A DNA stretch of 64,000 bases from Melanopsichium pennsylvanicum (lineage: Eukaryota; Basidiomycota; Ustilaginomycetes; Ustilaginales), in the NCBI GenBank assembly GCA_900208305.1, contig OAPG01000003.1, positions 124,001 to 188,000 on the forward strand. Reading direction: 5' to 3'. Positions 1-64,000 of this stretch are shown here, piece after piece. The notes under the pieces are model-generated. The model worked only from the letters and a program-made list of their open reading frames with translations, was not told the origin of the DNA and made no database searches. The number at the start of each line of letters is the position of its first letter. Position 1 is the stretch's first letter. The translations under genes were made by a program, and so were the position numbers.

Positions 1-3000
1 CGATCCGTTCGACTGACGTTGCTCCAATGCGGCCAACCGAATCCTTCGTAGTTCTACGAGCTCATCTTCGGTCATACCAGCGCTGCTGCTCCCCCTAGCC
101 TCAGCATCTGCCAGCATTCCCATCACGACACGATCATCGCCGCTGCTTCCATCGGCTGAAGCGTCTACGACTCGTCGGGACGAGCTCTTTGGCACCTGAC
201 CAAGCAGGGGCAAATATCGGGCAAAGAAGCAGGCCAACAACTCTGTACTGTTGCTCGTGACATCGCCGCGCATGGCCCCTTTACCTCCACCGACAATCTG
301 AACTTTGCCAAACGAAGACCACTTCTTAGCATCCTGCTGCGCTTGCTCTGCTTCTGTTCCTTTCGACATAGACGCTTCGAGCGGGTTCGGCGCGTCAGAC
401 AAGCTCGTATGCTGACCCTGAAGATATAAACTCTGACCTTTGTACGCTTGCAGCGCCAGAATGCGCTCCTCGACGGTGTCCTTGACGTAGTAGCACCAGA
501 TGTTGGTCTCCTTGGTCTGCCCAATGCGATGAACTCGTCCAATTGCCTGCAGCTCTAAACTAGTGTTGAGGAGCGGCTCGAGAATGTGAATGTGCGACGC
601 GGCGAGCAGATTTAGGCCAGAGCTCTGAGCCTCAGAGTGAAGAAGCATGACATGGATGCTAGCATCACTCCGGAAGTTCTTGACTGCTTCACTACACGAT
701 TTGCCAGCTCCTGTCAAACGGACAAAGCGGATACCGTTGGCAGTGAGTGATTGCGCAACAACATCGAGACCACGCCCGAACGAGGAGAAGATAAGTGACT
801 TTTCCCCACTTCGGTTGATGATGTGACGGACGTGCTTGGCAACGTGATCAATCTTACTGCCAAAGCGCCCTTGTGTAGCCAGTCGGTTGAGGGCCAATCT
901 GATCGAATCGTCAAGCTCCTGATATCGCATAGCGAGCGGATCTACGTCACCCGCGCCGCTGGCCCCTGTCTGTGAAGCATTGTGGCCTTCTGAAGTTGAC
1001 ACAACCTGCCCATCCTGAGCGATTGTCCGGGCACTCTTGTAAATGATGCGATGAACCTCATTGGGCAACACGCGCGTCTGACACAGAACGCAGGTGCGGT
1101 GGCCCTGTGATTGCCACTCTTTCCAACAGATCTCGCAGCAGACATGGCCGCACTTGTTGGTCAGAATACCAATCTCGATCGGGTCCGTGCAGATGTTGCA
1201 CGTCTTGGCCTCGTCGTCCAGCTGATCCGCCGACTGCACTTTTTGTAAGTGCAAAAGATATCGCAGTCGTCTCTCGAGATCCTCCACCTTGGAAACCACT
1301 TCAATCTCCTCCTTCTGCGTGGCCTGAATCGCCATTTCGAGGTCCATGAAGTTCGGATCACGCACCGTGTCGGAGAGTACCTGAATCTCCTTAAAGTATC
1401 GGCTTCGCGCATTGAAGAGCGCCGAGAGAAGCATCTTCTCTTCGTTCCTGAGCCTATCCAGGTACGTGTTTTGCTCGCTGTAAATCCGTCTGGCCTCGAC
1501 ATGTGCTTGCTTGGCCAAGGCTGCTTCCTCCTCTCCGAATGCGTTGTCTCGCAGGCCTTTGAGATCTTCAGCAACGTTCTGTACACAGCGGGAGGGGTCG
1601 GCTAAAGATACAGAGCGACATTCTTCATCCAGCTTCTTGAAATGCTCGAGTTGCTGTTGTTGCACCCGTATGAGCTCTTGATCCGCTTCGTTTTCTGCCG
1701 CTATTCCCCGAAGACTGTTCTGACGTGCAGTCCTCACGGCCGCTTCTATTTGCTTGAAGAGCAGCGGTCGATCTGTGGCGCCGACAGCGACGTTGCCCTT
1801 CAAGATTTTTTCGCGTTCAGATAGCAGTGGTCGATACATCTCGAGTAACACCTCGGCTTCTGCCTGTGTGTCGAGATTGTCTTGATACTGATCGTCGTCG
1901 TCACGCTCGAGGCTGACATCGCGGTTGACGGCACGGACGAGACGGGTCACGATCCTGTCGCGCCAGCGGAAGAGCACCATGGCGTGCTGATTGAGCAGAT
2001 TGGCGATATTTGACAGCGCTTGGTAAGCCGCGCTGCTCAGGATGCCTCCGCCGAATTCAAACAGGGCCTTAGATACTAGAATGGAGTTTGCGTCGAACTG
2101 TAGCTGATTGCGGTTCAGTTTAGAGACAGCTGCCTGCACTTCATCTCGCGCTTCCGCTAGGAGTCGTTGACGGACCTTCTCGGCCCTGGCGTAGGCGGCG
2201 TTCTCCTTGTCCTTGAGAATCTGTCGCTCAGAGCTCATCAGTTTGTGAGCATCGGGGGACACCTCAGCGTCGTTTTGCGGGTCGCGCTCATCTCCAGTGT
2301 GGCCTATCTGTTTGGTTCCCTCGCTGCCAGTCTCCAGCGCCTCCGCGGGATGCGATGCCGCGAGAACTTTGGCTTCGACGTCTGCTTCAAATTTGATCTC
2401 GGCGTCTTCCTTTACCGTCACAGTGGGAGTTCCGATGACTTTCCGTAGTGCCGCCCTCTCCTGCTCCTCGAGATATTCGCCGCGTTGGAAGTAGATATTG
2501 CCGACAAACTGCAAAACACGATGAAGTTTCATGAGCAGATGACGCAGCAGCGCCTTAAGCTGGGTCACATGCGAAGCCCTTGCTTTCCGTTTCTCCAACA
2601 GCGCCAGGTAAGCCTCGTGATCACCGATGAATTCCTCCAGCGCCAAATCACCATTTTCATCGTGCTTGTCGTCTGGGTCCGCCACGGCCAAGCGTCGCCG
2701 GCGTGTTTCCACTTTTTGCTCCAATTCAAGCTCGGGATCAGTGAAGCGGTAGAGCGGCCCGACCGATCCTGCTTGTCGAATCTCTTCCTCAAGAATGTCG
2801 ACATCCTTGTTAATTTCGACTTCGACGTCGCTGAGCTGCGATGCTGCTAGAATGCGCTGGTCTTCGTCGCGTCGATACAAGCAAAGAATGTTGCGATGAA
2901 TGCGTCGATCAAACCAATGTATCTTGCTGCTGTGAAGCTGGGTTTGCGTCGAGTCAATCATCAGCTCGAGGACCTCGTCGATGCTTCTGAGATTCTTGGC

Positions 3001-5190
3001 CCCGACGACATTGCTGCGGAACTGAACAGCCACCTGCGGATGAGTACAGGCTTGTCGCAGAAGCAAAAGATGCTGGCGCATCTTCACGACGTCAACTTGA
3101 TGATTAGGGGTCTGCGGATCGCCCTCTTGTTTGTATGCCATCTCGGTGAGAGCCTCCTTCCATATGTCAGCGTAAAAAGCTGCTTCGATCGAGGTGAAAT
3201 CGATCGGGATCACGGCTCGAGATTGTATGGGCAAAGACATCTCCGATGCGACCTGAGCCTTGGTGTGACGCGTACCGATGGTACGTAAAACTTGCACGAG
3301 AGCAGGCGCGAGTAGGGGATGTAGAATGGCGTGCCAGTCTGCGGGCGTGGCCAGGTATCCCGGAACCTTGAGGAAGCGGAAGCACGACTTGAGATCCTCC
3401 ATCTTCTTGACTGGCGTTCCCGAAACAGCGATCGAAGAGCCGCGTGAGATCATCGAAACTGTCTCTGCAGCACTCGAAGCACCAATCATTTGCACCTCGT
3501 CCATAAGCACTCGATGGAAATGCAGCTTGACCAGCGGGCTGCGCGGACGTTCGTACCTGCGCTGTTGGCGACGCGAACGCTCTGGGGCACTTTTGGCGAT
3601 GTTAAGCTCCTTTGCAAGAGTCGCATAGGAAATGAGCATGACGTCGAAGCGACGCGCGTATTGCTCCCAAGTCAGACCGTCAGGGACGTCCTTCTCAGCT
3701 TGGGTCCTGCCCTTGTACGAGTAGACAGCAAATTTGGGTGCGTGCGAGGCAATTTCTTCCATCCATTGCACCCGCAGCGTCTCTGGCGCGACAATCAGAG
3801 TCGTCTTGGTGGGCACCACATCGATTTCGTTACGTTCATCATACCAGCCAGGACGAGAGCTAGCCTCAGGATCCGGATTGAGCAGCATCAAGGCTACCGC
3901 CTCAACTGTCTTGCCAAGACCCATCTCCTCGGCCAGTATCGCGCCCTTTAAGTCGCTTAGCATCGTGAGCTTGGGGTCGCGAACGAAACGTGCCTCAATC
4001 CAATTGTAATAAAGGCCTGGACCGACCTGCTTCCACCAGAGGCCGAGATCACTGAAGCCATCATGACCCATGATGCGATCGCTTTTGACAACATTGCCAA
4101 GGATGTCAAGCGCCATTCCTTCGCGACCGAGGACGAACGCGGTGGAACGTTTTTGAAAAGGCAAAAGCGTGGGACTGAGATCGGCCGGCTGTATAGCATC
4201 AGGAGCCTCGAAAGAGGCCGGTCGAAGGTTCTGATAGACAAACCTTGCGTCGATTTCGACTGTCCTGTCCTCGACGTCGGATGATGCGTCTGCAAAGCGC
4301 ACGATTCGAGCCATGTCGACGATTTGTTCTCGCGCTAAAGAGCCAGCAGCATGCGCGGAGACATAAACCTGCACCTGAATGGTAAGCTTGATGAAGAGAG
4401 AGCCTGCTGTCACGCGATCAGGAGGGTAGTCAGGTGGAATTGATGCTAGCTCAAGAGCAAATTCCGCCGTCAGGGCGTGCTTCGACAACAAGCTCGCCAG
4501 CGACACTAGCCATTCACCGTTGGTCAATGTGCCAAGAAGCATGTCTTTTTCCGGGATGGCTCCAGAGCTCAAGACCGGCAGCTCAGCAACGATTTTCTCG
4601 GTCGCTCGGTCGCGTAGCTGGATGACATGGCTGATAAGACTATCCGCAGGCAGGGTTGACGAGCGCTCGATCACTGAAAAGTCAAGGTTGCGAATCTGCG
4701 AGTCATAGGACCAAGATGACTTTGAGAGCATCTCCTTGAGCTTGAGAGTGAGATCGATGTCGTGAGCCTCGCGAGATTTGACATGGAAAAGACAGCATGT
4801 ATCGACGAACTCTGCTTGATGTTGAGCAACGCTGCAACCAGAGGCTTCCTTGGTCTTCTTTTTGGCAACACTTGTGTAAATACCACGCGCATTCGAAGAT
4901 GAGCGCTTTCGTTTCCCACCAAGGGTCTGAGTGTCTGTCTGAGCACTGTCAAGAGAGAGACCCGCATTACAGTAGTGATCAGCGAGGTGAGCAAAGTCTA
5001 GAAAGTAAGAGACATCTTCGAAGTCGAGTTGGGGTAACGGAATGCAAGTCAACCTCTTGCGTCTAAATGGTGTAGCAGGCGACGATGAGGAAGAACCAGT
5101 CTCCTTGTCACGTAGCTGAACCGGCCAGATGGAAGTGTTAGATGATACGGCGGGTGTTTGCCGCGTTGGCAAGGTTTTGGAGTTCGACAT
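1..5190 (-). CDS. SNF2-family helicase / RING E3 ligase, SHPRH/Irc20-like (3' end off window)
   Basis: A reading frame without stops runs from the ATG at 5190 to the window edge (1,730 codons), so the stop lies outside. The Walker A motif of the first SNF2 lobe (GLGKT) is at about residues 424-428. A DEVQ box (DEAH-like, SHPRH/Irc20 style) is at 564-567, followed by an SGTP motif. A C3HC4 RING finger (CNIC ... CGHVCC ... CVLC) occupies about 1331-1370, and the second helicase lobe with its IGRVHRIGQ-type motif VI follows at about 1420-1560. A RING inserted between the two lobes is diagnostic of the SHPRH/Irc20/Rad5-type ubiquitin-ligase helicases, which act on chromatin in DNA-damage tolerance. 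The length fits SHPRH/Irc20 better than Rad5. No HIRAN, PHD or linker-histone domain was recognised. The C terminus is probably almost complete. Family assignment is firm; the exact orthologue is inferred. Confidence 0.9.
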   Translation of the reverse strand, partial: MSNSKTLPTRQTPAVSSNTSIWPVQLRDKETGSSSSSPATPFRRKRLTCIPLPQLDFEDVSYFLDFAHLADHYCNAGLSLDSAQTDTQTLGGKRKRSSSNARGIYTSVAKKKTKEASGCSVAQHQAEFVDTCCLFHVKSREAHDIDLTLKLKEMLSKSSWSYDSQIRNLDFSVIERSSTLPADSLISHVIQLRDRATEKIVAELPVLSSGAIPEKDMLLGTLTNGEWLVSLASLLSKHALTAEFALELASIPPDYPPDRVTAGSLFIKLTIQVQVYVSAHAAGSLAREQIVDMARIVRFADASSDVEDRTVEIDARFVYQNLRPASFEAPDAIQPADLSPTLLPFQKRSTAFVLGREGMALDILGNVVKSDRIMGHDGFSDLGLWWKQVGPGLYYNWIEARFVRDPKLTMLSDLKGAILAEEMGLGKTVEAVALMLLNPDPEASSRPGWYDERNEIDVVPTKTTLIVAPETLRVQWMEEIASHAPKFAVYSYKGRTQAEKDVPDGLTWEQYARRFDVMLISYATLAKELNIAKSAPERSRRQQRRYERPRSPLVKLHFHRVLMDEVQMIGASSAAETVSMISRGSSIAVSGTPVKKMEDLKSCFRFLKVPGYLATPADWHAILHPLLAPALVQVLRTIGTRHTKAQVASEMSLPIQSRAVIPIDFTSIEAAFYADIWKEALTEMAYKQEGDPQTPNHQVDVVKMRQHLLLLRQACTHPQVAVQFRSNVVGAKNLRSIDEVLELMIDSTQTQLHSSKIHWFDRRIHRNILCLYRRDEDQRILAASQLSDVEVEINKDVDILEEEIRQAGSVGPLYRFTDPELELEQKVETRRRRLAVADPDDKHDENGDLALEEFIGDHEAYLALLEKRKARASHVTQLKALLRHLLMKLHRVLQFVGNIYFQRGEYLEEQERAALRKVIGTPTVTVKEDAEIKFEADVEAKVLAASHPAEALETGSEGTKQIGHTGDERDPQNDAEVSPDAHKLMSSERQILKDKENAAYARAEKVRQRLLAEARDEVQAAVSKLNRNQLQFDANSILVSKALFEFGGGILSSAAYQALSNIANLLNQHAMVLFRWRDRIVTRLVRAVNRDVSLERDDDDQYQDNLDTQAEAEVLLEMYRPLLSEREKILKGNVAVGATDRPLLFKQIEAAVRTARQNSLRGIAAENEADQELIRVQQQQLEHFKKLDEECRSVSLADPSRCVQNVAEDLKGLRDNAFGEEEAALAKQAHVEARRIYSEQNTYLDRLRNEEKMLLSALFNARSRYFKEIQVLSDTVRDPNFMDLEMAIQATQKEEIEVVSKVEDLERRLRYLLHLQKVQSADQLDDEAKTCNICTDPIEIGILTNKCGHVCCEICWKEWQSQGHRTCVLCQTRVLPNEVHRIIYKSARTIAQDGQVVSTSEGHNASQTGASGAGDVDPLAMRYQELDDSIRLALNRLATQGRFGSKIDHVAKHVRHIINRSGEKSLIFSSFGRGLDVVAQSLTANGIRFVRLTGAGKSCSEAVKNFRSDASIHVMLLHSEAQSSGLNLLAASHIHILEPLLNTSLELQAIGRVHRIGQTKETNIWCYYVKDTVEERILALQAYKGQSLYLQGQHTSLSDAPNPLEASMSKGTEAEQAQQDAKKWSSFGKVQIVGGGKGAMRGDVTSNSTELLACFFARYLPLLGQVPKSSSRRVVDASADGSSGDDRVVMGMLADAEARGSSSAGMTEDELVELRRIRLAALEQRQSNGS

Positions 5191-5959
5191 GGCGAGATCA
5201 AGGTGCTAAGTGGCTGCATGACCTGAAGCCTCTCTCCTAACCGACAGCGTCCTAGCGATTGTCTGGCGGTCTATGCAATGATTTTAGCAACGCCTTAAAG
5301 GCATGGAACAGGATGATACAGTATTGAGGCTAATGAGGGTGTCTGAGCATGTGATTTCAAGAGGCTGGGAAGACACAAAAGCGTGCGGATGTGGAGGCAG
5401 AAGATTTTGAAAGGTGTTAAAGCGCCAAAAACGTGAAGCCCTGTTGTTGATTTTAAAAGACGCGTTTTAGGGGTCAAAGGCCGAAAGACCTTAAGTTAAG
5501 ACCAACACACAGAGTGTGCGACAACTGACGCACAAAAGAGGGATGCAGGGTAGATCTGCTCGCTGCAGTCTCATGCACGACGCAAAAGGAAAAATCGGAA
5601 AACATCCACTTGCCTGTTCGAGTGTTGAGCTTTGAGTCTGCCGACAAGCAGCCCCTGAAGAGTAAGAGGATATGCTTGTTTTCATAGTTCTGACATTAGC
5701 CAGACCATCGCATCGTGCTACATGTCTCATATTTCTCTAAATGGCAGAGCAACGATATTCGTACACTTGCAACCCCGGAACTCAACGCCGATCTCAAACG
5801 CACTCTCTACACTGTCTACTAGCCATCGCTCACTCTGTCTTGACGGCGAACGTCGAACGCACCCGAGTACAAATCGACGCATACACGACTCATCATCGTC
5901 CATCGTGAGCCCTTCCGACCCCGTGAACCTTTGCTGTATATCCTTCCGACCTATTCAGA
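5191..5959. other. Divergent intergenic region
   Basis: Spacer between two divergently transcribed genes, so it should contain both promoters. No convincing ORF, RNA gene or repeat is visible. Confidence 0.6.
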
Positions 5960-8674
5960 ATGGCCAATCCACCGTCGCAAGCCTACACAATCGAAACAAT
6001 CATGGTCCCGCAAAAAGGTTCAACAACACCATCAATGCCCACAACACCCCACATCCCTACAAAAGAGACGCCTGTTGGCGGCAAATACCGCTTCAGCCTT
6101 GATGCGCTTCATGTTCCATTCATCACTTCACCTCGCAAAGCAAGCAGCTCCCCCGTCAAGCCGAATATCGACAGCACGACAGGTCATGACGTAGCCGCCA
6201 CATCATGTTCCGATGGCACGAATGATTCAGACACATCCACAGCACTTGTTTCCGCCAAAATCGATACGAGGTCAGCATCCAATCATGCCAACCCAATGAC
6301 AGAACAGCTAGCACCTCCAAATGAGCTTCGTGCGAAGCGCTCAGCCCTACCGTCTTCTGCAACTGAAGCCTCTTATCGCGCTTCCAGGGCCGTATCACTT
6401 CATCGTGTCAGCTTCAGCCCGTCGACAGAGCAAGTAGCTGAGGCGAGAGAGCAGGCACTATCACTAGCCGCTCTGGGATCTGAGGCACGAGCCCAGTCAA
6501 TCAAGGCAGAAGGGAACATGCATCCTGTCAAGTCCAAGGCGAGAACGGGCTTTGCCAAGTGGCGAGGACTCAAGTCCAAATCTACCTCGGATCTAACCAA
6601 CACTAATCGTAGACTCAGTCTCGATTCGACACTCAGTACCTCCTCTCACGTCAAGTCATCCCCTGCCGAGCGCTTTGAAGACCGAGCCGCCCTTGCCGGT
6701 GCAGCAGCGGCCAAACGCCGGCTTTTCAGGTGGGATGGGAACGGCATCCACCAGTCGGGCGCTTCCGACAAGGGCAAGGTGGCGAAAGTCAAGATGACCA
6801 AGCATCAAGCCCTAGCCGCCCGGCACGCCAAAACTCTGGAGCAAGTCATCAACGCCGGCATGGGACTTCACCCTGTGCCTCCTCGAGTCAGCTCAGCTAA
6901 CGACCCTTTTCGACAGACAGATGCGAGCAAGAAGAAGGCTCTGCGTGCAGAGCCAATTCCTGTGGTTGATAAATCACAGCTCAAAGGTCTCAAATCAGCC
7001 TTGCTCGATGTGAAAATGGCCAATAACATCATTAGCGAGCTTCGTAGCATGCCAGTCCCCCTCGATGCACTTCGCAGTGGAGTCGGCAAAATAATTCCAG
7101 ATGTTCAGATCGGAACTGCCGGAGAGCACGGTCAAGAGCGTGTTCTCTCTGCAAACCTACCCGACACTGTACTCGAAGGTCACTTTAGCAGAGACGATAG
7201 CGAAATTCGAAAAAGGCTGGACGCTACAACAGAGGCTCTTGGTGCTGCCACTCCTGCCGCCGGAAGACTTCCGATCGAGCGTGAGGCCAAATCGGCAGCT
7301 GAAGAGGCGCTCAGAAAGTTCACTTTAAACGCCGAAGTTGCAGCATCGCCCCAAAAGGCTCTAGTTACCGCTCGAACGTCATCACTTCCTCCTTCTGCGG
7401 AGGACGGTACCACTCCTGCCGCACTCCAGGCAGGTCTGACGCCAGTCTCAAATCCAAAAGTCGATGTTGCCAAGCCAGGAGCTCGGCCTCTGAAGATGGT
7501 CTGTCTGGATTGTGGGGAACAGGAAGCACATCAGAGGCACGCGCAGCATCTCGAAGCAGCAGCCGGGGTCACGAAAGCGCCTGCTCCTGCAAACGAGGTG
7601 AAGGGCGGGTTCAACTTGACTAGCGTGGCAACGGGTGCTGCCGCTGCGCTTGCAAGCGTTGGGGGATTCATCAGTGCACGCTCTGCCAAAGGTGCCAGAC
7701 CTCCCCTGTCGAAGAGCATGTCGGTGGCTAATCTCCCCGCCCTCCAAGGTGGCCAGCGCCTCATGGGCTCCGCCCCTCTCCAGCTCCTCATGGATCCCAT
7801 CGGCACCGCCGCCCAGAACTCTGGCGCATTCGACGTCCTAGCCAATGTCACTGGAACCGCCCTCCGAGCAACCCAGGACATGGAATCAATCCACCCACCG
7901 ATCGACCGCATGGCCATCTTTGTTCACTGGTGGGGCTTCGAGATCACTCTACCAAAAGCATCCATGGCGTACCTCGCTACAGCTCACTCCGTCTCTGGTG
8001 CCTTTTTGTCATTCCTCCAAACCATAGCGGCCACTGGAGGCGTACCAGAGCTGCTTCCGTTTATCAAGTACATTTCGACCTACATGGAGGTCGAGTACAA
8101 GGCTATCCAGGCGCAAGATCAGGGTCATGGGGTATGCATTGCGGGTACATGGTTTATGCCTTTGGCGCTGATTCCTAGGCCTTGGGATTATCCTCTTGAC
8201 GGGAGGCCGCCTGCTGTGCCTTCTGCCCCAAATGCCCAGCCAACGTCAGTGTCGTTCTCTGGATCAGCACCGCAGAATGTCCCGGCATCCATGCCGATCT
8301 CACCGAGCACAAATGACAACACAGCACCTCCTAAGAGACACGCTTTCAAGAAAGTTCAACCCGACGAGGACTCTGCGATTGCCAACATTGCTATTCTCGG
8401 CAAGGGTGCTCTTCCGCTGCAGCCCGTTCCGCCGAAACGCAATCTGAGCCCCAACCAAAGCGCTGCGATCCGGGCAGCCCGCACCGAAAAGATCCCAAAC
8501 GACCTCTCCCCACGCCACCCTCGATCCTCCAGCGTTGCCTCCACCAAGAGTGCCAAAGTGATCGCGGGGCTGACCAATGGTAATATAATGGCCGCCATCG
8601 GAATGCAGAGTGAGGCGACGCTAGCGATTGTTGAGGAGATGCCCGAAGTAAGAAGTCTGCGGATCAAAGCATAA
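5960..8674 (+). CDS. Conserved fungal protein of unknown function (904 aa)
   Basis: One uninterrupted frame. The ATG at 5960 has a good context (cagaATGgcc); a second in-frame ATG at 6002 would remove only 14 residues. Residues 1 to about 640 are low-complexity and rich in Ser, Ala, Lys and Pro, as expected of a disordered region. Residues about 640-735 form a compact aromatic-rich block (IFVHWWGFEITLP ... FIKYISTYMEVEY ... AGTWFMPLALIPRPWDYP) that I recall seeing in other fungal hypothetical proteins but cannot name. Two short Ala/Gly-rich hydrophobic stretches (about 553-570 and within the block) are not convincing membrane spans. No catalytic motif or signal peptide is visible. A short disordered tail follows. 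The existence of the gene is well supported by frame length and internal composition; its function is unknown. Confidence 0.8.
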   Translation: MANPPSQAYTIETIMVPQKGSTTPSMPTTPHIPTKETPVGGKYRFSLDALHVPFITSPRKASSSPVKPNIDSTTGHDVAATSCSDGTNDSDTSTALVSAKIDTRSASNHANPMTEQLAPPNELRAKRSALPSSATEASYRASRAVSLHRVSFSPSTEQVAEAREQALSLAALGSEARAQSIKAEGNMHPVKSKARTGFAKWRGLKSKSTSDLTNTNRRLSLDSTLSTSSHVKSSPAERFEDRAALAGAAAAKRRLFRWDGNGIHQSGASDKGKVAKVKMTKHQALAARHAKTLEQVINAGMGLHPVPPRVSSANDPFRQTDASKKKALRAEPIPVVDKSQLKGLKSALLDVKMANNIISELRSMPVPLDALRSGVGKIIPDVQIGTAGEHGQERVLSANLPDTVLEGHFSRDDSEIRKRLDATTEALGAATPAAGRLPIEREAKSAAEEALRKFTLNAEVAASPQKALVTARTSSLPPSAEDGTTPAALQAGLTPVSNPKVDVAKPGARPLKMVCLDCGEQEAHQRHAQHLEAAAGVTKAPAPANEVKGGFNLTSVATGAAAALASVGGFISARSAKGARPPLSKSMSVANLPALQGGQRLMGSAPLQLLMDPIGTAAQNSGAFDVLANVTGTALRATQDMESIHPPIDRMAIFVHWWGFEITLPKASMAYLATAHSVSGAFLSFLQTIAATGGVPELLPFIKYISTYMEVEYKAIQAQDQGHGVCIAGTWFMPLALIPRPWDYPLDGRPPAVPSAPNAQPTSVSFSGSAPQNVPASMPISPSTNDNTAPPKRHAFKKVQPDEDSAIANIAILGKGALPLQPVPPKRNLSPNQSAAIRAARTEKIPNDLSPRHPRSSSVASTKSAKVIAGLTNGNIMAAIGMQSEATLAIVEEMPEVRSLRIKA

Positions 8675-9014
8675 GCTGCGACAGGCATTCTAATATCATA
8701 GAGAGACTATCACTTGGAGGAACGCGCTGAAGTCGGAATTTGCTTCACATTATACGCTGTTCACTTGAGAATGGAAGCTGAATGACAATGAACATTTTAG
8801 AACGAACAAAAACAGAACTCGAGCAAGAACAGAACTCGAACAAGAACAAGAACAGAACCAGAACTTTGAATTTCAACTGATCTATGAAACTGAATGAATC
8901 AGTATGCCAAGTTTATTCTCGCCCTATTCGCTTCGCCAAATTTATTTTCGCCCTGTTCGCTTCGCCTTTAATCTCGCATTTAATCTTGGTCGGCGTATGT
9001 ATCTTCAACTGTAG
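8675..9014. repeat. Intergenic low-complexity and short duplication
   Basis: About 8800-8866 is an imperfect AACAAGAACAGAAC-type purine repeat. At 8911-8966 a roughly 29-bp unit (TTTATTCTCGCCCTATTCGC core) is present twice in tandem with a few differences. No gene seen. Confidence 0.6.
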
Positions 9015-9735
9015 AGTGTTCTTGATGTAAGCGCCGGTCACTGTCTACAACGTCTCCTGGGAATTTAGGAGGCGTGGTCACTGACTGATGAGGCTATGGT
9101 GTGGGTTGCGTCGCTGCAGTTGAGGTTCGGCCTACAGTGAAGGTGCTGTAGTGTCAGTAGAGGTGCTGACAGTTGTCAAGGATTTTGGTTCCTCCGATGA
9201 GGAAGACACAACACCGTTACTGCTGCAATACCTGGTGATTGTAGCAGAGACGAGAAATAGATACTGAGAAACTTATAACATTTATAACTAAGGTAAAGAA
9301 TAATAGAGTGGATGAGCTCCGCTCCTCGATAATTGAAACGAATGCCCTCTCATAACTATCAAGCCCTGCTTGAAGTTCTTATCAGGATCCCTCTTATCAG
9401 GGACCGCCTTATCGGCGGTTAGTCTCCCTAGCTGTCTTGTGTCTGTGTACATTGGATTTGGACCCCCGTGCTTATCAGTGCTGGCTACCTGAGCCAGTAG
9501 CTGCTTATCACTTGGACCGCAAATCCTACCGAGCCTGTTATCTGGACCCTCCGTACCTGCCTGAGATGCTTCCAACTCTTGTAACGGCCCTCTACAGCCT
9601 CTGGTTTCCGTCCACAGTTTCCGACAAGTGTGTCCAACCAAAAACAGCTGGAAAACCCACCCTTTACCAGAACTCAATTTGAGACCCAATAAAATCAAGC
9701 GTTTCATCCGGAACTCATTCTGAGTGCCTGTAAAC
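9015..9735 (+). repeat. Degenerate LTR fragment related to element E1
   Basis: Shares long collinear stretches with the E1 LTR (41229-42393) and, more closely, with the LTR remnant at 38984-40310. Shared blocks include GTGCTGTAGTGTCAGT, CTGCAATAC, AGATACTGAG, AGTGGATGAG and CCGCTCCTC. The first ~180 bp of the LTR seem to be missing, and I found no target-site duplication. Ends are approximate; the right end is set at the CA of a TAAACA. Confidence 0.65.
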
Positions 9736-10911
9736 AATAGTAGTATGCATTGAATTGAATGATGCTGTTTGTTGGAAATTTGCAAGCCAGAGCAACATTT
9801 TGGATCATGTTGAAGCACCTGTAGCAATTTTTTGTAGGCTTGTTATCAGTGTGATCCATAAGTAGCTTTTGCTGTTTACTGCTTGAGAGACTCCAGACTT
9901 TGCTCATAGTAACTGCACAATACTTAACTCTCTTGAGGCTTCCAATGTGAAGTTGAATATCTGTGCATTTGATTTGCGCAAATGAGAGTACTCAGAAGCT
10001 GGAGAGAGGTAGGCAAAGGCAGGGGCATGTTTGATGGGTTGTGATCAAGGTTGAAATGATGCCAGAGAAACCAAACAAGGCAGCATTGTTGGCTGCATAG
10101 GTTTCTGTGAGAATGTTAGCAGCATGTGAGAGCTGTGTGAGCTTGATCAAGTTAGCAGGATTGCTCATGATGCTGTTGTTGAGGTCAAACACGGCACAGG
10201 AAAAAAAAAAATTAAATTAAATTAAATTAAATAAAAAATAATAATAAATAAATTAATACCTTTTCACCTCTAGCCAGAGAAAAAGTGTGTCTTTTCTTTT
10301 GCATATTAAATGAAGCGTTCATTTGTATTATTATGGAACAAAACCCCAAACAGTCGCGTCGAATTCTAGACACAAAGTAGGGCAACACCCATGCATGTTT
10401 GTTCTGTTCCATGGAATTAACCTGAATCTGATTGCTAAGACTAAGAAGGAGTTGAAGCGATGCGATGAAGATCCGACGTTACACAATAAAGACCTAACAA
10501 ACCAACCACCATCAGCCCGACTGACACATAGTCCTTAGACCGACCAATCAGATCCAATAGCTCGGAGCTGAAGCTTCCGGCAATTTCCGGCCAGCTCAGA
10601 ACTCCCGGCTAGCTTAGTAGTTAGATCAAGCGAAGCCATAACTCATGTATATACGACACCATGATAGCAGCGCAATAGCCAATAATAGCATTCCCTACAA
10701 CTGAAGGAATTACACAAAAAAAAAAAAAAACCAGAATGCAATCAAGTGTGCGAGGCCGTCGACAATTTTTTTGTCGGATTTCTTTGCCTCCAAGATGATG
10801 AAGATGCTTTACAGATTGTGGTGAAAGGGTATAGTAATAGGGTGAAAGAGCGGAATGAAGGAAAGGAGAGCAAGGTACGACAATTGCGAAAGGAATGGAA
10901 TCTACCTTGTT
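9736..10911. other. Intergenic, AT-rich tract
   Basis: No gene recognised. 10201-10258 is a low-complexity AAATT/AATAA tract and 10718-10732 is a poly-A run. The rest is unremarkable spacer downstream of the MFS gene. Confidence 0.5.
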
Positions 10912-12699
10912 TTATGCGGCATGTTTTGACATACTGCGAATCTTGGATCCATGCTTGTACAGCAAGAAGGGAATTGGTACCATGACTAAAGCGATAAAGC
11001 CTAGGAGCGAAGAAGCCCACCTGGGGTTGAGCTTATCAAACATTTGGGTGGCGAACAGGGGAAATCCGAAGCCTGCGGCGGAACGGCAGACGGTATTGGC
11101 AGCGAGAGCCGAAGCAGCGTTGGCCAGGTAAACATCGATGAGATAGTTGAAGACGCCGAGGAAGCAAAAGAGTACACCAAAGCCGATGAGGCTTCCGGCC
11201 ATCATGGGCGACCAGAACGAGATGCTCGGGTACGAAGTCCAGCCGAACCAGAAGAAAGCAATGACTAGAACAGGACCAGCAAGCATGAGGGGGTAAAGGC
11301 GCTCCTCTGGAGGAACACGCGCGACGCCTTCGGCCTTGAGCTTGTCGGCAGTTTTTACGTACTTGGGGTTGAAATAGACAATGTAAAGTGCCACGGCAGA
11401 ACATCCACCAAGGAAGAAGGGAACAAACATGACACCGCCGATACCGGCATTGAAACCGTGCCCAATTTGAAACACAATCGGGAACGCCTCGAAGAGTAAG
11501 TATACGACGCCATATACAAAGGAAAGGTAGATAGTCATGACGAGGAGCATGGGTTCTTGACCGAGCATGATGAAGGGCTTGAGGAGGGTCTTGTTGAGAC
11601 GATCCTTCAATTCGATCTTGACAAGTTCGATGGGAGCCTTATACCTGTCGTCTCCGGTCTCTTTTCGAATTCTAGAGGCTTTCTTGCGCAGGATGATGGG
11701 AGCGTACGTCTCAGGAAGGGTGAAGATGACAAAAACGAGGCATACACCTGAGAAGATGGTGCAAACCCAAAACAGCCATCTCCAGCTCGTACCGCTAACT
11801 GCGATGAAGCCCGAAACGATAGGACCGAGTGCGGGACCTGCAAAGGGAGCAAGAGCGAATAGCGAGAGAGCGATGCCACGAGTCTTTGCGTCCCAAAGGT
11901 CTGCAATCACACCACCTGAGTTGGTCAAAGGAGAAGCAGCAAAGGTACCCGCGAGAAAACGGAAGACGAGCAAGGAACCGGTGTTCTTGGAGAGGGCACA
12001 ACCAACATTGAAGCAAGTGTAGACAAGCATGGCAATGATGAAGATGGGTCTACGGCCAAATTGTTCGGATAAAGGACCCCAGAGAAGGGGACCCAAGCAA
12101 TAACCCGCAACAAAGATGGAAAGCGAGAGGCTTGCGACTTCACGGCCAAAGCCAAACTGGCGTTCGAGGTCAGGAACGATGCCTGAAGGTGCGGAAGAGG
12201 TGAAGGTGGAATTGAGTACGAGGACACCAGCGAGCAAGGTGAGATACCATCTGAAGGAGCGAGACCAATTGAATGGATTCTCCGAGTCATTCTCGCCCTC
12301 CCAGTGGACGATGACGATATCCTTACCAGACTGAGACTGAAATCGCTCGAGATGATTTTCGGTTTCTGCTCTTTCGAGGTCACCGCCGAAGAAATGTGTT
12401 GAGTCATTTGCTTGCGATGGGTCACGGCGAGAAAAAGTGCGGGTTTGACGAGTGGCTGTAGGGTCCGAGCCATCAGCTGGGATGTAGGTGGGTGAAGTTG
12501 AGGGGGCAAAGCCAACCGATGCGCCCTTGATTGGAGCAGCGCGGTCTTCTTTCTCTGACATTGAATTATCGGCGTGACCTATCGCGGTGGTAGCGTCGCC
12601 ATTGCTGGAAGAATTTTGCTTTTCGAGATCAAGATTGGAATTACCGACGACGGAGGTTGCTGCGGTGGAAGCAGTGTTGTTGTTTGGATTTGACGACAT
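10912..12699 (-). CDS. MFS transporter, DHA1 (12-TMS) drug/polyamine:H+ antiporter type
   Basis: 595 aa. A long hydrophilic N terminus (about residues 1-148) ends in the NPFNWS-type motif that precedes the first helix in fungal DHA1 carriers. About twelve hydrophobic segments follow. The loop between helices 2 and 3 reads GPLSEQFGRRP, the MFS signature G-x3-[DE]-x-x-GRRP. An antiporter-type motif C (Pro/Gly-rich APFAGPALGPIVSGF) lies in helix 5. A central cytosolic loop (KKASRIRKETGDDRYK) separates the halves. The family exports drugs, polyamines and toxic metabolites across the plasma membrane using the proton gradient. The substrate cannot be read from the sequence. The frame is intact with no introns. 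Confidence 0.9.
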   Translation of the reverse strand: MSSNPNNNTASTAATSVVGNSNLDLEKQNSSSNGDATTAIGHADNSMSEKEDRAAPIKGASVGFAPSTSPTYIPADGSDPTATRQTRTFSRRDPSQANDSTHFFGGDLERAETENHLERFQSQSGKDIVIVHWEGENDSENPFNWSRSFRWYLTLLAGVLVLNSTFTSSAPSGIVPDLERQFGFGREVASLSLSIFVAGYCLGPLLWGPLSEQFGRRPIFIIAMLVYTCFNVGCALSKNTGSLLVFRFLAGTFAASPLTNSGGVIADLWDAKTRGIALSLFALAPFAGPALGPIVSGFIAVSGTSWRWLFWVCTIFSGVCLVFVIFTLPETYAPIILRKKASRIRKETGDDRYKAPIELVKIELKDRLNKTLLKPFIMLGQEPMLLVMTIYLSFVYGVVYLLFEAFPIVFQIGHGFNAGIGGVMFVPFFLGGCSAVALYIVYFNPKYVKTADKLKAEGVARVPPEERLYPLMLAGPVLVIAFFWFGWTSYPSISFWSPMMAGSLIGFGVLFCFLGVFNYLIDVYLANAASALAANTVCRSAAGFGFPLFATQMFDKLNPRWASSLLGFIALVMVPIPFLLYKHGSKIRSMSKHAA

Positions 12700-14662
12700 G
12701 TTGTTGAATAGGGTTGCAACGCTCGTACCAGGACGGAACGAATGAACCTGGATTAAGTTGAGATTGAAACGTAGGGAAAGGAAAAGATAATTGTCAAGCT
12801 CAAGGTAGGTGTGTATATATTGCTTGTCAAAGAATCGACAAGCAGAACAAGGGAAAATTAGAAGGGGGGAATAGAGGCGAGCATTCTGTGCATCTGAGGA
12901 ATACCGAATATGAATAGACTGGGCATTTGAAGCTTGTACTGTAAATCAAGGGACGCTATTTGCCGAGGATAGAAGCGTAAGTCCGAAAAGTGGAAACTCT
13001 AGTCGGTCATGATTCTTGACAAGAAAAGAGAATACGGTACATGCGGCATGGCATGCACAAAGCAAACGTATGCAAAGCAAAATTCAAAGGTTGATGACGC
13101 ACATACCCTCTTGTTTGCATTGGCGCAACGTCGCAGAAGAGTGATTCCTATTTCGGTTTCTTTAACCCATCATCTAAAATTGAAAGAATGAACAATATAT
13201 ATAAAAGGCGCCCAAACTCTCTTTCTTATACTTGCATTTGCTTCTGCACAATGGATTTGTGTCGAGAGCCGTAACAATAAAAGTAAGAATCACGAGTCGT
13301 TTAGGCATCAATCTGGCTTTCTGACGATCTTCAAGTTTCCATCTCCGAAAATGCTTTATAAATTACAATTTTGTATCAGAAAGTGAAGAGAGTTTTGAAT
13401 TCGTTTCTCTAATTTACTCTACCGCATGCAGGTCTTTGCAGCAAGTCCCTTTGAAATCGTTTTCGAAAAAGGATGAAATTCGCGTTACAAACCTGTTGCT
13501 GATTGCCCAACTTACTTTGGAATGTCGTCATGAGGTGCCGAATCCCCTAAAGGCTGTTCCAACAGCTGGTTTGAATAGTTATTTAACCATCTTGTAGACT
13601 TATTTGTCGTCAGTCATACCAAACATGGACATGCTCAATATCAACTTGACCATAACATGAACAAGACAATTTCAAGCTGCAACTTTTTCGGAAAAGGAAC
13701 ACGCAGTATCAATAATTACATCGATAAAGCTTTCTTTGGTGATTTCGTGTTGGGACCGGCCCTGGCATTCAGTTTGATTACCCGTGCTTACGGTAGATAA
13801 GCGGTTTGGCCACTTTTACGTCAAGATTTGCCACATCACAACACAGCCCCAACTCTGTGGGCGCGTGCATGGTTATGAGTTTTGGACTTAGTCAGGAAAA
13901 GTTTCAAGTCGGCAAAAGTTTTCCTTTTTTATCCTTTTTTTTATATTTTTTTTTCTCTTTAAAAAGAATCTTTCTTCTCGAATCACAGTATTCTCCGAAG
14001 TATCCGCCACATTATTATCCTCCAATCCACGCAACCAGGTTTCCACGTTCTCATAGTAAGTGGTGATATAGACTTGTTGTGCAATCAAAACATGTAAAAT
14101 TTCGCCACAAAATACACCGAGCTTCCGTTTCTCGGTCTGGCAAAAATTCGAGTGTCAGATATGACAAAAGAATCAAGAAAACTTTCAATTTGCTTTGGAT
14201 CCAATCAACCCTAACACTCTGCATCTCGCAGATTTTTTTAGATGTCCTTCTCTGAATCGTGATTGGCATCGGCTCAATCTCGTGCGGTCTATACAATATT
14301 CGACGCTAATGGACATGGCTTGTAATTGTCGATCGCGATCTTGCTCGTGGCTGATACATACTTCACCTGTCAACCATGCTCTGTCTCGGCTCAGAACGTC
14401 AGAGTCTTTCATCCGGCAATGAGTCCTTTCCACAACTCCAAACTTACATCACCCTGGCTTGGATGCTAAACGGCTACATGGTGCGGGCGTACGCTCCGAA
14501 CGCCTTCACCGTTTCGCGCAATCGGACACGCCCAACCTTATTCGCGTTACATCGAGATCACAACCAAGCATCGGCGACCCATGTGTGTTCATGTATATAT
14601 GTGCGTGCGTGTGTGTGTGTGTGTGCAAAAGTTTAGTGTCAGTCCCATGGCCCTTCGTTAGC
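12700..14662. other. Long intergenic region with microsatellite and orphan TATA box
   Basis: About 2 kb without a convincing gene. It holds the promoter of the MFS gene that starts at 12699. A TATATAAAAGG motif lies at about 13197-13207 on the plus strand with no ORF of useful length behind it. A pyrimidine-rich tract is at 13918-13966, and a (GT)n microsatellite at 14601-14626 lies just past the end of the F-box gene. Confidence 0.5.
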
Positions 14663-16645
14663 CTACGACTTGACCACGAGCAGCACCTCGGGAAACGTCC
14701 CTGCTGGGGGATCCCATCGTTTGAGACTGACATGAATCGGCTCTTCATCATCCCCTGTCCGCGAACGATTATGACTCACGTTTTGATATTCTTGTTGCTC
14801 CACGCTACCTGATTCATGTTTGTCTTGAAAACACTCAAAACTGCGTTCGATGAGCCAGACTCGATTCCTATATCCGATCTGGTGCAAACCATTTCCCTCC
14901 ACCGACAAACTCTTACCCCTCACACCTTCCGCGATCTGCTTGCGCCTCAGCATCCTTCGCTCGCGATTGGCATCAGTGCAAACCTGAGCAATCCACTGGA
15001 TCTCTCTCTCGCCCAGATTTGTCTCTGATGATGCACTTGCTAGAATATGCAACGTTTCAAGCCGAGGCAGCTGACATACTAACGCCGCTAGCCTAGGCAA
15101 GTCATCTTCCCAAATCTGTATAACCAAATCTTTCACGTTGCTGCAGTGCTGCGTAATCAACCCAAGCTGATCCAGAGAGAGGCCAATACCGTGAAGACCA
15201 AGTTTGGTGAGCTGATGCCCACGACTTCCCACGACGCGCGCAAGGAAGCTAGTCGGAAGTAAAGGAAGGTTGCTAGGAGGGCTTGACGTTTTGGGTGCGC
15301 CGTAGCGAACGCTGCCTTCAGGAGGTGGGCCTGAGAAGCGTCGTATCCAATCACTCGATTCGTTACTGTGGTTTGAATTGGTTTCCCTACGCCTTGCTTG
15401 CATGTACTGTCCATCGTCGTCGTAATCTGATTCATCATCATCATCTAATTCATCCAGATCAACCAGGCCATCATCGTCCTCACCACCTCCACCGCCCCCA
15501 TCCATGGCCGGTCTCGACCCCGATCCGGCGTAGTGAGTCAACTCCTCCAGAGCTTCCGCTTTCTCTACCAGCTTTGCGAAATGATGATAAAACTCGTTGA
15601 GAGATGATGCAGATAAAGAGCGAGATCCGGAAGAGGAGGCGGATCGAGGGTAGGTTAGCGAGAGCAAGCGGAGCGAGCATGCGTACGGATGGAGCAGGCC
15701 AATATCTTTGGCTTGGATATTCAAACCTTCCATCGCAAGATCAGTGATTCCACCACCGGTTGAAGATGAAGAAGCGGATCGCAGGATCGCTTCGATGCCC
15801 TTTCCTGTCACTGCTCGGCAGCCGGCGAGCGAAAGCCTCCGTAAGTGTCTCAAATGTGGTGCGAGGGCAAGCAGGATTGCATCGGTGAGATGTGGTGAGT
15901 GCTGACAGAGGATACTCAAGCTGCGTAAACCTGCAAGTTCATCCATTTTGTTCCCACTTTCAATTTGCAAGGTATCCATACGCGATGACAGTGATGCCGA
16001 TCTGTCGGCTGATGGCGACCCTTGCACAAGCTTCTGAGCAATATCAACCAGCCCGCGTAAGATAACTCTTTCTGGCAATATCACATTTAGTGTCCGTATA
16101 CTGCATGGTATGTGCTTGAGCAATGTTGCAGTACTCCAAAGCCGCGCATCTCCAGCAAGTTCCAGCCTACGCAAGTTGGCACTTGAGCTGAGCAGAGTAG
16201 GTAACAGCCGGTCGTTGAGACTTCCCGCTCGTGTCCAGACGAGCTCTTCAAGGTTAATTGCGTTGATAAATGTGGTCTCTATGTCAATCTCGAGACGCTC
16301 AAGACGCTCAGCATCGAGGCCGAAGGGAAAGACTCGAAGCTGGATCACTTTGACGAGGCGGCAAAGGTCTGGGCTGCTGCCGAGGCAGGCAAACACGAGT
16401 TTGAGACGAGTTTGATCGCGAAGAAAGAGACGTTCATAGAGAAGCGGAGTAGCGATCTGATTGAAAAGGTGGCAGACGAGTGCGCATGTGGCTAAGTCCC
16501 GTACCCGATGTCGCAGGTGCGAGAGGATGGGTACGAGGAGGTCCAACGGGAGCGCTCCGAGCGTGCCGGGTTGCGAGTCCATGATGGGTGTTTTGGAACA
16601 AATGGCGCTGCTGAGTGACCTGCACCCTGACGGCGCTTCATCCAA
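14663..16645 (-). CDS. F-box / leucine-rich-repeat protein
   Basis: 660 aa. An F-box lies at about residues 26-75 (LGALPLDLLVPILSHL ... ATCALVCHLFN, ending in LLYERLFL). It is followed by repeated leucine-rich segments (LRRLELAGDARLW, LRRLSLAGCRAVTGKGIEAIL, DLAMEGLNI, LTKLGLHGIGLSLDQLG), as in SCF substrate receptors of the Grr1/AMN1 type. An acidic Asp-rich linker (about 395-425) divides the repeats. The predicted role is to bring a substrate to a Skp1-cullin ubiquitin ligase; the substrate is unknown. The first ATG is used here, but the in-frame ATG at 16582 (MDSQPGTLG) sits directly before the F-box and could be the real start. The frame is intact and intronless. Confidence 0.85.
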   Translation of the reverse strand: MDEAPSGCRSLSSAICSKTPIMDSQPGTLGALPLDLLVPILSHLRHRVRDLATCALVCHLFNQIATPLLYERLFLRDQTRLKLVFACLGSSPDLCRLVKVIQLRVFPFGLDAERLERLEIDIETTFINAINLEELVWTRAGSLNDRLLPTLLSSSANLRRLELAGDARLWSTATLLKHIPCSIRTLNVILPERVILRGLVDIAQKLVQGSPSADRSASLSSRMDTLQIESGNKMDELAGLRSLSILCQHSPHLTDAILLALAPHLRHLRRLSLAGCRAVTGKGIEAILRSASSSSTGGGITDLAMEGLNIQAKDIGLLHPYACSLRLLSLTYPRSASSSGSRSLSASSLNEFYHHFAKLVEKAEALEELTHYAGSGSRPAMDGGGGGGEDDDGLVDLDELDDDDESDYDDDGQYMQARRRETNSNHSNESSDWIRRFSGPPPEGSVRYGAPKTSSPPSNLPLLPTSFLARVVGSRGHQLTKLGLHGIGLSLDQLGLITQHCSNVKDLVIQIWEDDLPRLAALVCQLPRLETLHILASASSETNLGEREIQWIAQVCTDANRERRMLRRKQIAEGVRGKSLSVEGNGLHQIGYRNRVWLIERSFECFQDKHESGSVEQQEYQNVSHNRSRTGDDEEPIHVSLKRWDPPAGTFPEVLLVVKS

Positions 16646-17015
16646 TGGCTATCTCAAGCATGTGTTGTGTGTCTGCACGAACGTCAGATGTGGAAAGACA
16701 GGTTGGTGGATAGTGACAAGTATCGAAGGAATGCGAAACACGGACGGTGACAGGAAGAAGTGGAGTAGGAATTCGCGGGCGGTTGGTGGAATTGTCAAGT
16801 TTTTGAGTTGTACAAAGCCGTCAAAGAAGCTGCATCGATTTTCCTACTCTTGTTGATCTCAACTCATCATCTTCTTGGCTCAGATTCAAAGCTTCTCTTT
16901 GTGGAGCTCGACAGTTCGCTTACACACTATAACACTTAGGAAGAAAATCGTATTCAGAGAGCGATTCGCACTGAACAGAGCGTTCGAGACAGCTACCTAA
17001 CATGTCTACGCTGAT
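16646..17015. other. Short intergenic region
   Basis: Promoter side of the F-box gene and 3' side of the hydrolase gene. Nothing else recognised. Confidence 0.5.
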
Positions 17016-18956
17016 CTACAGCAACCTGCGGGCGTTGAACTCGCTTACAGCCTCACCGATAGAAGCCATAGCCTGGCTGAGCTCATCCTCAACCTCCATG
17101 GTCACAAAGCTCTGAGTCTCGTTTTTGGGCTGAGGGAAAGGCGAGTCGTCCACATCGCACTTGATCCCCTTCTTTGGCACCGTGCCGTCCACAAAGTAAT
17201 CTCTGACGATCTTGTTGATGCACTTGGATGGCTGCGACATACTACAGTGTCCGTAGCCTGCTCTTCGCACCGAGACAGCCGATTTGAACTTGTTGGCCAT
17301 CTTGTCGGCGAATCGACCTGGGGTGACAGGGTCAAAGTCGTTACCCAGGGTGAGCAGAGGGAACGAAGTGTTGCTCTCAAAGTTACCATGGTGGCGCTCG
17401 TTGGAGCGCAGCTTCCAGGAGCCGATACACTTGACGCCCTGTCCCCCAAAGAACTGCCCAAAGAGAGGCGAGTCTTTCTCGAGACCTTGGATGTGCGTCT
17501 TGGCCTCTTCAATACCCCAAGGTCGCTCAGGAGCGTCACGAAGAGCATCACCACAGGCGATGGCTGCGTTGGCCTCCTCCGACTCAGGTTCACTGGGGGC
17601 ATGGTAAGTAGAGTCGCCATATGCGTTGACGAAAGCAGTACCGTTGCCGTTGAAGACATCGTTGATCATATCGGCAAGCTTTGGCCAACCAGCAGGCTTG
17701 TACAGCGCCATGAAGAAGGTCTCTAGGATCATGCTGAAAGTGAGAAGCTGCGGCACATCGGCTAGGACAACAGGCATGGGGTTGTACTTGAGCTCTTCGA
17801 GAAGGTCGAGGAACTTGTGGTGCAGCTTCTTAGCACTGGATGACTGCGAGGCGAGTGAGCATGCTTTGGGGCCGGCCTTGACACATTCTTGAAAGAAGCC
17901 ATGGAAGCCTCGGTCGGTATCCTTGAGGTTGGTGCTCCATAGACCCTGCATGTAGTCGGGCACATCGACAACACCGTCGATGATGAAGCGGTTAACATCT
18001 TGGGGGAACATGTCAGCAAAGGTGGAGCCAAGCACGGTACCATAGCTGAAGCCCCAATAGTTGATGCGTTGATCGCCAAGGTATCGATGCAGGAGCTGCA
18101 TGTCGCGGGCGACGGCAGTCGTCCCCACATAGCTAGCATGTTCAGAGACAAAGGGATCGGCAGCACACATGTGACTGAGCAGATTCGTGCTGGCGAGCTG
18201 CTGACCGATCTCGCTGTCAAGCGCACCAGGGTGAGAGTAAAGAGCGCCAAAGGAACCGGCCTCGATGCGATGGATGTAACTCTTCTCGGTGTTGTTCCAG
18301 CAGTCCATGCGAGGGAAGGTGCGGCCAACACCACGCGGGTCGAAAGAGACAATGTTGTACTTGTGGTCGAGAATGGTATCGAAGTTGGCGGCGAGCAGCT
18401 CGTCATCTTTGGCTGCGTTCTTGCGAGCGATGAACTCGAAGCCGGAGCCACCAGGTCCTCCAGGATTGGTGAGGAGCGAGCCTAGAACCTCTTGCTTGGG
18501 CGTCTTGCCTGCACCTGCAGGGTAAAAGATGACGGCAATGGAAGCATTTCGGCTGTCATTATCGGCATTGGTCCAATCGAGAGGTGCTTTCATGCGACCA
18601 CACTTGAGAGGAGCGGGGTAGCGCTTCTCATCGGCGCAGTCAAACCAGACGACGTCGCCGCGAACAGCTTGAGAAAAGTCGGTCTCGTTCTCGGGTCGGA
18701 GGTAAGGAGGGTCGGACGAGCAACTGCTGTGGTGATGAATCCTGCGACGAATGCCATCAAGCCTATCCTGACCGGCCGGAGAGACGAAGCAGAAGTAGCC
18801 TACGAGAAAGATGGCTGCAGCGATCCATCGATATGCGGGAGTAGGCTTTCGGTCACGACGACGTAGAGTGCGGGCGGCTTGCAGGTTTGGCGTGGGGAGA
18901 GTTGATTCGACCGCATTGTAGCGGTCCTGGGCTGCCAGCTTTTCAGAGTCGACCAT
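17016..18956 (-). CDS. Membrane-anchored alpha/beta hydrolase, TAP-like serine peptidase (S33)
   Basis: I start at the ATG at 18956 (MVDSEKLAAQ, 646 aa). An upstream in-frame ATG at 19010 adds 18 residues of unlikely sequence. After a basic cytosolic tail, a single hydrophobic segment (WIAAAIFLVGYFCFVSPAG, about 52-70) predicts a type II membrane or secreted-anchored enzyme. The oxyanion region reads NPGGPGGSG. The nucleophile elbow is GFSYG with Ser304. The C-terminal TAP-like domain supplies Asp542 (DFDPVTP) and His570 (GYGHCS). This triad is typical of bacterial tripeptidyl aminopeptidases and the related fungal secreted hydrolases, which remove short peptides from N termini. Several N-glycosylation sequons and many cysteines fit an extracytoplasmic domain. 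The substrate is inferred from family only. Confidence 0.88.
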   Translation of the reverse strand: MVDSEKLAAQDRYNAVESTLPTPNLQAARTLRRRDRKPTPAYRWIAAAIFLVGYFCFVSPAGQDRLDGIRRRIHHHSSCSSDPPYLRPENETDFSQAVRGDVVWFDCADEKRYPAPLKCGRMKAPLDWTNADNDSRNASIAVIFYPAGAGKTPKQEVLGSLLTNPGGPGGSGFEFIARKNAAKDDELLAANFDTILDHKYNIVSFDPRGVGRTFPRMDCWNNTEKSYIHRIEAGSFGALYSHPGALDSEIGQQLASTNLLSHMCAADPFVSEHASYVGTTAVARDMQLLHRYLGDQRINYWGFSYGTVLGSTFADMFPQDVNRFIIDGVVDVPDYMQGLWSTNLKDTDRGFHGFFQECVKAGPKACSLASQSSSAKKLHHKFLDLLEELKYNPMPVVLADVPQLLTFSMILETFFMALYKPAGWPKLADMINDVFNGNGTAFVNAYGDSTYHAPSEPESEEANAAIACGDALRDAPERPWGIEEAKTHIQGLEKDSPLFGQFFGGQGVKCIGSWKLRSNERHHGNFESNTSFPLLTLGNDFDPVTPGRFADKMANKFKSAVSVRRAGYGHCSMSQPSKCINKIVRDYFVDGTVPKKGIKCDVDDSPFPQPKNETQSFVTMEVEDELSQAMASIGEAVSEFNARRLL

Positions 18957-19748
18957 GTTGAAATGCTGGTCGGAGACAATATGGAACGTCCGGAAGCAGT
19001 ATGAAAACAAAGACGAAGCACATACGTATGCTCCTGATTGAGCTGTTGCGGACCTCTATGAGCGCTTACGATGAGGCTTTGACCCGGCTGTGCGTCGCGC
19101 ATACCTGTGGCACCAAAAAGTGGATCAACCTGGGAGATCGGATGTCCAACACCCGGGTTGAACAGCATAGCCGAGGTTGAACCTCAAGTGTTGACCTTGC
19201 CGCTTAATTCGCCGCCCACTCTGATGTGTGAGCAGTAGGGCCTTTTTGGTCGCAGGAAACGTAGTCTGACGCGGCTCGTAACCGAGCCGGATAGGAGTAA
19301 GATGGCGGAAGTGTTTTGGGTCGTTGCTCTAGGCCGATAGAACGTTTCTACGTACAAATTGACGAGCTGCGTAAGACGAAAAGGGTCTATCTTACTTACA
19401 AACTCAACTGGCCGACCAAGACGCCCGAAAAAATTGTTTGGTACTTGATTGCTTTCCGCTATGAAAAGTTCATATACAGCGAAGCATGCCAATTTTGGAT
19501 CTGTGGACCATCCCAACCGTGCACTACGGCAAATGGAAAAGGGAAAGCGTTGCTGGTAGAGTGAAGCTCTGATTTGTGCGGCATTTATGCACAGTCTTCA
19601 CCAAACATATACTGTACACCCTCATCACAAACGTGGTGGCACACTTTGACATGGGAACATACCTGGTCGTTGTGCAAGACATCGCTCAAGTTTCCTCTTC
19701 ACACCCCTCTGTTCGAAATCATCGAGTCGGAGCAAAGTCTCGGGGTGG
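18957..19748. other. Intergenic region
   Basis: Spacer between the start of the hydrolase gene and the 3' end of the transcription-factor gene. No gene, RNA or repeat recognised. Confidence 0.5.
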
Positions 19749-22700
19749 TCAACCAAACAAACTTTCCATACCAGTTTCTAGCGTACTGTCACCAGTCCAA
19801 CCACTTCCGATGGTCTGTAGAATGCCTTCCCAGTCAAACATCTGACCTGCTCCTTCCAACGGTGCTGCTCCCAATCCTACCAAGCCCTGCTGCCCTGGTG
19901 AGCCGGCCATAAAGTGATTGTGGTTGTTGCCCATATTGCTCGCCGCCGCGCTGTGAGTACGATGCGCATGTTGCATCGGTGTCGGAGCTGTAGAGAGATT
20001 GCTAGGCGTAGCTCCCGAGGGAGTGGAGCCAAACCTGTTGGTGCCTGAAGAAGAAGGACCGGAAAAGTTGGGAGTGTGAGCGGTGGATGTCGACGTCGAA
20101 CTGGGTTTGGTAGTTTCAGGCGATTCCATGGCTGTAGGGGTCAAAAGCCAGCCGTAAGGATCGATTGGGTTGGTCCCTCCTGCACCGCTAGCTGTTGGGT
20201 TGCTCATCATCATCCCACCGAGAGATCCTGCATTTTCAGATTGATTCATACCACCACCGCCCAGTGGAGTTGGTGACCCCATTTGCTGACTTGGTGGCAA
20301 GTTGTGCATCCCACCAGCATTCGAGGACATGTGGCTAGTGGTGTTGTTCGACATGGTTGGTGTCCCCGGCAGACTACTACTCAACAACCTCAGCGAGTCC
20401 GCAGCCTGTTTCTCCTGTTCCACCCTCGACGCAGCAGCCACGTGATTCCTTCGCATGGAGTCCTGCATCACCGCCCCACGCATAGATCCTTTGGCTGCTT
20501 GCAACTCGCCCCTCGACCTCTTTGCCAAATCCCCGGGCAAGAATGGCTCCAATCTCGAGACGAGCACCTCAATTGCCATCTGCTCCCTCTCGGCACTAGC
20601 ATCCACATTGCCCGCATCGAAGTTCCTCCTCAACTGCGTGATAAAATTCTGCAAATACCCGATCCTTTCGTTCAAATCCGACGTATCGATCCTTTCGCCC
20701 AGCGAAAATCCGATCAAGAGAGACATGCCCACGACAATAGCCGAGTTGAACAGAGCGTATGCACCACCAAACGATTGAGCCAGTTGTTCTTTGGTGAGAA
20801 TTCGAGCGTATTCCTTGCGCAGCCGAAGGTCGTTGAGTGCAGTCTCTACGCACACACGGCGGGATTCCGGAAATGGATGTTTTCCGTGCGACGCCGGCCG
20901 CAAGAGATAGGGACGGTGCAGAAGGGATCTGTAGAAGCATACTTCTCCCAAAATCAAATATCTGTAGAACGGCAAAAGCGGATGATCCTGGTCCAAGCTC
21001 GTGTCGGTCTTGGATTGGCCAGAGGTGGACCAGTTGGGAGCCAGATAAGGTGGAAGGCTGGCGACGAATTCGGCAATCATATCTTCAACCTCAAGCACTC
21101 GATAGTACGCTCTGCTCGTCCGGCCACTCGGTCCTCGGGACTGAGATCGTTCTTCAAAGCAGTGCGTGATGGAACCTAGGCATGCGGTGAAACGGTTCCG
21201 CACGAGCAAATAGGCTTGACAGGCGAAGCCGAGGGGTTCGAGGTCTTCTCTGGTTGGCATTTCGGTGGTGTAGAACGTGATCGTGAGAGGACGACCGAGG
21301 ATGATGGACCATTCTCGGTCGTTGTGGATTACGTGCGACCACAGAATGCGGCGTGCGGCTACTTGCTCCTTTGGAAGGCCAAACGAAGAGCCATCTCGGT
21401 GCAGTCCAAGATCGAGTGCATCGCGAATCCAAGAGCCAATTTCGTGCCAAGAGGCTCGAGTGACACGAATGACGTCGAGGTAGCGTACCAGTACACCATG
21501 TGCCCAACATGAGTCCAAGCTTGCTAGCCCAAGTGTCTCACAGAGCACAAGCGCTTTTTTGGTAGCCCAAAAGAATGCGTGGCTTGTGGCAGAAGTTAGG
21601 GGCTGGACGATGGGTGGTACTGATCCGAGGGTCAAAATTGCAAGTACGAGAGCTACGAAAGGGAGTGTCTCGGCGTCCATCCTGACATCACTTGGCGTAG
21701 GCACTCCAGCAACAAATTGCCGGAAGCGATCCCTCAAAGTAGCTTCGTGCAAGGGTAGACGAGCCCAATTGTAATGAGCAAAGTACGCATCAAAGTAGCG
21801 TTCGCACTGGTCCCTGCTCGGCAATGTGGCTCGAATTGCCTGCACGTCGGTGCTCGGGATGGGAAAGCCTCTGCGAGTAGGATTTGGGTGGATATAGCTC
21901 AACAGAGCTTGCGGGGCTACGTCGCCGGAGCCCGGTTTGCAGTGGGGCGAAGGTAAGCCGTTCTTGAGTTGGAGAGGTACGGCCTCGAGGGCGCTGGTTC
22001 CGAGGAAGCCGTCATTGTCGTCCAAGTGTCCATCCGCATGTCGATCTGTTTCGGTTTCTTCCGGAATATAGCTAGACCTTCGCGAGATCTGATCATTCTG
22101 GCCGAAGTCGACTCCGCGGGATGATGAAGACGGTCCTTCGCCGAGCCGAAGGCGTACAGCTTTTTCTGCTAGAGCAAGCCGTTGTTCGAGGTATGATGCA
22201 TCGTTCAGAGCGAGTATCCGTTCGAGTCGGGCGATGCGAGAGGTTGTGCGGGCAAGATCATCAATTTTGCGGTCATCCCATTGATCGTCTTCGGTGCGTG
22301 AGCGCTTGAGCGAAGGGGTGATAGGAGGTTGTTCCGAAGTGTTTGTCCGGGAAATGGAGGCGCGATGAGGGACGGAAGAGGTCTCGGAAGGGGTGGGTGA
22401 GGCTGCATTTACGCGTGCGGAAGGTGGTGGTAGGCATCTTTCTGGGAGGCGGCGCTTGATGCAGTTGTTACATGGGAACCTTCTATCGCACTTTTGCTTG
22501 CGTCGGACTGTACATAGCCAGCGGCGGGACGGAAGGAAAACAATGAGCGCCAAAGTCTTGTACGAAGAGCGCTGAACAAACAGAGGGAACGAAAGTACTA
22601 CTTACAGCATTCGACACAGCTATACTGTTCCCTGGGCCGCTTTGCAGTTGTCTTTTTATCTTCTTTTGCTTCATCCTTGATGTCGTTCGTCTTGCTTGAA

Positions 22701-22927
22701 CTTGCAGCCGAGGAAGAAGAAGAATCGGCTTTGATGGGCGACGGGTCCGAAGGCCGGTTGTTGGTCACGCGTGGAGATGCGTGGCTCAAATGAGCATGTG
22801 AGAAAATAGTAGGATTGTAGAATGTTTGAGAGGGTGATTGAGCGTAGCTACGGTTGGAGGAGGACATGTTGGGTGAAGATAGGTTTGATTGGTGTTTTGA
22901 CGAGGCTAGATTGTGGAGATGGCTCAT
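19749..22927 (-). CDS. Zn2Cys6 fungal transcription factor, two exons
   Basis: Exon 1 is 22606-22927 and exon 2 is 19749-22507. The 98-nt intron 22508-22605 begins GTAAGT and ends TACAG. Splicing gives 1,026 aa and reconstitutes a perfect binuclear cluster, C-x2-C-x6-C-x5-C-x2-C-x8-C, at residues 104-132 (CVEC, then FRRKQKC, then DRRFPC, NNC, IKRRLPERC). Unspliced RNA stops a few codons after the second cysteine. A coiled-coil-like stretch at about 190-215 (RIARLERILALND) may mediate dimerisation. The middle (about 335-550) matches the fungal-specific transcription factor domain (YFDAYFAHYNWARLPLHEA ... WHEIGSWIRDALDLGLHRD). The C terminus is Ser/Thr/Asn/Gly-rich and probably activating. Nuclear DNA-binding regulator; targets unknown. 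Neighbouring transporters are possible but unproven targets. Confidence 0.9.
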
Positions 22928-23638
22928 GATAGCCCTCTGCTGGTGATGACGCCGTGATGAAGGTGATGAGAGTGTGAATTTTATACACTCGGAAGAAGTG
23001 GCGCCATTGAGAAAGAGATGTGAATGTAGGTGACAGTGATGATGTTAGCACAGGATGAATAGAGAAAGGTGGATGGGATGACAGTGCGGGGGTCGCAAGA
23101 AGGGTCGTATATTCGGTATAGTCCCGCCCGACACAACGGATGCAGGCACATCTGCTGTCCTACCAACTACTCCGAGAATCTCGTGGCTTCCGAACAGCCA
23201 GAGCCAAGTCAGAAAAAGGAAACATATTAAAAAATAAAAATAAAATTGAAGAAAGGCGGCAAAAGCGAGGCGAGGCAATCAAAGCGGCGGCGCAAACGCC
23301 AGCCCAGTTTTTGCCAAAATAAAAAAAAAATCCGGGTCGCAGCATACAGCAATATCCTTATCACACTCCATATCGTGTTTCTATGTATTTTTCAAGCGCT
23401 TTTCGCGACCTCAATTTTCGAATTATTTGGTATATGTAGCAAACAAAGCAATTACGGCAAAGACAATGGGTCATCTCTTCTCACTTTCTGTCAGGCACAA
23501 GCACGCTGGTCTTTTCTCAATCCGTCTACAGTAATGCATCGGCGGAAGCTGTCTCGTACAATTCAGGTCGAGTGTTGTCAAGATGAAGCAATAAATTATC
23601 GTACAAGTGACAATCAACAGCAAGAAGCGAGCAACTAT
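22928..23638. other. Intergenic region
   Basis: Contains the promoter of the Zn2Cys6 gene. An A-rich tract (AAAAATAAAAATAAAATTG) lies near 23228-23250. No gene recognised. Confidence 0.5.
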
Positions 23639-25381
23639 CTAAGCGCTCGAATCATCCGGTCGTGTTTCAGCTTGCCCATTCAACTCATCGGCATTGAAAG
23701 CAGTAGCAGGCTTCTCTGAAAGCTCGTACTCCTCCACCGGCCAGCACACTGCCATGTACAATATATTTAGCACGCTGACCGTAGTGAATACCCACTTGAT
23801 GCTGTTCATGTACGATACCTGTGCAGCATGCCTTAACGCCTCCGGCTGCAGTTTCGGTACCAATGATGCATCGTGTCTCAATGCCGAGATCAGCTTCTTG
23901 ACCCCTTCCGCTCCATCTTGCGGATGCTTGAGCAAGTCGCTTGTGATATTCTTCCACATCTGCGACTCAAGCATCATCTGGAACAACGCCGTAGATAACG
24001 ATACTCCCACCACCTGACCAAGGCTTCTGAAAAGGTACACCGTCCCCGTTGCTACCGCTGCCTTTTCTTTCGATACTGACGCAATCAATCCAATCAGCAT
24101 GAATGTAAATATCGCGCTGGTGCCAAACGCCTGAGGGCAGAAGGTGACGAACTCCGCCCAGCCACTAGTGCTTTCGGTCCACGTCGCGCCGTATGCGGTG
24201 GAAACAATGTTGAGCATGCAACAAAACACGTTTGCATGCCAATACTTGCCCTTCTTCTTCATGTACAAGCCTGCCCAAAGCGAGCCAGCAGCAGCAGAGA
24301 AAGAGACTGGTATAAGATGCAACCCAGCTTGGGAAGCAGACTGAAGCCGAACCGACTGGAACCACAGCGGAAAGTGGAAGATTGTTGCGAAATGGGCGAA
24401 GCTTCCGAGGAAGTAGGAAGCGCCGATGAGGGCAGGCGATTTGCGGGTTAGAAGCGAGAGTGGCATGACTGGCTCTTTTACCACCCAGCCCTCTACCAAG
24501 ACGAAAAAAATCGCTGTGACCAAGAAACCTAGGAGGAATCCCCACACCAACGGATGCGAAAATGGCAGCAACGATCCGGACAGGAATGACATGGCGAGCA
24601 ACAGGCAGCTCGAGGAAGAGATGAGGCCGAGCGAGCCCAAAAAGTCGATACGACCGAGTTTCATCTGCCAACTTTGATCTGATCGTGCGATTGGGATATT
24701 GACAAACATGCCAATGCATACAGCACCGATAAGCAAGAATGGCACTTGGAAACCGAATGCTGTCCTCCAGCCAAAAGCATCGTTAATGAAACCTCCCAGT
24801 GGTCCACCGAGTGCAGAAGCTGAGCCAAACAGAATGTTTGTGATTCCCTGCCACAAGCCTCTTTGTCTAAGCGGCACCAAATCGGTCATGCAGATCGATG
24901 AGGTTGTCAACAATCCACCTCCGCCGATTCCAGCCACAAATCTGGCCACGAGCAGCACATCCATGGACTTTGCGACTGCACACAGGCATGTTCCCGTGGT
25001 GAAAAACGTCAGTGCGATGAGCAGTGCACCTTTGCGCCCGACAATGTCGGAAAGGCGACCGTAGATGGAAGAGAAAGCGCACACCGAGAGCAGATACGAG
25101 CTGCTAAGCCAACCGGACTTCTCAGAAGCCTTGAACGAGGATGAGATAGAAGAGATGAGGGTGACGACAATCGTACCATCGAGAGCGGCCATGAAAAGGA
25201 CGACCCAAAGAGAACCAATGATGATAGCGAATTTGAGCCCCTTTGGGTATTGGTCGAGGATGCTCTCGTCCACGGGTGTGCTTGCTCCACTATTGGGCGT
25301 GGCGCCGTAAGATGGCGGCGATGCATGTCCATTGTTGGATGGGGACGCCGCTAGGGGGGTGGTTTCTGTAACATCTGGCAT
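23639..25381 (-). CDS. MFS transporter, DHA2 (14-TMS), Vba/Fnx1-like
   Basis: 580 aa. The N-terminal cytosolic tail is about 48 residues. The first helix has the DHA2 signature LDGTIVVTLISSI, and the loop 2-3 motif is GRLSDIVGRKG. Motif C-like glycines (GSASALGGPLGGFI) are in helix 5. About fourteen hydrophobic segments are visible. Resemblance is strongest to the yeast vacuolar basic amino-acid transporters (Vba1/2) and fission-yeast Fnx1, so transport into or from the vacuole is a reasonable inference, but drug or siderophore export by related DHA2 proteins cannot be excluded. It is divergently arranged with the ferroportin-like gene and shares a ~0.5-kb promoter region with it. Confidence 0.85.
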   Translation of the reverse strand: MPDVTETTPLAASPSNNGHASPPSYGATPNSGASTPVDESILDQYPKGLKFAIIIGSLWVVLFMAALDGTIVVTLISSISSSFKASEKSGWLSSSYLLSVCAFSSIYGRLSDIVGRKGALLIALTFFTTGTCLCAVAKSMDVLLVARFVAGIGGGGLLTTSSICMTDLVPLRQRGLWQGITNILFGSASALGGPLGGFINDAFGWRTAFGFQVPFLLIGAVCIGMFVNIPIARSDQSWQMKLGRIDFLGSLGLISSSSCLLLAMSFLSGSLLPFSHPLVWGFLLGFLVTAIFFVLVEGWVVKEPVMPLSLLTRKSPALIGASYFLGSFAHFATIFHFPLWFQSVRLQSASQAGLHLIPVSFSAAAGSLWAGLYMKKKGKYWHANVFCCMLNIVSTAYGATWTESTSGWAEFVTFCPQAFGTSAIFTFMLIGLIASVSKEKAAVATGTVYLFRSLGQVVGVSLSTALFQMMLESQMWKNITSDLLKHPQDGAEGVKKLISALRHDASLVPKLQPEALRHAAQVSYMNSIKWVFTTVSVLNILYMAVCWPVEEYELSEKPATAFNADELNGQAETRPDDSSA

Positions 25382-25888
25382 GATGTTCTATGACAGACCG
25401 AGACGGGGCCTTTCTACAGGAGCGATAACGTGTTGACAAGGTGTTCGGAGCAAGCAAAGAAACAAGGCCAATGGCACAGGGGAGCAAAGGAAGAAAGCTG
25501 GGAAAGAGTCAAGTCCATGGAAAGACATGCACAGTACAGTACGTAAACGACGAAGGAAAGTATTCCGCGTCAGTTGTTATGCAACGACGCACGCATGCAA
25601 TACAATTCGGCACCGCCAAGCTTTGCGACAGCAGGTGCATGCGCATGGGGGACACGAAGAGCTTAGCTATACTGTAAAGTCAATATCAAGTACTTTACTG
25701 TATAGCCGGTCCCAATATTTTCCAGCTCCTCTGTTAGGTAGCACAATATTCACCGCTGTGACGAAGAACTGCCAACTTTGGACCCTGAGACATCCACGAG
25801 GAAAAGCGCAAGCTGCAACCTCCATCCAAATCCAGTCATAATCAGCATCAGTGTCACTCGTTCGAAGGGACAAAAGCTCATCAACATC
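25382..25888. promoter_or_regulatory. Shared divergent promoter region (MFS / ferroportin-like)
   Basis: About 500 bp between two divergent transporter starts. One GATAA core is visible at 25421-25425 (GCGATAACG). GATA factors regulate iron genes in smuts, but one 5-bp match has no statistical weight. A TATACTGTA / TACTGTATA pair occurs at 25668-25703. Confidence 0.4.
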
Positions 25889-27712
25889 ATGAGCAGGACA
25901 GCCACGGCTACCACCATCGAGGGAAATCATGAAATCAACGATGGTGACTCAATCGCACTTGAGCCACTGGGTCGCCTCGAACGCACGACGAGTCGTACCT
26001 CTACCGCAAAGTGTCGAGATGGCCATACTAATCCAGGCACCAACGTCAGCAACCATCTCGAGAAGCAACAGCCCAAAGTGATGGGTGCGGAAGAAGGTGT
26101 TGATGGTGCAGACAACTCTTTTGGTGCCGTGTCCGCTGCTGGGCCTTCCGATCTGGACGGCAGAGGAACTCTCTTACTCGCCATCCAACATGCCTCTTCA
26201 TCCTGGGGCTATCGCAGTGCCGAATTTGCCTACCCGCTCATGATGGTCCAATTGTTCACCGGTACTCTCCTTCCTGCTTCCATCTATGGCTTTGTCACCA
26301 CTGCAGGCGCCATCCTTTTCTCGAACAATGTCGGTCGTCTGATCGACACTGGTGCGCACACCAAGCTCCGCACATTACGCGGCATGATCCTTTCTCAGAA
26401 GCTACTTGTCGGCGCCTCTTATGCTCTCTTCATTGTCCTTTTTTCTTGTTCGTCGCTCATCAGAGAAGCAGAAAACGGAGGCAAAGGTTCGCAGGATGCA
26501 AAAGCAAATGTTCGACCTTGGGCCATCTTCGCTACTATAACTTTGCTCGGCATCGGTGTGGTCTTGTCCAATATTGGAGTCAGTGTAGGCGTAGAGAGAG
26601 AATGGGTGACCATCATCAGTGATGGCTCTTCAGCAAGGCTGACGAGGCTCAATGCGATCATGCGCAGGATTGATTTGATTAGTAAGCTGGTGAGTCCGCT
26701 GTTCGTCAGTGCGCTCACTTCGACGATCAGTTACAAGTTGGCAAGTGTGATATTGTTAACCGTGAACGCGGTCACAGGTATCTTTGAATTAATCTTTGTT
26801 GGGATCGTCTACCGCAGGTTCCCATCGCTGGCTGCAGATGAGAAGGCTGCTATCACGAGGAAACAGGCAGCAGCAGAAAATAGATCTTGGCGCTCTGGAT
26901 CAAACGAGCAGCTATCTTCAGCTGAGAACAAAGGTCAAGGACGCTTGACGAGGCTCTCAAGAAAGGTCGCCAAGTCAGTAGCAGAAGATGTCAAGCAGCA
27001 GTACCGAGATTGGATTCTCTTTGTCCGGCTTCCTATCTTTCTGACCTCTGTCTGCATTTCGCTGCTTTACATGTCGGTCCTCTCTTTCGACCCGACCTTC
27101 ATCGCCTATCTCAAGTCCGAAACGCTGTACTCTGATGCTTTCATCGCCGGCATGAGAGCGGCGGGCGTGGTGGCCGGTCTCATAGGCACCTTTGTGATGC
27201 CAATCCTGGAGAGACGCATTGGCCTCGTTCGTACCGGATCGTATTCTCTCTTTGGCGAACTCATCCCTCTTATCCCTGCAGTGGTATCGTTTTGGATCAC
27301 AGGCTCGCCCACTGACCATCTCGGATTGTCGGACAAGCATCGTCCTAGCTGGAATACAGGTTTGCTCTTCTCTGGCTTAGCTCTTTCCAGAATTGGCTTG
27401 TGGTCGTTTGATCTTACTCAACTTGCCATGATCCAGACAGCTCTGTCGCCAGAGCAGTTGGGCCCAGACGCAAGCAGGAAGAACGCTCTGATGGCGCTCC
27501 AATTTTCGCTTCAAAACGTGTTTGACCTGGGCCACTATGGATTAACATTAGGTTGGAACAAGCCGCAGGAGTTCAAGTATGCAGCAACGGTAAGTTTGGC
27601 TGCAGTCGGTGCAGCTACGGTCATCTACCTGGTATTCTATGCTAGGAGGGTCCGAGGTCATATTGTGCACTTGGAAGGTCTGCAGCGGCTGCTCAGTAGG
27701 AAGGAACGTTGA
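25889..27712 (+). CDS. Ferroportin-family (SLC40A1-like) metal exporter
   Basis: I prefer the ATG at 25889 (MSRTATATTIEG, 607 aa). An in-frame ATG at 25778 would prepend 37 residues without family resemblance. After a hydrophilic N terminus, helix 1 begins SSWGYRSAEFAYPLMMVQLF and continues LLPASIYGFVTTAGAI ... VGRLID, matching the ferroportin N-terminal signature. A long basic cytosolic loop (about 320-380) separates the two bundles. The second half carries a GLWSFDLTQLAMIQ segment equivalent to the conserved ferroportin helix with its metal-site region. Known members export Fe2+ (and Mn2+ or Co2+), at the plasma membrane in animals and at plasma, vacuolar or plastid membranes in plants. The compartment in this fungus is not evident. 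About ten to twelve membrane spans; frame intact. Confidence 0.85.
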   Translation: MSRTATATTIEGNHEINDGDSIALEPLGRLERTTSRTSTAKCRDGHTNPGTNVSNHLEKQQPKVMGAEEGVDGADNSFGAVSAAGPSDLDGRGTLLLAIQHASSSWGYRSAEFAYPLMMVQLFTGTLLPASIYGFVTTAGAILFSNNVGRLIDTGAHTKLRTLRGMILSQKLLVGASYALFIVLFSCSSLIREAENGGKGSQDAKANVRPWAIFATITLLGIGVVLSNIGVSVGVEREWVTIISDGSSARLTRLNAIMRRIDLISKLVSPLFVSALTSTISYKLASVILLTVNAVTGIFELIFVGIVYRRFPSLAADEKAAITRKQAAAENRSWRSGSNEQLSSAENKGQGRLTRLSRKVAKSVAEDVKQQYRDWILFVRLPIFLTSVCISLLYMSVLSFDPTFIAYLKSETLYSDAFIAGMRAAGVVAGLIGTFVMPILERRIGLVRTGSYSLFGELIPLIPAVVSFWITGSPTDHLGLSDKHRPSWNTGLLFSGLALSRIGLWSFDLTQLAMIQTALSPEQLGPDASRKNALMALQFSLQNVFDLGHYGLTLGWNKPQEFKYAATVSLAAVGAATVIYLVFYARRVRGHIVHLEGLQRLLSRKER

Positions 27713-28905
27713 TCCAGTCTAATCCCTTATTTTCTCCTACACTAAATAGCAAGACGAACCTAACATGTCAAGATAATAATATGCACGGAAGTGTTAGACT
27801 TGAAGCGAGTTGAGGCTTTTAGTTGAGTAAGGTAAGCATTATTAAGACAATATAAGCCATTTGGAATGACCAAAACTGTATAACTTACGGCAGCACTGTG
27901 ATGTACGGTAAAGTAATTTGGCTTTTGTTGGGTTAGCAGTAAGCGCGAGTCGGTTGTTGATGCTCGCTTTTTTGAATGATCCGGCTACCAAACAAATTTG
28001 AGTAGACCGTGGACCGGTGATTCCTCACCTTTTGTTCTCGTTATGGTCGATGTAAGGTGCATGACCGGCTTTTGTTTTGCTTATTGACCGCTTGATATTC
28101 CTCGCTTGTATCCCTCAGAGCCCTCAAATTGGTGTTCAGCTCCGTACAATGTGCCAAAACTTTGATCTCACGACCAACACCAGTGTCGGTTCCTGCTCTC
28201 CACACAGGGTCTTGTTATGCTACAGAGAGACGCGTTGCTTTCAGCGGTAACTTTTACATTCTCCTCACTTGAGTTGCCACTGTAGCAAAGGGAAGCGCTT
28301 TCATAGTCGACTTTCAGACCAATGTTTTCAACTGCACCCCGCATTTGGTTAAACCTGGTCATCATCTCTACATTTGGAACCCTGAAATCGCGCACTTTTC
28401 AGCACGGCATGCTTGGCGGCCTATTGGTATCCGCGTTGACCTTCCACCGCTTTCAGATTTCATTCTGTCGGCTCTTGAACCCCAAACCCTGACATGTGCG
28501 TTTCTGTCAGATACAGCGTGATGAACGATCGTCGTGTCTGTCTCATCAATACTTTGATTGCAGCCCGTCCTTTGACGTGTGTGCCTCCTGTAACTTTTCA
28601 CTTGTGCTGAGTCGCTTACGCTCCACAAAGCGACTTGTTGAAAGCCATGCCAGCAGCGAGTGTTGTATTCAAGTGGCCAACCTTCAAATATGCCTCAGAT
28701 TCGTGGTCGATGGTGCAAATTTTCCTTCACCGTCTGCTCTGTCTTCCTTCTTCATCTCACACTCGGTAGCTCGTGTTCCACTTTTCTCGTCCACACCTTC
28801 CTTGCTCGACCTTTTCCGCGCCGTCCTCCTTTAGATCGACAATACAGTTCCGACACCGTTAGATAGTTTCCTATCGCATTCACTACCACATTCAAACAAA
28901 ACACG
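27713..28905. other. Intergenic region
   Basis: About 1.2 kb holding the promoter and 5' leader of the acyl-CoA oxidase gene. No other gene, repeat or RNA recognised. Confidence 0.5.
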
Positions 28906-31143
28906 ATGTCCAGACCAGACCCAGAGGCAACCACATTTCGGCCGCTAAATGAGCCCATTGGGTCGCAGCCCGCAGCCAAAGTCACTCTCCCCATCCCCAT
29001 GGGTGAAGTTGCTGCCCGTACATCGCAAGACATTGCCGCCGCTCGTGCTGCCGCTGATTTTGACCCTGAACGGATCGAAGACACTCTTCGCGATGCTCGT
29101 ATCGACAACGCTTCGCGCAAGAGCGTCATGAACACGCTATCCAAGGACCCCATCTTTGGTAACTGGAAGAAGCGTATGGTTCACATGAATCGTGAACAGC
29201 AGATGCGTCAGTCTCACTTTGCCTGTCGTCGACTTCTGGAACTCGCCGAAAAGAATGGTTGGACCACGCACGAGATTATCGAAGCTGCACTGACGCTCGA
29301 TCTGCAGAGTCCGATTACTATTCACTGGGTGGCGTTTGTACCCGTCATCTTTGGTCAGGGTAACGCCGAGCAGATCGAGAGGTGGGGGAACAAGGCCATG
29401 AACCACGAGATTATGGGATGTTACATGCAGACAGAACTGGGTCACGGAACCAACGTTCAGCAGTTGGAGACCACTTGCACCTACGATGACGCTAGTGATA
29501 GCTTCATCCTCCACAGTCCTACTTTGACCAGTACCAAGTGGTGGGCAGGTGGTCTCGGAACCACAGCCACCCACGGTGTCGTGCAAGCCCAGTTGATTAT
29601 CCACGGCAAGCGCTACGGTCCTCATCTCTTCTTCACCCAATTGAGAGATATGGACACTGGAAAGCTCCTGGATGGCATCGTTGCGGGTGATATTGGTCCT
29701 AAGACGTACGGAGCCTTTGGAGGTCTCGACAATGGATGGGCCCGCTTCAACCAGTTCAAGCTCCCGCGTGATCACATGCTCTCTAAGCATGCCAAGGTCA
29801 AGAAGGGCGGAGAATACATCAAGCCTCCCAGTGACAAGTTGAGTTACGGTGGTATGATCTTTATTCGCTCCCAGATGATCGACCGTACCGGCTGGATGCT
29901 TTCTCGTGGTGTCACCATCGCCACCCGCTACGCACTTGTCCGTCGTCAGTTCAGGGACCCTTCATCCAAGGACATCAACGACGTGGAACGTTCTGTTCTC
30001 TCGTACCCCTCTACTGCAAGACGTATCTTGCCGCTCTTGGCCAAGGCTTATGCGTACATTCTTGCCGGTCGTCGCATGAGGACCTTGTACGAAGACATGG
30101 CACAACAACTTGAGGAGGGTAACACCGAGCTCCTCGCCGATGTGCACGTCGCTTCGTCTTCGCTCAAGGCCTACTGTACCAAGCAGGCCCTCGACGGAAT
30201 TGAGGAGTGTCGTCAAGCTCTAGGTGGTCATGGATTCTCTGCCTATGCTGGTTTCACCTCGGTCTTCCCCGAACAGGCTCCCGCAGTCACATACGAAGGC
30301 GACAACATCGTTCTCGCCTCGCAGGTGGGACGAGCCATGCTCAAGATTTCGGGCGAATTAGACACCAACCCCAACACCAAGCTCGCTGCCACCTCTGGGT
30401 TCCTCAAAGCCATCTCGCAGAAAGGAGCGATCCCATTCACCCAACCCAAACAGGCGAGTGATTGGTATAAGCCCCAAGTGTACAGTGCAGCGCTTGGATT
30501 GAGGGCTGCGCAACTGGTGGTGGATCTGCGAGCCGAGATCAAATCCGGCCGACCCTTTGTTGACTTGTCGTTCGAGTGTATCGAAGTGGCCAAGTCTCAC
30601 GCCGAGTTTGTTGTGGATCTTTGGTTTGGTGAAGGTATTAGAGATGATGCAGAGCGATTGGGTGAACGCGAATGCAAGTGGCTCAACAAGCTCGTCACCC
30701 TCCACGCTCTCATTGCTCTGTCACGTAACATTACTCCTCTTGTGCTCCCCGCAAGTCAAGGTAGGAATTTGGCCGGTTACGCAAACAAACAGGCTATCCT
30801 CACCCCCGAATCTGTCATCCTTCTCGAGAAGGCAATCAGGGATCTGGTTTCAGAGATCTTGCCTCAGGTGATAGGCCTCTCGGATGGATTCGGCTGGCTC
30901 GACTGGGAACTCGGAAGCAGTCTCGGTAGAAAGGACGGAAGGGTGTACGAACAGTTGATGGCAGATGCGGAGGGAAATCCCCTCAATCACCCCGGTGCCA
31001 TTCCCAACTTGGAAAGCATCGACAAGGTCGGCGTTTACAAGTACGGCTCGAACAACATTGGTAAAGGCGTTCCCGACTGGTACTCTACCGAAATCGGTCC
31101 CATGCTCAAGGCGGCTGCCAAGAGAGTTGCCGAGAACTCCTGA
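28906..31143 (+). CDS. Acyl-CoA oxidase (peroxisomal beta-oxidation)
   Basis: 745 aa, the usual length for fungal Pox enzymes. It catalyses the FAD-dependent, H2O2-producing first step of peroxisomal fatty-acid beta-oxidation. The N-terminal acyl-CoA oxidase region (about 30-160) is followed by the FAD-binding middle domain with the signature CYMQTELGHGTNVQQLETT and then TKWWAGGLG. The flavin/dimer helices include GGMIFIRSQMIDRTGWMLSRG and RRQFRD. A C-terminal ACOX domain (about 520-735) includes QALGGHGFSAYAG just upstream and a four-helix part after it. The catalytic glutamate region is YEGDN. The C terminus ends in ENS, not an SKL-like PTS1, which is common for fungal Pox proteins that enter by a Pex5-dependent non-PTS1 route. 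No introns. Confidence 0.95.
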   Translation: MSRPDPEATTFRPLNEPIGSQPAAKVTLPIPMGEVAARTSQDIAAARAAADFDPERIEDTLRDARIDNASRKSVMNTLSKDPIFGNWKKRMVHMNREQQMRQSHFACRRLLELAEKNGWTTHEIIEAALTLDLQSPITIHWVAFVPVIFGQGNAEQIERWGNKAMNHEIMGCYMQTELGHGTNVQQLETTCTYDDASDSFILHSPTLTSTKWWAGGLGTTATHGVVQAQLIIHGKRYGPHLFFTQLRDMDTGKLLDGIVAGDIGPKTYGAFGGLDNGWARFNQFKLPRDHMLSKHAKVKKGGEYIKPPSDKLSYGGMIFIRSQMIDRTGWMLSRGVTIATRYALVRRQFRDPSSKDINDVERSVLSYPSTARRILPLLAKAYAYILAGRRMRTLYEDMAQQLEEGNTELLADVHVASSSLKAYCTKQALDGIEECRQALGGHGFSAYAGFTSVFPEQAPAVTYEGDNIVLASQVGRAMLKISGELDTNPNTKLAATSGFLKAISQKGAIPFTQPKQASDWYKPQVYSAALGLRAAQLVVDLRAEIKSGRPFVDLSFECIEVAKSHAEFVVDLWFGEGIRDDAERLGERECKWLNKLVTLHALIALSRNITPLVLPASQGRNLAGYANKQAILTPESVILLEKAIRDLVSEILPQVIGLSDGFGWLDWELGSSLGRKDGRVYEQLMADAEGNPLNHPGAIPNLESIDKVGVYKYGSNNIGKGVPDWYSTEIGPMLKAAAKRVAENS

Positions 31144-31469
31144 ACAAATGCGTGCATATCGATTCCATTCTCACGCAAGTGCGCCTACTTCTGTTTATAG
31201 ACCGTCCTGTAATCTCAACCTAGTCCATACAGTACCTTAGAAACCAATTCTGGTCAGAACAAAAGACTCATTTGGAAAGTGATTTGCCACTCAGACAAGT
31301 GAAATGTGCATGTGTGTCAGAGAAAGACTGACTGGTCCATCTTCAAAAACGAAAGCAGATCAAATTCAGCAGGTGATTGGGGCGAAACAAGTATCGACAG
31401 CAAATGTGAAGCATTACCAACTTAAGAAAAAAATTCCATGCCCCTCCGGGCCTCCGGGGGTTATGGTTC
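31144..31469. other. Convergent intergenic region
   Basis: 3' ends of two convergent genes. A GC-rich inverted stretch near 31440-31462 (CCCCTCCGGGCCTCCGGGGG) might form a hairpin. Nothing else seen. Confidence 0.5.
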
Positions 31470-32666
31470 TCAACCCTTGAAACAAGCTTCAAATTGACTC
31501 AAAAACAGCGATTTTCCCTTGACCATCGCCGTCATCCACCCTCCGACGCTCATGAAACCCATATAGCTTGCGCCGCGGCTTTTCCCGAGCGGAACCAGGA
31601 TGACATTCATCGGTGGTCCACCTGCCCTTTTCAGCTTGTCTGTCTTTTCATTTTTGACGGCAGCGACGACGTTGTGTGCAACAAGGGGCGCATGTTGACC
31701 TGCCATGAAGCTTGTTTTTAGACCTGGGGTGTTGGCTGCATCTCCCACAGCAAAGTAACTTTCCCATCGTGGTGCGGTGACAGAAAAAGTGTTGTTGACC
31801 TTGATCAGTCCGGTCTGAGGATCAACGATGGAGGGGTCGATGCTTTTGATCCAATCTGTTGACGGTTTGCCGCCGTAGCCTAGAAGCAAGAAATCTGCCG
31901 AAATTGTCTCTCCCTTTTCGGTTTTGAACGTCTTGGTCTCCCCTAGGGAGCCTGTAGAGAGACCGTCCAAAGACAGACTGTCGTTGAGGATGATTCGCAC
32001 ACCGAGAGCTCTGAGTTGGGATAAGAGTTTGTCACTAACACCCTTGAACGAATCTTTACCATTGGTGACCAAGCCCGAACCACGAGTAAGGAGAGTAATG
32101 ACTTTGTTCGGATGCTGTTCGAGAACTTCACCGACAAATTCGACACCGGTTGGACCTCCTCCAATCACCAAGATCTCCTGTGCACTTTCGATATCCTTTT
32201 GCATCGTTCTGAACTGCTCCAACACTGCTTCTCGAGTTTGGGCCTTAGGATCAATACGTGAAGGAAACCCGTAGTCTGAACCAACAGCAAGGACTACTTT
32301 ATCCACCGTCATTTTGCTCTTTCCATCTTCCAGAAGCTCGATGCCAGGGAGGCTAGAGGAGACGTCACGGTTGACAGTGATGTGGTGAGGTGCAAGGTCA
32401 ATAACTTTTGTCGAAACGAGTACGACGTGACGAGTTTGACTGGTACCAAAGACAGTGGTAGAGCTCAGTTCGTGGACGATTTTGTCCTCGAAACCCGGTT
32501 CGACCGATGCACGCAGGGCGCCAATGGGCCAGTATGCGACGAGGTTGGCTTCGATGAGCACCACACGATGGGAAGATGGTAGAGATGTGGCGAGGTCTTG
32601 GGCAACCTTGATGCCTGCCGTAGCAGCGCCTACCACAACGACGTTCTTGAGCGTGTCCGATGACAT
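31470..32666 (-). CDS. FAD/NAD(P)-dependent oxidoreductase, AIF-2/FSP1/NDH-2-like
   Basis: 398 aa. A Rossmann fold at the extreme N terminus (VVVVGAATAGIKVAQ, about 9-23) binds FAD. A second one (EILVIGGGPTGVEFVGEVLE, about 165-184) binds NAD(P)H. The C-terminal ATG-like FAD motif YFAVGDAAN is at about 309-317. This layout and length match the AMID/AIFM2 (FSP1) and type II NADH dehydrogenase-like group, which reduce quinones at lipid membranes. There is no clear mitochondrial presequence. The C terminus has a short amphipathic stretch (GFMSVGGWMTAMVKGKSLFL) that could touch a membrane. The first glycine motif is atypical (GAATAG instead of GxGxxG), a variation seen in fungal AMID-like proteins. 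Electron acceptor not determinable. Confidence 0.88.
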   Translation of the reverse strand: MSSDTLKNVVVVGAATAGIKVAQDLATSLPSSHRVVLIEANLVAYWPIGALRASVEPGFEDKIVHELSSTTVFGTSQTRHVVLVSTKVIDLAPHHITVNRDVSSSLPGIELLEDGKSKMTVDKVVLAVGSDYGFPSRIDPKAQTREAVLEQFRTMQKDIESAQEILVIGGGPTGVEFVGEVLEQHPNKVITLLTRGSGLVTNGKDSFKGVSDKLLSQLRALGVRIILNDSLSLDGLSTGSLGETKTFKTEKGETISADFLLLGYGGKPSTDWIKSIDPSIVDPQTGLIKVNNTFSVTAPRWESYFAVGDAANTPGLKTSFMAGQHAPLVAHNVVAAVKNEKTDKLKRAGGPPMNVILVPLGKSRGASYMGFMSVGGWMTAMVKGKSLFLSQFEACFKG

Positions 32667-33179
32667 CTCTGTTACAAGATCAGCTTTGAAGAGATATTGT
32701 GTAGTAGAGAGGGATCAGGCAAAAGATAAAAGTTGCTTTAAGGTGAGGAAAGTCACCCCCTGATCAATCGAGGGGTTATTGTATTCGGGCTTCACATGGA
32801 GTGACAACCGAGACACCAAGTTCAACTACTTAAACTCTATGGGTCACATGACTGTCACGTGACCCATCTGGCCGGCCCCTCTCACTGCGATACGACGCGA
32901 TCATACTCTCTCTTCTCACCATATTTCAACAACACAGACCTCGCCGAGGCTGTCCTATCTTTGACCCGCCCATTCCACAATCCTTTATTTGCATGCATGT
33001 TCTCCGCATTCATGTCTGGTTAGGCCTCACGCGCATTCCGCCTCATATTCACGCAACGCTGAACCATCTGGGCCCCTTACGGGCATGGCTGGGAGCTTGC
33101 AAACAACTTTCCTGGGAAATTCATGGTTCTTCTTTATTCGTTCTGTTCATGTTAAAGCTTGTTTTTGTTTCTTGGCAGT
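32667..33179. other. Promoter region of the oxidoreductase gene and spacer
   Basis: Contains the palindromic E-box element described separately. No other gene is visible before the LTR remnants begin. Confidence 0.45.
32840..32866. promoter_or_regulatory. E-box palindrome upstream of the oxidoreductase gene
   Basis: Two 12-bp arms (TGGGTCACATGA and TCACGTGACCCA) around CTG form an inverted repeat with one mismatch. The right arm contains CACGTG with GTGAC flanks, the core bound by bHLH proteins such as Cbf1. It lies about 175 bp upstream of the start codon at 32666, a plausible operator position. Confidence 0.45.
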
Positions 33180-33419
33180 GATAAATCCTGTGGCCCTGAG
33201 TTACGTTGATGCAGCAGCCCAGAGTGTTCACCAACCTTTACGGTACAGCCAGCCAGCTAAGTTGTACCACAAAGGTCATTCTTCTACAGTATACTGGAGG
33301 GAGTCAGTACTGATAAGCACAGGACGCAGATTTGCATACAGTGCAATAGGAGAAGCTAGTAAGGACAGGCACAGTATATAAGGACACAGTTGCTTCTGTT
33401 GTGGAGAAGCAGGGCTCAT
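33180..33419 (-). repeat. Probable E1-related LTR remnant (minus orientation)
   Basis: Reverse-complemented, it shares short ordered motifs with the E1-like LTRs, such as TGTGCTTATCAGTACTGACT against CGTGCTTATCAGTGCTGGCT and CTTATATACT. Divergence is high; ends uncertain. Confidence 0.4.
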
Positions 33420-33967
33420 TGTTAAGGCCGTAGGGTCTAGGTACTGTGGGGCGGCTACAGCCAGAGTAGGGTCTACAGGTACGGAGGGGTTGTAGGCGTA
33501 GGCAACACAGGCAGTTGGGGTCAGAGCACACTACTGCATTGCTATAGAGCTAACTAAGTAATACATGCAACAAGGTCCGGCGGCAACCTCATGTCGGGCG
33601 GGGGCAGGGTGGTAGAGTCCAAGAACTATCGACCACCTCCTGTGCCAACTGCGGTAGCTACCTCCCACTGCGGCGCTACAATGTTAGATTGCTGACGGCT
33701 GTATTCTGCTTACGGAGGGGCCAGCCGCGGTTGGACGGTAGGAGGGTTGTGTTAGGCCGACCGCTCCTCTGCAGGGGATCCAGAGAGGATCAGTTGTGGC
33801 TCGATTGCAATGGTTGCTCAATTGGGAGGGGGGGCCGAGCGCTCACCCTTTGGACTACGGTTGGCAGGGCGTGACCCGGATCAGTCACGGCTCAACTGCA
33901 ACGGTTGCTCCATCGGGAGGAGGGCCAAGCACCCACTCTTTGGACTATGGTTGGTGGGGCACTAACA
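33420..33967 (-). repeat. Solo LTR of the E2 family (minus orientation)
   Basis: Starts TGTTAAGGCCG and ends GGCACTAACA, the reverse complement of the E2 LTR termini (TGTTAGTGCC ... CTTAACA), and is collinear with it throughout. It is longer than the 430-bp E2 LTR, partly because a block of about 90 bp near its right end (from about 33800) is duplicated. Flanks CTCAT and CTGCAT may be a decayed target-site duplication. Confidence 0.85.
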
Positions 33968-34605
33968 CTGCATCACCTGTAGATTTCTACTTGCAGCATC
34001 CCTTTGCCTGCATTTCCCTCTGAATCACCACCTTTTGTGCCATCCTTGTGGCAGTGACTGTTGGGGATGGGAGACAATGAGAAGATGGCTTAATTTGATG
34101 TGTGCATGCTGTTCAAAGCTGGCAGAAAAGTGAGAGGAGCACCTCAATCTGGTCTTTGTCATGGTGCAAACTCAGGGGCAGCACTCCAAGCCAATGTGTA
34201 AATCAAGATGCTGCTTGTCATGCCAAGACTTGTTGATGATATAGGCCTACAAGTACACAGGTCAAGACCAACATCAATCAGCACATTTGATTTTCTTCTG
34301 GATTGTTAGACCGGCAGTCGGTCACCCTGTCAACAAAAAAATGGACAGTGGAAATTCGCACGACTCCACTTTTTGATTGCGGTCGTGATTGCCGAACCCG
34401 CATTTACGGGGTCCAACTTCTTCTTGTGTCTTGGCTTGTCACCCTTGTACGAGCAACATCATCCTCTCTACCTCACAAGCAATACAACCATCTCGTGCAT
34501 CGCATCGATTTCGGACTGTCATTTCGAATCTGCGAATACGTACTTACCTGCACATCGTCGTATCTCTCTTTATCACCTCACGAACACGCTAAAACATCCG
34601 GCACA
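33968..34605. other. Intergenic region and 5' leader of the Sgf11-like gene
   Basis: No gene recognised. The reading frame of the next gene is open back to 34303, but that part does not resemble the family and is probably leader. Confidence 0.5.
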
Positions 34606-35835
34606 ATGGCCAACGATCCCAAAGCATTGATAGCAGCCAAATTCCTCGACTCTTTCCTCCAACAGATCGTCTTCGACACCGCCCTCTTCACCCATAACAA
34701 GATCAACCGTGCACGCTCCATCTGTCATCTGTGCGGAGTTCGATGTCAGGCACACACGCCAGCGGCAGAACAATTCACTTCGAATTCATCCTCCTCCTCC
34801 TTCGACCCACCATCATCATCATTACAACAACATACGACCGCTCCTGGATCTCGTTCTGGTACACCTGTACCCGGCTCGACTTCAAACTCCAAACCAGACT
34901 ACTACTCGAACAATCCTCTTTTTGAATGTCTGGTATGTTCTCGACAAGTCTCTTCGAACCGGTACGCTACGCACTTGGCAAAGTGTATGGGCATGGGCAA
35001 TAAAGGTGGTCGAAAGGGTGCTGCTCGAAATGCCAAAGTCACCAGTTGCAATAGCAGCCTAGCAGGTAGAGGTACGCCATCTCGCTATGGAAGCGATGCA
35101 GACGAAGACGCATTGGGCAAAAAGAAGAACGCAACCACTGGCAGTAGTGCTAAGAATGGTGGAGTCAAACGCGCCAACAGCCCACTCAATGCAGCAAGTT
35201 CTGTGGCTAATGCAAGAATGAACAAGCGTCTCAAGACCAGCTCACCCACACCTCCACCAACTGACAGTATGGCAAATGGAACGGGCAGGAGCTTCTCAAG
35301 CCAAACTTTCGCTCCATCAGGATTGAGCACGGTAGTATCAGGTTCGCCATTAAATCCCAACAATAACACCACCACCAGCAACGTCGCAGCAGCGAAGAAT
35401 GATAGCACTTCCAAGTCTAACGCCAACACTTCAAAGTTGATAGCGAGAGGGAGTGAGAATGATAAGAAACGCAAACGACTCATTAACGATGATGACGATG
35501 AAGACGATGGAGGATCATATCGGGATGAGGATGGGGAGGAAGGTGAGATTTCAGACTATCAGAACGAAGATGATGATGGTGATGATGACGATGTTGCGCT
35601 TGCATCTTGTCCTTCGAGCACCAAAGTCAAGATCCCTCTCGGCACCGCTCCCTCTAGCAACTCTAAAACAAAGACAAAAGTATTTACCATCGCAGATGAT
35701 TCCGATGATGATGAAAGTTATATTGCAGGTGGTCGACTCTCCTTTTCCGCTCGAAGAAAAGTCGCCCGCCAAGTGTCAGACGATGAAGAAGAAGATGATG
35801 ACGACGATGACGGAGACGGGGAAGATGAGGAGGAC

Positions 35836-35867
<32 letters not shown>

Positions 35868-36051
35868 CGTGCAGATGACAAGGGTAAATCATGACATCTT
35901 CAACACCACCTCAAATGGCGTCAAGAAAACGAAGCCAACAAGCATTTCTCGAAGTGGTGCCAACGGTGGATTACAAAGGGAAAGAGGAAGTGACGGCGAA
36001 TTCATCGACGTCGAAAGCGCTTCTGAACAGAGTGATGCCGATTCTTTCTAA
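34606..36051 (+). CDS. Sgf11-like subunit of the SAGA deubiquitinase module
   Basis: Start chosen at 34606 (cacaATGgcc, MANDPKALIA; 481 aa). An upstream in-frame ATG at 34303 adds about 100 residues without family features. An N-terminal helix (ALIAAKFLDSFLQQIVFDTALFTH) resembles the Sgf11 helix that docks on the Ubp8 module. The Sgf11 zinc finger C-x2-C-x11-H-x3-C (ECLVC ... RYATHLAKCMG) lies at residues 108-127. Between them, CHLCGVRCQAH (40-50) forms an extra Cys/His cluster that I do not know from yeast Sgf11. The remaining ~350 residues are disordered, with Ser/Asn-rich tracts and long Asp/Glu runs (about 300-425). Yeast Sgf11 is about 100 aa, so this is a strongly extended form. Predicted nuclear role: support of histone H2B deubiquitination. 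Confidence 0.8.
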
Positions 36052-36562
36052 AAGAAACCTCCTTTCCTAAAGATATCACCCCTTTTCTATCTCGTCATCT
36101 GTAACCCCTTAGCATATCGCATCGTGTCATTTACATCCTCCATCCGAAAACCAAATATTTGAACCACACTTCTGTCTTGGGATTGCTTGACCATCCCAAA
36201 CTCAATTTTCATTCCTTATCTTTCTAGTCATCAACACACAGTCTCAAACTCGGCCTGAATGGAAAAAAAAACATCCCAGATGAAATAAAAGGAAGAGTTT
36301 TCCGTAACAAAGGTGGCGTGTTTTAAGGGAATGCAGGTGTACAATCGAGACGCTATCCAAACAAGACTGACCAAAAAAAAAAAATAAGAACCAAGTGTGG
36401 TAGAGACAAAGTGAGATCCGAGAAAGTGATGGATGGTGGCACGCAATAATAAAGATTGTGAGGGTTTCAAAACAACGATTCTGTTCGAAGTTGGAGCCTT
36501 GTTTATCGTCCCGAGCTACAGTATTTGAGCTGGTCCGACTTCCGAAGCCTGCTGGCATTGTT
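36052..36562. other. Convergent intergenic region
   Basis: 3' flanks of two convergent genes, with short A-runs at 36264-36272 and 36373-36386. No gene recognised. Confidence 0.5.
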
Positions 36563-37171
36563 TTAAAACATTGTGTTGGTCATGACCGCCATCATGACAA
36601 TTACACCCATGAGACCGATCGCAGGGACCATTATGTTGGCAGGTGAAAGCATACCCAAAGATAAAAAGATGTTTCCATACTTTCCGCTACCATTTGTTGA
36701 ATTCAATGGAGAGAATCCAACCATTTTGACTTTATCCTCACTTTCCAAATCCGCACACGATGGAATTGTACAATCGTCATTACCCGAAACATCCTCCTGG
36801 CGTCGGAACCAGCATTGTGTACCCGTAGCGAAACCGCAGCAGGTGTTAACGAAACCGTTACCCCAAGATGCCTGTTGGTTGACACTAAGGTGATTAGTCA
36901 TGCTGCATGTGGATTCAGTGATGGTTGCATCTCCACCCTGTGGAGCGGACCCACTAGCGGTGCTTTCGGGAGCGCTAGAGGTAGTGGTGGCGGTGGTGTT
37001 GGTATCTTGGCGTGCTTCAAGCAGAGAGCGTTCAGAGAGGAGGGACGAGTCGTCTGACAAGGAGCGATCCAAGAATGGTTGGGCTACCGAGTAGTCAGCC
37101 TGAAGTTGAGCAGATGAGTTGACTGTCAGAGCGAGCAATGCCGCGGCCATGTAGAGCGTGGAGAATCGCAT
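36563..37171 (-). CDS. Small secreted or GPI-anchored cysteine-containing protein
   Basis: Start at 37171 (MRFSTLYMAAALLALTVNSSAQ, 202 aa) gives a standard signal peptide with a cleavage site after SSA or SAQ. An upstream ATG at 37249 would bury it. A basic/acidic segment ending LLEARQ may be a Kex2-like region. A Ser/Thr-rich stretch then leads to a domain with cysteines in CSM, TCCGFATGTQCWF, DDCTIPSC. Near the C terminus, NSTNGSG precedes a hydrophobic tail (PANIMVPAIGLMGVIVMMAVMT), so either a GPI-attachment signal or a single membrane anchor is likely. No known family recognised. A cell-wall or surface protein is the simplest inference; effector function is possible but unproven. Confidence 0.75.
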   Translation of the reverse strand: MRFSTLYMAAALLALTVNSSAQLQADYSVAQPFLDRSLSDDSSLLSERSLLEARQDTNTTATTTSSAPESTASGSAPQGGDATITESTCSMTNHLSVNQQASWGNGFVNTCCGFATGTQCWFRRQEDVSGNDDCTIPSCADLESEDKVKMVGFSPLNSTNGSGKYGNIFLSLGMLSPANIMVPAIGLMGVIVMMAVMTNTMF

Positions 37172-38368
37172 CGCGTTCCAGTTTATGAAAAAGAGATAGT
37201 GTGTGTACGGTGGGTTATGAACGAATGAGGTGGCAAGATGAAATCGCAAAGCGGAGAAGGAGGGTCCTAGATAGTAGAGCTTGCGGACCTAAATCTATGA
37301 AGGTGTGCGCTTGTGGGGAAGGTATGGGAAGGAGACAATGAAAAGTGGTCTGGGGTAAAATGAAGCAAGCGATCCGTGAGCTGGTAACGCAATCCACTTG
37401 TGTGCTAGTCTGCTGTGAAGTCGATACTGAGGGTGTATGGAAAGATGGCGACAGGGGGGGAATGTAGGTGTCGATGGTGACGAGAGTACAAGTCGAGGGT
37501 CGAGAACGATATCAGAACTGAGCGGAGACGGAAAGTTGAGAGTGTGAAAAGGCCAAAAGAAAGGGTGGGTGATATCCAACCATGATCATCAAGGTTGCCT
37601 TGTTTGGCTGCTGCTGCTGCTGCTGTTGCTGCTGTTGCTGCCTGTGCTGCACGAATTATTCGGCGAAGGGAAAGCGGGTCAAATCATCATCACTGCGCGC
37701 GGACAAGGCTTCAAATAGCACAACAGTAAATTTACAAAAAGTCGGAATGCTAAGATGGAAACAAATCGCCGTGTGCTGCCAGATTTCCAAAATCGAAATT
37801 TCAAAAAAGAATTAAAAAAAAAACAATAGCCGAAAGAAGGGGAATTTTCGTTGGGTTTGTATTCCTCCGATCTAGTGCAGCCCACCAACCAATTTCGTGT
37901 ACTGTAATTTACTTCAAAGTACACATATAATAAAATGTACAGTACAGGAATTCACTCTTTCGAGGCAGATGTTTGTACATGCTCATGATGAGTCTAAAGC
38001 ATTTAATTCTCTGCAGCCGATCTAAGGCCATGAATGGATGGGGAAATTTAATTTGAGCATTACTCCGCACAGTCGCCTCGCTCTCTTTCTCTTCTTTCAC
38101 GCTCTTACTTCAACACGCCCAAGTCAGACGCATCGCCCTGAAACAGGGTCAAAGCGCGCCACCCAGTCCGTGCCTTTGGGCCCCGCAAAATCTTCCTTCT
38201 ATTTGCACAACTCGGAATGATGACCCGTAAATACACTTTGGCAAACCCAATCTTCAGCACTTACTCCGTTGCTGTGTCATACCTTACCTTTCAACACAAA
38301 CAGTTGGAATACACGGCTATGCGAACCCCGAACGTGACAACAGTGTAGCAAATTGAAATGTGCAAAAA
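37172..38368. other. Intergenic region with CTG microsatellite
   Basis: About 1.2 kb without a credible gene. A CTG/TTG trinucleotide tract occupies about 37606-37650. It could be read as poly-Cys in one frame, which is not credible as coding. Confidence 0.5.
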
Positions 38369-38477
38369 AGTGGAAGGTGGGAATCGAACCCACGACCTCA
38401 AGATATTATTCTGGGCGCCGTTCTTTCGAAATCAAGATACGTTGCAATCTCACGCCAAACCACTAAGCCTCTCCCAC
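38369..38477 (-). tRNA. tRNA-Cys(GCA) with a 37-nt intron
   Basis: Cloverleaf read on the minus strand: 7-bp acceptor stem (GTGGGAG with CTTCCAC), D arm GCT/GGC, anticodon stem TGAGA with TCTTG, loop TTGCAAA with anticodon GCA, and T arm GTGGG-TTCGATT-CCCAC. The 37-nt intron 38405-38441 begins one base after the anticodon, the canonical eukaryotic site. The discriminator base is U73, an identity element of tRNA-Cys. The A box (GGCTTAGTGG) and B box (GGTTCGATTCC) are intact, and a T6 run just downstream fits Pol III termination. It looks functional. Confidence 0.93.
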
Positions 38478-38536
38478 AAATGCATGCCGCTTAAAGTCTG
38501 ATAACAAATATATTAATCACATCTTCATTTTACCAT

Positions 38537-38572
<36 letters not shown>

Positions 38573-38983
38573 GTTGCAGTCTTCCCTCTATGTCTGAACG
38601 CTCACATTCAAGACTCCAAGGCAATCAGCTCAATTCCATGTCTGTGTGTAGTAATGTGTTTGCTTCTATTCATTCATAAGGCCAAAGTCAATCCCGTGGT
38701 AATGTCAAGATCACTATAAAAAACAGTGGGCTGCCTTTGAAACCTATTGTCTGTATGTGCAAGTAAGTCCCCGTTCCCCCTGTTCATTGTCATGATTGCC
38801 TCTGAAAAAGAGAATTGATAATATTGTTGCTGTGAAAACTATGGTGCTGAGATTGTCTTGGGGGGACCGTAGGAACTGTCAACAGACTGCTGATAGCTGT
38901 AAGTACCACTTGTTTTTGGTTATGGTGAAGATGAAGAATCCTAAAAGTCAACTCTATCTAATTCGTCTCTGTCACCAGCCTTC
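38478..38983. other. Spacer with long poly-T tract
   Basis: Holds an uninterrupted run of 33 T at 38538-38570, upstream of the tRNA gene. No gene seen. It ends at the first LTR of the repeat cluster. Confidence 0.6.
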
Positions 38984-40310
38984 TGTCAGGGGCCAATTTG
39001 CCTAACTTGGGGTTCCGTTTGATACCCGGTGAAATCTGGGGTTTTATCGTGTTTCAAAATGAAACCCGCTGGAAATGCGTTCTGTATCCAATTTCACTCT
39101 GAGACCCGCTGGAACCGTCTGTTAGTGCCCCACCAACCATAGTCCAAAGAGTAGGCGCTTGGCCCCCCCTCCCAATTGAGCAACCATTGCAATCAAGCCA
39201 CAACTGATCCTCTCCGGATCCCTTGCAGAGGAGCGGTTGGCCTAACACAACCCTCCTACCATCCAACCGCGGCTGGCCCCTCCATAAGCAGAATACGGCC
39301 GTCAGCAATCTAACATTGTAGCGCCGCGGTGGGAGGTAATTACCGCAGTTGGCACGGGAGGTGGTCGATAGTTCTTGGACCTTACCACCCCGGCCCCGCC
39401 TGACATGAGGTTGCCTCCGGACCTTGTCGCATGTATTACTTAGTTAGCTCTATAGCAACGCAGTAGTGTGCTCTGACCCCAACTGCCTGTGTTGCCTACG
39501 CCTACGACCTCTCCGTACCTGTAGACCCTATTCCGGCTGTAGCCGCCCAGCGGTACCTGGACCCTACAACCTTAACATACCTAGACCCTACAGCCTTAAC
39601 ACCGTCCCGAGTTGACTAGCCCCCGTGAACACTCCGTTCAGCGGTAGTGCAGCTTGTCTAGATGATTGTGTGACCTGTGCTACACACAAGTGTCCTTAAT
39701 GCACACACTGGTCAAATCTACAATGTCTCATGCAAACTTGGGAGCCGTTGTTGTTGTCTGATAAGGCTACAGTGTGGGTTCCATTGCCACGGTTGAGGTT
39801 CCACCTACAGTGGAGGTGCTGTAGTGTCAGTAGAGGTGCTGACAGTTGTTGAGGATGTTTGGTTCCTCCAATGAGGAAGACACAACACTGTACTGCTGCA
39901 ATACCTGGTGATTGCAGCGGAGACAAGAAATAGATACTGAGAAACTTATGACATATATAACTAAGGTAATGAATAATAGAGTGGATGAGCTCCGCTCCTC
40001 CACAATTGAAACAAATGTCCTCTTATATCTATCAAGCCCTGCTTGGAGTTCTTATCAGGATCCCTCTTATCAGGGCCCCGTGCTTATCAGTGCTGGCTAC
40101 CAGAGCTAGTAGTTGCCTATTACTTTGACCCCAAATCCTACTGAGCCTGTTATCTGGGCCCTCTGTACCTGCCAGAGATCCTTCCAACTCTTGTAGCGGC
40201 TGTCTATGTCCTCTGGTACCTGTTCACGGCTTCCGGGAAGCGTCCAACCAAAATCAGCTGGAAACCCACCTTTTACCGGGACTCAATACAAAACCCAATA
40301 AAACCAAGGG
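38984..40310 (+). repeat. E1-related solo LTR, interrupted by another solo LTR
   Basis: Begins TGTCAGGGGC like the E1 LTR (TGTCAGGGGGC) and continues collinearly with it, including GTGAACACTCCGTTCAG and GTGCTGTAGTGTCAGT. The E2-family LTR at 39120-39601 interrupts it. No coding sequence is left and no target-site duplication was found; the right end is approximate. Confidence 0.7.
39120..39601 (+). repeat. Solo LTR of the E2 family inside an E1-type LTR
   Basis: TGTTAGTGCC ... CCTTAACA, 482 bp, flanked by the perfect 5-bp duplication CCGTC (39115-39119 and 39602-39606). The last ~25 bp (CCTAGACCCTACAGCCTTAACA type) appear twice in degenerate form, so the true end may be 39577 or 39601; the duplication favours 39601. 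Confidence 0.9.
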
Positions 40311-40737
40311 TTTCAAGATAGCCACAAATTCACTACTGTTGATGCATGATTTCACTCTGATTCATCATTTGTAAGCAATCATGAACATTTATATGTTACA
40401 TTCCTCACAACCACACATCTTTCTCAGGCAAAGTCATCCAGACAATGTTGTGATGCAATGGTCTCTTTGTTGCAATGACTGTGCTTATGCACATCTGCAT
40501 GAAAACCCATTGAGACAGCTTGAAGTCATTGCATTGAGGGTGTACCAGAACCGCTCTAATGACAATGCAACAAATCCTCCTTTCAAAACACCATCATTGA
40601 CACACATATTCTGCGGTTTGGCTGTTATGCAAAAAAGTCAATGATGTTGGTTGCAAAACCCCCCTAATGACCTTTAACCAAACTCAGCTCATCCTCATTC
40701 TCATGTTGTCTCCAAAATCTCCCTACTATTGTGTATA
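40311..40737. other. Spacer between LTR remnants
   Basis: About 430 bp without recognisable gene or repeat; left flank of the nested element cluster. Confidence 0.5.
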
Positions 40738-40978
40738 TGTTAAGGCCGTAGGGTCTAGTTACCGCGGGGCGGCTACAGCCGGGACAGTGTCTACGGGTAC
40801 GGAGAGGTTGTAGGCGTGGGCGACACAGGCGGTTGGGGGTCAGAGCACACTACTGCGTTGCTATAGAGCTAACTAAGTAATACATGCGACAAGGTCCGGA
40901 GGCAACCTCATGTCAGGCGGGGGCGGGGTGGTAAGGTACAGGAGCTATCGGCCACCTCCCACCGCGGCGTTACAATGT
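40738..40978 (-). repeat. Left part of a solo E2-family LTR split by element E3
   Basis: TGTTAAGGCC start of an inverted E2-family LTR. It is interrupted at 40978 by E3 and resumes at 63608, ending at 63798. The two parts sum to 432 bp, the size of one LTR. The outer duplication GTATA is perfect at 40733-40737 and 63799-63803. Confidence 0.93.
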
Positions 40979-41119
40979 TGTAGCGCGTTGCGCTTATTCT
41001 GGCCTCTCGGCCGGGATAGGTGCGACCACGGCAAGACATCCTCTCGTTGTCGTCGTCATCGTCTCTTCCTGGAATGCATTCACTTGCTCACTCACTTTCC
41101 TGACTGTGAAGTCAGCACA
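40979..41119 (+). repeat. E3 5' LTR
   Basis: TGTAGCGCG ... GTCAGCACA, 141 bp. Identical to the right copy except for two C/T differences, both at CpG positions. Confidence 0.93.
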
Positions 41120-41228
41120 TGGTGACAAGAGCGGTTTCATCCACGCTCCTCTCCATCTCCCACATACGCTCTCCTTACAGAATCCCGCATCCTCTCTCAA
41201 TCACCCTTTCCGACTTGGATATCACGAT

Positions 41229-42393
41229 TGTCAGGGGGCGTTGTGCCAAACTCAAGCTTCGCGCCGAGATCCGCTGAAACCGTCTGTTTTAGCGTGTTTG
41301 AGATTGAGACCTGATAAGCAGGCCGGTTCTATTGTGTTTCGCTATGAGACCTGCTGCGCGACTCTTGAGCTGACTGACCACTGTGAACACTCCGTTCAGA
41401 GGTAATGCGGCTCGTCTGTGTGTTGTAAGACCTTCACGATGCACGAGTGCTCTTGATGCAAGTGTTGGTCACCGTCAGGGACTGCTTTGGATGGTCTTGA
41501 AGCTGTCGTGATAATGAATTGGCTACGGTGGAGGTTCCGTGACCGCGGTTGGGGTTCCGCCTACAGTTGAGGTGCTGTAGTGTCAGTGATGGTGCTGACA
41601 ATCGTCGATGAAGCTTGTCTCCTTATACTGAGGAGAACACAGACACTGGATAGCTGCAATACCGTATGATTGCAGCTGCTGACGAGAACTATATACTGAG
41701 TAACTGATAACGACTTGTAAAGTAAAGACTGGGTTAATATAAAGTAGAGTGGATGAGTCCCGCTCCTCCACGACTGTAAAGACTGTGTTCTTATATACCT
41801 ATGGCCCTCCAGGGGCTCCCCTTTGTCCGCTATGACCCTGGTACACCAGAGTATCAATGGCCACCAGAGTTTCGACGTGTCCGCGAGCTTGGGCCCCGTG
41901 CTAATCAATGCCGACTGTCATCAACTATGACAACCACGAGCTTGGGCCCTGTGTTAAACAATGCTGACTGCCCTCAACTATGACAACCACGAGCTTGGGC
42001 CCCGTGTTAAACAATACCAACTGCCAGCAACCATGTCGCCCTTGAGCTTGGGCCCCGTGCTAACCAGTGCTGGCTGTCAGCAACCATGACACACACAGCG
42101 GACGGTAGCTTGGGCCCCGTGCTAACCAGTGCTGGCTGTCAGCAACCATGACACACACAGCGGACGGTAGCTTGGGCCCCGTGCTAACCAGTGCTGGCTG
42201 TCAGCAACCATGACACACACAGCGGACGGTCCTACATCATGTTGCACCCTTCCATCAGGCCTCCTGTACCAGACGGAGGCTGTCAGAGGGCGTTGCACTG
42301 ATATCGGATGAAACCACGTGTTCTAGCGGATGTCAACCTGAAACCCGATAGAACACAGTGTTTCACCGGGTTTGAAATCCACCTCCGGTAACA
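41229..42393 (-). repeat. E1 3' LTR
   Basis: 1,165 bp, TGTCAGGGGG ... GGTAACA on the plus strand (element orientation TGTTACC ... CCTGACA). Contains the repeat array at 41886-42230. Confidence 0.95.
41886..42230. repeat. Tandem array inside the E1 LTR
   Basis: Three near-identical 62-bp units (42046-42107, 42108-42169, 42170-42230; core CTTGGGCCCCGTGCTAACCA) follow three diverged ~53-bp versions. The same array sits in the other LTR at about 48861-49205, with equal copy number. Confidence 0.9.
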
Positions 42394-42406
42394 CTACCCC
42401 CCTTCC
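42394..42406 (-). promoter_or_regulatory. E1 polypurine tract
   Basis: GGAAGGGGGGTAG in element orientation, directly adjoining the 3' LTR, the expected primer site for plus-strand DNA synthesis. The rest of the gap to the pol stop (42407-42849) holds no gene. Confidence 0.8.
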
Positions 42407-42849
42407 AAGAACCGAGCTCCTGCGAGGTAATGAAGTCCGGCGGCGCAGAGAACTTAGCTTCTACCAGCCCTTATCCTCGGTGTACAACTCTTCTTTTGCA
42501 ATGGTCTTCATCATCTATTCCTATATCACCACAATCCTCCTGTGCAATCTTAATGCAACAGACTCGCCTGTATCATGTTGTAATTGCAATGTCTTGTTCC
42601 TTCTTACCATGTTTGTGTTGAAAAGCCTGTGACGTCGCCAACCGTTGCCTTCCACTTTCAGCCCCGGTGTATGAGATCCGATAGAATTACCACTTTAAGC
42701 GGGTTTCAACTGAGATCGGCTGCAGAGGGTTGTTTTATCGGATTTCAACTGAATTCGGATAAAACAGCGCGTTTTACCGGGTCTGAGATTCAAACCTAGC
42801 TTTCGCGATGCTTTGTCCCAAGGCAATCCGGGGCGGTTTTATGGTACTT

Positions 42850-45800
42850 CTACGCCGTCCCCCCCTCCAATTGCTCATACTCCTGGATGAGTTGGGGGGC
42901 GTTGACCGCCTCTGCTGGTTCCCATGAAGCTGCTTCCTCGGGATACCCTTTCCACTGGACCAAGTATTCCACCTGGCCTTGTCGCCGACGTATGTCAACA
43001 ATGGCTTCCACTTCGAATTCCAAGTCCTCATCATGCAATGTCGGATATGGTTGTATCGTTGAGCGTCCTTCTAGTTTGCTATCCTTTGTACGCTCGAGCA
43101 TTGAGACATGGAAGACGTTGTGAACCCTGACTGAACTTGGTAATTGAATTCGGTACGCCCTGCGGCCAATTCGCTCAATCACCGGGAATGGTCCAGCAAA
43201 CCTAGTGTTGAGCTTTGCTGTAGGTCGCCGAGTGGCCCAGTTCTTGGTACTGACGTAAACCCTGTCACCGACCTTGAACTCTATGTCCTTTCGTTTCCGG
43301 TTGTATTGTTTGACTGCCCGCAACTGTGCTTGCCTGGCTTGTTCTTGAAGGTATCGTACTAGCTCTTTGTTGGTTTTGGCAAATTCTTGGCGCTTGGGGT
43401 CCAGTATTCCCACTTGTTCTGGTAGCTCTGGGTGCATTTTAGGGTTCCACCCATAGCATGCAAAGAACGGGGACACCCCAATGCTGCTATGGACGGTGTT
43501 GTTATACACAAACTCCGCCATTGGCAACAAGCTTGCCCAGTTATCTTGCTCGTAGTTGCAATAGATACGCAAGTACTGCTCGACAACTTGATTCACCCGT
43601 TCCGTTTGACCATCTGTCTGAGGATGATATGCGGTGCTCAAAGAGTGTTTGATGTTGTGCTGTTGAGCAAAATCCTTCCAGATCGCAGAGATGAATTGTC
43701 GTCCTCGGTCCGATACGATATGTTCAGGCACCCCAAACCTCTTAAATACATGTGCCTGCAGTAGCTCGACCGTGTCCTTCGACGTTGCTGTCTTATGCGT
43801 TGGCATTACGACTGCAAGTTTTGAAAGCCGGTCAACCACAACCAGTATGGAATCAAAACCACTTGAGCTCGGCAAGCCTTCGATGAAATCGAGGGATATT
43901 GACCCCCAAGGTCTCTCTGGTGTCGATAGCGGCTGCAACAAGCCATATGGTTTGTGGCGCGGCGTCTTGTATCTCGCACACACAGGGCAGCTTGCCACAT
44001 AGTCTGCCACCCAAGCGGCCATGCCTGGCCACCAGTAGTGTCTGCGGGCAAGGTCTAAGGTAGCGTCTCGCCCAACGTGGCCCGCATTGATCCCATCGTG
44101 GCACTGTGTCATTACCATGTACCTTAAATGTTCCACAGATAGCGATTGTTTGGCTACCTGTGGCCTTGCTTTGCCCTTACGGCCGCCGAGGGTGACTCTT
44201 GGTACCACGATGCGCCCATTCTTATACCATAACCCATCCTTAATTTCAAACGGGGTGTGTTGGTGTATTTCCTTAAGCTGCTTGTCCAGTGGTTGGAATG
44301 TCCGGATGAGACTCATCAAGCCTCCCGTGGCTATCTCCTCCATGGTTGGTATCGTCGTCCTTAACCGGGTCTCAAGTTGAGATCCGGTGGTTGTACCATG
44401 TTTTATCCGATTTCGCGTCAAAATCGGGTAAGCTACCACGCTTTCATGCTGATTTGGATTTCCTTCCGGCGATTCAAACACGCTTGCCGGCAGCAGCTGC
44501 CGCATGTTGTGCTCTTTCTCCATTCCTGCCGGTTGCATGTCCGATCGCCGAGTGAGTGCATCAGGCTCTCCACCTTTGTTGCCAGGCCTGTAATGGAGCA
44601 CGAAGTCGTAGTCGGCGAGCACTACCGCCCAGCGAGCTTGTCGCCCGTTTATACGCCTCTGTGACTTGAAGTATTTGAGGGCTTCATGATCCGTGTAGAT
44701 GACCAGCTGACTTGGCAATCCTGCCAGCATATGTTGCCATTGCTGCAGGCACGCCACGACGGCGAGGAGTTCCTTATCATGGATCTCATAGTTCCTTTCG
44801 GCTGGTTGCATCTTTCTTGAGTAATAGGCCACAGGGTGCCAACGTTTCTTGTGCTCCTGCTTCAAGACTCCTGCTATGGCAAAATCGCTAGCGTCAGTCT
44901 CTAGGCGAGTCGGCAGATGGTAATCAAAATGCTTGAGTACTCCGGCCGTTGTGAAGGCCTCAATGAGCTTGTGGAAAGCGTGTTGGGCATCCTCTGGCAG
45001 CTCAAACTTCTTGAACCTCTCCGTCGGCTTGACCAACGAGGTGAGAGGCCTTGCAATTCGTGCAAAATGAGCAATGAACCTCCTATAGAAGTTGGCAAAC
45101 CCTAGGAATTGCTGGATATCGTGTATAGAGGCTGGCATCGGCCACTCCTGAATGGTTCGTACCTTCTCGGGGTCCATTTCAATCCCTCCTGGCTTAATGA
45201 TGTACCCCAGGAACTCGACCTGATCTGTATGGAAAGTGCATTTTGAGAGCTTGGCAAAGAGCCGGTTGGCTCGAAGCCTCTCCAAGACCTCCCGGACGTG
45301 ATCGATGTGCTCCTCCTCATTGTTGCTGAAGATGAGGAAGTCATCCAGATATACGACAACAAACACGCCAATGATGTCTCTATAGATACTGTTGATCAGA
45401 GACTGGAAATGCAATGGTGCGTTGGCCAACCCGAACGGCATCACCAAGTACTCGTACAATCCGAGCTGAGTACCAAAAGCTGTTTTCCATTCATCGCCGT
45501 CTGCGATGCGAACCAGGTTATATGCAGCCTTAAGGTCCAGCTTAGTATATACCTTTGCATTACGGAGTAAGAATAGTTGCTCCTCAATGAGGGGCAGCGG
45601 CGCTCTATTCTTAATTGTGATCTCATTGAGACCACGGTAATCGACGCAGAGACGTAGGCTCCCGTCCTTCTTGGGCACAAACAGGACTGGCGAGCGTGCA
45701 GGGCTCTTCGACGGTCGAATGAATCCCTTTGTGAGGTTCTCGTCAAGGTACTTGCGCAGTTCCTCCATCTCCTTAGGACCCTTCAGATAGAGCGGGCCTT

Positions 45801-46689
45801 GAGGAGGTTTTGCTCCCAATTCGAGCTCTATCTTGAGGTCGTGTTCGGTCCGGTGGGGTAGCTTGTCTGCTTCGACCTCGTTAAAGACCTCGGCAAGGTC
45901 CTGGTAAGGCTCCGGTACCTGCTCCGGGGGCTTGTCCTTCTCAACTTCCATGTCAACCCCTTTGTCTGCCCCGGTAGGGACAAACCCAAAGGCTGGCAAC
46001 GACGTTGCCGGAACGTCGAGAAGCATGAACCCAATGGGTCCATCTTCAACGGCAGCCCTTAGAAGCTGCTTGGCCGATACAAACTCGTGACCGTGGAGCT
46101 TGAAGTCCAGAACCGGCACCCTGTTCTGGCGGGTTTTGGTTGAAATTCGCTGAACTGACCCGTCCTGTCGGGTCTCGTTTGAAATCCGATAAAACGCGTT
46201 GTTTAATCGGGTTTTGTGTGGGGCCCCGGTTTGTGGAGTAAATTCGCAGGGTTCGGCGTTCGTTGTCATCCCAAACTCCACTCGACCTTCCTCCCAATTG
46301 ATTGAGGGTCGGAGCTTACGCAACTGATCATAGCCTATGATAAGGTCATAATCCGCCGCCTCGGCGACCGCTACTTCCACCTGTCCCAGTGAATAGTGGT
46401 CGATACTTACCTGTACAACGGCGGTATGGTCTATGTACATCTTGTGACCCGTTACGCCGTGAATCGATCTTGTTTTTGTAGGTTTTGTGGTTATCTTGTG
46501 GTCCGAAACAAATGCTTGTGAAAGTATAGACAAGCCAGCACCGGTATCTGCGAGTATGCGAGCTCCATGGCCCTCAACGGTGCCCTTGAGTTCGAGTACC
46601 GAGGAACCCGATGTGGCTGTGAAACAGAATTGGCAATCTTGAGCAATGCATTGCGATGGCATAGGTGGTCGTAGGGCAAGACACGCCAT
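42850..46689 (-). CDS. pol: E1 pol polyprotein (PR-RT-RNaseH-IN-chromodomain)
   Basis: 1,279 codons from the ATG at 46689. Domains in order: retropepsin with DTGAG at about residue 48; reverse transcriptase with YLDDFLIFS at about 447-455; RNase H (TDASDFAIAGVL ... ELLAVV ... YTDHEAL ... DALTRR, about 597-715); integrase zinc finger (H-x-x-x-x-H ... CPVCARYK, about 860-905); D,D-35-E core (FIEGLP ... DRGRQFISAIW ... TDGQTERVNQ, about 935-1050); and a C-terminal chromodomain (EVEAIVDIRRRQGQVEYLVQWKGY, about 1225-1275). The order RH-IN-CHD marks a chromovirus. The frame is -1 relative to gag and is open upstream of the ATG as far as the slippery site at 46710-46716, so a Gag-Pol fusion is possible. 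No stop or frameshift is visible. Confidence 0.95.
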   Translation of the reverse strand: MACLALRPPMPSQCIAQDCQFCFTATSGSSVLELKGTVEGHGARILADTGAGLSILSQAFVSDHKITTKPTKTRSIHGVTGHKMYIDHTAVVQVSIDHYSLGQVEVAVAEAADYDLIIGYDQLRKLRPSINWEEGRVEFGMTTNAEPCEFTPQTGAPHKTRLNNAFYRISNETRQDGSVQRISTKTRQNRVPVLDFKLHGHEFVSAKQLLRAAVEDGPIGFMLLDVPATSLPAFGFVPTGADKGVDMEVEKDKPPEQVPEPYQDLAEVFNEVEADKLPHRTEHDLKIELELGAKPPQGPLYLKGPKEMEELRKYLDENLTKGFIRPSKSPARSPVLFVPKKDGSLRLCVDYRGLNEITIKNRAPLPLIEEQLFLLRNAKVYTKLDLKAAYNLVRIADGDEWKTAFGTQLGLYEYLVMPFGLANAPLHFQSLINSIYRDIIGVFVVVYLDDFLIFSNNEEEHIDHVREVLERLRANRLFAKLSKCTFHTDQVEFLGYIIKPGGIEMDPEKVRTIQEWPMPASIHDIQQFLGFANFYRRFIAHFARIARPLTSLVKPTERFKKFELPEDAQHAFHKLIEAFTTAGVLKHFDYHLPTRLETDASDFAIAGVLKQEHKKRWHPVAYYSRKMQPAERNYEIHDKELLAVVACLQQWQHMLAGLPSQLVIYTDHEALKYFKSQRRINGRQARWAVVLADYDFVLHYRPGNKGGEPDALTRRSDMQPAGMEKEHNMRQLLPASVFESPEGNPNQHESVVAYPILTRNRIKHGTTTGSQLETRLRTTIPTMEEIATGGLMSLIRTFQPLDKQLKEIHQHTPFEIKDGLWYKNGRIVVPRVTLGGRKGKARPQVAKQSLSVEHLRYMVMTQCHDGINAGHVGRDATLDLARRHYWWPGMAAWVADYVASCPVCARYKTPRHKPYGLLQPLSTPERPWGSISLDFIEGLPSSSGFDSILVVVDRLSKLAVVMPTHKTATSKDTVELLQAHVFKRFGVPEHIVSDRGRQFISAIWKDFAQQHNIKHSLSTAYHPQTDGQTERVNQVVEQYLRIYCNYEQDNWASLLPMAEFVYNNTVHSSIGVSPFFACYGWNPKMHPELPEQVGILDPKRQEFAKTNKELVRYLQEQARQAQLRAVKQYNRKRKDIEFKVGDRVYVSTKNWATRRPTAKLNTRFAGPFPVIERIGRRAYRIQLPSSVRVHNVFHVSMLERTKDSKLEGRSTIQPYPTLHDEDLEFEVEAIVDIRRRQGQVEYLVQWKGYPEEAASWEPAEAVNAPQLIQEYEQLEGGTA

Positions 46690-48074
46690 CAGTGTGCTGC
46701 CCCACTCTCGTTTCCCTGCCTGTCGTCAGGATCTCCTTCGGGGTTACTCGTGCCTTCGTCGTCATAGACTGCAGCTTCTAGGTCCAGCTGGGGCTCGCCC
46801 TCGTAATTGGCCTCCTCAGGTTCCTGCTGTATATCCTCCCTGCCTTCCTCATCTGCGATGACAACGTTCGCTCCCACACGAGGTCCTGATGGCCTGACGA
46901 CCGCATGAGTTGTCTTTTGAGGACAGTTGTTGGACCAGTGGCCTGGCTTCTTGCAGATGTAGCAAGTGTCACTCCCCACGGTTGTGGGTCCAGCTCGAGC
47001 AGGGGTGCGTGGAGCCAGGTGGGGAGGCGGCGCCCGATTGGCAATTGGTATACCCTGAGGGGTATAGCTGGCCCTTGGAGCTTGCTGGGCTGGCTTGGGC
47101 GTGGCCTGGAGTCCTCCAACGGGTCTGTTAACGGCCATCGGTGGGCCAGATGGCATGTACGCCGGCCTGGACGACTCCGTTGGTGGAATCGAGTGCCATC
47201 GTTGGGCTTGCTGGTTTACCACCCGCTGCCGGTCGATGGCTTCAACCTTGGCGTACCACTCCCAAAGCGATGGGGGTGGGCTTCGCTCAAACTTCTCCTG
47301 CAGGCTGCGAGAGAGTCCCGAGCGGAAGTAGTACTTTGCGAGCTCCTGGTCGCCGATGTTGGCTCGGCCTTCAAGGTCCCTAAACCGTTCAAGGTACCTG
47401 GTGGCCGTGCCGGGACAGTCGTCCTGCATACGCAGCTTCTGAAGCTCCGTGATGGCCTCAAGCCTCAGGTCTCGCTGTCCATATTGTTCCTTGAGTCTCT
47501 GTGTGAACATATTCCAGTCGTTGAAGAGGATGCCTTGCTGTTGGCGGTTGGCCCTTAGCTTAGACTTCCACCATTCTCGAGCACTGCCCTCGAGGAACTG
47601 ACTGGTGTAAGCGACCATCTTACCATGGTCCCGGATACCCTTCATCCTGAACCACCACTCAGCCTCGATGAGGAACATGTCCATATCCTTGAGGTCCATC
47701 TTCGGGAACGGGGTCTTGAGTTCCGTTGGCCACTTGGCCTCCTCGTCGTCTTTCGACTGCGGGGCTGACTCTCCAGGCGGCCTACTTACCACTGCTTCGG
47801 TGGCCAATCCTAAGGCCGGGGGGAGTTCCGTGGGCGCAACCTGTCGTCTAGCCCCGGTTGGGGTAGAGTAGAGCTCGTACAAGCGAGCTCTGTTGCCCTT
47901 GTCGTCGTCTGGCCGGTTTCGGGCCGTAGGCGTCGGTGTCTCCGGCTCTGGGCGGTATGATACCTCCAGGCGGACGAGCACACGTTCCACCAACGACTGG
48001 AGTCTGTCGATGCTCTGGTCCGTCCTCTTCTGTCGGGCTTCAACTTCCTCGATGTGATTCTTGAAGTCTTTCAT
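46689..48074 (-). CDS. gag: E1 gag
   Basis: 461 aa. A basic/coiled N terminus (KNHIEEVEARQKRTDQSIDRLQSLVERVL) precedes a retrotransposon Gag capsid region (about 165-260: FLIEAEWWFRMKG ... SQFLEGSAREWWKSKL). A zinc knuckle C-x2-C-x4-H-x4-C (CYICKKPGHWSNNC) lies at about residue 368, then an acidic tail. It builds the virus-like particle and binds RNA. Its TGA stop shares one base with the pol ATG (TGATG). Confidence 0.94.
   Translation of the reverse strand: MKDFKNHIEEVEARQKRTDQSIDRLQSLVERVLVRLEVSYRPEPETPTPTARNRPDDDKGNRARLYELYSTPTGARRQVAPTELPPALGLATEAVVSRPPGESAPQSKDDEEAKWPTELKTPFPKMDLKDMDMFLIEAEWWFRMKGIRDHGKMVAYTSQFLEGSAREWWKSKLRANRQQQGILFNDWNMFTQRLKEQYGQRDLRLEAITELQKLRMQDDCPGTATRYLERFRDLEGRANIGDQELAKYYFRSGLSRSLQEKFERSPPPSLWEWYAKVEAIDRQRVVNQQAQRWHSIPPTESSRPAYMPSGPPMAVNRPVGGLQATPKPAQQAPRASYTPQGIPIANRAPPPHLAPRTPARAGPTTVGSDTCYICKKPGHWSNNCPQKTTHAVVRPSGPRVGANVVIADEEGREDIQQEPEEANYEGEPQLDLEAAVYDDEGTSNPEGDPDDRQGNESGAAH
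46710..46716 (-). promoter_or_regulatory. E1 candidate -1 ribosomal frameshift site GGGAAAC
   Basis: In the gag frame the heptamer reads G GGA AAC, exactly in phase for -1 slippage, 8 codons before the gag stop. The -1 frame continues without stop into pol. Seven bases downstream, GGGCA/TGCCC and ACAC/GTGT can pair into a two-part stem. GGGAAAC is an established retroviral frameshift heptamer; use here is inferred. Confidence 0.65.
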
Positions 48075-48203
48075 CTTTGTCAGTCATTGACCCGTGGTGT
48101 CATAGAGCGTCTGGAACAGGGGTCGTCCCGTCTGCTCCGGAGTCCGGGGTCGGGATTTGTCTGTCATATTGGCGAGGGGCACTACTTGAACGATCCACTC
48201 TAA

Positions 48204-49368
48204 TGTCAGGGGGCGTTGTGCCAAACTCAAGCTTTGCGCCGAGATCTGCTGAAACCGTCTGTTTTAGCGTGTTTGAGATTGAGACCTGATAAGCAGGCCG
48301 GTTCTATTGTGTTTCGCTATGAGACCTGCTGCGCAACTCTTGAGCTGACTGACCACTGTGAACACTCCGTTCAGAGGTAATGCGGCTCGTCTGTGTGTTG
48401 TAAGACCTTCACGATGCACGAGTGCTCTTGATGCAAGTGTTGGTCACCGTCAGGGACTGCTTTGGATGGTCTTGAAGCTGTCGTGATAATGAATTGGCTA
48501 CGGTGGAGGTTCCGTGACCGCGGTTGAGGTTCCGCCTACAGTTGAGGTGCTGTAGTGTCAGTGATGGTGCTGACAATCGTCGATGAAGCTTGTCTCCTTA
48601 TACTGAGGAGAACACAGACACTGGATAGCTGCAATACCGTATGATTGCAGCTGCTGACAAGAACTATATACTGAGTAACTGATAACGACTTGTAAAGTAA
48701 AGACTGGGTTAATATAAAGTAGAGTGGATGAGTCCCGCTCCTCCACGACTGTAAAGACTGTGTTCTTATATACCTATGGCCCTCCAGGGGCTCCCCTTTG
48801 TCCGCTATGACCCTGGTACACCAGAGTATCAATGGCCACCAGAGTTTCGACGTGTCCGCGAGCTTGGGCCCCGTGCTAATCAATGCCGACTGTCATCAAC
48901 TATGACAACCACGAGCTTGGGCCCTGTGTTAAACAATGCTGACTGCCCTCAACTATGACAACCACGAGCTTGGGCCCCGTGTTAAACAATACCAACTGCC
49001 AGCAACCATGTCGCCCTTGAGCTTGGGCCCCGTGCTAACCAGTGCTGGCTGTCAGCAACCATGACACACACAGCGGACGGTAGCTTGGGCCCCGTGCTAA
49101 CCAGTGCTGGCTGTCAGCAACCATGACACACACAGCGGACGGTAGCTTGGGCCCCGTGCTAACCAGTGCTGGCTGTCAGCAACCATGACACACACAGCGG
49201 ACGGTCCTACATCATGTTGCACCCTTCCATCAGGCCTCCTGTACCAGACGGAGGCTGTCAGAGGGCGTTGCACTGATATCGGATGAAACCACGTGTTCTA
49301 GCGGATGTCAACCTGAAACCCGATAGAACACAGTGTTTCACCGGGTTTGAAATCCACCTCCGGTAACA
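48204..49368 (-). repeat. E1 5' LTR
   Basis: 1,165 bp, same length as the partner LTR and different at five positions, all transitions. Just inside (48203 downward) the element reads TTAGAGTGGATCGTTCAAG; the TGG six bases in may start the primer-binding site, but no tRNA match was established. Confidence 0.94.
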
Positions 49369-49584
49369 ACGATCCAGCACCTTTGCTGCGTTCGCGAAAG
49401 CTTCGAGCTACCCTCGTCACCTTCTTGACCCACCCTTCCTCCCCCAAAGCCTCACGAGACATTCATCGCACGCTCATCTCACCCTCCTACACTTTCAGCA
49501 TTAACACTTGCCCACGCCGCTCAACACATTTCCCTGCGTTCCATTTCGCAAAACATCCTCACCGAAACGCATATATTTACCACG

Positions 49585-50497
49585 ATGGTCCAGACCCGAC
49601 AAGGGGCCGAGTCAGCACAACAAGGGGGGGAAGCAGCAGCCTCAGCTTCCATCTCTGCTTCGCCTGAAGTAGTCATCCCTCCACCCACCGTTGAAGCCAT
49701 TGTTGCCGCCGTCTCAACGCAATTCAACAAGACGCTCGACGAGCGTTTCAAGGAGTTTGCCGACTCTCTCCCAACTTTGATCCAGCCTCGACAACGCGAG
49801 TCTGAGATTCAGAAACGGCAACGTCTGGAAGCCGAATGGGCAAAAGAAGCCAGGCTCGCCAGAGAGCGCTTCCTCCGCCGCCACGGTATTGGCATCAGCG
49901 TTGACGAGGATACCAACGCATCCGACTTTGACGTCTCACCGACGCCAGCTCTCCCTGCATCCATCGTCCCAGCCGCCTCCCGCCGCCCGTCTGTCAAGCT
50001 GGAAGACATTGGAACGTTCGACGGCAGCTCGGACACTTTGGAGTTCTTCCTCGGCAGAGTCTCCGCCCTCGTCGAGAGCCAGCAAGACCCAGCTTGGGAG
50101 TCCGCCATTATCGAAATCCTTCCTCTCTGTCTTCGCGACACGGCCTCACAGTGGTACCAGCTGCTAGGGTCCTCCACCCGCCGTAAGCTCAACACGAGTT
50201 GGTCCGAGTGGGAAAGCGCTCTGCGCAACGCCTTCCAGCCCGACGCCAGCAAGATTCGTCGTCTGGCAGACGAACGACGCTGGGATTGGTCCAAAGAATC
50301 GATCGCCGCATACTTCTATGCGAAGTTGTCTCTTCTGCGCGCCGCATACCCCACCCGTCAAGAGGCTGATCTCCTTCACGAGATCAGGTTGGGCTTGCCC
50401 TCATCGCTACAACTGGACGTCCGTTCGCATATGGCGGCCAACCCCAACATGGACAAACTCCTTATCAAGCTGCGAAATCTCGAAGGTCCGTGGCGCG
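49585..50497 (+). pseudogene. gag: E3 gag, 5' part (interrupted by E2)
   Basis: Opens at the ATG at 49585 (MVQTRQGAES). A disordered N terminus and coiled segment precede a Gag capsid-like region (FDGSSDTLEFFLGRVSAL ... LRDTASQWYQLLG ... WSEWESALRNAF). After 304 codons plus one base the frame meets the E2 insertion. The rest continues in phase at 58090-58697, so apart from the insertion the gene is intact (about 506 aa). Confidence 0.9.
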
Positions 50498-50927
50498 TGT
50501 TAGTGCCTACCAACCGGAGTCCAAAGAGGGGGTGCTCGGCCCCCCTCCCGATTGAGCGATCGTCGTGATCGGGCCCCGACCGACCCTCTCCGGACCCCTC
50601 GCAGCGGAGCGGTCGGCCTGACACGATCCTCCTACCGCCCAACCGCGGCTGGCCCCTCCGTACGTAGAATACGACCGTCGGCAACCTAACATTGTAACGC
50701 CGCGGTGGGAAGTGACCGATAGTTCCTGTACCTTACCACCCCGCCCCCGCCTGACATGAGATTGCCTCCGGACCTCGTCGCATGTATTACTTAGTTAGCT
50801 CTATAGCAACGCAGTAGTGTGCTCTGACCCCCGACCGCCTGTGTCGCCCCGCCTACAACCTCTCCGTACCCGTAGCCTCCATCCCGGCTGTAGCCGCCCG
50901 CGGTATCTAGACCCTACAGCCTTAACA
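50498..50927 (+). repeat. E2 5' LTR
   Basis: TGTTAGTGCC ... CAGCCTTAACA, 430 bp, with short inverted termini TGTTA/TAACA. Confidence 0.95.
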
Positions 50928-50966
50928 TTACATGCGACCTCCCCACGGGACGACGTTGTAACCAAG

Positions 50967-52202
50967 ATGAGTACACGCTCCAACCGACGAAACCAAACGG
51001 ACGCCTCCCCCCAAGCGGAGGGAGACGCTCCCACCATCTCCCCCAGCGGAGACGAGCCCGCCAGCGTTGTTGCACCCTCGGGCGAACCGCCCGCCGCCCT
51101 GACCACCTTGGTCCAAGGGCAAGTGGATATCCTGGCGCTTCTGCGTGAAACCTCTGAACAACAGCGGCGCATTACCGCTCTGCTAGAGGCCGCCTTCTTC
51201 CCCAGGGAGGATCAACCTAGACCGGAGTCTTCTCAGCACTACCAAGGAGCAACCGCTGCCCAGGTCCCCCTGCCAACCGTAGCCCCCGTCTACGTGGAGG
51301 CCGCGCCCCGCGAGCCAGAGATTCGACTCCAGGCTCCGGAATGGGACGGCAGCCAAGACAAACTGGAGGACTTCTTGGATCAATGCGAACTCAACTTCGA
51401 GGCTAATCCCTCCAAGTTTCCGACGGATGCCCGTCGCATCATGTTTGCCATCGGCAACATGACGGGCAAACCACGAACCCGCATTCGCAATGTGCGACAA
51501 CAGGAGGGGGAGGATCCGCCCTGGATGAGCTCCTGGAGGGCCTTTTGCGCCGACCTCCGTCGCGTCCATGGCGATCCCGACCCCAGCTACACCGCACGCC
51601 TCCAACTGAATGCCCTCCGCCAGAAGGGATCAGTATCGGAGCACGCGGCGGAGTTCATGTCGCTGACGGCCAAATCGCACCTGACCGACCAGCAGCAGGC
51701 GTTGATGCTGTTCGAACAAAGCCTCCGGCCGCGCCTACGGGAAAAGCTCACCCACGTGCCGATGACCGACATCCGTGACTTCATCAACGCCGCCATTGTC
51801 ACGGAGCGCCGGATGCAGGTGATACAGGAGGCCACGACAAGACCCGCGGAGTCACAGCTGCGACACCGACCGCCCCTCCCAGCCGTGACGGCCAAACGAG
51901 AGCCCCCGGAGGGACCCCGCAAAATGGAACGACCTCCACTACCGGCCAAGGACCCTACGCGTGATGCGGCGGAACGCCTCCGCCAGCACCGACGGACCAA
52001 CGGGCAGTGCTTTGGCTGCGGTGGCAGCAACCATTTGGCCCGTGACTGCCCGAAGGCGCCCCAAACACAAACTCTCCGGGCACACGCTATTTCATTCGAC
52101 AACGATTCCGGGACTATACTCGTCAACCCCATGGATGACGGGTCAGCCTCCAACCCCGACAGTGACCTATCGGATTCGGAGGATCCCCCGGAGGGAAACT
52201 AA
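50967..52202 (+). CDS. gag: E2 gag
   Basis: 411 aa from the first ATG after the LTR (MSTRSNRRNQTD). Proline-rich N terminus, a short coiled segment (LVQGQVDILALLRETSEQQRR), a Gag capsid-like region (about 115-260; EWDGSQDKLEDFLDQCEL, then AFCADLRRVHG) and a zinc knuckle CFGCGGSNHLARDC at about 348-361. It ends GGA AAC TAA, so the stop directly follows the slippery heptamer. The frame is also open upstream into the LTR, but a start there would not be on the mRNA of a normal element. Confidence 0.93.
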   Translation: MSTRSNRRNQTDASPQAEGDAPTISPSGDEPASVVAPSGEPPAALTTLVQGQVDILALLRETSEQQRRITALLEAAFFPREDQPRPESSQHYQGATAAQVPLPTVAPVYVEAAPREPEIRLQAPEWDGSQDKLEDFLDQCELNFEANPSKFPTDARRIMFAIGNMTGKPRTRIRNVRQQEGEDPPWMSSWRAFCADLRRVHGDPDPSYTARLQLNALRQKGSVSEHAAEFMSLTAKSHLTDQQQALMLFEQSLRPRLREKLTHVPMTDIRDFINAAIVTERRMQVIQEATTRPAESQLRHRPPLPAVTAKREPPEGPRKMERPPLPAKDPTRDAAERLRQHRRTNGQCFGCGGSNHLARDCPKAPQTQTLRAHAISFDNDSGTILVNPMDDGSASNPDSDLSDSEDPPEGN

Positions 52203-52237
52203 GGGTCGATGGGTTCTTTCGGTCCGAACCCATCGAC
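52193..52237 (+). promoter_or_regulatory. E2 -1 ribosomal frameshift signal (GGGAAAC plus hairpin)
   Basis: The heptamer GGGAAAC (52193-52199) is in phase (G GGA AAC), followed by the gag stop, a 5-nt spacer, and a perfect 12-bp stem GTCGATGGGTTC (52205-52216) / GAACCCATCGAC (52226-52237) around a 9-nt loop. Slippage by -1 enters the pol frame at 52199. Layout matches the textbook retroviral signal. Confidence 0.85.
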
Positions 52238-55200
52238 AACCTAAGCCAGCTCCGGGTGCTCGCCGCAGCATTCTGGGCAGCCCACCGGACCGACACTCCC
52301 GTCGTGGAGCAAGAGGGATCCGTTCTCCGGATCCATCGACACCCTACCTTACCAACCTACAAATGCTTGGTAAGCGTCGGCGACACGCAAGGCCTTGCCT
52401 TGCTCGATACCGGCGCCACCGCCTCTTTCATTACTCCCAAAATGGTCGCAACGGCCAACATTCCTACCCACTCCCTCCGTAAATCCGTCCACGCCACATT
52501 CCTCCAGGGCATGTTGGCCGCCATCAGTCGCCACGCGGCGGTGGATATCATCATCAACAACCACTGCATCACCTCACGCCACCGACTCTTCATCACCCCC
52601 ATGACCTCCCACGACGTGCTGTTGGGGATGGATTGGATCGAGGCCGCCAGGCCGGAGCCAAACTATACCCTCCGTACGTGGGACCTCCGGGTCCCCCACA
52701 CCGTCACGGTGCCCTCCAACCCCAAAATCGAAAAGAACGAACTCCACAACTTGGTCGGCCGGCGACAGCTGGTCTCCACTGAGGAGGACCTGCTGGTCCT
52801 CCCAGAACCGGAAGAGGAGCTACTGCCCCTCCAAGCTTCCGCGACCGACCTCGCCGCCCTACCGCCAGAATACCGCAAGTACGCCGACGTCTTCGACGCC
52901 AAGAGGGCCGACCAACTGCCTCCCCACCGCCCACACGACCACAAGATCAACCTGGAGGCTGGCAAAAGCCCTCCCTACGGCGCACTCTACTCCCTGTCGC
53001 ACCGCAAACAAGAGGAGCTCCGGAACTACCTCCGGAAGATGCAGGCCATTGGCTTCATCCGACCGTCGAGTAGCCAAGCTGCCGCGCCCCTCCTTTTTGT
53101 ACCAAAAAAGGACGGTCGCCTCCGGCTGTGTGTGGACTACCGGGCCCTCAACGCCATCACCGTCAAGGATTGCTACCCGATCCCCCTCATCTCCGAACAC
53201 CTTGATCGGCTGGCGATGGCCAAGATCTTCACTAAATTCGATCTGAAGGGTGCCTACAACCTCCTCCGGATCGCCCCCGGCCACAAATGGAAGACCGCAT
53301 TCCGCACGCGCTACGGCAGCTACAAATACCTAGTCATGCCGTTTGGCCTCTGCAACGCTCCGGCGACCTTCCAACGGCTCATGAACCACGTGCTGTCGGA
53401 TCTCTTAGACGTGTCCGTCATCGTATATCTGGACGACATCCTAGTCTTCTCCGACAACGAGGCCGACCACCACCACCACGTCTGCCAAGTGTTGGATCGA
53501 TTACGGAAGCATCAGCTGTATTGCGCTCCGGACAAATGCAAATTCCACACCAACTCCGTCGAGTTCCTCGGCTACCTCGTCAGTCCCGACGGCCTCTCCA
53601 TGGACCCGACCAAGGTCAGTACAGTCTTGGAGTGGCCGCCACCACAGTCGATCCGACAGATCCAAGTCTTCCTCGGATTCGCCAACTTCTACCGTCGCTT
53701 CATCCGCCACTATTCTTGTGTAGCGGCCCCCCTCACCGACCTCCTGAAAGGAGGAGCCTCCGGAAAGGTAGATCTGCCCCCGGAAGCAACGGCAGCCTTC
53801 AACCGGCTGAAAGAAGCGTTCACCTCTGCCCCTATCCTCCGGCACTTCTCTCCAACGCTCTACACTGTCGTCGAAACAGACGCGAGCGATGCTGTGGTAG
53901 CCGCCGTGCTGTCGCAGTGGCACCCACAGCCGGGCGCCGACGCGAGCGCCGAGCCCAACAGCCGCTCGCATACCCTCCATCCTGTGGCATACTGGTCGCA
54001 AAAGATGATCCCGGCGGAGCGTAACTACGAAATCCACGACAAGGAACTCCTGGCTATCGTAGACGCCTGCGGCGCTTGGAGACACTACCTCCATGGCCTC
54101 ACCCGACCGTTCCTCATTTACACCGACCACCAGGCGCTCCAGTATTTTCAGACGAAGCGACAACTCAACCGTCGCCAAGCCCGCTGGCAAGCCGACCTGG
54201 CTGAGTTCGACTTCGTCCTCCACTACCGTCCGGGTAAGGAGGCCGTCCGCCCCGACGCTCTGAGTCGCCGGCACAACTTGTTCCCCGACGGACCGTCGCG
54301 CCCAGACCCCGCCAACCAAGCCACTCTCCTCCCTGCAAACTTGTTTGCAAGGGCAGCCGGCGTACACTCCTTGGACCCCCTGCCTACGGAGTGGATCGAA
54401 ACCCTCCGGAAAGCGGCCAACCTCCCCCCAAACGTTGCCGTCCGCGATGGTGTCCCGTACACCACAGAGGGTCACGTCTACCTGCCACCCCAATTACGGG
54501 ACAAGGCACTCCACCTACTGCACGACCACCCTACGGCAGGACATCCTGGCCGCAAGACAACCCTCCATCTCATGCGTCAATGTTTTTACTGGCCAACCAT
54601 GGCGCAGGACACCGACAGCTATGTCGCCTCTTGCGCGGCCTGCCAAAGGGCAAAACACCCCCGTCACAAACCCCACGGCTACCTTCTCCCGTCGGTCCCT
54701 CCCGATCGGCCGTGGTCCACTATTACCATGGACCACATCACTGACCTCCCGCCCTCCCTTGCCAACGGCACCACCTACAACTCCATTCTTGTAGTCGTCG
54801 ACCGCCTCACCAAGTTTGTGGTCTTCATTCCTGCAAACAAAACCGATACGGCGGAGACTTTGGCGTACCAGCTCCACCGCTACGTCTTTTCATACTTTGG
54901 CCTCCCGGACACCATTGTATCTGACCGAGGAACCACGTTTGTAGCTTCCGTTTGGACGGAACTCCTCCGGGCCCTCCGGATTAAAGGGTCTTACTCGTTG
55001 GCCTACCACCCTCAAACAAATGGCCAGACCGAGCGAGCCAACCAGACGCTGGAGTTGTTCCTCCGCTTCTATACGGCCTACGACCACAGCAACTGGGCAA
55101 CCCTCCTGCCGACAGCCCAGCTCGCGCTGAACCAAAGACCGTCGGCGACCACAACCATCGCCCCGGCTATAGCTTGCTTCACATTTGCACCTCGGGCACA

Positions 55201-55447
55201 CCCCTCCATCCCCCCGGCCACCTCCAACGTTCCGTCGGCGGATAAAGTGCGGGTGTGCCAGGACGCCATCGCCAAAGCCAACCTTGCCGTCGCGAAGTGG
55301 TTTAACCGTCGCAGGAGCGACGTCTCGTTCCGCCGGGGGGACCTGGTGCTCCTCCGTACCAAGCACCTCCGCAGCGACCGACCCTCCCACAAGCTCTCCA
55401 ACCCCCTCGCCGGCCCGTTCAAAGTCGACGAGGTGATTAACGACTGA
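52199..55447 (+). CDS. pol: E2 pol (PR-RT-RNaseH-IN), ends at an in-frame stop
   Basis: Frame -1 to gag, entered by frameshifting; no ATG is needed. Protease LLDTGATASFITP, reverse transcriptase with YLDDILVFS, RNase H (ETDASDAVVAAVL ... DKELLAIVDA ... YTDHQALQYF ... DALSRR), integrase zinc finger (HPTAGHPGRKTT ... CAACQRAK) and D,D-35-E core (MDHITDLPP, SDRGTTFVASVW, TNGQTERANQ) occur in the normal chromovirus order. Translation stops at TGA 55445-55447 inside the conserved segment that normally reads xxAYRLxLPPSWKxHPVFHV. The same frame resumes immediately and encodes the chromodomain. Confidence 0.93.
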   Translation, partial: LRVDGFFRSEPIDNLSQLRVLAAAFWAAHRTDTPVVEQEGSVLRIHRHPTLPTYKCLVSVGDTQGLALLDTGATASFITPKMVATANIPTHSLRKSVHATFLQGMLAAISRHAAVDIIINNHCITSRHRLFITPMTSHDVLLGMDWIEAARPEPNYTLRTWDLRVPHTVTVPSNPKIEKNELHNLVGRRQLVSTEEDLLVLPEPEEELLPLQASATDLAALPPEYRKYADVFDAKRADQLPPHRPHDHKINLEAGKSPPYGALYSLSHRKQEELRNYLRKMQAIGFIRPSSSQAAAPLLFVPKKDGRLRLCVDYRALNAITVKDCYPIPLISEHLDRLAMAKIFTKFDLKGAYNLLRIAPGHKWKTAFRTRYGSYKYLVMPFGLCNAPATFQRLMNHVLSDLLDVSVIVYLDDILVFSDNEADHHHHVCQVLDRLRKHQLYCAPDKCKFHTNSVEFLGYLVSPDGLSMDPTKVSTVLEWPPPQSIRQIQVFLGFANFYRRFIRHYSCVAAPLTDLLKGGASGKVDLPPEATAAFNRLKEAFTSAPILRHFSPTLYTVVETDASDAVVAAVLSQWHPQPGADASAEPNSRSHTLHPVAYWSQKMIPAERNYEIHDKELLAIVDACGAWRHYLHGLTRPFLIYTDHQALQYFQTKRQLNRRQARWQADLAEFDFVLHYRPGKEAVRPDALSRRHNLFPDGPSRPDPANQATLLPANLFARAAGVHSLDPLPTEWIETLRKAANLPPNVAVRDGVPYTTEGHVYLPPQLRDKALHLLHDHPTAGHPGRKTTLHLMRQCFYWPTMAQDTDSYVASCAACQRAKHPRHKPHGYLLPSVPPDRPWSTITMDHITDLPPSLANGTTYNSILVVVDRLTKFVVFIPANKTDTAETLAYQLHRYVFSYFGLPDTIVSDRGTTFVASVWTELLRALRIKGSYSLAYHPQTNGQTERANQTLELFLRFYTAYDHSNWATLLPTAQLALNQRPSATTTIAPAIACFTFAPRAHPSIPPATSNVPSADKVRVCQDAIAKANLAVAKWFNRRRSDVSFRRGDLVLLRTKHLRSDRPSHKLSNPLAGPFKVDEVIND

Positions 55448-55762
55448 GCCTACCGACTCCTCCTGCCTCCGTCGTGGAAGGTCCATCCCGTCTTTCACGT
55501 ACAGATGCTGGAGCCATACCCCGACGGAGTCAGGGAGTCCAGCAACGCCCCCCAACCGACTACTCTGGAGGACGACTACGCCGATTTCGAAGTCGAGGGC
55601 GTATTGGACTCCCGCCGCCGCGCCGGACGCCTACAGTACAAGGTCTCCTGGGTAGGGTACCCCCCAAGCTGGGTCCCGGCGGAAGACGTGGACCGCGCCC
55701 TGGATCTGGTCGCTGCGTACCACGCCGCAAATCCGACCAAGCCAGCTCCTACCCGGCGTTAG
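55448..55762 (+). pseudogene. pol: E2 pol C-terminal tail with chromodomain, cut off by the TGA
   Basis: Continues pol in the same frame: AYRLLLPPSWKVHPVFHVQM, then a chromodomain-like segment (FEVEGVLDSRRRAGRLQYKVSWVGYPPSWVPAEDV). Everything but the single stop is intact. A CGA to TGA change at a CpG is a simple explanation, but the ancestral codon is not known. Readthrough cannot be excluded. Confidence 0.85.
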
Positions 55763-55944
55763 GCACGGATACGAGCGACGGTCGCCGTCGGGAGACCCCC
55801 CGCCGGAGCCAAAACCCCTCCGGTCCCCGACCTCTGGGGTAGGAGACCCGGTCGGGCTCCCCTCACCCCCACTCCCACACACGGACACACACACACGCAA
55901 GCGACAGAAAAGAAAACAAGTGCATTCGAGGAGGGGCCCCGGGG

Positions 55945-57353
55945 CTAGTCCCTCAGGAAGCCCTCCAACCACGCCCAGACCACGTCCACCTGCTGTCGCG
56001 TGTTCTGCGACAGTTGCTGGATCTCGCTGATCCGGCGGAGCTCTCGCTCGCCGCCGGTCCTCAGCGACTCTGTCAGCAACAGCGCAGCCACGTCGGCCAG
56101 CCCCTGTTGAAATAACTCAGTCCCCTCCTGCACCCCGTGGAAGAGGGACTCGGCACGCCTTACGGCCGCACCCAGGTCCCCCAGGCCCGTAGCGGACTCC
56201 CCCGGCTGGCCTTGGGCCCGCGCCCGAGTGCGACGCCGCTCTCGGGCAGCCTCGGCTGGACGGTCGGGGCGAGACCTAGCTCGCTTGCGAGCCGCCTCCC
56301 GCTCCCGACCCACCGCGCCCACCCAAGCCACCTCCTCCCTCAGTTCCTCCTCCTCCTCCGGGATCTCGCCAAGTGTCCTCAGCGACAACCTGACGTTGGG
56401 GTGGGGGCGGCGACGCCGACCGACCCCTCCGGACCTCCACCTCTCAAGCAAGCACGCGTAAACCCTCATTTGGAGGGGACCTTGGGCGCCGCCAAGTGGT
56501 GGGACTGTCGAGGAAAACAAAAGGAGGAACAAGAGTCAGCCGACCACCCAAGACATTGCGACAGACGCCCGACGGAAATACTTACCGCGCATATCCGCGT
56601 CGCAGGGTTGCCCGTGCTGCCCCTGACACCGACAGCAGCGGAGATCGCCTCCCGCCCGCTCACAGGCAACGCCGGCGCATACGCAGGCGTAGCAATCGCC
56701 CCAAGTCTCGGCCCATAGCGGGGCAAGGTCTGTCGTATTGGCCACGGAAACACAAACGTCAGTAGCGATCCCAATCAACACAGCAATGGAACAAATACTT
56801 ACCATCACCAACGAGTTCCGGAGTGATCTCGATGGGAACCGAAGGACGCGACCACGGCATCGAATTCCGGGGCGCCAGGACAAGGGAAGTGTGGGTCAAT
56901 GCAGAGGAGGGAAGGGCCGACGGATCGGCAGACTGTTGACGCATGGCGCGCTTGCGACGGCCCGAGTTGGCCCCCCGGGAAAGGTGAGCACGCGGGGAGC
57001 GGCGCACCCCCCGGATGGGACCAGCGGAGGTCTCCGACGGCCGATCTGTCGTAATCGAAACAAGGGGGGAGGGAACAAATGTCAGTAACCCATTCCACGG
57101 CACCGACCGGTGGTTGTCAGACCCTCTGGGCCCCCCATCCACAACCGAATCACGACGGAACCACAACCGACTCACCTCCGGAAGCGGGTAATGTTGTTGT
57201 TGTTGTTGTTGCTGTTGTTGTTGTTGCTGCTGCTGCTGTTGCCGACGCTGCCGCCGTCGCGGACGTAGGCAATGGAGGGGGAACGGTACTGATACCGGCC
57301 GACGGGTTGTCGGCCGGGGAATCCATGGAAGCGTCTGCTGGTGACGACGACAT
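55945..57353 (-). CDS. Antisense four-exon gene inside E2: cysteine-cluster protein
   Basis: Exons 57176-57353, 56803-57045, 56586-56729 and 55945-56504. Introns 57046-57175, 56730-56802 and 56505-56585 start GTGAGT, GTAAGT and GTAAGT, all end GACAG, and each has a CTGAC branch-like motif upstream of the acceptor. All four exons join in phase to 374 aa. The product has an Ala/Thr-rich start encoded by a GTT/GCT repeat, an Arg-rich segment, and a cluster C-x2-C-x6-C-x8-C-x2-C-x7-C at residues 153-183. After this come a basic NLS-like stretch (about 250-275) and a helical C-terminal part (ESLFHGVQEG ... QVDVVWAWLEGFL) that may be coiled coil. The paired half-clusters recall zinc-binding proteins expanded in basidiomycetes; function unknown. 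A TATAAGG (57414-57420) favours the start at 57353; an ATG at 57413 would add 20 residues. It converges with pol and lies fully within the element boundaries. Confidence 0.82.
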
Positions 57354-57654
57354 TGCGAAAAAAGAATGGGGAAGAATGGGGGAAATCGAGAAGGAAGACC
57401 CGTCGACCCCCATCCTTATATCCCCCCTCGATAGCTACGCACGAGCAATGGCGCACAGTCAATTCCGCCGGTCCAAGGCATTGTGGGTGGTATTGCCTCA
57501 TTGCTGCGCATCCGCGATTAAATTGCCGAGACGAGCGTTGCAACTTGTACAGAGAGGCGCCCCTGGCGCGGATTAAGGTTGAGGGAGTACGACCCCCCTT
57601 GCCCTCCTGTCCTATCAGCCGCCTGGGGACCAGTCGGCCTGAACCGGGGGGTAA

Positions 57655-58084
57655 TGTTAGTGCCTACCAACCGGAGTCCAAAGAGGGGGTGCTCGGCCCC
57701 CCTCCCAATTGAGCGATCGTCGTGATCGGGCCCCGACCGACCCTCTCCGGACCCCTCGCAGCGGAGCGGTCGGCCTGACACGATCCTCGTACCGCCCAAC
57801 CGCGGCTGGCCCCTCCGTACGTAGAATACGACCGTCGGCAACCTAACATTGTAACGCCGCGGTGGGAAGTGACCGATAGTTCCTGTACCTTACCACCCCG
57901 CCCCCGCCTGACATGAGATTGCCTCCGGACCTCGTCGCATGTATTACTTAGTTAGCTCTATAGCAACGCAGTAGTGTGCTCTGACCCCCGACCGCCTATG
58001 TCGCCCTGCCTACAACCTCTCCGTACCCGTAGCCTCCATCCCGGCTGTAGCCGCCCGCGGTATCTAGACCCTACAGCCTTAACA
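57655..58084 (+). repeat. E2 3' LTR
   Basis: 430 bp, same length as the 5' LTR, with 4 differences (three transitions, one transversion). A GGGGGGTAA run (57646-57654) just upstream is the likely polypurine primer. Confidence 0.95.
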
Positions 58085-58089
58085 GCGCG

Positions 58090-58697
58090 CGACTCTCAAG
58101 TCCAACGGAAGCAACAGGCAGGCCCAACGCAACGACGTCGCCCCGCATCAGCAGGCACCTCTGCGATACGGGCTCGCATCACTCCCGGCCGCTAACCATC
58201 GTCAAGACACCGGCATCCGGGCCCCTACTCCAAGTCGAATGGAGGCCAACGTCAAGCTTCCAGCGTCAGTCAGCCTGGCCGGCAGCTATAACCCGGCCAA
58301 CATCTCTTACCTTCACAAGGACGGTCAGAACATCAGGACGTACAAGTTGCCAAGCACTGGTCGGCCGATCTACCTCTCGCGCCCCTGTCGCGTCTGCGCG
58401 CAAGACCACTTTGATTTCGAGCACGAGTTCCTGTCGCGCCAGCCCAAAGCGGAAGCTCACATCGCTCAAGCTGACTTGGATCTTGCGCAAGCGTACGGAT
58501 ATCCTACGACGTGCTTCGAGCCCATCTGCATCAGCGACGACAAGTACACCACCAGCCCGGACTCATCGTTCGCATTGAGCAACTCTAGCTCCCTCAACGA
58601 CGCGAACAGTAGCGGCTTGGGTTACTCGTACTTCCTTCCCACATCCAACTCAAGCGCTCATTCGGGGAAAGCCAGGACCGCAACGTCGCAAAACTAG
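58090..58697 (+). pseudogene. gag: E3 gag, 3' part
   Basis: Resumes the gag frame of 49585-50497 exactly in phase after E2 and its duplication. It contains CRVCAQDHFDFEH, a C-x2-C-x3-H-x4-H motif in place of the usual CCHC knuckle. It ends at TAG (58695-58697) after CAA AAC; pol is in the -1 frame and open across this stop. GCAAAAC is only a weak slippery site. Confidence 0.88.
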
Positions 58698-61288
58698 GCT
58701 CTTCTACCTCCTCAAGGAACAACGATTGTGATGACGCTTCGCGCAGACTGACATCGTCAGGCAGTCCTCACCGCACCGACGACGCAACGGTATCTGAGGC
58801 CGTAGGTTCCGTCTTCCTTCTCGATCCCGACCTCCGCTCGAGATCAGTCCAACCCCTCCGCCGTCGTAAGAACCCAGACTCTGCAGCTGTGCATCTTCCT
58901 CCAGCCCGCGCGACCGGCTCCGGCCAAGCATTTGCGGGACACATCCCAACCACGGTTTACGTTAGCCTATCCGACTCCGACCCGCGCCTCTCCCTCATCG
59001 ACACCGGCGCCACCCTCTCGATCATCGACGAACACGTAGCACAGGAACTTCGCCTGTTTCCACTCAACGGCCCCGGCATACAAGTCAATGGCGTGGGGGA
59101 GGACCGCTCTCTTGGCTACGCCACCATCGCGTTCTCAATCCAAGGTCGTCGAGACGGTCAGCCAGTGCACATCCACTCTTCCGCCGACTTCCACGTCCTA
59201 CGCAATTTCCGCCCGGGAGTTTGCCTAGGCCTCGACGTCATTCGTTTGTGCGGCGTCGTGATCGATGTCAAAGCAGGCAGGGCGCTTGTCGACAAAATCT
59301 CCTTCCCGATCTACGACACCCGTGGCAAAGCGATGTCTTCACGCAGCGTCGTCAGAGCCATCGTGGCAAAAGCGTCCGCAACTGTCGAGCCAAACGGTCA
59401 TACCTTTGTGCCAGTCACACATCACCTGGTGGACAACGTCCAATACACCATAGAAGGTTCACTTTGGACAACACCAGACAGCAAAGGTCCAGTTGCAATA
59501 CCCGCCGCCGTTGTCGATTCCAAGCTGCCAGGAATCTGGGTGACAAACTTCGGCGACACCCCCATCGACCTGCCCAGCGATGCGAGGCTTGCCGACGCCG
59601 TACCTCTGGCCCCGGACGATGTTGCAGCCTCGGCCGGCTCGTTCTTCGTGCAACCCCCCCAAATCACCGATCTGACCAGCCAAGCCTCCAAATCATCGCC
59701 GCCACCCGCTTTTGTCGACAACGCCGAGTCCCGACTTGCCAGATCTGATCGGCTCTCCTCTTCGGAGCCGAAAGTCCAATCTGCGGACGGGCCTCGGCCA
59801 AGCCCAAATTGTCGCCCACGCGCACCGTCATCTGCTGCTCAGGTTCAACGCCACAAGCACATTCGTCGCCGTTCACACTCCTTCGATGACTACTGGCCGC
59901 GTACACCCTTCACCTTCGCCCTGAGCACCTCGCCGACGCCGACTCATGACGAATCACACCACGACGCCGCCCAGCCTCTCGACTTCTCACAAGACGACCT
60001 CTCCGGGGCTCCTACGCTAAGCGACTTGGAGTCGATCCTTGTTGACGGGCGTTTTAACGTAGGCAAAGGGCCCGATGGTCAGCCACACCCCTCTGTCGTC
60101 GCGATCCTCTGCAACAATGTCGACGCTTTTTCTCTCGATGGTCGCCCGGGTCACGTCTCCGGTGCCGCTATGCGTCTCGACCTCCAACATCCGGAAAGCC
60201 TGCGCCCTGAAGCTCCCCGACGGGTCAGCCCGGACAAGCGCCGAGTCATCGATGACTCGTTAGACCAACTGCTCGACTGGGACGTAGTCAAACCCTCTTC
60301 CTCCCCTGTCTCGTACCCCGTCCTGCTGGTCAAACAAGGCCCTAAATGGCAATTCTGCGTCAATTACAGAGGTCTCAACGCCGCCACAGTTGCTGATCAA
60401 TACCCCCTTCCACGCATCGATGATGTCTTCCACGCCCTACGAGGAAACAACTATTTCTCCGGCCTGGACGCTATCCGGGGGTATCATCAGATCGACATCG
60501 AGCCAAGCGACCGCTGGAAGACAGCGTTTGTATCTCACCGCGGGCTCTATCAGTACAAGCGCGTCCCCTTTGGACTCAAAAACGCCCCAGCCTTTTTCCA
60601 GAGGTTCATGGACCATCTTCTGGGCCACATGCGCTGGACAGAGGCGCTGGTTTACCTTGACGACGTGGTGATCTTCTCTCCAACCCTCACCCAGCACGTC
60701 AAGTCCCTTGACACCCTGCTCAAAGCGGCACGCAACGTCGGTCTCAAGTTTTCCCCGGACAAGTGTCACTTCGCTCTTTCATCTCTCAAGCTCCTAGGCA
60801 GGCGGGTCTCGACCCAAGGTATATCGGTACTGTCAGATCGCGCCCAAGCGGTCCGTCAACTCTCACCTCCTTCCACATTACAGGGTCTGTGTCACATCGT
60901 CGGCCTGTTCAACTACTACCGCAATTTCATCCCGCAGTACGCAAGTTTGGCAGCACCACTGACAGAGCTTCTGCGAGGGCACAAGTACCAAACGTCCGAA
61001 GACGGCAAATGGCACCTCGTCGGACAGGATGGAAAGCGCGTGACCGCGTCCGCGGTCCCTATAGACTGGGGCCCAAGGCAAGACCAAGCACTCACGGAGC
61101 TCAAGACCGCCCTCTCTTCACCGCCGACCCTAGCGTATCCCGACTTCAGTCGCCCGTTCCTACTTTATGTCGACGCCTCCAGACAGGCTTTTGCGGCCGC
61201 ATTGCATCAATGCCTTCCTGCCACCACCACAATTCCTACCGCGGCGGCGACGCCCTTAGACGCGGTGGAGATCACGATCCCACGCTGA
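58694..61288 (+). CDS. pol: E3 pol part A: protease, reverse transcriptase, N-terminal RNase H
   Basis: Frame -1 to gag, open from the gag stop onward. Protease LIDTGATLSIIDEHV; a linker of about 300 residues; reverse transcriptase (FCVNYRGLNAATVADQYPLP ... VPFGLKNAPAFFQ ... YLDDVVIFS ... FNYYRNFIPQYASLAAPLTELL). At the end only the first strand of RNase H is present (LLYVDASRQAFAAALHQ, with the first catalytic Asp). The frame then stops at 61286-61288. The missing RNase H residues are found 1.5 kb further on, at the end of part B. Confidence 0.9.
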   Translation, partial: LGSSTSSRNNDCDDASRRLTSSGSPHRTDDATVSEAVGSVFLLDPDLRSRSVQPLRRRKNPDSAAVHLPPARATGSGQAFAGHIPTTVYVSLSDSDPRLSLIDTGATLSIIDEHVAQELRLFPLNGPGIQVNGVGEDRSLGYATIAFSIQGRRDGQPVHIHSSADFHVLRNFRPGVCLGLDVIRLCGVVIDVKAGRALVDKISFPIYDTRGKAMSSRSVVRAIVAKASATVEPNGHTFVPVTHHLVDNVQYTIEGSLWTTPDSKGPVAIPAAVVDSKLPGIWVTNFGDTPIDLPSDARLADAVPLAPDDVAASAGSFFVQPPQITDLTSQASKSSPPPAFVDNAESRLARSDRLSSSEPKVQSADGPRPSPNCRPRAPSSAAQVQRHKHIRRRSHSFDDYWPRTPFTFALSTSPTPTHDESHHDAAQPLDFSQDDLSGAPTLSDLESILVDGRFNVGKGPDGQPHPSVVAILCNNVDAFSLDGRPGHVSGAAMRLDLQHPESLRPEAPRRVSPDKRRVIDDSLDQLLDWDVVKPSSSPVSYPVLLVKQGPKWQFCVNYRGLNAATVADQYPLPRIDDVFHALRGNNYFSGLDAIRGYHQIDIEPSDRWKTAFVSHRGLYQYKRVPFGLKNAPAFFQRFMDHLLGHMRWTEALVYLDDVVIFSPTLTQHVKSLDTLLKAARNVGLKFSPDKCHFALSSLKLLGRRVSTQGISVLSDRAQAVRQLSPPSTLQGLCHIVGLFNYYRNFIPQYASLAAPLTELLRGHKYQTSEDGKWHLVGQDGKRVTASAVPIDWGPRQDQALTELKTALSSPPTLAYPDFSRPFLLYVDASRQAFAAALHQCLPATTTIPTAAATPLDAVEITIPR

Positions 61289-63111
61289 CGGTCAATGAAC
61301 AGAAGTCAGACCCCGCGCTCAGAGCTATCGTCCAAAGCACCGAAGGGGGGCACACTCGCGTGGGATACGAGATCCAAGACGGAGTCCTAGTCTTTGTTGG
61401 CCCGCAACGCACCGATCGCCGCCTCTGCATACCAGGCTCCCTCTTCCCTACCGTTTTCGCCAAGGCTCATGATGAGTCCGGCCACTTTGGCATCGCCAAG
61501 TCTCTCCTTCGCCTCAGCAGCGTCCACCACCCGCGTCTAGCTTCGTCCTTGCAGGCATACATCGACAACTGTCCCACCTGCTTGAGGACCAAACTCGGCC
61601 GACGAACCGGAGAACTCAGCATAGAGAGGACAATGCTGGCAAGTGAGCCGTTCCACACGATCTCGGCGGACCTCCTCCTGGGCCTACCCACCTGTCGCGG
61701 CTATGACTCTGCTCTTGTGGTTGTCGACATCTTCTCCAAGCTCGTTTTGACAGCACCCTGTAGCGCGAGTATCACAGCCCCACAACTCTTCGACTTGCTG
61801 TCGGACCTGGTGCTGCGACGAGGGTGGAAGCCAAAAGTCATCGTGACCGACTCGGATCGGCGATTTGTTGGCACAGTCGGTCAAGCCTTTGCAAAAAGGA
61901 TCGGCGCGAAGCTACGCCCCTCAGCACCGTACCATCAACAAGCCAACCCCGTTGAGCGCCACATCCAAACGCTTCAGAGAGTGCTCCGCTCTTTGGCAGT
62001 TGACTCTGCTGACAACTGGGTTGACCTGCTTCCAGCAGCAGAGCTCGCGATCAACTCAACACCGTCGCTCGCCAAAGGACAGGCCCCATTTGACCTCGTC
62101 TACATCACTTGCAGTGATACTCCCCTTCTTCCGTTGCTGTCACAGCTAGAGCACGAAGACCGCGTGGCCATGGCAAGAGCTCGTCTAGACGCTGCCTGGC
62201 AAGTCGCGCTAAGACAAGCAGAGGAAGCTAAGGTTCGATACGACGCAAAGCTAGCCAACCTACCGACACTCAAGTTGGGCGATCGAGTCTTCATCAGGCT
62301 CAAGGACCGTCCAGTGCTGAGCGTCCAACGCCACTCAAAACTCGACCCAGTCAAGTTGGGGCCGTTTGCAGTCAAAAAGGTGCTGTCCAGACACCGTGTC
62401 AGGCTAGAGCTGCCACCCGACCTCTACAACGATGACCTATTTGATGCTTCACAGCTGGAGCTCGCTCCCGAACAACCCAACCCATTCAACCGTCTCCTCG
62501 ACGCCCCGGCAATCGAAGGCGCTGACGGCTCCCCCCGCTTTGAAGTCGAAGCCATTGTTGGCCAACGCCGCTTCCGCGGATATGTGCAGTACCGCGTCAA
62601 GTGGCGCGGCGACCCTCGCACTACTTGGGAGTTTGAGGAGGATCTTCTCGATGACGGGTGCCAAGGCGCAATCGACGACTGGCTCAGGCAGCAACAGCGC
62701 TCAGCAACGGCCGCCCTCGCTGTTGACAACGACACCTTGGAAGAGCAACCCGTCGCGTTCATCTCAACCATAACCTCGCCGGCAGATGCGAAGCTCGTCG
62801 GCATAGAGTTGGAGATCTCGGGCCTCGCCTGGGCCATCCATCGTCTGCAGCACTTCCTCGAAGGCGCTGTTAAGATCATCGTTGTGACGGATCACGCCCC
62901 GCTAGGCGCCGTTTTGCGCAGCCCTTCGCACAGCATGCGCCACTTCACCCCCCGCATAGAGAAACTGCGGGCTTACCTCATGCCTTTCCTCGACTCAATG
63001 GGGTTTGTACATAAAGCAGGCCGCCTGCACTCGAATGTAGACGCACTGTCTAGACTCCCCCCGACCGATGATTTGCAGAAGAATCCTCACGCAAGCGACC
63101 AGTCGTCTTAA
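61210..63111 (+). CDS. pol: E3 pol part B: integrase, chromodomain, displaced C-terminal RNase H
   Basis: Frame -1 relative to part A and overlapping its end by about 80 bp. The ATG at 61210 would give 633 aa, though the frame is open further upstream. Integrase zinc finger (HDESGHFG ... CPTCLRTK) and D,D-35-E core (SADLLLGLPT, TDSDRRFVGTVG, NPVERHIQTLQ) are followed by a chromodomain (FEVEAIVGQRRFRGYVQYRVKWRG). Unexpectedly, the rest of RNase H comes next (PVAFIS ... ELEISGLAWAIHRLQHFLEG ... VVTDHAPL ... HSNVDALSRLPP), carrying the remaining acidic residues. Whether the halves assemble into an enzyme is unknown. Confidence 0.88.
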   Translation: MPSCHHHNSYRGGDALRRGGDHDPTLTVNEQKSDPALRAIVQSTEGGHTRVGYEIQDGVLVFVGPQRTDRRLCIPGSLFPTVFAKAHDESGHFGIAKSLLRLSSVHHPRLASSLQAYIDNCPTCLRTKLGRRTGELSIERTMLASEPFHTISADLLLGLPTCRGYDSALVVVDIFSKLVLTAPCSASITAPQLFDLLSDLVLRRGWKPKVIVTDSDRRFVGTVGQAFAKRIGAKLRPSAPYHQQANPVERHIQTLQRVLRSLAVDSADNWVDLLPAAELAINSTPSLAKGQAPFDLVYITCSDTPLLPLLSQLEHEDRVAMARARLDAAWQVALRQAEEAKVRYDAKLANLPTLKLGDRVFIRLKDRPVLSVQRHSKLDPVKLGPFAVKKVLSRHRVRLELPPDLYNDDLFDASQLELAPEQPNPFNRLLDAPAIEGADGSPRFEVEAIVGQRRFRGYVQYRVKWRGDPRTTWEFEEDLLDDGCQGAIDDWLRQQQRSATAALAVDNDTLEEQPVAFISTITSPADAKLVGIELEISGLAWAIHRLQHFLEGAVKIIVVTDHAPLGAVLRSPSHSMRHFTPRIEKLRAYLMPFLDSMGFVHKAGRLHSNVDALSRLPPTDDLQKNPHASDQSS

Positions 63112-63449
63112 CATCAACCAAGCTTTCAGACTCTTGTCGAAGCTTCCCCGTATCGTTGTAACTTAGCTGCAGCCTCAGCGTAGCGTCAACGTCGATCATC
63201 AGACTGAGGTTGCCTACGTCGACGCCGTCACTCTAGTCACCGATGTCGTCACTCCTTTCCCTCCGTCCCTGTGCATCATCGTCCTCTTCCTCTTTCCCTG
63301 TCTCCTCCTCGCTCTCGTCTGCATCATCGCATCAGCACACATACCCCTTTCTCTTGCATCTCTGTTCACGGTCTCCATACTTTCATCGTCGTGTCTTGTC
63401 ATAGGATTGCATTGTTGTAATTACTTTCAGACCGTCCTCCTTCTCTTTC
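63112..63449. other. E3 3' untranslated region
   Basis: Pyrimidine-rich, no ORF; lies between the pol stop and the polypurine tract. Confidence 0.7.
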
Positions 63450-63461
63450 GAGAGGGGGGGA
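63450..63461 (+). promoter_or_regulatory. E3 polypurine tract
   Basis: GAGAGGGGGGGA directly before the 3' LTR, the expected plus-strand primer. Confidence 0.85.
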
Positions 63462-63602
63462 TGTAGCGCGTTGCGCTTATTCTGGCCTCTCGGCCGGGAT
63501 AGGTGCGACCACGGCAAGACATCCTCTCGTCGTCGTCGTCATTGTCTCTTCCTGGAATGCATTCACTTGCTCACTCACTTTCCTGACTGTGAAGTCAGCA
63601 CA
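63462..63602 (+). repeat. E3 3' LTR
   Basis: 141 bp, matching 40979-41119 with two differences, followed by the duplication AATGT. Confidence 0.93.
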
Positions 63603-63607
63603 AATGT

Positions 63608-63798
63608 TAGGTTGCCGACGGTCGTATTCTGCGTACGGGGGGGCCAACCGCGGTTGGGCGGTAGGAGGGTTGTGTCAGGCCGACCGCTCCGCTGCGAGGG
63701 GTACGGAGAGAGTCGGTCGGGGCCCAATCACGACGATCGCTCAATCGGGAGGAGGGCCGAGCACCCCCTCTTTGGACTCCGGTTGGTAGGCACTAACA
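63608..63798 (-). repeat. Right part of the solo E2-family LTR split by E3
   Basis: Continuation of 40738-40978 after E3 and its duplication, ending GGCACTAACA and followed by the outer duplication GTATA. Confidence 0.93.
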
Positions 63799-63916
63799 GT
63801 ATAGCAATCAACTTGGCATACCACCATCATATCAGCATTATAATGGCAATATGCACTCCTGGCAGCATCAGAGCACCTGCACCTGCACCTATTGTGTTCC
63901 ACCATGGTGGAACATG

Positions 63917-64000
63917 TGTTAGTGCCTACCAACCAGAGTCCAAAGAGGGGGTGCTCGGCCCCCCTCCCGATTGAGCAATCGTCGTGATCGGGCCCCGACC
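63917..64000 (+). repeat. Start of another E2-family LTR, cut by the window edge
   Basis: TGTTAGTGCCTACCAACC start, collinear with the first 84 bp of the E2 LTR. Whether it is a solo LTR or the beginning of another full element cannot be seen. Confidence 0.9.

Follow-up and report, generated by a model that had tools for sequence, protein, structure and literature searches.

Introns are normally erased by reverse transcription, and HBZ of HTLV-1 is a spliced gene that encodes a bZIP protein. HBZ and its relatives are antisense and nuclear, as described in PMC11963269, and the plant genes grouped as aORF-3R, which lie antisense between pol and the 3′ LTR, include gene23 of Grande and the genes of RIRE2, Retand (TRP28) and PvRetro13 (PMC7264820, PMC11963269). 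For Grande gene23, a promoter of its own and a nuclear product are reported in PMC7264820. In Botrytis cinerea, the Boty-like elements carry the antisense extra gene brtn (Zhao et al. 2011, as cited in PMC8365987 and PMC4227169). The word "intron" does not occur in the main text of PMC7264820 or of PMC11963269, nor does "antisense" in the main text of PMC9603552, which deals with smut retrotransposons. In the literature searched, where brtn is represented by the papers that cite it, we came across no fungal LTR element described as having an antisense gene with introns. Antisense genes are known from a few plant and fungal elements, and one with several well-preserved introns appears to be unusual.

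Here, we describe an antisense gene within an LTR retrotransposon of a smut-like host, found in a stretch of 64 kb (C3:124001-188000, hereafter the window) of a genome that was searched over 21.1 Mb in 61 contigs. We propose, with a probability of about 0.6, that the element carries a fixed minus-strand accessory protein gene, which would be transcribed antisense and spliced, and whose product would, though less surely, be a nuclear trans-acting regulator. The original prediction had taken this gene for an undescribed system, which is too strong in view of the plant antisense genes at the same place (PMC7264820, PMC11963269) and of brtn in the Boty-like elements of Botrytis. What appears to be new, judging from the sequence, is that the antisense gene has several introns, is under selection and belongs to an element of a smut-like host. 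Lying antisense between the end of pol and the 3′ LTR, the gene has the position that defines aORF-3R; it differs from the plant genes in its fungal host, in its chromovirus carrier and in having three small introns whose splice motifs are constrained. By description it resembles brtn, which is likewise an additional antisense gene of a fungal gag-pol element that has a chromodomain. Like HBZ, it is an antisense accessory gene close to the 3′ LTR, and being spliced, nuclear and regulatory are features of HBZ; in contrast to HBZ, its protein has no bZIP match in Pfam and its carrier is not a virus.

The carrier is a Ty3/gypsy chromodomain element (window 50498-58084), and its gag and protease-RT-RNase H-integrase order, its chromodomain and its LTRs with target-site duplications (TSD) are those of a chromovirus. 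The 5′ LTR (50498-50927, plus strand, TG..CA) and the 3′ LTR (57655-58084, plus strand) are 430 bp each, with four differences between them, and are flanked by the TSD GCGCG at 50493-50497 and 58085-58089. Right after the 5′ LTR, a putative primer-binding site (50929-50938, plus strand) is complementary to the 10 nt GTCGCATGTA within the LTR (LTR position 280), a word that was recovered in 1 of 2000 shuffled LTRs, and this complement is a candidate for self-priming. Priming through a complement within the element's own RNA is known from Tf1/sushi-type elements. On the plus strand follow gag (50967-52202), which has a match of Ty3 capsid-like type and, slightly below the Pfam cut-off, a zinc knuckle, pol (52256-55447), encoding protease, RT, RNase H and integrase, and a chromodomain segment in the pol frame (55505-55762). 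In the window copy, pol is closed before the chromodomain by an in-frame TGA (55445-55447), giving an open-frame value of 1093 compared with 1198 in many other copies; hence, this copy may be non-autonomous. The ORFs that flank the element (49585-50568 and from 58239), with a second RT at C3:184281, are read as another, interrupted Ty3-type element.

The antisense gene sits between the end of the chromodomain/pol region and the 3′ LTR, on the minus strand, and the structure originally predicted was confirmed: four exons join in phase through three introns, with a single stop codon at the end of the spliced frame and a product of 374 aa, or 394 aa from an upstream ATG. Exon 1 (57176-57353, starting with the ATG at 57353 or, optionally, with the one at 57413) is followed by intron 1 (57046-57175, 130 nt, GTGAGT..GACAG), exon 2 (56803-57045), intron 2 (56730-56802, 73 nt, GTAAGT..GACAG), exon 3 (56586-56729), which encodes a Cys cluster of spacing CX2CX6CX8CX2CX7C, intron 3 (56505-56585, 81 nt, GTAAGT..GACAG) and exon 4 (55945-56504, stop included), whose product is predicted to be helical in its C-terminal half. 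The GTRAGT donors, CTGAC branch-like motifs and GACAG acceptors that had been pointed out are present in all three introns, with CTGAC 28-35 nt upstream of the intron end. Within the 1469 bp of the gene, the strict donor-branch-acceptor pattern is found three times, and the other strand of the gene has none; across the 64-kb window it occurs four times on the minus strand, the three of the gene included, and not on the plus strand. Three such patterns were reached by 0 of 3000 first-order Markov sequences. In U. bromivora, 67.9% of the genes are reported as intronless and 12.8% as having several introns (PMC5106213).

Upstream of the gene lies the TATA-like motif GATATAAGG (57414-57422, minus strand), which is identical in all 35 aligned copies and lies outside the 3′ LTR, 233 bp away, a possible point of difference from HBZ-like genes, whose transcription starts in the 3′ LTR. 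Its TATAAGG (57420-57414) immediately adjoins the ATG at 57413. Since a start site about 30 nt below TATAAGG would leave out this ATG, the 374-aa start is likelier than the 394-aa start.

We then looked for the gene elsewhere in the genome. With the exon-4 protein (185 aa) as a query against the whole genome, 43 candidates gave 42 matches, 38 over the whole query and four partial; the 38 whole places have 94-100% identity, and two of them have an in-frame stop. A DNA search with the gene region gave at least 67 matches, with 40 of 109 first-look candidates scored, so that these counts are lower bounds. For the alignment, 40 loci and the window copy made 41 sequences, and the removal of L015 and L044-L048, in which the gene or a flank was incomplete, left 35 (the window copy and those of L009-L043); the whole exon-4 places absent from it are C8:514920 and two within L015 and L044. 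The gene recurs in the other copies, and its absence from them, the outcome named beforehand as speaking against it, was not observed. In all 35 aligned copies with both flanks, it lies inside the element and none is free-standing; together with the LTRs and the TSD GCGCG on both sides in the window, this bears out its assignment to the element. Exon 4 lies antisense within 5 kb downstream of 30 of the 38 RT places of the family (RT identity at least 89%); among the remaining eight, four have exon 4 at 5.4-11.8 kb downstream, two are at contig ends and two (C3:4549 and C1:2097661) fall under neither case. The antisense gene is thus present in most copies of the element, as expected of an aORF-3R.

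The gene had also been described as host-type, and a captured host gene, carried as antisense cargo by transduction and kept for the benefit of the host, would account for its host-like architecture of introns and a TATA box; the introns would then indicate that it did not enter via a spliced mRNA. However, among the own-genome matches listed (E up to 10), all 46 of exon 3 and all 42 of exon 4 are at or beside copies or fragments of the element and none lies outside them, which leaves the host-type label unsupported; with the gene inside the element in every aligned copy, we consider such a capture improbable. A second alternative is that the antisense gene encodes a repressor of the family that carries it, a copy-number control that is kept since the host is spared. 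Copy-number control of this kind is known for Ty1 in yeast, through p22, a protein derived from gag. The same anatomy and the same evidence of selection would be expected of such a self-limiting gene, but the 38 whole exon-4 places of 94-100% identity imply that spread was not stopped outright, and the protein has no gag domain match, unlike the Ty1 control protein; this explanation is rather unlikely.

The spliced frame is open to a common stop in 33 of the 35 aligned copies, the exceptions being L025, with a 5-bp loss in exon 1 and also a stop in exon 4, and L041, with a stop. In L009 the ATG is replaced by ATT, and in L024 intron 1 begins with AT instead of GT, which leaves 31 of 35 copies fully regular; 209 of 210 splice dinucleotides are retained. 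Exon 3 is always 144 nt and exon 4 always 560 nt, exon 2 is 243, 234 or 225 nt, and exon 1 varies from 169 to 202 nt in steps of three except in L025; the introns are 128-130, 72-73 and 80-81 nt long. The exon length changes are multiples of three with the 5-bp loss as the sole exception, a count in which the triplet repeats of exon 1 favour multiples of three regardless. The introns have four distinct one-base indels in 284 columns, and the exons have one frame-breaking indel in about 1125 columns. In 32 copies (the near-duplicates L009, L020 and L034 left out), 3 of 1344 splice-motif positions differ, compared with 231 of the 7744 remaining intron positions; counted by column, which is the fairer figure because the copies are related, 3 of 42 splice-motif columns are variable, compared with 67 of 242 other intron columns (p = 0.003). 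A duplicated start region (57353-57413) marks a subfamily of 23 of the 35 copies and adds 16 in-frame codons before the usual ATG; in all 22 subfamily copies measured, one of the 23 not having been caught by the pattern, two ATGs lie in frame exactly 48 nt apart, whereas the T-rich tract upstream ranges from 10 to 19 nt. We also considered the unspliced frame as the true product and rejected it, as every one of the 35 copies, when read unspliced from the ATG, runs into 3-13 stops, and none stays open beyond codon 87. Open-frame values at exon 4 reached 588 aa in one search; in another, most of these places gave 196 aa.

For the codon-level analysis, the mutation pattern had to be taken into account. 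At noncoding positions of the 35 aligned copies, C-to-T and G-to-A changes affect 0.47 and 0.41 of CpG positions, compared with 0.14 and 0.09 of the others. This CpG excess suggests methylation with deamination, or a RIP-like process; three DNA-methylase matches are present in the genome, at two places. Over all sites, omega is 0.77 for the antisense gene (p = 0.03), 0.99 and 1.47 for its shifted frames, 0.53 for gag and 0.66 for pol, with 1.09 for exon 1 and 0.84 for exon 3 (p = 0.40). With CpG sites excluded, a filter that was picked after the weaker all-site results had been seen, omega is 0.53 for the whole gene (p = 7e-4) and 0.42 for exons 2-4 (p = 1e-4), compared with 1.11 and 2.29 for the shifted frames. 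By exon, the non-CpG values are 0.97 for exon 1, which evolves neutrally, 0.37 for exon 2, 1.20 for exon 3 (p = 0.72, on eight changes) and 0.39 for exon 4. Significant constraint was not found for exon 3 alone, though the Cys cluster is there. On the same measure, gag (0.20), pol (0.31) and the chromodomain (0.22) are under stronger amino-acid constraint than the antisense gene, a comparison in which the gag and pol samples are smaller (14-18 copies per piece, some partial, with L025 also kept in the non-CpG test). The pairwise dN/dS is 0.61, and mapping on a tree gave an omega of 0.82 for the inner branches, with p = 0.18, and of 1.08 for the terminal branches. Omega is 1.11 for shared variants and 0.56 for singletons (p = 0.002), in the same order as for gag (0.85 and 0.39); it is odd that this runs opposite to the prediction of old selection with later decay, and gag has the same pattern. 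The dN/dS comparison that the original prediction had called for thus indicates constraint in its non-CpG form, whereas the all-site and tree-mapped values are weaker, and heavy CpG change in the genome is a likely cause of the weak initial result.

The other outcome named as telling against the gene, random substitution across exons and introns alike, was not what we saw: exons, introns and splice motifs differ in constraint, as the splice-motif counts and the non-CpG omega of exons 2-4 show. The constraint on the frame, on the splice motifs and on non-CpG omega argues for a protein-coding gene with spliced exons that is an accessory of the element, and against a chance frame. A chance open frame, or the remnant of another nested element, might be entertained since nesting is common in the genome and exon 1 is of low complexity and neutral, but three such introns arose in none of the Markov sequences, both the splice-motif and the codon tests detected selection, and no copy among the 35 aligned is free-standing; this reading is extremely unlikely. 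If instead the antisense RNA were functional and not the protein, it could form dsRNA or small RNAs by pairing with the genomic RNA, or interfere with sense transcription. Any antisense transcript of the gene would overlap the genomic RNA, and a single match to a Piwi-domain (Argonaute-type) gene is present in the host. However, this would leave unexplained why non-CpG omega is below one in the spliced frame only, why frame-breaking exon indels are rare, why the start duplication keeps the frame over 48 nt and why the splice motifs are constrained, so that a purely RNA-level function seems doubtful. With the many-copy evidence for protein-level selection, a role of the gene as a helper, as a repressor or as a suppressor of silencing can be put to a direct test, and a fungal system is added to those of plants.

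The predicted product has a low-complexity N-terminus, a basic stretch, the Cys cluster and a charged C-terminus that is predicted to be helical. The Cys cluster has eight Cys in 31 residues in the window copy and two others, and seven in the other 31 readable copies, in which one Cys is R; the CX2CX6CX8CX2CX7C spacing is invariant in 34 of 35 copies. The Zn2Cys6 pattern arose at a frequency of 0.0007 in shuffles of exon 3 and of 0.003 in 31-mer shuffles with fixed ends. PF00172 was not matched by the protein; it matches 76 places in the genome (73 over the cut-off), none of them at an exon-3 place. The spacing thus resembles a zinc cluster, and the protein does not qualify as a member of the Zn(II)2Cys6 family. 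Searches of Pfam and PDB with the whole protein and with exon 3, and of Pfam with exon 4, gave nothing convincing, and a scan of IMG/VR with exon 4 gave 79 stretches that fit a pattern and no relatives. The plant aORF-3R proteins, likewise, are without clear relatives, and our Pfam search gave no TRP28 match for the present protein. A model of exon 4, made with no alignment, has long helices, with a block of pLDDT 73-80 over the last 75 residues and a mean of 61, and the model of exon 3 folded alone (mean pLDDT 55) is uninformative; both are of low to middling confidence. The nucleic-acid or chromatin binding that had been suggested for the paired Cys half-clusters is therefore weakly founded: the Cys spacing fits Zn2Cys6, but no Pfam family matches.

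Taken together, we favour the accessory protein gene proposed above, which could work as follows. The gene would be transcribed from its own promoter, to which the TATA motif in 35 of 35 copies points, against the direction of gag-pol, and the host spliceosome would remove the three introns from the antisense mRNA. The genomic (sense) RNA would hold these introns as their reverse complement, in which they would go unrecognised, so that reverse transcription would pass the intron-bearing gene on unchanged. The introns would thus survive copying, and the prediction that they persist agrees with the 35 of 35 aligned copies that keep all three. Three constrained introns in a retroelement gene provide a clean natural case of opposite-strand coding escaping intron loss. 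The product may act in the nucleus as a zinc-binding trans-acting regulator of the element, which, by analogy with Grande gene23 and HBZ, would most likely counter host silencing or tune LTR transcription; the nuclear regulatory role is our best guess, drawn from the same two analogies. The introns themselves might be a strategy of the element, where backward coding keeps well-spliced introns that mark the antisense transcript as "self" and let it evade surveillance of intronless or badly spliced RNA. Intronless RNA is treated as foreign by HUSH in human cells, as described in PMC8770142, and RNAi in Cryptococcus is triggered via stalled spliceosomes, according to PMC6643885. The present host has kept an Argonaute-type gene, and among intron positions the splice motifs are the most constrained; we nevertheless hold such a strategy to be a speculative and improbable addition.

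Other elements and fragments were observed in the window and beyond. A sister family, with an RT identity of 58-61%, occurs at 65 genomic places; in the one copy examined, pol is separated from the LTR by less than 500 bp (from window 42850 to about 42390), which is too short for such a gene. The sister-family element in the window (about 41228-49365, minus strand, LTR ends placed by eye) has 53- and 62-bp tandem repeats within its LTRs. Diverged LTR-like remnants related to the LTR of the carrier, identified by eye, lie in both orientations at window 39139-39590 and about 40762-40975. Near-identical copies were found at C3:494734-499202 (L002, L009) and at C2:108-123 kb (L019, L020), and that on C3 has a second RT at a distance equal to that beside the window copy; these copies look like segmental duplications and not separate insertions. 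At C8:45503-46394, three LTR pieces of the element family, two partial (232 bp) and one full, are arranged head-to-tail.
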